This document shows, in pieces, positions 1 through 29,504 of a stretch of 29,504 nt of DNA. Numbering within the stretch: position 1 is the stretch's first letter; each line of letters starts with the position of its first letter. The notes beneath the pieces were generated by a model. It ran no database searches. It saw only the letters and a program-made list of their open reading frames with translations, and was not told the origin of the DNA. The stretch is from a virus, in the IMG/VR virus record IMGVR_UViG_3300010297_000055, positions 1-29,504 of that record; one strand, written 5' to 3'. Made by a program: the position numbers and the translations under genes.

Positions 1-329
1 AGTGGAAGTTTCTCCACAGATACACTATAAACATTGCCCTCAGAGTCTTCAAATTGCCCTGTAAAGCTTTCAATGCCATTAACTAATGGTATCTTTAGGG
101 TTGGATTGTCCGAATGATTCTCAGAGGATTCTGAAGCTTTATGGACAATTGATAGATTGTCAATACAACATGTCCACACGTTACTTTGTTTAGATGAATT
201 ATTGTGGTAGATTCCATTAAATTCTACTTCTACTTCCCAATCGTCTACTTTTTTTACCTCACCAATTGCCTTATAAGGGATGTTTACGTCATTAGTATCA
301 CTAAACCTTACTATATCTCCTACATTCAT
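1..329 (-). CDS. Hypothetical protein with SH3-like start, cut by window edge
   Basis: This frame opens with ATG at 329 and stays open for 109 codons to base 1, so it is partial and its C-terminus lies outside the window. A strong Shine-Dalgarno site, GGAGG, ends 7 bases before the ATG and overlaps the end of the preceding gene. The protein begins MNVGDIVRF, followed by an IGEVKKVDDWEVEVEF stretch. This alternation of a 'VGDIVRF' turn and short beta strands resembles small SH3/KOW-like barrels, but that is inference from pattern only. The rest is Ser/Asn-rich with two adjacent Cys (WTCCID). It is the last visible gene of the leftward operon that begins at 2229. I do not recognise a function. 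Confidence 0.75.
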   Translation of the reverse strand, partial: MNVGDIVRFSDTNDVNIPYKAIGEVKKVDDWEVEVEFNGIYHNNSSKQSNVWTCCIDNLSIVHKASESSENHSDNPTLKIPLVNGIESFTGQFEDSEGNVYSVSVEKLP

Positions 330-330
330 A

Positions 331-498
331 TTACACCCTCCCTACATAAGTTAATTCACTATAAAATACTTTATAGAATTTATTATCTGCACCTATTACA
401 AATATATAGTCACCACTAAAAGCTTCTATAGTACCATATATTACAGTGTCTACGTTAGTATGAATGTCTGTTTCTGTAAATTTTACTTGTGTTTTCAT
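331..498 (-). CDS. Small hypothetical protein (55 aa)
   Basis: This 55-residue frame starts at ATG 498 and overlaps the stop of the upstream zinc-ribbon gene by four bases (ATGA), a typical translational-coupling arrangement. The stop is followed one base later by the ATG of the next gene. The product begins MKTQVKFTETDIHT and is predicted to be mostly beta strand (TVIYGTIEAF, DYIFVIGADN, FYKVFYSEL). No catalytic motif or membrane segment is seen and the family is not recognised. The back-to-back spacing on both sides and the good phage-type Shine-Dalgarno context are the main evidence that it is a gene. Confidence 0.7.
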   Translation of the reverse strand: MKTQVKFTETDIHTNVDTVIYGTIEAFSGDYIFVIGADNKFYKVFYSELTYVGRV

Positions 499-863
499 CT
501 ATGATCCTTTTCTAATAAATTCAAAAACTTAATATATTGCTCTGGTGTTTTTATTGCATCTTTACTAAGTAAATAATTAGCTATTTCAACCCTTACTGCA
601 GCACTTTTTGACTTTAGAAAAGGAGTACCATCATAGTCATCATCTATATTCATCATATCGATAAATGCTTCCCATTCATCTAGACTATCTAGTTTGTACT
701 CTCTAGTTCCTCCAGACTTTGTAGAAGATTTGACCACCACAATGTCCTCTGCGGTCTTTCCACAAGGTTTACAGTCATACCATACCTTTGCTCCGAAGCT
801 TGTCTTAGTCCATTTTGTGTCGCATACTGGACATTTTTCTGTTTCTGGTTTGAAATCTTCCAT
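495..863 (-). CDS. Zinc-ribbon protein, hypothetical
   Basis: The N-terminus carries two Cys pairs, CPVC and CKPC, about 20 residues apart, the pattern of a zinc ribbon. Between them lie aromatic and basic residues (TKWTKTSF, KVWYD). The C-terminal two thirds is acidic and helical. I prefer ATG at 863, giving 122 residues, because an AGGAG site lies 10 bases upstream; an in-frame TTG at 872 would add three residues but sits too close to that site. Zinc ribbons of this size often bind nucleic acid or protein in small phage-encoded factors; the specific role here is unknown. The stop overlaps the next gene by ATGA. Its 5' part overlaps, in another frame, the 3' part of the secreted-type gene upstream. 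Confidence 0.75.
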   Translation of the reverse strand: MEDFKPETEKCPVCDTKWTKTSFGAKVWYDCKPCGKTAEDIVVVKSSTKSGGTREYKLDSLDEWEAFIDMMNIDDDYDGTPFLKSKSAAVRVEIANYLLSKDAIKTPEQYIKFLNLLEKDHR

Positions 864-1042
864 TTTTTCCAAATCTCCTGTCTATCTTCTTGGTGATATA
901 TTACATAGCGTCCATATATTGTAGAACAAGCTATACCTAATTCTATACGACCTTTTAGTGTAAGTAAAGTAAAATCTTCATCACATGGCTCAAATGCGAG
1001 TAAATTAGTTATTATTGTCAGTAAAATAATTACTGATTTCAC
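689..1042 (-). CDS. Small secreted-type protein overlapping the zinc-ribbon gene
   Basis: The start is GTG at 1042, overlapping the preceding stop as GTGA, with GAGG seven bases upstream. The product begins with a short hydrophobic stretch, KSVIILLTIITNLLAF, followed by EPCDED. This looks like an export signal or membrane anchor; the Cys is not in a proper lipobox. Residues 1 to about 59 lie in DNA not used by any other gene. The remaining 58 codons run out of frame through the start of the zinc-ribbon gene. Either the two genes truly overlap by about 175 bases, or this gene has been frameshifted or truncated and originally ended sooner. No family is recognised. Confidence 0.5.
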   Translation of the reverse strand: MKSVIILLTIITNLLAFEPCDEDFTLLTLKGRIELGIACSTIYGRYVIYHQEDRQEIWKKWKISNQKQKNVQYATQNGLRQASEQRYGMTVNLVERPQRTLWWSNLLQSLEELESTN

Positions 1043-1233
1043 TTTTTTACCTCTATGTGTTCGATATTAAACATGACATCTCCATATAACATCATATATT
1101 CTGATAGTTTGATCATACTGTCTTTTGGTGATCCAGTGAACTGAAATTGTCCGATGTTTGTGTAAAATGTTGTTTTTACTGTGGTACATTCCATTATCTT
1201 GTTCATATATAGATGAAGGTCTTGTTCTTTCAT
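1039..1233 (-). CDS. Small hypothetical protein (64 aa)
   Basis: The ATG at 1233 overlaps the previous stop (ATGA) and has AAGGA seven bases upstream. The 64-residue product starts MKEQDLHLYMNKIMEC, then has a predicted strand-rich section (TTFYTNIGQFQFTG) and a helix, and ends in a basic tail (IEVKK). There is no signal peptide, membrane segment or known motif. It sits within the tightly overlapped leftward operon, so it is probably co-translated with its neighbours. Function unknown. Confidence 0.7.
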   Translation of the reverse strand: MKEQDLHLYMNKIMECTTVKTTFYTNIGQFQFTGSPKDSMIKLSEYMMLYGDVMFNIEHIEVKK

Positions 1234-1436
1234 AATCTTTTCCTTAATTTTAAATATTCGTCCCTTGTGTATACTTTAACTCCTTCTGATTTCAACCAAT
1301 CTGCCTTATCTTTATTTACTAAAACAGGATATTGAACACTTGCACCATGAGAACATACATAGTACATAGGAGGAAATGGATCTATAGGTTCTAGTTGCTC
1401 TACCTCTAGTTTAAAGTCTTTGTATGTCTTTTTCAC
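1230..1436 (-). CDS. Small hypothetical protein (68 aa), GTG start
   Basis: The frame starts with GTG at 1436, preceded by AAGG eight bases upstream; the sequence then reads MKKTYKDFKLEVEQLE. The middle holds PIDPFPPMYYVCSHGASV and the C-terminus a basic helix (TRDEYLKLRKRL). A stretch KADWLKSEGVKVYTRDEYL resembles the small modules in which a residue position and 'YTRDEYL' close a fold, but I cannot name a family. It follows a 61-base gap with a hairpin (1464-1480) and overlaps the next start by ATGA. Confidence 0.7.
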   Translation of the reverse strand: MKKTYKDFKLEVEQLEPIDPFPPMYYVCSHGASVQYPVLVNKDKADWLKSEGVKVYTRDEYLKLRKRL

Positions 1437-1463
1437 ATATTACACCTTTTTCGGACTCTCGTA

Positions 1464-1480
1464 TTTTCGTGAAACGAAAA
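1464..1480 (-). other. Perfect 7-bp hairpin between leftward genes
   Basis: TTTTCGT, a three-base loop and ACGAAAA form a perfect 7-bp stem. It lies in the only real intergenic gap inside the leftward operon. No U-tract follows on either strand, so it is not a standard intrinsic terminator. It could be an RNA processing or stability element in the leftward transcript. Confidence 0.35.
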
Positions 1481-1497
1481 ACGAAAGGGGTTCTCTA

Positions 1498-1797
1498 TTA
1501 ATTCTTTTTTAATGCAAAGAGCTTTATACTCACATTATTAGGTTTCAAGTTCATATGTACCGACTCTTCCATGAGTATTTCTGCTATCTTAGTAGCACAA
1601 TGGTACTTTATAAAGTCCATTTCATCTGCCTTAATTTCTTTCTTTATAATATGTTGATTAAATGAATACTCTCCTATCCAATCCTTTATCCATTGTTTCA
1701 AAGCTTTTTCTCTAGCTTCTACACCATCAGACCTAGTAAGTCCTTGAATACTGGCAATAGACATTAATTCTGTAAGCCATCTGTCACTTTTACTCAT
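1498..1797 (-). CDS. Hypothetical protein (99 aa)
   Basis: The ATG at 1797 overlaps the previous gene by 8 bases and has GAGGA five bases upstream. The product is mainly helical: MSKSDRWLTELMSIASIQGL, then a charged Trp-containing helix (REKALKQWIKDWIGEY), a central acidic/basic helix and a C-terminal strand (VSIKLFALKKN). It has no Cys pair, membrane segment or enzyme motif. It is part of the leftward early-type operon. The family is not recognised. Confidence 0.7.
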   Translation of the reverse strand: MSKSDRWLTELMSIASIQGLTRSDGVEAREKALKQWIKDWIGEYSFNQHIIKKEIKADEMDFIKYHCATKIAEILMEESVHMNLKPNNVSIKLFALKKN

Positions 1798-2080
1798 CTT
1801 TATCCTCAGAATCTTCTAAATCATTAAATCTGTCACGCAAGTCTGATAATGCCTTATCTGTCATAGCTTCTTTTTCTTTATCGCTTAATAAAACTCCAAT
1901 TTGAAACTCAAGGTAGACTCCGCATGGGATTAGTAGTAAATTTACTAGTCCCACAAAAAACTCCAAAGGGTAGAATAAACTAGATAGTACGATCTTGATA
2001 CTATTAATACCTTCCATTTTATTAAACCTATAGGTACATGTTATAGCGAATCCTAAAAGGTATCCGATTAAAAGTCCCAA
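1790..2080 (-). CDS. Small membrane protein (96 aa), TTG start
   Basis: I read this from TTG at 2080 because GAGGAGG sits five bases upstream and no ATG is better placed; the start lies inside the 3' end of the preceding 53-codon gene. Two hydrophobic segments are visible: GLLIGYLLGFAITCTY at the N-terminus and about residues 30-60 (IVLSSLFYPLEFFVGLVNLLLIPCGVYL). A charged cytoplasmic-type tail follows, rich in Asp/Glu/Lys. The layout is that of a small inner-membrane protein with two or three spans. A holin is conceivable on size and topology, but the leftward position with early-type genes does not favour it. Confidence 0.65.
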   Translation of the reverse strand: MGLLIGYLLGFAITCTYRFNKMEGINSIKIVLSSLFYPLEFFVGLVNLLLIPCGVYLEFQIGVLLSDKEKEAMTDKALSDLRDRFNDLEDSEDKDE

Positions 2081-2229
2081 AAGTCCTCCTCATCCATTAT
2101 GTTCATATTCCTTAAGTCATATTCTAGCCTAATGGAAGCAGCCATATCATCTACCATTTCTTTAATTTGTTTTTCATCATTTTTTATGACAAACATAATG
2201 TAATCTGTATTTATATGTCCTATTAGCAT
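2068..2229 (-). CDS. Small hypothetical protein (53 aa), first gene of leftward operon
   Basis: ATG at 2229 is preceded by TGGAGG five bases upstream, and the sigma70-type promoter lies directly before that. The product begins MLIGHINTDYIMFVIKNDEK, continues with an acidic helix containing five Met, and ends DEEDFWDF. The stop at 2068 lies inside the next gene, whose TTG start at 2080 uses this gene's AGGAGG codons as its ribosome site, so the two should be coupled. No function recognised. Confidence 0.65.
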   Translation of the reverse strand: MLIGHINTDYIMFVIKNDEKQIKEMVDDMAASIRLEYDLRNMNIMDEEDFWDF

Positions 2230-2245
2230 AAATACCTCCATCTAA

Positions 2246-2274
2246 ATATTACCAGATTATATAAATAGTGTCAA
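2246..2274 (-). promoter_or_regulatory. Sigma70-type promoter for leftward operon
   Basis: On the minus strand TTGACA (2274-2269), a 17-base spacer and TAATAT (2251-2246) match the host sigma70 consensus closely. An overlapping TATAAT also lies in the spacer, but at a poor distance from the -35. The transcript would start about 12-15 bases before the first ATG, leaving just enough leader for the TGGAGG ribosome site. It sits back to back with the phage-type promoter at 2284-2298. Confidence 0.7.
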
Positions 2275-2283
2275 ATACTTAAA

Positions 2284-2298
2284 TTTTAACAACTATAG
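2284..2298 (+). promoter_or_regulatory. Phage RNA polymerase-type promoter, copy 1
   Basis: TTTTAACAACTATAG, predicted start at G2298 followed by GGATAT. It is one of seven copies of the motif and starts the rightward structural block. Of all copies this initial sequence (GGGATA) is the most like T7 promoters (GGGAGA). Function is inferred from repetition, uniform strand and position before genes. Confidence 0.75.
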
Positions 2299-2323
2299 GG
2301 ATATATTACTAAATAGATAAAAA

Positions 2324-3196
2324 ATGGCTAAAGAGGACGATTTAATGAAATTAAAAGAAACTGATATAATCCCCGACCTATCTCGTAGATATGGAGAACT
2401 TGACGAAGATCAAAAAAAAGCCAGAAAGGCTAGAGAAGCAGCTAAAGCGGCTGCTAACTATGTAGAAGATCCTGAATTAGAGAACATAATGAAGAGGTTT
2501 AAAGGAGTTACAAAGGATTCTGAAATATTAAAGTCTAATGATGACATATTAGAAGGGATGCAAAAAGCAGCAAGTGAGTATGTAGATGATTTCGATGATA
2601 GTAAAAGCTATGCTGTAAAGAGATTTAAAGAATCTGATATTCCTAATTACGACATTGAAAAACTTAAAAATCCGGGAATGGACTTAAAATCTATACCAGA
2701 TGAGCCTACAAAAACAGTAAATAGGTTAGATTTACTTAATGATATTAAAGCAAAATTCGATAAAGGTCCTAGTTCATTAGAATCTATGTCAGAAGAAAAA
2801 GCTATGTCTAAATTAAAACAGCCTGAATCTATGAAAAAAATACTTTCTCAAATGGAAATGGATGAACTTGGCAGAGCATCAAGGGAGGCTTTACCTGAAA
2901 AAACTATACAAAAACAAGGATTATTAAAATCTATGCCTAAATTAGCAAAAGTACTTGGTAAAGCAGGTAAAATTGGAGGAGGATTAGCTTTAGGGTTAGC
3001 AGGAGAGATTCTTTTGCCAGAAGAATTAGGCGATCCTAGTAGTATTATAGAGAATCCTGACGCATCTCCAGAAGAAAGAAAGGCTGCAATGGAAGCTATG
3101 AGGGCAGAGACTAAAGGTGAAATGTTAATAAAAAAACTAGAAGAAGATAGAATGAAAAGAGCAGAAATGTTGATGAAAAAATATGGAAAACGATAA
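2324..3196 (+). CDS. Hypothetical protein, possible internal virion protein (290 aa)
   Basis: First gene of the rightward block, 26 bases after the predicted transcription start. The protein is highly charged and helical, with an Ala/Lys stretch (ARKAREAAKAAANYV, residues 34-48). A hydrophobic Gly-rich segment, roughly residues 199-231 (GKIGGGLALGLAGEILLP), looks able to contact membranes. The C-terminus is Met/Lys/Glu helix. Such proteins next to terminase genes are often internal or ejected virion proteins, but this is inference. The ATG at 2324 has no Shine-Dalgarno site; the in-frame ATG at 2345 has GAGGA seven bases upstream and could be the real start, giving 283 residues. Confidence 0.7.
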   Translation: MAKEDDLMKLKETDIIPDLSRRYGELDEDQKKARKAREAAKAAANYVEDPELENIMKRFKGVTKDSEILKSNDDILEGMQKAASEYVDDFDDSKSYAVKRFKESDIPNYDIEKLKNPGMDLKSIPDEPTKTVNRLDLLNDIKAKFDKGPSSLESMSEEKAMSKLKQPESMKKILSQMEMDELGRASREALPEKTIQKQGLLKSMPKLAKVLGKAGKIGGGLALGLAGEILLPEELGDPSSIIENPDASPEERKAAMEAMRAETKGEMLIKKLEEDRMKRAEMLMKKYGKR

Positions 3197-3356
3197 AAAT
3201 AAACCATACGGAGCATTAACTTTTGGAAAAGCTGATCCAATGTTTAAAGAAATTTATGCGGATAAGCTTAAAAAACCAACATATAAAGAAAAACGTAAGT
3301 TTTCAAAGATAAGAAACGCCATAGGAAGAAAAAAGAAGAGATCTGTATCTAAATAA
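3183..3356 (+). CDS. Small basic protein with KFSKI motif (57 aa)
   Basis: The ATG at 3183 lies inside the last codons of the preceding gene (14-base overlap, different frame), with no clear Shine-Dalgarno site, so translation is probably coupled. The product begins MENDKNKPYGALTFGKADP and ends in a strongly basic stretch, KRKFSKIRNAIGRKKKRS. The KFSKI-plus-basic element recurs in three other small proteins of this phage (genes at 7999, 8184 and 18797). A nucleic-acid or capsid-interior contact is possible but unproven. Confidence 0.6.
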   Translation: MENDKNKPYGALTFGKADPMFKEIYADKLKKPTYKEKRKFSKIRNAIGRKKKRSVSK

Positions 3357-3389
3357 ATAGACCAGACTTGATTTTTTACAGGAGAAGAC

Positions 3390-3674
3390 ATGGAAAAAGC
3401 AAAAAAAGCATTACCTTTTGTGCTATTAGTATCATTTTTAGCACTTTCACACTACAAACAACCTCAAATTGCAGATTCAATCATCATAATTGCCCTAGTT
3501 GCGTTATGTGGGTTCAAGTATTACCTAGATTCTAAGGAACAACCTGACTATTTAGAGGCTTTTAAAAAAGAATTTGCAAAAAAAGACAAAGAAATTAAAG
3601 ATTTACAAACAACTTTAGGTATTTATGGGATTTCTAAGCAAAATAAACAAAGATCCGATGAAGTTATATGGTAA
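3390..3674 (+). CDS. Small membrane protein with coiled-coil tail; lysis candidate
   Basis: A strong AGGAG site precedes ATG 3390. Two hydrophobic segments are visible, about residues 9-22 (LPFVLLVSFLALSH) and 29-44 (DSIIIIALVALCGFKY). A charged helical tail follows (EAFKKEFAKKDKEIKDLQTTL) that should form a coiled coil in the cytoplasm or periplasm. Size and topology suit a two-span holin or an inner-membrane spanin. No endolysin or outer spanin lies next to it, so the lysis call stays a candidate. It sits just upstream of the terminase pair, a common place for small lysis or packaging-accessory genes in phages. Confidence 0.6.
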   Translation: MEKAKKALPFVLLVSFLALSHYKQPQIADSIIIIALVALCGFKYYLDSKEQPDYLEAFKKEFAKKDKEIKDLQTTLGIYGISKQNKQRSDEVIW

Positions 3675-3681
3675 ATAAACT

Positions 3682-4041
3682 ATGAGTGATAAAGATTTAT
3701 ATAATGACATTGAATTTGAGGTAAATTCCCTTAAAAAGAAGATAAAAAAGCTTGAAAAAGAGAATTTAAACCTAAAACAAGTAATTAAAGACAATGATCT
3801 TGAAGATGAGATAGATGAAATAAATTTTGTCTCAGATGAAGAGGAAATATGCATTAATGGTATCATGCACCTTAAAAAGTTGTACGAAAATGGTACTTTT
3901 GAAAAGAATGATACTCAACAATTAGAGATTCTTGTTAAATTACTCATGCAAATTAGAGGTAAAGCTCCTGCGAAGGAAAAAACAACTAAAGTACCTTCAA
4001 ATGTAAAAGATCTGTTTAAGATAGCAGGAAGTGATGACTAA
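3682..4041 (+). CDS. Candidate terminase small subunit (119 aa)
   Basis: The gene ends inside the start of the large terminase, the classic position of terminase small subunits. The N-terminal half is a strong coiled coil (VNSLKKKIKKLEKENLNLKQ). An acidic linker follows, then a helix around KNDTQQLEILVKLLMQIRGKAP, and the C-terminus ends VKDLFKIAGSDD. TerS proteins usually have a DNA-binding N-terminus, an oligomerising coiled coil and a TerL-binding C-terminus. The coiled coil is clear here, but a helix-turn-helix is not, so the call rests mostly on context. Confidence 0.5.
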   Translation: MSDKDLYNDIEFEVNSLKKKIKKLEKENLNLKQVIKDNDLEDEIDEINFVSDEEEICINGIMHLKKLYENGTFEKNDTQQLEILVKLLMQIRGKAPAKEKTTKVPSNVKDLFKIAGSDD

Positions 4042-5539
4042 GGAATATGGACAAGCTCCAAAAAGTTCCAAAAGAAAAGCTACATCTAAAAAAGAAGCTG
4101 AAAAAAAAGCTGCCATTAAGAAATTATGGGAAATGGGTGAACTTTCTTGGAAACTTAAGGGTAAACAAAAAGATATTTACGATAATATTGTAAATGCCAT
4201 AGATGACGTTATAACTATTCTAGTTTCCAGACGTTTTGGTAAATCTTTTGTAAACTGCCTCAGAGCTGTAGAAGTTTGCTTAAAAACGCCTGATGCTATT
4301 GTAAAATACGCATGTCCTAAGCAAAAAATGGTTAGTACGATCATTAAGCCTATAATGAGGCTAATTCTAAAGGACTGTCCTGATCACTTAAAGCCTGAAT
4401 GGAAATCTCAAGATAAAGTATATGCTTTTCCTAATGGATCTGAGATTCAAGTAGCAGGAACCGATAATGGTAACGCTGAGAATCTTCGTGGTGGTTATGC
4501 AAACCTACTTATCTGTGATGAGGCAGGATTTATGGACGATCTTGATTATGTTATAAAGTCTATCTTACTTCCCACAACAGATACAACAGATGGTAAGTTA
4601 ATTCTTACATCTACTCCTAATTTTAAAGATCCACAACATGAATTTCATGAAGAGTATGTATTCCCTGCAGAAGCAGAAGGTAAGCTTACTAAATATACAA
4701 TATACGACTCTCCGATGCTTACAGAAGCTAAAATACAAAAGATTATAGATAGATATCCCGGTGGAATCGATAATCCTAAGTTTAGATGCGAGTATTTATG
4801 TGAAATTCCTAGAACTACAGAAAATACTGTAATTCCTGAGTTTTCTTTAATGAAAGATAAGATAGTAATAGATGAAATTGAAACTCCACATCATTTTGAT
4901 GGCTATGTATCTTGTGATGTTGGATTTAGAGATTTAACTGTTGTTTTATTTGGGTATTATGATTTTATGAACGCTCAGTTAGTAATAACCGATGAGCTTG
5001 TTATGAATGGTCCTGAGATGACTACAGATGAGCTTGCAAAGAGAATTAGAGAAAAAGAGGAACTTAGATTATTTAATGTTGAATTAAACATGCCAGTTGC
5101 TCCATATCTTAGGGTAATGGATAATGATCTAAAATTAATCAATGATTTAGCTAGGTTACATAATATGTACTTTGCTGCAACTAAAAAAGATAATAAAGAA
5201 GCACAGATAAATCAAGTTAGATTATGGGTACAACAAGGTAAGCTAAAAATACATGAAAGATGTACTCATTTAAGATATCACATTGAAAATGCACAATGGG
5301 ATAAAAACAGAAAAGGATTCCTACACCTTAAAGATTCACTAACAGGAGAAATTAGAGGAGGTCACTGTGATGCCCTAGATGCTCTTATATACCTTGTTAG
5401 AAATGTTAATGAGGCTAGAAATCCATTCCCAGAGGACTTTAACGAAATGAAAGGACCAAATGTATTTAAAGGTCCTACAAAACGTAAAGACTCGAAATTA
5501 CAAGAGCTAGTAAATACAATAATGAATATAAAGAAATAA
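4034..5539 (+). CDS. terL: Terminase large subunit (ATPase and nuclease)
   Basis: This is the packaging motor: an N-terminal ATPase pumps DNA through the portal and a C-terminal RNase H-like nuclease cuts concatemers. Numbering from a GTG three bases upstream, Walker A is LVSRRFGKS (residues 64-72, with the usual TerL-type degenerate loop). Walker B plus catalytic Glu is LLICDE (159-164), and the coupling motif is LTSTP (192-196). Nuclease acidic residues are visible as DVGFRD (D296), VMDND (D364/D366) and the late HCDALDAL (about 446). The length of about 500 residues is normal. I chose ATG 4034 over the GTG at 4031 because of spacing to AGGA. It overlaps the small subunit gene and is followed by a phage-type promoter. 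Confidence 0.95.
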   Translation: MTKEYGQAPKSSKRKATSKKEAEKKAAIKKLWEMGELSWKLKGKQKDIYDNIVNAIDDVITILVSRRFGKSFVNCLRAVEVCLKTPDAIVKYACPKQKMVSTIIKPIMRLILKDCPDHLKPEWKSQDKVYAFPNGSEIQVAGTDNGNAENLRGGYANLLICDEAGFMDDLDYVIKSILLPTTDTTDGKLILTSTPNFKDPQHEFHEEYVFPAEAEGKLTKYTIYDSPMLTEAKIQKIIDRYPGGIDNPKFRCEYLCEIPRTTENTVIPEFSLMKDKIVIDEIETPHHFDGYVSCDVGFRDLTVVLFGYYDFMNAQLVITDELVMNGPEMTTDELAKRIREKEELRLFNVELNMPVAPYLRVMDNDLKLINDLARLHNMYFAATKKDNKEAQINQVRLWVQQGKLKIHERCTHLRYHIENAQWDKNRKGFLHLKDSLTGEIRGGHCDALDALIYLVRNVNEARNPFPEDFNEMKGPNVFKGPTKRKDSKLQELVNTIMNIKK

Positions 5540-5547
5540 AATACACT

Positions 5548-5562
5548 TTTTAACAACTATAG
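5548..5562 (+). promoter_or_regulatory. Phage RNA polymerase-type promoter, copy 2
   Basis: TTTTAACAACTATAG, identical to copies 1, 3 and 4, lies 9 bases after the terL stop and 28 bases before the preferred portal start. The predicted start is G5562. The initial transcript (GTACTATAATGAGAC) has at best a two-base-pair terminal match, weaker than at other copies. Confidence 0.75.
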
Positions 5563-5589
5563 TACTATAATGAGACTTAAGGAGATATG

Positions 5590-7680
5590 ATGGAACACAG
5601 CATATATTTTGCTGCAGATGAGGCTGAAAAAGCGGCATCTTATCTAGAACAAAGAACAAAAGAATGGTTTAAGCATATTACTGTAAACAACTACTTAAGT
5701 AAGATTAAGAAGTCGTGGGCAGCATATCATGGTAACTTTTATTCAAGTAGTCATGAGATATCTTTTGGTGGTGAACAAGGTGAGATTGTAAACTTAGCTG
5801 TAAACCATTACGGAAATTTATGTACGCATATGCTTAATATGGTAACTGGATCTCGTCCAAGTTTTCAGTGTAGAGCAATAAATACAGATAGAAAATCTAA
5901 GATTCAAGCTGAATTAGGTAATGGTCTTTTAGAATACTATATGCGTGAAAAAAGACTAGAAAGAAATATTAAAGATGCAGTTGAGTATGCAATTGTCCTT
6001 GGATCTGGCTTTGTTAAGATGGAATGGAATGCTACTAAAGGCGAAGCAGATGAGTCAATTGATATTGATCCAGAAGAAATTGCTGATTTTGACGATGAAG
6101 GTAATCCATTAGATGAAGAAGGTAATATACTAAAACCTACTCCTATATATGATGGGGATGTTGACTTTTATACCCTATCTCCTTTTGATGTTGCATTTGA
6201 TCCAACTAAAGAGAGTCCACAACTTCAAGAATGGGTTGTTATTAGGACATTTGTAAATAGGTATAATCTAAAAGAAAAATATCCTCAATATGCAGATGAG
6301 ATTATGGCTATTGCTACAAAAGACGAAGCTTATTCTAATAATAGAATATCTCTTACATCTTATGATAAAACAGAAGATATTCCAGTATATGAATTATATC
6401 ACAAAAGAACAGAAGCTACTTTAGGTAAAGGTAGATATATGATGTATCTTTCTTCTGATGTAATTTTAGAAGACACAGACATGCCTTATAGAGATCTTCC
6501 TGTATATAGAATTGCACCTAGAAACATTTTAGGTACTCCATTTGGATATACATCTATGTGGGATATTTTACCACTTCAAGATGCACTAAATAGTTTATAC
6601 TCTACTATTATGACAAACAACAATGCCTTTGGTGTTCAAAATATTCTAAACCCACAAGGTAATAATTTAAAAGTAAACTCACTAGAAGGTGGACTTAACT
6701 TTCTAGAATATAATGCAAACATGGGTAAACCAGAGCCACTACAACTTACTGCTACTGCTCAAGAGACATACAACTTTCTTAGCATGTTAGAAAAAGTAAT
6801 GGAAACAATTTCTGGTATTAACTCAGTTGCAAGAGGTAATCCTGAATCAAGTCTTAGATCTGGAACAGCATTAGCACTAGTACAATCTCAAGCACTACAG
6901 TTTATGTCAGGATTACAACAATCATATATACAATTATTAGAGGACGTTGGTACAGGTCTTATTAACATCTTAAAAGACTTTGCGGATGCTCCAAGAATGG
7001 CTTCTATAGCAGGAATATCAAACACTACTAAAATGGTAGAGTTTAAATCAGAAGACCTTGAAGCTATTAATAGAGTAGTCGTAGATGTTGGTAATGCATT
7101 AGCCCAAACACCTGCAGGTAGAGCACAGATTGCAGAAAACCTACTTCAGATGGGATTACTTACAACTCCAGAAAGGTACTTGGAAGTTCTAAACACTGGT
7201 AATCTAAAATCAGTTACACAAGGTATGACAGACGAACTAGATATTATTACTTCTGAAAACGAAACGCTTCTAAGAGGTGGGGAGATAATCGCTATTGCAA
7301 CAGATCACCACGCAATGCACATTAGAGAACATAGAGCTGTTCTAGCTGATCCGGTTCTCAGACAAGATGCAGATTTAGTAGCTAGAACTTTATCACATAT
7401 ACAAGAACATATTACTTTATTACAAACTACTGATCCTAATATATTATCAATTATAGGAGAACAGCCATTAGCTCCTCCGGGTGGAAGTCCGGTTAATCCA
7501 CAGCAACAAGGTGGAATGCCGAGTGCTCAAGGTGCTTCTGGTCCAATGCAAGGTAGTCCTATGGCTCAGGCTGCTCCTAATATGCCACAACCTGCACAAG
7601 CACCTGCAGTTGATGGACAAGCTCAACCTCAAACTCCAGAAGAGCTTATGGCAATGAATACAGGACAAGGGAATTTTTAA
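5590..7680 (+). CDS. Portal protein
   Basis: The portal forms the dodecameric DNA channel at one capsid vertex. It directly follows terL and, at about 696 residues, fits large short-tailed-phage portals. Visible portal-like features are the helical N-terminus with KKSWAAYHGN, a GSRPSFQCRA strand and the EYAIVLGSGFVKMEWN segment. The mid-region has YDGDVDFYTLSPFDVAFDP, and the helical crown includes GLQQSYIQLLEDVGTGLINI. From about residue 628 the tail is low-complexity Pro/Gln/Gly/Met/Ala. Two ATGs occur in tandem; the second (5590) is better spaced from AAGGAG. The stop overlaps the next ATG as TAATG. A Pro-rich portal C-terminus may sit inside the capsid as part of the barrel; this is inferred. 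Confidence 0.9.
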   Translation: MEHSIYFAADEAEKAASYLEQRTKEWFKHITVNNYLSKIKKSWAAYHGNFYSSSHEISFGGEQGEIVNLAVNHYGNLCTHMLNMVTGSRPSFQCRAINTDRKSKIQAELGNGLLEYYMREKRLERNIKDAVEYAIVLGSGFVKMEWNATKGEADESIDIDPEEIADFDDEGNPLDEEGNILKPTPIYDGDVDFYTLSPFDVAFDPTKESPQLQEWVVIRTFVNRYNLKEKYPQYADEIMAIATKDEAYSNNRISLTSYDKTEDIPVYELYHKRTEATLGKGRYMMYLSSDVILEDTDMPYRDLPVYRIAPRNILGTPFGYTSMWDILPLQDALNSLYSTIMTNNNAFGVQNILNPQGNNLKVNSLEGGLNFLEYNANMGKPEPLQLTATAQETYNFLSMLEKVMETISGINSVARGNPESSLRSGTALALVQSQALQFMSGLQQSYIQLLEDVGTGLINILKDFADAPRMASIAGISNTTKMVEFKSEDLEAINRVVVDVGNALAQTPAGRAQIAENLLQMGLLTTPERYLEVLNTGNLKSVTQGMTDELDIITSENETLLRGGEIIAIATDHHAMHIREHRAVLADPVLRQDADLVARTLSHIQEHITLLQTTDPNILSIIGEQPLAPPGGSPVNPQQQGGMPSAQGASGPMQGSPMAQAAPNMPQPAQAPAVDGQAQPQTPEELMAMNTGQGNF

Positions 7681-8006
7681 TGAAAAGAATACGTTACAAA
7701 AAAACTAAAGATGAAAATATTGTAGTATCAAACAAAGTACTTACTTCACAAAGAACTGGTGCTCAATATTTAGTTTATTTAGATCTAGAAAATGTTACTT
7801 ATAAGATCAAAAATATTAACTCAGAAAATGTACATAGAGGTGGAGAAAATATTAACAACTTAAATGTACTTAAAAGATCTGTAAAATCTAGACTTGAAGG
7901 TATGGGAGTTGTTTTTGAAGATGAAGAACGTGACCGTACATTTGGTAGATGTACAAAAGGTTACTCACAGAAAATTCATGAAATGAAGGAGAGTTATAGT
8001 GTCTAA
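7680..8006 (+). CDS. Hypothetical protein between portal and scaffold (108 aa)
   Basis: Its ATG shares a base with the portal stop (TAATG), so it is coupled to portal translation. The protein is basic, beginning MKRIRYKKTKDENIVVSNK. A central strand region reads GAQYLVYLDLENVTYKIKNI, and the C-terminal helix is acidic/basic (VVFEDEERDRTFGR). It ends eight bases past the GTG of the next gene. The beta-rich centre and position suggest a head-assembly accessory, but no family is recognised. Confidence 0.7.
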   Translation: MKRIRYKKTKDENIVVSNKVLTSQRTGAQYLVYLDLENVTYKIKNINSENVHRGGENINNLNVLKRSVKSRLEGMGVVFEDEERDRTFGRCTKGYSQKIHEMKESYSV

Positions 8007-8187
8007 AAAGTTTTCCAAAATCAAGAAGAAAGTTGGAAAAACTGCAGACGGATCTGTACCTACAAATCAAGAATTATATAAAAGAGTCAAAGCTGAAGCT
8101 AAGAGAAAATTTGATAGATACCCAAGTGCCTACGCATCAAGTTGGATTGTAAAAACTTACAAGGCGAGAGGTGGGAAATACTCATGA
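7999..8187 (+). CDS. Small basic YPSAYA-type phage protein (62 aa), GTG start
   Basis: GTG at 7999 has AAGGAG about seven bases upstream. The N-terminus is SKKFSKIKKKVGK, followed by DGSVPTNQELYKRVKAEAKRKFDRYPSAYASSW and IVKTYKARGGKYS. The signature 'YPSAYA..W..K.YK.RGGKY' matches small proteins I know from many aquatic and environmental phages, where it is conserved but of undefined function; I cannot verify a family number. It probably binds nucleic acid or a head component, judging only by charge and gene position between portal and scaffold. It overlaps the next gene by ATGA. Confidence 0.75.
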   Translation: MSKKFSKIKKKVGKTADGSVPTNQELYKRVKAEAKRKFDRYPSAYASSWIVKTYKARGGKYS

Positions 8188-8444
8188 GCTTAAAGCGTTG
8201 GCATAAAGAAAAATGGACTTTACCTGATGGATCTGAATGTGGGTCTAATAAGGATAAGAATAATCCCGGAAAATGCAGACCTTCTAAAAGAGTAAACTCA
8301 AAGACTCCTAAAACTTGGGGAGAGATGAGTGATTTAGATAAAAAATCTGCTATAAGAGATAAAAATAAAGCTAATAAAGAAAATAGACAGTTTGGTAAAA
8401 AAAAATTTTCTAGAATTAAAAAGAAACTAAATAAGGGGGAATGA
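8184..8444 (+). CDS. Small basic protein with PGKCRP motif and C-terminal KFSRI (86 aa)
   Basis: ATG at 8184 overlaps the preceding stop (ATGA) and has AGGTGGG upstream; the longer frame back to a TTG at 8142 is not needed. The N-terminus reads MSLKRWHKEKWTLPDGSECG, followed by PGKCRPSKRVNSKTPKTW. The Trp-Trp-'DGSECG'-'GKCRP' layout resembles a small two-Cys phage protein type often coded beside the YPSAYA protein. The C-terminus, KKKFSRIKKKLNKG, repeats the element at the start of the previous gene's product. Function unknown; likely a nucleic-acid or capsid-associated factor. Confidence 0.7.
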   Translation: MSLKRWHKEKWTLPDGSECGSNKDKNNPGKCRPSKRVNSKTPKTWGEMSDLDKKSAIRDKNKANKENRQFGKKKFSRIKKKLNKGE

Positions 8445-8632
8445 TGGGGAAAGAGTACAACAAAAAATGGGCAAAAATAATGTCTGGTTTTAACAAAACA
8501 AGCGAAGACGAAGAAATAATGAAAATGCAACAAGGTACTGAAAAAGGTAGAGAAGCTGCAAAAAAAGAATATGAAGAAAGAATGAGAAAAAAAAGAAGTA
8601 GAGAAGCTAAAAAAGCCAGAGGAGAATGGTAA
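8444..8632 (+). CDS. Small charged hypothetical protein (62 aa)
   Basis: Two ATGs occur in tandem; the second (8444) is better spaced from AAGGGGG. The product is Lys/Glu-rich and almost certainly one long helix: MGKEYNKKWAKIMSGF, then KGREAAKKEYEERMRKK ending EAKKARGEW. No known domain is seen. It closes the row of small genes before the scaffold gene, and may be a helical minor scaffold or DNA-contact protein. Confidence 0.6.
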   Translation: MGKEYNKKWAKIMSGFNKTSEDEEIMKMQQGTEKGREAAKKEYEERMRKKRSREAKKARGEW

Positions 8633-8707
8633 TCACTACATAATAGTACGAATATAATACCTACCCAATAATGGCGGTATAACTACATATATAACTAAGG
8701 AGTTACT

Positions 8708-9709
8708 ATGTCGGAAGAAATCGTAGAAAACAACGATGTACAAGAAGAATTTATTGACAATGCAGAAATTGAATCAGAAGATTCTGGTGAAGAGTATGAA
8801 GCATCGGAAGGTGATGTTCAAGCTGAAACTGTAGAAGAGTTAGAAGAAGAATTAGAAGAAGCTATTGCTAATGGTGCTTCTGAAGAAGAATTAAAGTCAA
8901 TGGTAAAAGAGTTTGAATTAAAAGTAAATGGTAAAACTCTTAAAAAAAGAATTGATTTAAATGATGAAGAGGCTCTTAAGAGAGAACTTCAAAAAGCTTA
9001 TGCAGGTCAACAAGCTATGCAACAAAAAGCAGAACTAGAAAGAGCAATCGGAGAAAGATTTAGCGAATGGAAAAACGATCCTTGGAAATTCTTTGAAGAA
9101 CTAGGAATGGATGCTGATGAATTAGCTGAACTTAGAATGGCTCAAAGACTTGAAGAGATGAAAAAAGATCCTGCTGAACTCGAAAGAGAGAGACAACAAA
9201 AAGAGCTACAACAACTTAGACAACAATTAAAAGCCAAAGAAGAGAGAGAACAACAATTAGAATATGAGCGTATGCAAGAAGAAGCTGCTATGCAACTTGA
9301 CAATGAGATTTCAGATGCATTAGATGCACACCCTACTTTAGTTGCTAGTCCTAGAGTTATTAGACAAATTGCTGATACACTTGCTTGGGCTATTACTCCA
9401 CAAGAAGAAGGTGGAGGTGGTTTTGACGTTGATGAAATATCTGTAGCAGACGTACTTCCTACTGTAGAAAGTGAGATTAAAAAAGAAATTTCTGAACTTA
9501 TGGAAGTATTACCAGAAGAGTTAATTGAGCAATATCTTGGAAAAAAAGGTATTGAAAAAATTAAAAGAAAAGCTATTAAGAAAGTTAAAAAGGCTCCTAA
9601 GTCTGCGAAAGCATTACAAAAAGCTTCTGCTCCAGTAAAACAGGCTAAAAAAGATGAGCCTAAAAAAAGAGGAAGAATAGAAGACTTTTTAAGCGTAAGA
9701 AATAGATAA
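8708..9709 (+). CDS. Capsid scaffolding protein
   Basis: A good AAGGAG site precedes ATG 8708. The sequence has the typical scaffold build. The N-terminus is very acidic (many Glu/Asp in residues 1-60), and the centre is a long Gln/Glu/Arg coiled coil (about 95-220, e.g. RQQKELQQLRQQLKAKEERE). The C-terminus is strongly basic (KIKRKAIKKVKKAPKSAKAL), the region that in known scaffolds contacts the coat protein. Position immediately upstream of the major capsid gene fits. There is no protease motif. It ends 18 bases before the capsid-gene promoter. Its role would be to guide procapsid assembly and then leave before packaging. Confidence 0.8.
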   Translation: MSEEIVENNDVQEEFIDNAEIESEDSGEEYEASEGDVQAETVEELEEELEEAIANGASEEELKSMVKEFELKVNGKTLKKRIDLNDEEALKRELQKAYAGQQAMQQKAELERAIGERFSEWKNDPWKFFEELGMDADELAELRMAQRLEEMKKDPAELERERQQKELQQLRQQLKAKEEREQQLEYERMQEEAAMQLDNEISDALDAHPTLVASPRVIRQIADTLAWAITPQEEGGGGFDVDEISVADVLPTVESEIKKEISELMEVLPEELIEQYLGKKGIEKIKRKAIKKVKKAPKSAKALQKASAPVKQAKKDEPKKRGRIEDFLSVRNR

Positions 9710-9727
9710 AAATAAAAAATAACGTAA

Positions 9728-9742
9728 TTTTAACAACTATAG
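9728..9742 (+). promoter_or_regulatory. Phage RNA polymerase-type promoter, copy 3 (capsid)
   Basis: TTTTAACAACTATAG with predicted start G9742. It drives the major capsid gene alone, since an intrinsic terminator follows that gene. The transcript starts with a hairpin beginning at +1. Confidence 0.75.
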
Positions 9743-9921
9743 TGGTGTAGGGTGCATATCCTACACTTACTACTATCTTAGATCTTATCTGCGATAGTTT
9801 TGAGGCGACCTCTAAATACCCTTAATTGGATTTTAGAATATCAAATTAGAACAAAACAGTCAAGTAAAAAGATGGAAAAATTTAACAATTTAACTAACTT
9901 TTCAAATTATAGGAGAAAAAA
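9742..9921 (+). promoter_or_regulatory. Structured 5' leader of capsid mRNA
   Basis: About 180 bases separate the predicted start from the capsid ATG, far longer than at other copies. The first 32 bases fold: GTGTAGG (9745-9751) pairs with CCTACAC (9760-9766), and outer bases GTGGT may pair with ACTAC at 9769-9773. Two tiny hairpins follow, TATC/GATA (9786-9796) and GAGG/CCTC (9802-9812). The rest is unstructured A/T-rich sequence before AGGAG. A frame at 9800-10018 overlaps the capsid gene and is not credible. The likely role is mRNA stability or translation control. Confidence 0.5.
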
Positions 9922-11229
9922 ATGGCTGACATTGGTTCAACACTTCCTGATTCGGCACACAGCCAGAATGGGGCATCCGCACTTAACGGATTATTTAAAG
10001 AAATTTACGATCAATTAAAAGATTTAGTACCTGCTAACACTAAGATGGCAGATATGGTTCCTTTCGCACCGGGAGACAAAGAGCTTGGTGCTGCTTATAA
10101 CGAGCCAGTAGTTCTTGGTTTAGAAGGTGGGATTACTTACGGTGGTTCTGACGGTGAAGCTTTTGCTTTAAGAACTCCAAGTTCATTCACTCTTAAGAAC
10201 GCTAGAGTTAAGTCTGTTGAGATGGTATTAAGATCTGCGATCTCTACTGCTGTTGCTTCTAGATCTCAAAACTCTAATGGAGCTTTTGAAAGAGGTATTA
10301 AATTACTTACTGGTAACATGATGAAATCTATGTACCACAGATTAGAAGTATCAATGCTTTATGGACAAAAAGGTATTGGTGTTGTTGAGTCTGTTTCTGG
10401 AACTGGTCCTTCTGTTCTTAAAGTTGAAGATCAAGAATGGGCAGCAGGTATCTGGGTTGGTACTACTAAGCATAAAATTGAAATCTTTAGTTCAGATCTT
10501 TCTACTAAAAGAGGAGAGCTAACTATTTCTGGATACGATATCCAAGCTAAAACTGTTAGTGTTCTAGAAGATGCTTCTGGTACTGGTATTAACGCTCAAG
10601 CTACTGACGTTATCTTTTTTTCTGGTGCTTGTGAAGCAGGTGCTGTACACAAAGATATGTTAGGTCTTCACTCTATTGCAGAAAAAAGAGGATCTTTATT
10701 TGAAATTAATAACTCTAACGAGCCTCTTTTCCAAGGTAACATTGTAAACGTAGGTACTGATGTAGCTGCTGCTAAATTATCTTTTGCTAAAGTTGAAGAA
10801 GCTGTTGCTAGAGCTGTTGAAAAAGGTCTTGGAGAAGAGCAAATGACTGTTATGGTTAACGTAAACTCTTGGAATGACCTTTTAACTGAGCAAACTGCTA
10901 AGAGAAGATATGACTCTTCTTATAGCTCTGCTAAAGTTAAAGAAGGTGCTAGAGCAATCGAATTTGAAGGTCAAGCAGGATCTATCAAAATCATTCCTTC
11001 TACTTACGTTAAAGAAGGATATGCTTACGCTTTCTGTGAGAAAGATCTTATCAGAATCGGTTCTTCTGACATTACTTTTGATCCAAAAGGATACGAAGGT
11101 GAATTTTTCAGACTTCTTGATAACCACAGTGGTTACGAGATCAGAGCTTACTCTGACCAAGCTTTATTTAGCTCAAGACCAAGTTGTATCACAATCTTAA
11201 GATACATCAAAAACGATACCCACTCTTAA
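9922..11229 (+). CDS. Major capsid protein
   Basis: The main shell protein, 435 residues, preceded by AGGAG and its own promoter. It follows scaffold as expected. The sequence (TRTPSSF-like strand ALRTPSSFTLKNARVKSVE, EVSMLYGQKG, VMVNVNSWNDLLTEQTAKRR, GYEIRAYSDQALF) has the mixed alpha/beta look of HK97-fold coats. Codon use shifts from its neighbours toward CTT, TCT, ACT, GCT and C-ending AAC, TAC and TTC, the bias expected of the most abundant virion protein. No protease propeptide is evident. A hairpin and an intrinsic terminator follow directly, isolating this unit from the fibre genes. Confidence 0.85.
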   Translation: MADIGSTLPDSAHSQNGASALNGLFKEIYDQLKDLVPANTKMADMVPFAPGDKELGAAYNEPVVLGLEGGITYGGSDGEAFALRTPSSFTLKNARVKSVEMVLRSAISTAVASRSQNSNGAFERGIKLLTGNMMKSMYHRLEVSMLYGQKGIGVVESVSGTGPSVLKVEDQEWAAGIWVGTTKHKIEIFSSDLSTKRGELTISGYDIQAKTVSVLEDASGTGINAQATDVIFFSGACEAGAVHKDMLGLHSIAEKRGSLFEINNSNEPLFQGNIVNVGTDVAAAKLSFAKVEEAVARAVEKGLGEEQMTVMVNVNSWNDLLTEQTAKRRYDSSYSSAKVKEGARAIEFEGQAGSIKIIPSTYVKEGYAYAFCEKDLIRIGSSDITFDPKGYEGEFFRLLDNHSGYEIRAYSDQALFSSRPSCITILRYIKNDTHS

Positions 11230-11250
11230 TCTAATTAGCTCTTAATTAGA
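11230..11250 (+). other. Hairpin just after capsid stop
   Basis: TCTAATTA (11230-11237) and TAATTAGA (11243-11250) form a perfect 8-bp A/T stem with a five-base loop, starting at the second-last base region of the stop codon context. It lies just before the terminator hairpin and may protect the 3' end or slow the polymerase. Confidence 0.5.
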
Positions 11251-11257
11251 GAATATC

Positions 11258-11284
11258 GCCCCTGTGCAATGCAGGGGCTTTTTT
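11258..11284 (+). terminator. Intrinsic terminator after capsid gene
   Basis: GCCCCTG (11258-11264) pairs with CAGGGGC (11272-11278), a GC-rich 7-bp stem with a seven-base loop followed by six T. This is the strongest terminator in the window and the only classic one, placed between the capsid gene and the next promoter. Confidence 0.9.
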
Positions 11285-11315
11285 ATAGGTATTGGAAATT
11301 ACATAAAATACCATA

Positions 11316-11330
11316 TTTTAACAACTATAG
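11316..11330 (+). promoter_or_regulatory. Phage RNA polymerase-type promoter, copy 4
   Basis: TTTTAACAACTATAG with predicted start G11330. It restarts transcription after the terminator for the fibre island. From +1, GTAT pairs with ATAC (11341-11344) around a seven-base loop. Confidence 0.75.
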
Positions 11331-11361
11331 TATATATAAGATACTAAAATAAGGACTTTTC

Positions 11362-11829
11362 ATGGCAATAAGACTAAGACTAGGGGATGAATTTTTTGAT
11401 ATTCCAACGGTCGGAGACTCAAATTGGGGAGAGCAGGTTACCCTATATCTCAGAAAAAACTCAGAAATAATTGCAACAATCCAAGGTCCTCAAGATATTC
11501 TTCTAACAGAAACCCCCTTATCAAACGGAGCAAATGGACAGTCTATTAATGGACTGAGATTTGATGTGTCTACTATTCAGCAAATAGAAGTAGATGGTAT
11601 TATAACTAGAAATATTACTGCACAAACTCCTAAAATTGACTCATTCACTTGTGAAGGGATATTTGATGGAACAGATTTTGTAATATCAAACGAGTACATT
11701 GGTACTCGTGCAGGTGTTATTTTAGATATTGATAATTCTGGTCAATTTATATGCAATGTAGATGACGTTTTTGGTACAGAAAGTGTATCTATAAAGTTTA
11801 GAGCAAAAGCTATAGTAGACGTAGAATAA
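11362..11829 (+). CDS. Virion/fibre-type structural protein (155 aa)
   Basis: AAGGA precedes ATG 11362. The protein begins MAIRLRLGDEFFDIPTVGD and is beta-rich throughout. The C-terminal half (about residues 95-155) has EGIFDGTDFVISNEY, GVILDIDNSGQF and VSIKFRAKAIV, the short beta-sandwich pattern often seen at the tips of phage fibres. A closely similar 60-residue segment survives as a gene remnant at 26967-27149. As the first gene of the fibre block it may be a small fibre, a head-to-fibre adaptor or a decoration protein. Confidence 0.6.
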   Translation: MAIRLRLGDEFFDIPTVGDSNWGEQVTLYLRKNSEIIATIQGPQDILLTETPLSNGANGQSINGLRFDVSTIQQIEVDGIITRNITAQTPKIDSFTCEGIFDGTDFVISNEYIGTRAGVILDIDNSGQFICNVDDVFGTESVSIKFRAKAIVDVE

Positions 11830-11841
11830 GGAATAATAAAA

Positions 11842-13347
11842 ATGGCTAAAACAGCAAAAAGAATAGAGAGAGGAATTGAGCTTCTACCAGAAGATTTAAC
11901 TGCTATTCCATTAAGTGAACAAGGACAAATGTCCTATGATTCTAATGATGGATTAATGAAATATAGAGATGGCGTTTCTACTAGAACTATTGTTAACGAA
12001 AATGAAGCTCAAGTTTTAGAAAATAAAAATATAAGTCAAGCAAATGGTAATACTTTTTCAGTTCCTTCTACAGAAGTCACATATTCTGATTCTATTAATC
12101 CCGGAATTTCATTAGGAAATAATGTTCAAGATGCACTTGATAGTGTAAAAGATGAAATAGCCGCTTTAGGCGGAGGCGGAAGCTTAGATGCGATTGATAT
12201 AAATTATGATAATACTACATCTGGACTAGTGGCTACTAATGTAAAAGCCGCTTTAGATGAATTGAAGGCAGATATAGATGCAATCCCCGGTGGCGGTGGA
12301 GTTGCAGCTAATGAAGTTAGTTATGATAATACTGCAACTGGATTAGCAGCTTCAGAAGTACAAACAGCTATTGATGATACTTTTGTTACAATAGGTAACC
12401 ACGTTAATGATAATACAGCAGCACATGCTGCAAGTGCGATATCAGTAACTCCTTCAGGAAATGTATCTTCAACAGACGTACAAAACGCTCTTACAGAGCT
12501 TCAAGGTAATATTGATTTTAATTCAGGGACTAAATTTTCATTTGGACAGGCTAATGATTTTTCTATAGGAGATGGTATCTACCATAATGGAACTTCTTGG
12601 GTTAAGGGTACTGCAGATGATGCTGCAACTTTAGCTTACTATGTTGTAATAGATGTAACACCTACTGATTTTGTTGCAGTCGATGTTGGAAGATATGATA
12701 ATGTTTTTGGACATGGATTTACAGTTGGAGAGTATTACTATTTATCTGATACAGTAGCAGGTCAACCTACTACAACGGAACCTACAGATCCAACTTCTTT
12801 TTCAAATCCTTTATTTTATGTAGAAGATGTAAATACTTTACAAATTAAGTGCCTAAGACCTTTACCTAACGATTTAGGAGGATCTTCTGGATCTAATTTT
12901 GTGATAACGGATTCAGGACAAAATAACTTTGAAGCAGGAACATCAACTTCAGGAACAGGGGGAACTTTAACAATAACTCAGCTTGATACATCTTTTACTG
13001 CTAGTGGGGCTAATCCTGTAAAAGTAACTTTACCAAATTGTGCGATCCAGTCTCGTTATACTCCAACAGCTCCTCCTGCAAATTACGCACTAAGAACAGA
13101 AGTTGATATTTTAAGAAATGGTTCCGTTTTATGTAGGTTTGAATTATTTGAAGATGGACAATTTGATACTACTGGTGATATTTCTATGAGCCATTCTTTA
13201 CCTACTTTTTTAGATACTACTGTAGTAGATGGAGTAACATATACGTATTCAGTTAGAATAACAAGTAGTGCAGGATCGGCAATTTTATATTCTTCTACTA
13301 CTACTTCAATTGAAACAAATGTTAAAATGTTGGTAGAACAATTATAA
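11842..13347 (+). CDS. Tail fibre protein with VQxAI repeats (501 aa)
   Basis: The N-terminal third contains fibre repeats: INYDNTTSGLVATNVKAALDEL, VSYDNTATGLAASEVQTAIDD (both near residues 110-175) and VTPSGNVSSTDVQNALTEL. These are separated by Gly-rich turns (GGGGS, GGGG) and a NHVNDNTAAHAASA segment common in fibre shafts. The centre (TKFSFGQANDFSIGDGIYHNG, YDNVFGHGFTVGEYYYLS) is a beta module. The C-terminus is an Ig-like beta region ending ATTSIETNVKMLVEQL-like. Such proteins trimerise through the shaft repeats and bind the host with the tip. Confidence 0.75.
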   Translation: MAKTAKRIERGIELLPEDLTAIPLSEQGQMSYDSNDGLMKYRDGVSTRTIVNENEAQVLENKNISQANGNTFSVPSTEVTYSDSINPGISLGNNVQDALDSVKDEIAALGGGGSLDAIDINYDNTTSGLVATNVKAALDELKADIDAIPGGGGVAANEVSYDNTATGLAASEVQTAIDDTFVTIGNHVNDNTAAHAASAISVTPSGNVSSTDVQNALTELQGNIDFNSGTKFSFGQANDFSIGDGIYHNGTSWVKGTADDAATLAYYVVIDVTPTDFVAVDVGRYDNVFGHGFTVGEYYYLSDTVAGQPTTTEPTDPTSFSNPLFYVEDVNTLQIKCLRPLPNDLGGSSGSNFVITDSGQNNFEAGTSTSGTGGTLTITQLDTSFTASGANPVKVTLPNCAIQSRYTPTAPPANYALRTEVDILRNGSVLCRFELFEDGQFDTTGDISMSHSLPTFLDTTVVDGVTYTYSVRITSSAGSAILYSSTTTSIETNVKMLVEQL

Positions 13348-13348
13348 T

Positions 13349-14515
13349 ATGGGATTTGGTAAAAAAAAACAAAAAGTATACGTAACAGATGACTTTTTTA
13401 AAAAAGAAAAATATAACATAGAAACTAATTTTAAACAACAACTAAATTCTTTAAAAGAAAACACAACTTTTAAAAGAGTAAATATAGAAAAAGGTAAAAT
13501 AGTAGATACAGATTTACTAAGTCTACCAAGAAAAAAAGAAAACGATACTATAAACTCAGGTGAATTATTTTTTGTAGATGATTTAAATAAAACATTTGAA
13601 GTTATTAAATTAAATGACAAAGAATATAGAAGAGAATTATCTAATAGGAATGAAGACAATTACATAAAAAATCCTGATTTCTCTAGTGGTATTTATGGTT
13701 ATATAGACTTTTGTAAAGAATTTAGTATAAATATAACAGATAATAAAGATAAAGTATTAAGAGGTTTTTGTTCAGGTTTAATAAAAAAAGAAAAAGGATC
13801 TCAAAAAGATAAATATATAAAGATACCATTTGAATTAGATAGAGCAGATTTAGGTAAGATAATAAACATAAGTTTTGACTATGATTGTTCAGAAAAATAT
13901 ATAGATGGAGATGTAGTAGTAAGTATAGGATATGATACAGATAAAGAAATAGAGTTAGATGATAAATCAATTTTTAATAAAAAGGGATTATTTTTTTCTA
14001 ACTTTCAGTCTCTAATAAATAATTCTTCTTATTATATAAAAATAAAGGTTGCATCAGATAATAAAAAATGTTATGATTTAATAGTAGATAATTTTAAAGT
14101 ATCACCTATTTTTTTTAACTTTGATAATAGAGAAAAGATAATTATTAAAGAAAAGGAAATAATATCTACTAGATATACAACATATAGTGGACAGTTACTA
14201 GATTTAGATCAAAATATAATATATGAAGACATGGATCAAGATACTTATAACTGTTACGACTCAGAAAATGGAATATATATTGTAAAAGAAAGTGGTTGGT
14301 ATGATATAGAAGCTAACGCACTTGATAAAAACTTAGAAGAATTTAAAATGGGATTATTTATAAACGGAAAATGTTATAAAATAAAAAAGGGTTCTATAAG
14401 TATAAAGAAGTATTTAAAAAAAGATAATATAGTAGAAATAAAAAATAAAGAAACAAAACAAATTAATTTAACTAATAAAGAACATTATTGTGATTTTAGT
14501 GTTTTTAAAATATAG
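13349..14515 (+). CDS. A/T-rich putative fibre with C1q-like tip (388 aa)
   Basis: Starts one base after the previous stop; no strong ribosome site, so coupled translation is likely. The N-terminus is basic (MGFGKKKQKVYVTDDFF). A middle region beginning NPDFSSGIYGYI has the look of a carbohydrate-binding beta-sandwich. The C-terminus from about residue 270 (STRYTTYSGQLLDLDQNIIY, then GIYIVKESGWYDIEANALD and GLFINGKC) resembles C1q/TNF-like trimeric jelly rolls used as fibre tips. Base composition is clearly more A/T-rich and Lys/Asn/Ile-heavy than its neighbours, with ATA, TTA and AAA codons dominating, a sign of separate origin. It may be a receptor-binding protein gained by transfer. Confidence 0.6.
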   Translation: MGFGKKKQKVYVTDDFFKKEKYNIETNFKQQLNSLKENTTFKRVNIEKGKIVDTDLLSLPRKKENDTINSGELFFVDDLNKTFEVIKLNDKEYRRELSNRNEDNYIKNPDFSSGIYGYIDFCKEFSINITDNKDKVLRGFCSGLIKKEKGSQKDKYIKIPFELDRADLGKIINISFDYDCSEKYIDGDVVVSIGYDTDKEIELDDKSIFNKKGLFFSNFQSLINNSSYYIKIKVASDNKKCYDLIVDNFKVSPIFFNFDNREKIIIKEKEIISTRYTTYSGQLLDLDQNIIYEDMDQDTYNCYDSENGIYIVKESGWYDIEANALDKNLEEFKMGLFINGKCYKIKKGSISIKKYLKKDNIVEIKNKETKQINLTNKEHYCDFSVFKI

Positions 14516-14524
14516 GAGAAATAA

Positions 14525-15472
14525 ATGGCATTTTACACAAAACCAGTAAGTCCAACTAAAGGGCAAGATAATCAAGTCACTTTAGATAAGTCTCAACTTG
14601 TTGCAGATTCTATTGTATCTGCTGACTCTTATTTTAGTGATTCTAGTAATTGGAAATATGTAGTAGTTAGTTACCAATCAACTGAAGGTTCTCAGTTAGA
14701 AAAGGTATCATTTAATGTAGTAGGCCCGAGCACAACTGTTAATTCTTCTTTTAAAGTATCAGATAAAGCTAGAGACACTTTTGAAGTACAATCTGTTACT
14801 ATATATGACTTTGATGGAGGTTATCTTAAGTTAAGTAGAGATCAATTAGTTGTTGCTGATTTTGACATCGCATTTGGAATAACTTCTTCTATTGCATTTG
14901 ATCCTATAAATACAGAATCTAATGTAACACTTTCAAATAATAATAGAACAGCTACTTTAAGTACAACTAACGGAGGTATTGCAAAGTCAGAAGTATGGAC
15001 TACCGTAAAAGATGTTACAGGTCCGAGCTACATTGAATATACTGTTGAAGATGTTTCAAGTCCTTTCTTTTTAGGTTTAGTAGCTAGTAACGCTGCATTT
15101 GATGGTGCTGATTTAACATCTTTAGATAGATTGACTCCTAATGGGGGTTTAAGAGTAGCTATAAGTATAAATTCAGATGGAACCGTTTATGTAGGTGGTT
15201 CAGGTATTGGATATGGTTTTATATCTTCTTTAAATATAGGAGATATCGTAACACTTGCTTATGATGGTCCTGATGCTTATGTTGCGGTAAACGGTGTTTG
15301 GGTAGATGGATTTTTGCCTGAATCTACAAATGGAGTAAATATAGGTATAGGAAGTTTAATAAACGCAGGTATAGAATTTGAACAAAATGGTAATGGTGTA
15401 GTAGGAACTTCAGTTTCTATTAATCAAACTCCTAGTATTGTATTACCTAGTTACACTTATATAGGATCATAA
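14525..15472 (+). CDS. Fibre paralogue 1: shared anchor plus SPRY-like module (315 aa)
   Basis: First of three adjacent paralogues that share about 117 N-terminal residues (MAFYTKP..PTKGQDN...LDKSQL, SDSSNWKYVVV, KARDTFEVQSVTIYDFDGGY). This domain presumably docks each protein on the virion. The C-terminal module here (about 124-315) has the SPRY/concanavalin layout: SNNNRTATLSTTNGG, PSYIEYTVEDVSSPFFLGLV, RVAISINSDGTVYVGG and DIVTLAYDGPDAYVAVNGVW. SPRY folds in phage fibres usually bind surface ligands. AGGAG precedes the ATG. Bases 14765-14815 are identical to 15719-15769 in paralogue 2. Confidence 0.75.
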   Translation: MAFYTKPVSPTKGQDNQVTLDKSQLVADSIVSADSYFSDSSNWKYVVVSYQSTEGSQLEKVSFNVVGPSTTVNSSFKVSDKARDTFEVQSVTIYDFDGGYLKLSRDQLVVADFDIAFGITSSIAFDPINTESNVTLSNNNRTATLSTTNGGIAKSEVWTTVKDVTGPSYIEYTVEDVSSPFFLGLVASNAAFDGADLTSLDRLTPNGGLRVAISINSDGTVYVGGSGIGYGFISSLNIGDIVTLAYDGPDAYVAVNGVWVDGFLPESTNGVNIGIGSLINAGIEFEQNGNGVVGTSVSINQTPSIVLPSYTYIGS

Positions 15473-15484
15473 GGAGATAAATAA

Positions 15485-16957
15485 ATGGCATTTTATACAA
15501 AACCAAGTTCACCAACTAAAGGGCAAGATAATTTAGCAACTTTAGATAAATCTCAACTACTATTAGTTACTAAAGTTGCCAATGATGCATACTTTAGTGA
15601 TGGTTCTAATTGGAAATATGTAGTAGTTAAATACAAATCAGATGTAGGGAATCAAATACAAACTTTAATATTTGATGGTAAAGTAGCAAATCCTACAGCA
15701 TCTTTTAATCCTACAGAAAAAGCTAGAGACACTTTTGAAGTACAATCTGTTACTATATATGACTTTGATAGTGGTAAGTTATCTTTATTAAGAGATGAAC
15801 TAGTAGTAGGTGATTTTGATGTAGATTTTAGTGGTGGTAGTGGTGGAGTTTCATATGACGTTGCTGCTTTAAATACAACTTTTGGTTCGACATTTAATTC
15901 AACTACAACACCAACTAGAGGGAACATGATTTCTTTTCTTAGCGATGGTTCTGTTATTATTGGATATAATGGATTCGGTTCTAATTCAATAAGAAAATTT
16001 AATCCAGATGGAAGTCTTGATGCTACATTTGCTTCTAATTTTGTAGATAGTGGTTCTCCATCAGTTGTTTTTGTTGATAGTAATGATAATATTTACTATT
16101 CAGTTCAAAATACAAATTTTAAAAAAATGGATAGTGATGGAAATGTTATATCTTCATTTGAAACAAACTATGGTACATATACTGGTATTATTAATAAAAT
16201 GGTAGAAATGCCTGATGGTAGTATAGTTCTTATTGGTGATTTATCTTTTGGATATTTAGAAAGAATTAACCCTGATGGAACTACATTTACTGGAAATTCT
16301 TTTAATACTAATGTTAGTGGGAACTTTGGAGATAATAGAATTTATAATGGTGGATTATTAAGTGATAATACCTTGGTTCTAGTGTCAGGGTTTACTTATG
16401 ATGATGGTGTTAATTCTTTTTCAACACAGCTAGTTGTTTTAAATGATGATGGTACTCTTAATCTAGCTAAGACAAATTTATATACAAATAATAACACTCA
16501 AGGTTTTGATTCAGATACAATTAAGTTGAGAATCGTGAATGATAATTTATATGGGATTGGTGGATCTCAAGGTCTTAGCGGCAACCGAAGTTTTGGCGTT
16601 ATACTTTCAGATGGAAATATAGATACTACCTTTCAAAATAATGTAATAGCTATTGAGTCTTTTTCTACTGATGTGTTAAAGGATTTTATTTTTGCTGATA
16701 ATGGAAGGATTATTGCTATTGGTTCTTTTCAAAATCTTGGAGGAAATAATGATAGAGATTTCTTTATAGCTTTAAATTCAGATGGAACACTAGACAGTGA
16801 CTTTACAGTTAATAATCTTGATTCTCTAAATTTTACTTTTACATATTTTGGGAATGGTGCTATTAATGGTGAGTTTAACTCTAATACTTTCTTTATAAAT
16901 TATGAAGGTGAAATTGATAATACTTATCCATTTTTTATAGCAGTATCTAATACATAA
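15485..16957 (+). CDS. Fibre paralogue 2: shared anchor plus delta-60-like beta-propeller (490 aa)
   Basis: The N-terminal 117 residues match paralogue 1 (MAFYTKPSSPTKGQDN..., KARDTFEVQSVTIYDFDSGK). The remainder (about 125-490) contains repeats of the delta-60 type: 'NPDGSLDATF', 'MPDGSIVLIGD..YLERINPDGT', 'LNDDGTLN', 'LSDGNIDTTF', 'NGRIIAIGSF' and 'ALNSDGTLDSDF'. These are blades of a beta-propeller known from bacterial surface proteins. Propellers commonly bind glycans, so this is a probable receptor-binding module. It is preceded by AAGGAG. The 51-bp identity with paralogue 1 points to recent duplication or gene conversion of the anchor. Confidence 0.75.
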   Translation: MAFYTKPSSPTKGQDNLATLDKSQLLLVTKVANDAYFSDGSNWKYVVVKYKSDVGNQIQTLIFDGKVANPTASFNPTEKARDTFEVQSVTIYDFDSGKLSLLRDELVVGDFDVDFSGGSGGVSYDVAALNTTFGSTFNSTTTPTRGNMISFLSDGSVIIGYNGFGSNSIRKFNPDGSLDATFASNFVDSGSPSVVFVDSNDNIYYSVQNTNFKKMDSDGNVISSFETNYGTYTGIINKMVEMPDGSIVLIGDLSFGYLERINPDGTTFTGNSFNTNVSGNFGDNRIYNGGLLSDNTLVLVSGFTYDDGVNSFSTQLVVLNDDGTLNLAKTNLYTNNNTQGFDSDTIKLRIVNDNLYGIGGSQGLSGNRSFGVILSDGNIDTTFQNNVIAIESFSTDVLKDFIFADNGRIIAIGSFQNLGGNNDRDFFIALNSDGTLDSDFTVNNLDSLNFTFTYFGNGAINGEFNSNTFFINYEGEIDNTYPFFIAVSNT

Positions 16958-16968
16958 AAGGAATATAA

Positions 16969-18795
16969 TTGGCATTTTATATAAAACCAACAAATTTACA
17001 GAAAGGTCAAGATAATATAGCGAGTTTAGATAAATCTCAACTATTGTTAGAGTCAAAAGTATCTAATGACTCTTACTACAGCGACTCTTCTAATTGGAAC
17101 TACGTTGTGGTAACTTATAAATCTGTTGGTGGTAATCAATTATCAAACGTGATATTTGATGCAAGTTTAGAAAATCCTACAGCTTCTTTTTTTATAACAG
17201 AAAAAGCTAGAGATGTATGGCAAGTAAAAAGTGTTAGAATAGATGATTTTGATGGAGGTTACTTAAGTTTCGATAGAAATGAACTAACTGTATCAGACTT
17301 TGATCTTAGTTTTTTACCTGCCGAACCTACTCAATTAGTAATTACACAACAGTTTACAAGTAGTTTAGCAGGAGATGTTATATCTCCTTCTTTAACAGTT
17401 GAGTTAAGAGATATCGACAATAACCTAGTAACAACAGCTACTAATGAAGTTACACTAAGTCTTGAAACTGATCCTTCAAGCAGTACAGCATCTGTGTCTG
17501 GAACTTTAGTTAAGAACGCAGTAAACGGTGTTGTAGTATTTGACGATATATCTATTGATAAAGCTTTTGATGGTTATGTGTTTAGAGTCGATTCAACAGC
17601 TTTGACAGGAGCTATTGCGACTTCTATTGACATAAGTGCTAATGTTGCTAGTCAACTTAATTACGTGGTACAACCTCCTTCGGCATTAAACGAAGAATTA
17701 GTAATTAGTCCTTCTATTCAAGTAGAAATTGTAGACTCTTTTGGAAACAGAACTGCTGATACTAGTGAAATTACTTTATCTATAAATAATGATCCTAGTG
17801 GTCAGGGTGTTCTATACGGAACTTTGGTTAAGAATGCTGTAAATGGTTTAGTTATATTCGAAGATATAATCATAGATATTGAAGGAAGTGGTGCTACAGT
17901 TAGTGGTTTTAATTTAAACGCAACTTCAACAGGATTAACTAATGCAGTTTCATCTAGTTTTGATGTATATAGATTAAGTCTAATACTTAGTAATCCTACA
18001 ACTGCAACTGCAGGAGAGATAATAACTCCTCCTATAACTGCTCAAGTTTTTAACTCTAATTTAGAAAATGTAACTGATTCAAGTACTACAGTACTTTTAC
18101 AAATAGAAGCTTCTTCAGATCCAAGTGGTGGTAGTGCGACTTTATCTGGTACGACTACAAAAAATGCGGTAAGCGGTCTTGCTACCTTTGATAACTTATC
18201 AATAGATCAAGCTTTTTATGGGTATAAGATTCAAGCTTTTAGATTAACTCCTAATGGATTTGTGTTGTCTGCATTATCTAGTTCTATAAATGTGGAAAGT
18301 GCTATTGTTCCATTAGTTGATTTTACTAGAGATTTTTCTAATCCTAACTCTTTACAGTCAAATGAGACTTTAAATATAGCACAAGGGACAGCAGGATCAT
18401 TATCATATGGTATTAATCAAATAGAATATTCATTGATTGGAGACAACGGTTTTAATTCTATTGTACAATACTCTAGAGAATTTACGGATGATAACCTAAC
18501 ATTAGAAGAAAGTGTAACTTATAATTTAGAAATAGATATAAACAGTATATCATTAATAAACTCGGATGCTAACGACAAAATTGTAATAGTCACAAGTGGT
18601 CCGGGCGGAAATATTATCGATGTTCCATATTCTAGTCTATCTAATGGTACTAATTTTATAAATGGACTTGTAGCAGGTGCTATTGGTATTCCTAGTGAGA
18701 ATGCTATAATACTTCAATTTTCACCACAATCTTCTCAAATTGGAAAAGATATATCCTTTAATATTTCAAGAATTAGAATAACAAAGGTAGTATGA
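16969..18795 (+). CDS. Fibre paralogue 3: shared anchor plus Ig-like repeats (608 aa)
   Basis: The start is TTG at 16969, exactly where paralogues 1 and 2 have ATG (TTG-GCA-TTT-TAT), with AAGGA upstream. The anchor (about 1-117) is related but more divergent (KARDVWQVKSVRIDDFDGGY). Three tandem Ig-like repeats of about 100 residues follow. Each has a 'QL.Y.V.QP/ITQQ' opening, a 'VELRD..NN' or 'VEIVDSFGN' strand, and 'GTLVKNAVNG.V.F.DI.ID'. A C-terminal beta domain follows from about residue 455 (LVDFTRDFSNPNSLQ). Ig-like stalks extend adhesins away from the particle. The rare start codon may lower its expression relative to its sisters. Confidence 0.75.
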   Translation: MAFYIKPTNLQKGQDNIASLDKSQLLLESKVSNDSYYSDSSNWNYVVVTYKSVGGNQLSNVIFDASLENPTASFFITEKARDVWQVKSVRIDDFDGGYLSFDRNELTVSDFDLSFLPAEPTQLVITQQFTSSLAGDVISPSLTVELRDIDNNLVTTATNEVTLSLETDPSSSTASVSGTLVKNAVNGVVVFDDISIDKAFDGYVFRVDSTALTGAIATSIDISANVASQLNYVVQPPSALNEELVISPSIQVEIVDSFGNRTADTSEITLSINNDPSGQGVLYGTLVKNAVNGLVIFEDIIIDIEGSGATVSGFNLNATSTGLTNAVSSSFDVYRLSLILSNPTTATAGEIITPPITAQVFNSNLENVTDSSTTVLLQIEASSDPSGGSATLSGTTTKNAVSGLATFDNLSIDQAFYGYKIQAFRLTPNGFVLSALSSSINVESAIVPLVDFTRDFSNPNSLQSNETLNIAQGTAGSLSYGINQIEYSLIGDNGFNSIVQYSREFTDDNLTLEESVTYNLEIDINSISLINSDANDKIVIVTSGPGGNIIDVPYSSLSNGTNFINGLVAGAIGIPSENAIILQFSPQSSQIGKDISFNISRIRITKVV

Positions 18796-18796
18796 T

Positions 18797-19081
18797 ATGA
18801 GTAAATGGTCTAAAATTAAAAAAAATATGAATTGTGGAGAAGTTAGAAAATCTACAAGAGAAGGTAAAAAGATCATGAAAAAAGTCTGTAAAGACGGTAA
18901 AGAGAAGTTAGTTCATGCAGGTGCTAAAGGTTATAAACATAATTACTCTAAAGATGCTAAGAAATCTTTTAGAGCAAGACATAATTGCGATGAAAAAAAA
19001 GCATGGGATTCTGCACAAAAAGTTGCATGCCAAGAACTTTGGCCTAAAGGACAAAAAGCAGGAACTGGTAGGAAAAAGTAA
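18797..19081 (+). CDS. Conserved small basic phage protein with FRARHNC motif (94 aa)
   Basis: ATG follows the previous stop by one base. The N-terminus is MSKWSKIKKNMNCGEVRK, again the (F/W)SKI-plus-basic element seen in three other genes. The body is Lys-rich and includes a 'KKSFRARHNCDEKKAWDSAQKVACQELW' core with three Cys and a His. That core matches a small protein I know from many marine and environmental phages, where the role is not established. Cys/His content suggests metal binding. It overlaps the next ATG by one base (TAATG). Confidence 0.75.
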   Translation: MSKWSKIKKNMNCGEVRKSTREGKKIMKKVCKDGKEKLVHAGAKGYKHNYSKDAKKSFRARHNCDEKKAWDSAQKVACQELWPKGQKAGTGRKK

Positions 19082-19554
19082 TGTTTGTTATCATTACTAA
19101 TTTAGAAAACAAAAGAAAGTTTTCTGCAGAATTTGACACATATTCAGAAGCTGAAAAATGGGTAGAAAATCACAAACATAAAGGAAGTAGTGAAAAAATA
19201 ATGTTCTCTCCTACAAAAATAGAAGGATCTAAAGTAATAGGAGAACAAAAAACGCCAATGGGAATTACATATAAATTAAAATTCCCTGCAGAATATAAAG
19301 TTGAGTATTTTGATTACGATATAAATGATGTAGAAGAACACTGGAAAGATTTTAAAGAAAAACAAAAACAACTATTAAAAGGTACTGATTTTTCGCAATT
19401 ACCAGATGTTAATATTTCTACAGAGGAAAGAAGAATATATAGAAATTATAGAGAATATGTTAGAAACAAAGATAAAGATTACAAAGACGAAAATATATAT
19501 AATTGGAAAATACTAACATACAAAGAATTTAAACAATTAAAATACCCTAAGTAA
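19081..19554 (+). CDS. Hypothetical protein, candidate fibre-assembly chaperone (157 aa)
   Basis: TAATG overlap with the upstream gene and an AGGA site support this start. The N-terminus FVIITNLENKRKFSAEFDTYSEAEKW is a small alpha/beta unit. The second half is charged and helical with 'EERRIYRNYREYVRN'. The position directly after several fibres and the charged helical C-terminus resemble fibre-assembly proteins, but no diagnostic motif is seen, so the call is weak. It could equally be an unrelated small regulator. Confidence 0.55.
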   Translation: MFVIITNLENKRKFSAEFDTYSEAEKWVENHKHKGSSEKIMFSPTKIEGSKVIGEQKTPMGITYKLKFPAEYKVEYFDYDINDVEEHWKDFKEKQKQLLKGTDFSQLPDVNISTEERRIYRNYREYVRNKDKDYKDENIYNWKILTYKEFKQLKYPK

Positions 19555-19564
19555 TTGGAATATA

Positions 19565-19816
19565 ATGGAACAGATAGATTTTTTAATATATAACTATCCT
19601 TTTATTAGACATTTGATATCTATTATGATAATATGTAGGGTAATATTTAAGCCAACTTTTATGATATTGGGAAAATACGTGGAATTGACTGTTGAAGAAA
19701 AGGATAATAAAAGATTAGCAGAATTAATGGATACTAAAACTTATAAAATGATAGCTTTTATTGTAGATATGCTTGCTAGTGTTAAGTTACCTAAAGCTAA
19801 GAGAAAGGAAAAATAA
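19565..19816 (+). CDS. Candidate holin (83 aa)
   Basis: One clear hydrophobic segment (about residues 12-37, YPFIRHLISIMIICRVIFKPTF region) is followed by VELTVEEKDNKRLAELMDTK. A second, weaker hydrophobic helix comes next (MIAFIVDMLASVKL), then a basic tail KAKRKEK. Short phage proteins with this order (a hydrophobic helix, then 'xLTxxxKDxxxx', then a helix and a Lys-rich end) are often annotated as holins. No endolysin is adjacent. An alternative is a membrane-bound fibre-assembly factor. Its stop overlaps the next gene as TAATG. Confidence 0.5.
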   Translation: MEQIDFLIYNYPFIRHLISIMIICRVIFKPTFMILGKYVELTVEEKDNKRLAELMDTKTYKMIAFIVDMLASVKLPKAKRKEK

Positions 19817-20169
19817 TGGGAAATGTTTTAGATGGTATTTTAAAAAAAACCATAGAAGATAGTTTTACCGTAAATGTTGATTATATATCAGAAAGATTTG
19901 ATATAGACAACAGAGAACAGGACTTTTCTATACAAATAAACTACTCTGATGGAGTAGGTGTAGATATGATATTTTATCTAGAAGGTTCTATTGACGGAGA
20001 AAACTTTTCTGAAATAACTAACTCAAGACAACCTGTATCAGATCCAAGTGGAACTCATATATGGGATATTTCTGGGTCAGGAGTAGTTTGGTTTAGAGTT
20101 GGGATTATAGTTAATGCAGGATCTATTAACTTAAATAAAATTTTATATTCAGGAAAAAGAAGACACTAA
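19816..20169 (+). CDS. Small beta-rich virion protein (117 aa)
   Basis: AAAGGA precedes this ATG, which overlaps the previous stop. After a helical start (MGNVLDGILKKTIEDSF) the sequence is a beta-sandwich: VDMIFYLEGSIDGENFSEI, then SGTHIWDISGSGVVWFRV and LNKILYSGKRRH. The 'SIDGENF.EI...W.I....WFRV' pattern is common in small phage structural or fibre-associated proteins that measure up as one domain. It probably belongs to the fibre complex encoded around it. Confidence 0.6.
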   Translation: MGNVLDGILKKTIEDSFTVNVDYISERFDIDNREQDFSIQINYSDGVGVDMIFYLEGSIDGENFSEITNSRQPVSDPSGTHIWDISGSGVVWFRVGIIVNAGSINLNKILYSGKRRH

Positions 20170-20182
20170 GGAATAGTTTAAA

Positions 20183-20968
20183 ATGGCTTTTACATATAAG
20201 AGATTACATATATCAAGTTCAGGAGGTACAGGAGGAGATTCTGATAAAATTAGAGTATCTGTAAGTGATTTGTTAAACGGTTTCCTAGATGAAAAGTTAG
20301 AAGTTGGTTCTACTAAAATAACTAAACAAATTACAAATCCGGGTGACAACGAAACTCTTCAGTTAGATATAGATGAAACTCAAATTGATCATAACAATAC
20401 TTTAAATTATGATATTGATGAACATAGAAAAATGGATGATAATGTTATATCATTAAGCAGTTTATGGTCATCACAAAAAACTAAAACATATGTAGACGAT
20501 AGCGTACAAGAAAAAGATGAAGCTTCTGAAATATCATATGACCCATCAGTATCTTCTTTAACTTCTACTGACGTACAAAGTGCTATTGATGAGATTGATA
20601 GTATATTAGATAACTCCTCAAGTACGATAGAAACTAGGGTTTGTGATAATACTGCACAAGTATTAGATTTAGTTTTTGAAGATAATTCAATAGCAAATAA
20701 AGTAATAAGTGCTACAAATAATACCGAAGTTAGACCTGTTATGGGTATTATAATAGAAAAAATAACAGCTACTTCTTGTAAAGTTTTACTTTTAGGAACT
20801 GTATCTGGTTTTTCAGGTTTAACTAAAGGTAGAAAAGTTTTTCTAGGGACAGATGGATCTGTAACAAGTACTGTAGTAACTACAGGGTATTTACAATGTT
20901 TAGGTACTGCTAAAGAAGCTGATACTATAATATTTAACCCAAATTTTACAAGAGTTAAAAGGAATTAA
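20183..20968 (+). CDS. Tail fibre protein (261 aa)
   Basis: AAGGA precedes ATG 20183. The N-terminus carries a Gly/Ser turn (SSSGGTGGDSDK). The shaft contains ISYDPSVSSLTSTDVQSAIDEID, the same VQxAIDE-type repeat seen in the 11842 protein. The C-terminal module (ITATSCKVLLLGTVSGFSGL, GRKVFLGTDGSVTSTV, TTGYLQCLGTAKEADTIIFNP) is a beta domain common at fibre ends ('.. GYLQ.LG.A.....I..NP'). It is probably a trimeric side fibre. Confidence 0.7.
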   Translation: MAFTYKRLHISSSGGTGGDSDKIRVSVSDLLNGFLDEKLEVGSTKITKQITNPGDNETLQLDIDETQIDHNNTLNYDIDEHRKMDDNVISLSSLWSSQKTKTYVDDSVQEKDEASEISYDPSVSSLTSTDVQSAIDEIDSILDNSSSTIETRVCDNTAQVLDLVFEDNSIANKVISATNNTEVRPVMGIIIEKITATSCKVLLLGTVSGFSGLTKGRKVFLGTDGSVTSTVVTTGYLQCLGTAKEADTIIFNPNFTRVKRN

Positions 20969-20970
20969 TT

Positions 20971-21315
20971 ATGACTAAGAAAAAACAAGAAAAGAAAGAA
21001 GAACAAAAAGAAAAAAAGTTAACAAGGGCGGAGCACTTGGAGATGGAATTAAACCATGAACAAATGTTAAACTTAGAGCTTATGAAAAAACTAGAATTAG
21101 AAAGAAGACAATCCTACTTACTTCAAAGAAAAGTTCAAGAATTAGAAGCTAAATCAAAAATAGACTTAATTAATTCAAAATTAACAACTATAGATAAAAA
21201 GATAGAAAAATCTAAAGAAGAAGTAAATGATTTTAATAAAAAAATAATGGAAAAATATAAAATAGAAGGAAGTTTCGGTATTAATCCTGATACCGGAGAA
21301 ATTTTGGAGGAATAA
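20971..21315 (+). CDS. Coiled-coil protein containing an internal promoter (114 aa)
   Basis: A very charged N-terminus (MTKKKQEKKEEQKEKK) is followed by a long coiled coil (LELMKKLELERRQSYLLQRK, then EELNSKL-type heptads). It ends in SFGINPDTGEILEE, a tail I know from small coiled-coil proteins of other phages, with no defined role. The codons for KLTTID contain the promoter motif at 21179-21193, so this stretch serves two functions. It is probably a trimeric or dimeric virion accessory. Confidence 0.65.
   Translation: MTKKKQEKKEEQKEKKLTRAEHLEMELNHEQMLNLELMKKLELERRQSYLLQRKVQELEAKSKIDLINSKLTTIDKKIEKSKEEVNDFNKKIMEKYKIEGSFGINPDTGEILEE
21179..21193 (+). promoter_or_regulatory. Phage RNA polymerase-type promoter, copy 5 (intragenic)
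   Basis: AATTAACAACTATAG inside the coiled-coil gene, identical to copy 7 over all 15 bases. Predicted start G21193, 126 bases before the next ATG. It would give the 560-residue fibre its own transcript. Confidence 0.6.
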
Positions 21316-21318
21316 AAT

Positions 21319-23001
21319 ATGGCTATTAGAAAAGCAATCTTTGTAGATGCAAACGGAGACTACGAAGAATCAACCGGAATGTACGAAACATCGGATTTCG
21401 TAAGTACGTCTGCAGGTGTCGCAGACGCAGATAAACCAATTAAGTTAGATGCCAGTGGTCTTATTGATAATTCAATGATCGATGGAGCTTCTTTAAGTTC
21501 TGAAATTGATCATGGAAGTGTTGCAGGTCTTTTAGATGATGATCATACTCAATATCTAGCTCTAGATTCAAATCTTGGGAGTAGAGGCGGTGTTCAAACT
21601 ATTACTGGTGATCTTAGGGTTCAAGATCCTGCTACAGCAACTTCAATTGCAAACAAGCAATATGTTGACGCAGTTGCAGAAGGTCTAGCACCAAAACAAG
21701 CTGTTAGAGTTGCTACTACTGCAGCTCAAACTCTTTCTACTGACTTTGAAGATGGTGATACTATTGACGGAATTGTACTAGCTACTGGTGATAGAGTGTT
21801 AATTAAAGATCAGGCTGCTCCTGCTGAAAACGGTATTTATATCGTTCAGGCTACTGGTGCTCCAGTAAGGTCTACTGACATGGATTCTGATTCACCTATT
21901 AATGAAATTAATGGTGCTTACGTTCCAGTTCAAGCAGGTGTTGAAAATGAAGGTAAGTTTTTCGTACAAACTCAAGTACTAGGTCCGGGAGATTTAGATG
22001 TTCAACCTATTAACTTTACTTTCTTTAACGCTGTTGCTTCAGGAGTTTCTGGTGGTGATGGTATTACTTTTGTTTCAGGTGTAGTTTCTGTAGATTTACA
22101 AACAGGTGGAGGTCTTAAAATTGACGCTGCTCAGTTAGCAGTTGAACCTGCTGATATTATCGGTATTGGTTTAATTGAGTCACCAGATGACGCAATTGCT
22201 ATTGACTTTGCAGACCCTAGTGTTTTAGCAGATTTAGATGGTACTAATGCTAACAAGACTATCAAAGCATCTGATTTATATGCTTCAGCTAGTCCAACAG
22301 GTGGTGCTAATTTAATTGGCGTTGAAGACGCTTCTGCTTATTATGCAGGTTCTCATTTAGAAGATATTCTAGATGAGCTTGAGGCACAGATTGGTGGTTT
22401 AACTTCTAGTACATTTGCTTTTACTGAAGACAATGTTCTTGCTGATAATGATGCTATTTACTCTGCATTAGACAAATTAGATCTAAAGTTTGGTGACTTG
22501 GCATCTACTGCCGCTTCTGAAGGTGCGTCTTTAGTTGGTATTGAAGATTTGGGTGGTAATTATACAGCTACTACAGTTGAAGGTGCTTTAAGTGAAGTTG
22601 CAGGTAGAGTTTCTACTAACGAGTCAGACATTGTAACTTTATTTAACTCTTTAGATAGAGATGAAGCTACTGCAGGTGAAGCTATTTCTGCAGGAGATTT
22701 ATTATACTTTTCTGCTAATGACACAGTCTCTATTTATAGTGATATATCTGTTGCTCGAAGAGCAGTAGGTGTAGCATTAAGTAGTGCTTCTGCTTCTGCT
22801 ACGGTACAATACGCTAGATGGGATGAAGTAGTATCTGGTGCATTAACTGCTGCTACTGCAGGAGAAAGGATTTATTGGGACGGTACTGATTTAACAACTA
22901 CTATTCCAAGTACGTCTGGTCAATATGTATGGCAAGTTGGTGTTGCAAAAAATGCTACTGACATGTTAGCTACGGTTGAATTTATTAAGAAAAACTCTTA
23001 A
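21319..23001 (+). CDS. Major fibre-type virion protein (560 aa)
   Basis: A strong GGAGG site and an upstream promoter serve this gene. The N-terminus is MAIRKAIFVDANGDYEEST, followed by a shaft with GLLDDDHTQYLALDSN, TGDLRVQDPATATSIANKQYVDAVAEG and beta-helix-like repeats. Three copies of a 'LIGVEDAS..Y.....LEDILDEL' type repeat occur in the second half. The C-terminal domain has 'AISAGDLLYFSANDTVSIYS' and 'YVWQVGVAKNATDMLATVEF'. Codon use is closer to the capsid gene than to other fibres (CTT, GCT, ACT), suggesting high copy number in the virion. The 'DDHTQYL' and 'ANKQYVD' elements are typical of phage tail fibres. Confidence 0.75.
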   Translation: MAIRKAIFVDANGDYEESTGMYETSDFVSTSAGVADADKPIKLDASGLIDNSMIDGASLSSEIDHGSVAGLLDDDHTQYLALDSNLGSRGGVQTITGDLRVQDPATATSIANKQYVDAVAEGLAPKQAVRVATTAAQTLSTDFEDGDTIDGIVLATGDRVLIKDQAAPAENGIYIVQATGAPVRSTDMDSDSPINEINGAYVPVQAGVENEGKFFVQTQVLGPGDLDVQPINFTFFNAVASGVSGGDGITFVSGVVSVDLQTGGGLKIDAAQLAVEPADIIGIGLIESPDDAIAIDFADPSVLADLDGTNANKTIKASDLYASASPTGGANLIGVEDASAYYAGSHLEDILDELEAQIGGLTSSTFAFTEDNVLADNDAIYSALDKLDLKFGDLASTAASEGASLVGIEDLGGNYTATTVEGALSEVAGRVSTNESDIVTLFNSLDRDEATAGEAISAGDLLYFSANDTVSIYSDISVARRAVGVALSSASASATVQYARWDEVVSGALTAATAGERIYWDGTDLTTTIPSTSGQYVWQVGVAKNATDMLATVEFIKKNS

Positions 23002-23014
23002 TAATTAGTAAAAA

Positions 23015-23036
23015 AAGTAGAACGAAAGCCCTACTT
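23015..23036 (+). other. Weak terminator-like hairpin
   Basis: AAGTAG (23015-23020) pairs with CTACTT (23031-23036) around a ten-base loop, followed by CTTGTTT. It lies in the short gap after the 560-residue fibre gene. The stem is short and the U-tract broken, so read-through is expected; it may only reduce downstream expression. Confidence 0.35.
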
Positions 23037-23055
23037 CTTGTTTAAAAGGATAAAA

Positions 23056-23592
23056 ATGGTTGATAAAGTAAGACCCTTAAAAATAGAAAATTCAGTAGAT
23101 GGTACTCAAGATGACTTTGTTCAAACAGAGACTGATCCTGCTGAAGATTATATTGCAGCTAAGGGAATGGCATTTGAGAATAACGATTCACAAAGAGTAT
23201 TTGGAGACTCTGGTACTATTAAGTTTGAAGATCAGGATGTAAATAATAACTCAACAATATTTAGTTTATTTGATTTAAGAAATGCATTGACCAATTTTTT
23301 TAGTTCAGTTGGTATAGCTGCTTCTAATGTAAGAGATGCGATAGTTGAAGTAAAAGCAGAAAGAAAATCAGGTGTCGTAGAAAGCACCTCTTTTACAGGT
23401 AATCCAAAAACCTATGATGTGATTTTTTCTACGCCACATAGTTCAGTTAATTATAAGATAAATATAAATGGAGTCGATGGCAGGGCTTGGTCTTATAGTA
23501 ATAAAACTGTGAATGGTTTTACTATAGATACAAATGCTGATAAAGAGTTAGATGGAGAGGTCAGTTGGTCAACCAAACTAGTAGGTGAATAA
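23056..23592 (+). CDS. Fibre protein with WSY/TNA-type C-terminal domain (178 aa)
   Basis: I start at ATG 23056 because AAAAGGA lies five bases upstream; the frame could extend to TTG 23038, but that would overlap the hairpin and lack a site. The mid-region FFSSVGIAASNVRDAIVEV carries the same VxDAI-type repeat as other fibres. The C-terminus (FSTPHSSVNYKININGVDGR, WSYSNKTVNGFTIDTNADKEL, GEVSWSTKLVGE) is a compact beta domain I recognise from phage fibre tips, similar in layout to H-type-lectin-like ends. It overlaps the next gene (TAATG). Confidence 0.7.
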   Translation: MVDKVRPLKIENSVDGTQDDFVQTETDPAEDYIAAKGMAFENNDSQRVFGDSGTIKFEDQDVNNNSTIFSLFDLRNALTNFFSSVGIAASNVRDAIVEVKAERKSGVVESTSFTGNPKTYDVIFSTPHSSVNYKININGVDGRAWSYSNKTVNGFTIDTNADKELDGEVSWSTKLVGE

Positions 23593-26500
23593 TGAGTTAT
23601 TTTATAAATGATTTAAAAATAGAGAATGTAATAACGATTAGAGATTTTGATATAATAGAATTGTCTCAAGATCCCACGTTGTCCCCAGGTGTTGCATCAC
23701 CTATAGGAAGTTTAGCTGTAGTTCAAGATGAAGTTAACGAAAAAAGTGCTTTGTATCAAAAAACAGGGCCACTTGACACTGATTGGACTTTAATACTAGA
23801 TAAAGCTACAGCCGATCAGCTTTACTTGCAAGTTACAGCACTTTCTTCTAATATATCTTTATATGCTACTACTGCATCTAGTGACGTTGTAGGATATAAT
23901 AAACTAGTAACTAGTTTAGAAGACCCTGATTATGATGCTGTTGCTGTTGATGTTTCTACAGGTGTTATATCCTCTGATGGTCAGCTAGTAGGACAGCTAA
24001 TATCTGAGCCAGGTTTAATTATAGGAAACCCAGGTATTATAAATATAAATACTATAGGAAATATTAGAAAAGTAAGCGGAAGTAAGTTTGCTGAATTTTA
24101 CTACGAAGTTTATAAGAGAAATTCAGGCGGTGTAGAAACTCTTATTGCCGATTCTGCTCCTACTGTCCCTGTTGAATCTACAAGCTATGAGCAATTTTTC
24201 GAGTTTGCTCTTTTAAATAATGGTATTTTTACAGAAACAGATAGATTAGTTATTAAATACTATGCTAATCTATCAGATACTGGTAACGATCCTGTGTATG
24301 AGTTTCAGTTTGGAGGTAGTGACCCTGTAAGAACGCTTCTACCTGTGCCTGTGTCAGCGATCCCTTCACAAACTGCTGAAGAAACTGATGTTGATACTTC
24401 TAATTTTATAAAAAAAGGACTTCCTAGAAAATTTAGAGATGAAGATAACAATGTTCAAAAATGTTTAGAAAAAATTGATTATTCTTGTTCTTCCTCACCT
24501 TTAGTTTTTTTTGCAACGACAGCTACTGCTGGTTTAAATCCAGAAACTATTCCAGATGGAGCAGATGGTTATTGGGGGAATTTATTAGTAGAAGATGCTT
24601 CTAGCCCCTATTTTTCTAAAACACCTATTGATGTTAATTTACCACTAGATACAAATGCTGGTGTAGTTTTTCCTAACGGTTACTTAAGTACCTTAAGGCC
24701 TATTTTAGAAGGAGATATATTTGGTCTTACAGGATCTCTACAATGTAAAATAAAAAAGGTTTCAGGTGATAAGAATGCAAAATTTTGGATTCAAGTTTAT
24801 AGAGGCAATGTTAGTCCAAGTGCTGGTGGAGCAATGTTCGCTCAATCTGATTATACGGAAATAATTACAAGTACTGAGTATCAAGATCTAATTATACCAT
24901 TTGAGTTGTCTTTAACTTATGGTTATCAAATGACCGCTGACAATAATCTATTTTTTCAAATTTGGTATGAGCAGTTTGGAACAGGTACAAATGCTGTTTA
25001 TGCTGTTGAGTATGGTGGGTTAGATAACCCTTTCAGGTTTCATCTAGATGTACCTTCTAGTTTAATTAGAACTGGTACAGCGGAAAAAACGCCTGTTAAT
25101 TTTTATCAGTTTAATAGATTTTTAACTTCTTCAGAAACTGATGTTCAAAAAGCTTTAAAACGAATTGATGATCTTGCCGTTATTAATGTATCTGATTTAG
25201 ACGATGTTCAGATAGTAAATCCTTTAAATAATCAAGTATTGATTTATGACGATGTAGGCTCTGTATGGAGAAACCAGACACAAACTCATGAAATAGCTGA
25301 TGTAAATGGGTTACAAGCAGCTCTTAATAATAAAATTGAAACTTCTGAAAAAGGAGCAGCTAATGGAGTAGCTCCTTTAAATGCTTCATCTAAAATAGAT
25401 TCGACTTATCTTCCTAGTTATGTAGATGACGTTTTAGAATTTGCTGATTTAGCGAGCTTTCCAGCTACAGGTGAGACAGGTAAGATATATGTTGCATTAG
25501 ATACAAATAAAACCTATAGATGGTCTGGTACCGCTTATGTAGAGCTAACAGACGATACAGCGGTATGGGGAAGTGTGTCTGGCACATTATCTAATCAAAC
25601 AGATTTACAAAACGCTTTAAATGATAAAATAGACGTAACTGAAAAAGGTGCTACAAATGGAGTTGCTCCTTTATCAGCAGGTAAAATTGATAATATTTAT
25701 TTTGATGAAGACAATATTTTAACTTTTCCTACTTTCTCTGCCTTTCCGTCAAATCCAGTAACAAATACTATTTATATTGACGCTTTTGCAGAAAAAGCTT
25801 ACAGGTGGAATGGAGTCTCCTATTTATTGTTAAGCTCTGTTAATTGGGGAGATATAACTGGCACATTATCTAATCAAACAGACTTACAAAACGCTTTAAA
25901 TGCTAAAGAAGACTCTATAGATTCTAGTACTTTTAATAGGTTATTAAGCACAACTGATGACACAGCTCAAAAAGCATTGGATAAAATTGATGATATAGCC
26001 GTTTCTAAAGATGGCGAAAGTGCAATGAATGGGCCTTTACAATGGTCACAAGCACTTAGTAATGGTATGAATACTGAAGTTTTTTCATCCAATATAGATG
26101 CTGATGATGTAACACTGACTTCTCAGTTTGATAGCAACCCTGTTAAATCCGTACAAATAACTTCTAGATATATATCACATACCGATGGTGCCAATCCTGC
26201 TGTTCCTACTGCGGATTCTCATCTTGTAAATAGAAAATATGTAGACGATATTGCTGTAACTAAAGAAAATACTTCTAATAAGAATTCTGCGAATGGATAT
26301 GCTGGATTAGATGCCAACTCTCAAATATTGCCTTCAGCACTTCCTCATAAAGTTTTAGCTGGGCCAGGTGTTATACTTCAGTTTAGTGGAACAACTTTTG
26401 AACAAAGTAATTACTCACCTGGAGTTGGTGTAAACAGTAATCCTGCTGATTTTGGCTTCTTTCCTGTTCAAAATGCAAGTTTTGTGTTTAATCCGTTTGC

Positions 26501-26792
26501 TGTGCTAGGCTCAAATAAAAACTATAGAATTTATGCTATTAGAAGACAGGACGGTGCCGCATTTGATGGCGTTCATTGCATGATTAGAAAAGTAGAAAAT
26601 GGAATTGAATCGGGAATTCCTGGGCTATTAGATTGGGGAGCTGGCGTAAATGATTATGCTTCTGCTACATCTGATGTTTTAAATAGTGGAACTAGTGATT
26701 CTTTTATATGGTTTAGGTGTTATTTTGCTGCATATACTGGAGCTAATCAAGCAACTTTACAAGACTTAACTTTATGGATAATAGCAGAATAA
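23592..26792 (+). CDS. Large tail fibre protein (1066 aa)
   Basis: Largest gene in the window. Two related beta domains lie in the N-terminal half, each ending in a similar strand set ('YYEVYKRNSGG...', about 165-260, and 'FWIQVYRGNVS...', about 390-490). Each is linked by the repeat 'VQK.L..ID', seen as NNVQKCLEKID, TDVQKALKRIDDLAV and TAQKALDKIDDIAV. The middle has fibre modules: LDDVQIVNPLNNQVLIYDD, EKGAANGVAPLNASSKIDS-type shafts, IYVALDTNKTYRW and two GTLSNQTDLQNALN units. Those two units come from a 43-bp DNA repeat (25581-25623 and 25860-25902, one mismatch). The C-terminus ends in a beta tip (YRIYAIRRQDGAAFDG, WFRCYFAAYTGANQ). Probably the main long side fibre. Confidence 0.8.
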   Translation: MSYFINDLKIENVITIRDFDIIELSQDPTLSPGVASPIGSLAVVQDEVNEKSALYQKTGPLDTDWTLILDKATADQLYLQVTALSSNISLYATTASSDVVGYNKLVTSLEDPDYDAVAVDVSTGVISSDGQLVGQLISEPGLIIGNPGIININTIGNIRKVSGSKFAEFYYEVYKRNSGGVETLIADSAPTVPVESTSYEQFFEFALLNNGIFTETDRLVIKYYANLSDTGNDPVYEFQFGGSDPVRTLLPVPVSAIPSQTAEETDVDTSNFIKKGLPRKFRDEDNNVQKCLEKIDYSCSSSPLVFFATTATAGLNPETIPDGADGYWGNLLVEDASSPYFSKTPIDVNLPLDTNAGVVFPNGYLSTLRPILEGDIFGLTGSLQCKIKKVSGDKNAKFWIQVYRGNVSPSAGGAMFAQSDYTEIITSTEYQDLIIPFELSLTYGYQMTADNNLFFQIWYEQFGTGTNAVYAVEYGGLDNPFRFHLDVPSSLIRTGTAEKTPVNFYQFNRFLTSSETDVQKALKRIDDLAVINVSDLDDVQIVNPLNNQVLIYDDVGSVWRNQTQTHEIADVNGLQAALNNKIETSEKGAANGVAPLNASSKIDSTYLPSYVDDVLEFADLASFPATGETGKIYVALDTNKTYRWSGTAYVELTDDTAVWGSVSGTLSNQTDLQNALNDKIDVTEKGATNGVAPLSAGKIDNIYFDEDNILTFPTFSAFPSNPVTNTIYIDAFAEKAYRWNGVSYLLLSSVNWGDITGTLSNQTDLQNALNAKEDSIDSSTFNRLLSTTDDTAQKALDKIDDIAVSKDGESAMNGPLQWSQALSNGMNTEVFSSNIDADDVTLTSQFDSNPVKSVQITSRYISHTDGANPAVPTADSHLVNRKYVDDIAVTKENTSNKNSANGYAGLDANSQILPSALPHKVLAGPGVILQFSGTTFEQSNYSPGVGVNSNPADFGFFPVQNASFVFNPFAVLGSNKNYRIYAIRRQDGAAFDGVHCMIRKVENGIESGIPGLLDWGAGVNDYASATSDVLNSGTSDSFIWFRCYFAAYTGANQATLQDLTLWIIAE

Positions 26793-26835
26793 TTACATAC
26801 ATATAATAATTAAAATAATAGCATTATGTATGTAA
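26793..26835 (+). other. Long A/T hairpin after the large fibre gene
   Basis: TTACATACATA (26793-26803) and TATGTATGTAA (26825-26835) form a perfect 11-bp stem with a 21-base A/T loop that may pair further. It directly follows the stop of the large fibre gene. There is no T-run, so it is either a bidirectional or weak terminator, or an RNA end-protecting element. The gap from 26793 to 27160 holds this hairpin, a promoter and gene remnants, with no intact gene. Confidence 0.5.
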
Positions 26836-26873
26836 AGTTCTTAAAACAATATAAATAAGTTAAGTAAAAACAT

Positions 26874-26888
26874 ATTCAACAACTATAG
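26874..26888 (+). promoter_or_regulatory. Phage RNA polymerase-type promoter, copy 6
   Basis: ATTCAACAACTATAG, the most divergent copy (C for the usual T or A before AACAACTATAG), with predicted start G26888. GTAT at +1 pairs with ATAC (26899-26902). It precedes a 17-codon mini-frame. Confidence 0.7.
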
Positions 26889-26922
26889 TATTGTATAGAT
26901 ACTAGTATTTAAAGAGAAAATA

Positions 26923-26976
26923 ATGGACAAAAAGAAAGCTAAACTAAGCCAATTAAAAGATCTTAGTTTGAAATAG
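26923..26976 (+). pseudogene. 17-codon remnant matching the start of the gene at 28166
   Basis: The frame reads MDKKKAKLSQLKDLS then LK and a stop. The first 15 residues are identical to those encoded at 28166, while the DNA differs at four of 45 bases, all synonymous. It has a promoter and an AGAG-like site, so it may still be translated as a short peptide. Most likely it is the surviving 5' end of a second copy whose body was replaced. Confidence 0.6.
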
Positions 26977-27149
26977 TAAACCTAGAAGGTATACAAAAGT
27001 CTGCAGATTGGGAAATGAGTATAGAAAGAATAGGCGACGATATTGGAATAGTTTTGGATATTAACGCATCTGGACAAGTTACATATACAAGTACAAATGA
27101 AGGCACATCTGCTACTGCTAAGTATAGAGCAGATACTACGAGTGTCTAG
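26967..27149 (+). pseudogene. Remnant of a fibre C-terminal domain
   Basis: In another frame, beginning within the mini-gene above, 60 codons without their own start read FEIVNLEGIQKSADWEMSIE, then GIVLDINASGQVTY and a TAG. The order and residues match the C-terminal domain of the 11362 protein (EGI..., GVILDIDNSGQF, ...KFRA / KYRA). It lacks a start codon and ribosome site, so it is a broken gene end. AGGAGG for the next gene overlaps its stop. Confidence 0.6.
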
Positions 27150-27160
27150 GAGGCTCATAA

Positions 27161-27475
27161 ATGGATTTTAAGAATATTTCTGACCCAGATCAAAGAGAAG
27201 CATTAAATGCTATTAAAAGAGCAGCAGAACGCAAACTAGAGCCTGTGAGGGCTAAATTAGAGAAAAAGGCTCAAGATAGAGTAATTGCTAGTGCAGAAGA
27301 TATTGGAATTGGTAGAGATACTCTAGAAAAGATTGCAGGTGCTGCTATGGCTGCAGATGCTCTAAATAGAGGTGAATTTCAAGGTGGAGTTGATATTAAC
27401 GATAACCTTCGATTAGAAGGTAAAATGTCTCCTAGAGAAAAGGCAATTAAGTTATTGTATAATAAGAGTTTTTAG
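27161..27475 (+). CDS. Small helical virion-type protein (104 aa)
   Basis: AGGAGG seven bases upstream makes this the strongest ribosome site in the region. The N-terminal half is a charged helix (DQREALNAIKRAAERKLEPV, then EKKAQDRVIASAED). A small hydrophobic Ala patch follows (IAGAAMAADALN). The C-terminus, VDINDNLRLEGKMSPREKAI ending LLYNKSF, resembles the short beta-strand plus 'SP.....' plus aromatic end found in small virion proteins of other phages. Function unknown. It would be transcribed from the promoter at 26874 with the remnants as leader. Confidence 0.65.
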   Translation: MDFKNISDPDQREALNAIKRAAERKLEPVRAKLEKKAQDRVIASAEDIGIGRDTLEKIAGAAMAADALNRGEFQGGVDINDNLRLEGKMSPREKAIKLLYNKSF

Positions 27476-27494
27476 AGGAAAAATAAAAAAGTTC

Positions 27495-27523
27495 TTGACA
27501 AGGTTTTTTTATACTCCTATAAT
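27495..27523 (+). promoter_or_regulatory. Perfect sigma70 promoter before hydrolase gene
   Basis: TTGACA (27495-27500), a 17-base spacer containing a T-run, and TATAAT (27518-27523): full consensus at both boxes and ideal spacing. Predicted start about 27530, giving a leader of about 30 bases. It is the only rightward host-type promoter I find. Confidence 0.85.
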
Positions 27524-27558
27524 GTTCTATATAAGACCTAAATAAAATATACACTATT

Positions 27559-28098
27559 ATGAAAAAAATTAAAATACATTTTAGCAGAAGTACTAAAAAA
27601 TTTAATTATTTTTCTAAATTACTACAGTGGTATGAAGGTATTCCAATATCTCATGTATTAGTTGAATTTGATACGCCACATCTTGGTCAAAATTTTGTAT
27701 ATCACTCTGTAGTAGGAAATGGAGTAAGTTTTATAACATTATCTAGATTTGAATCTATCAATGAAATAATGGAAACTTACATTGTAGAATTAGAGGATAG
27801 TAAATATAATAATATAAGAAACGCTCTACTAAACGAATGTGGAGAAAGTTATGGTTTTTTACAAAATATTGGTATATTTTTAGTAGATATAGCTAGAAAA
27901 GCAGGTATCAAGGCTGATAATCCATTTAAAGATGGTCAGAATTGTTCAGAATTAATATATCGTCACCTAATTTCAAATATTTATAAAAAACATAGCATAA
28001 AGCCTGATTTAGTAAAACCTTCTCAAATTAGGGATATTTTAGTAAAATCTGGTAATACTCCTATAATGAGTAAAATTAACAACTATAGTACTATATAA
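27559..28098 (+). CDS. Permuted papain-like (YiiX/NlpC-P60 type) hydrolase
   Basis: 179 residues. The order His then Cys marks a circularly permuted NlpC/P60-like fold. ISHVLVEF supplies H32 in the strand before the active site and GQNCSELIYR supplies C129 at a helix start. YHSVVGNGVSF (about 48-58) is the strand between. Members of this family cleave or bind amide, thioester or lipid substrates; some act on peptidoglycan. There is no signal peptide. ATG 27559 has no Shine-Dalgarno site, unlike nearly all neighbours. It has its own perfect sigma70 promoter, and its last codons contain the phage promoter of the next gene. A lysis, cell-envelope or host-takeover role is possible. Confidence 0.65.
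   Translation: MKKIKIHFSRSTKKFNYFSKLLQWYEGIPISHVLVEFDTPHLGQNFVYHSVVGNGVSFITLSRFESINEIMETYIVELEDSKYNNIRNALLNECGESYGFLQNIGIFLVDIARKAGIKADNPFKDGQNCSELIYRHLISNIYKKHSIKPDLVKPSQIRDILVKSGNTPIMSKINNYSTI
28074..28088 (+). promoter_or_regulatory. Phage RNA polymerase-type promoter, copy 7
   Basis: AATTAACAACTATAG inside the last codons (INNYS) of the hydrolase gene. From G28088, GTACTAT pairs with ATAGTAT (28098-28104, one G-U) around a three-base loop, the tightest +1 hairpin of the set. Confidence 0.7.
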
Positions 28099-28120
28099 TA
28101 GTATTAAATTAGGACAAAAT

Positions 28121-28507
28121 ATGGATTGCGGATGTAATAAATGTGATTTATGTAAGGAGAAATCAATGGATAAGAAAAAAGCTAAACTAAGTCAATTAAA
28201 AGATCTTAGTAAAGAAATGAGAAAAATGATGGGTGACAGTTTTGGTGACTCAATGCAAAAGGTTACAGTTGCCTCTGATAGCCCAGAAGGATTACAAAAA
28301 GGTCTTTCTAAAGCTCAGGAAATTATGAAGAAAAAAGGTATCCTGAAAGATGAGTCTGATGATATGAAAGAAGATATTGATGAGGATGAAGAAGAAGAAT
28401 TAGAAGATGAAATGGAAGAAATGGCAGATGATGTTGATGAAATGTCTCCAGAAGAAATCAAAGCTAAGATAGAGGAATTAAAAGCTAAATTAGAAGAAAT
28501 GGAGTAA
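28121..28507 (+). CDS. Acidic helical virion-type protein with two nested starts
   Basis: Two in-frame ATGs each have a ribosome site: TAGGA before 28121 and the stronger AAGGAG before 28166. The long form adds 15 residues with four Cys (MDCGCNKCDLCKEKS). The short form starts MDKKKAKLSQLKDLSKEMRK. The body has GDSMQKVTVASDSPEGLQKG and a very acidic stretch (DEDEEEELEDEMEEMADDVD), then a coiled coil (EEIKAKIEELKAKLEEME). It lies just before the neck-type gene and has its own promoter. A structural or assembly role is likely, but unproven. The start of the short form recurs as a remnant at 26923. Confidence 0.7.
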   Translation: MDCGCNKCDLCKEKSMDKKKAKLSQLKDLSKEMRKMMGDSFGDSMQKVTVASDSPEGLQKGLSKAQEIMKKKGILKDESDDMKEDIDEDEEEELEDEMEEMADDVDEMSPEEIKAKIEELKAKLEEME

Positions 28508-28510
28508 TAG

Positions 28511-29488
28511 ATGGCAAGACCTATTATTGCCTCTAAACTTATTAGATCTGTAAGGAACAGAGCATTGATTCCTACAGATACATCAGTTTTTACAGACGAG
28601 GATATACTAGATATTTTAAATGAAGAAGTTACACAAGGACTTCTGGCTACTATAATGTCTCTTAACGAAGAGCATATGGTAGACCACATTGATATTCCTA
28701 TTGACTCTTCAGAAGATCTTTCTGCAGGAATTGATATTCCAGAAAGAGCAGTAGGTAATAAACTTAGAGATGTTGCATACATTAGAGAAGGTAATGTTTA
28801 TGAATTATCTAGAATTTCTCTAGAAGAAATATCTGATTTTAGAAACGACTTTGATAGATATAATTACAATCTTGATTTATTTTATATAGAAGGTAATAAG
28901 ATAAAGTTTGTATCAAATAAAGTTTCTGCTGATTTTGTCAGAGTATATTTTTATATGATGCCTAATGACATTGTTGATGAGTCAGAATGTGGAGAAGTAT
29001 TTTATGTAGATGATAATGAAGATGGAACTACAACATTAGTTTTAATATCTATACCAGATGATTTTAGTAATCTTCCTATAATGGATATTGTAGGTGCTAA
29101 AGTTCCTAATAAAATAAAGAAATTTGACATTAAGCCAATAAGTGTCAATAGAACACAAAAAACAATTACATTTAATACTTCTGATATAGATGGTATTATA
29201 GAAAAGGGTGATTTTGTTTGTCAACAATTTACTTCTCCTTATTTAAATATGCCAACAGAAATGCACTCTCTATTAGCTCAAAGAGCAGCTATTTATATAC
29301 TCGAAGCACTCGGAGATACAGAAGGTCTTAGAAACGCAATGACAAGATTGCAAGGAATGGAAACATCTATACAGACTGTTCTAGAGGATAGAGTAGAAGG
29401 TGCTCCGCAAAAGATCAACCCAAGACATTCTCCTTTATCACAAACATTTTGGGTTGGAACAAAAGGAAGAAATAGAGGAAGGAGATAA
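28511..29488 (+). CDS. Putative neck / head-tail connector protein (325 aa)
   Basis: GGAG precedes ATG 28511. The N-terminus (RSVRNRALIPTDTSVFTDED, ILDILNEEVTQGLLATIMSL) is helical. It is followed by a beta region (DHIDIPIDSS, ERAVGNKLRDVAYIREGNVY, ELSRISLEEISDF) and a second alpha/beta part with MHSLLAQRAAIYILEALGD. This order, an N-terminal 'FTDEDIL...N' helix pair then 'R.VGNKLRDVAY......EL.R', matches structural proteins that I associate with the neck of short-tailed phages. Precise homology is not checked. Length and position next to a new gene (29491) suggest a tail/neck operon continuing beyond the window. Confidence 0.6.
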   Translation: MARPIIASKLIRSVRNRALIPTDTSVFTDEDILDILNEEVTQGLLATIMSLNEEHMVDHIDIPIDSSEDLSAGIDIPERAVGNKLRDVAYIREGNVYELSRISLEEISDFRNDFDRYNYNLDLFYIEGNKIKFVSNKVSADFVRVYFYMMPNDIVDESECGEVFYVDDNEDGTTTLVLISIPDDFSNLPIMDIVGAKVPNKIKKFDIKPISVNRTQKTITFNTSDIDGIIEKGDFVCQQFTSPYLNMPTEMHSLLAQRAAIYILEALGDTEGLRNAMTRLQGMETSIQTVLEDRVEGAPQKINPRHSPLSQTFWVGTKGRNRGRR

Positions 29489-29490
29489 GG

Positions 29491-29504
29491 ATGTCGCAAA
29501 GATC
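29491..29504 (+). CDS. Start of a further gene, cut by window edge
   Basis: ATG-TCG-CAA-AGA follows the previous stop by two bases, with GGAG six bases upstream. Only four full codons (MSQR) are inside the window, so nothing can be said of its product. Confidence 0.5.

Follow-up and report, generated by a model that had tools for sequence, protein, structure and literature searches.

The window, by which we mean the entire 29.5-kb stretch of the virus record (29,504 nucleotides), covers the part of a tailed-phage genome that has to do with packaging, the head and the tail fibres, and at positions 26923-27149 it brings together pieces of two different genes. All window features located below between 20183 and 28507 lie on the + strand. 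The first piece begins an ORF of 17 codons (26923-26976), reading MDKKKAKLSQLKDLSLK followed by a stop. Its first 15 codons (26923..26967), identified by ORF reading and by comparison with the second copy, repeat the first 15 codons of the 28166 gene further downstream. Namely, the peptide is identical, and the four base differences (GAC/GAT, AAA/AAG, AAG/AAA and AGC/AGT) are all synonymous, just as the initial annotation had it. Only about 17% of all possible single-base changes in this 15-codon stretch are synonymous, or 38% of the transitions, and under a random-change expectation four synonymous differences out of four would arise with p of about 0.001-0.02, which suggests that the 15-codon copy was under selection until recently. 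The second piece (26967..27149) consists of the last 60 codons and the stop of a fibre gene. It starts abruptly at 26967, in a frame other than that of the 15 codons, and the two pieces abut with no filler between them. Merely 0.56% of shuffles of this fragment keep a 60-codon frame open, and as the frame is open still, the event that produced the arrangement was probably recent.

Which gene supplied the second piece? Aligned over its full length, the 60-codon stretch corresponds to the final 62 residues of the fibre protein of a close relative, G002 (38.7%, E 1.8e-9), both ending in TTSV, and it also matches, again from end to end, the fibre ends of two more distant relatives, G003 and G004 (E 7.9e-8 and 2.5e-9, respectively). 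The fragment had earlier been likened to the C-terminal domain of the 11362 protein, and the likeness is real (41% over 51 aa, E 1.8e-4, a score reached by 0 of 2000 shuffles). As a parent, however, the 11362 gene was rejected, its match being weaker and shorter than that to the fibre ends (1.8e-4 vs 1.8e-9). Since the fibre ends of all three relatives give the stronger match, and a full-length one, the fragment is, judging from these alignments, the end of the fibre gene standing before the 104-aa gene in both close relatives, and the 11362 protein merely has a related domain in common with it, as do other proteins here.

These two close relatives, G001 (L004) and G002 (L005/L006), have one continuous, uncut fibre gene between a 117-aa gene and the 104-aa gene, with a gap of 11-18 bp before the latter. 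In G003 and G004 (L100/L101), fibre genes with the same terminal domain stand about 0.9 kb upstream of the 28166 homologue, shortly before a homologue of the 325-aa gene. The short frame plus fragment was looked for in all four of these relatives, and none carries both. Likewise, the joint itself was found in one contig only and nowhere else. Named phages gave no DNA match for the region and only distant matches for the portal, a host search via genome contigs returned none, and Pfam and PHROGs offered no convincing name for the 104-aa, 28166, 325-aa and 11362 proteins. One of the two close relatives (G001 or G002) has an exact 123-bp repeat at both contig ends, as in a circularly complete assembly. 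On the reverse strand of L108 (G003), a 240-aa ORF resembling, by eye, a GIY-YIG endonuclease lies between the 28166 and 325-aa homologues, and an ORF similar to it stands after the capsid gene.

In the window, this fibre gene is split, its N-terminus at 20183, right behind the 117-aa gene, where the relatives have it too, and its last 60 codons at 26967, so that the two ends lie 6 kb apart; the conserved middle is not in the window. Residues 1-114 of the 5' part (20183..20968) are the relatives' fibre N-terminus (50% to the G002 fibre, 44% to that of G001), and residues ~149-259 form a foreign C-terminal domain (43% to L019 over residues 154-259, 33% to L015 over residues 149-251). On the left, the switch point is probably within a linker that has a repeated tail motif (residues ~106-143 of this ORF), and it can be placed no more exactly than that. 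Four ORFs without a homologue in G001 or G002 follow. They are a 114-aa ORF (20971..21315), 36-38% identical to ORFs just before the homologue of the next gene in L015-L018; a 560-aa tail-fibre-like protein (21319..23001) with up to 57% identity in L015-L018 and PHROG matches to tail fibre and head decoration; a 184-aa ORF (23038..23592); and, as the cassette's last gene, a 1066-aa tail-fibre-like protein (23592..26792; PHROG minor tail / PTR repeats) for which the viral collection contained no relative. In L015-L016, the first two cassette ORFs and the new C-terminal domain are arranged as in the window, and L019 has this arrangement for the domain and the 560-aa homologue. The terminase and capsid of the window were not detected in the contigs sharing cassette ORFs, which, these contigs being fragments, speaks only weakly for unrelatedness. 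At its right end, the block terminates in the sixth copy of a promoter motif and the 15 codons of the second 28166 homologue.

Elsewhere in the fibre region, three repeated fibre genes starting MAFYTKP or MAFYIKP occupy 14525-18795, before a 94-aa gene (18797). Their homologues in G001 and G002 stand just before the promoter and the 28166 gene, which means that this block has moved.

The late-promoter motif, TTAACAACTATAG, occurs in 7 copies in the window with at most one mismatch, versus 0.24 expected, and is found at matching places in G001 and G002, all on one strand. Copy 6 (TCAACAACTATAG, one mismatch) is at 26876..26888, and the motif search places that of the intact 28166 gene at 28076..28088; an exact copy also lies at 21181-21193, inside the 114-aa cassette gene. 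The intact gene (28121..28507) probably starts at 28121, its N-terminal MDCGCNKCDLCKEKS being kept in G002 as MYCGCNKCDLCKENK. This Cys-rich stretch (28121-28165) is missing in G001, which has a CEACEGEGCEAC stretch towards the C-terminus. In G002 (L005, 9378-9488), a 36-codon ORF beginning MAFYTKPVSPTKGQDNVITL, like a fibre gene cut to its first codons, directly precedes the promoter of the 28166 homologue.

Comparison of the two promoter-linked starts bears on the origin of the 15 codons. The leader of the window's 28166 gene shows 1 difference in 42 from that of G002, whereas the copy 6 leader shows several differences and indels and is without the Cys-rich N-terminal stretch. What is more, over the 15 codons copy 6 differs from the window's 28166 gene by 4 nt, which is as much as the latter differs from G002. 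Given these equal distances and the far more divergent leader, the simplest reading is that copy 6 and its 15 codons would come from a third, related phage lineage and would not be a fresh copy of the window's 28166 gene. In this respect, the comparison supports the initial annotation, which took the locus for a chimeric scar left by recombination, with the 5' end of one gene set on the 3' end of another and the 28166-like start drawn, as one of two options, from a related phage; the identity of both pieces is shown. Promoter and start, in their two copies, form a pair of direct repeats (87% alike over 62 nt) at a distance of 1243 bp, which as such could loop out the intervening segment.

The joint itself restricts how the two pieces could have met. 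In the fibre frame, a TAG stands at 26964-26966, and in the 28166 frame another stands at 26974-26976. Because of these flanking stops, the longest stretch that two intact parents could share is 26965..26975, that is, at most 11 nt. All three known homologues have AAA GAA (Lys-Glu) after codon 15, and had the donor kept it as well, the figure would shrink to about 3 nt. So short an overlap makes a poor fit both for homologous recombination of the ordinary kind and for a k-mer misassembly. The limit applies to presumed intact parents, and longer homology at the joint could have been removed by a later deletion. The exchange had originally been ascribed to recombination between promoter-linked units, and this does not agree with a joint that falls within coding sequence on both sides, roughly 80 nt beyond the promoter, and leaves next to no room for overlap.

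To the right of the scar stands the 104-aa gene (27161..27475; 83% to G002, 43% to G001), directly behind the fibre gene in both close relatives. After it comes a 179-aa gene (27559..28098) with its own sigma-70-type promoter at 27495-27523, a 12/12 match to the consensus TTGACA-17-TATAAT, and with homologues in L015-L018. Morons are genes with their own promoter inserted between phage genes, and given its perfect promoter and its homologues in other phage contigs, the 179-aa gene looks like one.

Taken together, these observations are best explained, and we consider this quite probable, by an illegitimate, nearly homology-free exchange between two related phages in the course of tail-fibre module swapping. 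The left parent would have carried the fibre cassette, then a late promoter and then its own 28166 homologue, and the right, resident parent, in this order, the fibre gene, the 104-aa and 179-aa genes, the promoter and the 28166 gene. A single event would have broken off the left parent's 28166 homologue at codon 15 and continued it with the last 60 codons of the right parent's fibre gene. It would have left behind a second, truncated 28166 start and a fibre remnant that is dead, and would have put an additional copy of the promoter in front of the 104-aa gene, the last being the single consequence that we infer for the event. The resident order, fibre gene before 104-aa gene, is the one seen in G001 and G002. 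The donor order, with the 1066-aa gene, promoter and intact 28166 gene, turned up in no contig, whether the 1066-aa gene was used in a protein scan or the 15 codons as a DNA pattern; the identity of the donor and the direction of transfer are proposals. A single exchange event does not account for where the 179-aa gene stands.

Would a duplication within one genome do as well? Its own promoter and 28166 start would have been copied before the fibre remnant and would then have drifted, and indeed the 15 residues are exactly those of the window's 28166 gene, with G002 departing from them at two. However, the copy 6 leader differs by bases and indels and the coding part by synonymous changes only, and a dead copy would not have been so spared. 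A duplication by itself would not bring in the foreign ORFs at 20971-26792 either, and we regard this origin as unlikely. We think it quite improbable, too, that the joint is an artefact of assembly or amplification by which two phage strains of the metagenome were fused, even though it is present in a single contig. Assemblers join on k-mers far longer than 11 nt, at which the stops cap the overlap of intact parents, and the promoter-plus-start copies are only 87% alike over 62 nt. A chimeric molecule could still have come from whole-genome amplification.

One could also argue that the locus is a working element, either a leader peptide or a frameshift-coupled small gene before the 104-aa gene, since the ORF at 26923 has a promoter and a weak ribosome site (AAAGAG) in front of it and the frame of the fragment is still open. 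Yet the in-frame ATG at 27015 is without a good ribosome site, the arrangement occurs in no relative, and the two pieces belong to different genes in every one of them, so that a function of this kind seems very improbable. A programmed -1 frameshift gene was rejected, as the frame change has no slippery heptamer and the relatives have no fused homologue, and so was a conserved functional small gene, the combination being absent in G001-G004. Most likely, the 17-codon frame and the fragment are non-functional debris of the proposed exchange.

Opinions differ on whether illegitimate or relaxed homologous recombination is the main source of phage mosaicism (PMC3233612, PMC3945230). The scar resembles the mosaic module boundaries of tailed phages in its abrupt change of ancestry, apparently without shared sequence, in its place in the tail-fibre region and in the gene fragments left behind; such boundaries usually fall at gene ends, however, and here the cut runs inside both parent genes (PMC3233612). 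With relaxed homologous recombination it has in common an exchange among diverged relatives, but that process needs stretches of diverged homology, and intact parents of the scar could share at most 11 nt (PMC3945230). The scar itself is not a moron, for all the likeness of the 179-aa gene beside it.

For annotators, the locus is a warning that the small frames at 26923 and 27015 should not be called genes. We would give only a low probability to a wider reading, in which a swap hotspot lies before the 28166 gene in a little-known phage group and has left several footprints, the joint among them, with fibre cassettes that end in a late promoter exchanged as units and re-wiring the transcription of what lies behind them. 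The swapping of tail-fibre genes by mosaic recombination is well known, and the scar is an unusually legible single case of this process. Namely, most mosaic boundaries have been tidied by selection, whereas here intact relatives of both ends survive and stops in both frames limit the overlap of the intact parents, and a probable illegitimate event can therefore be read directly.
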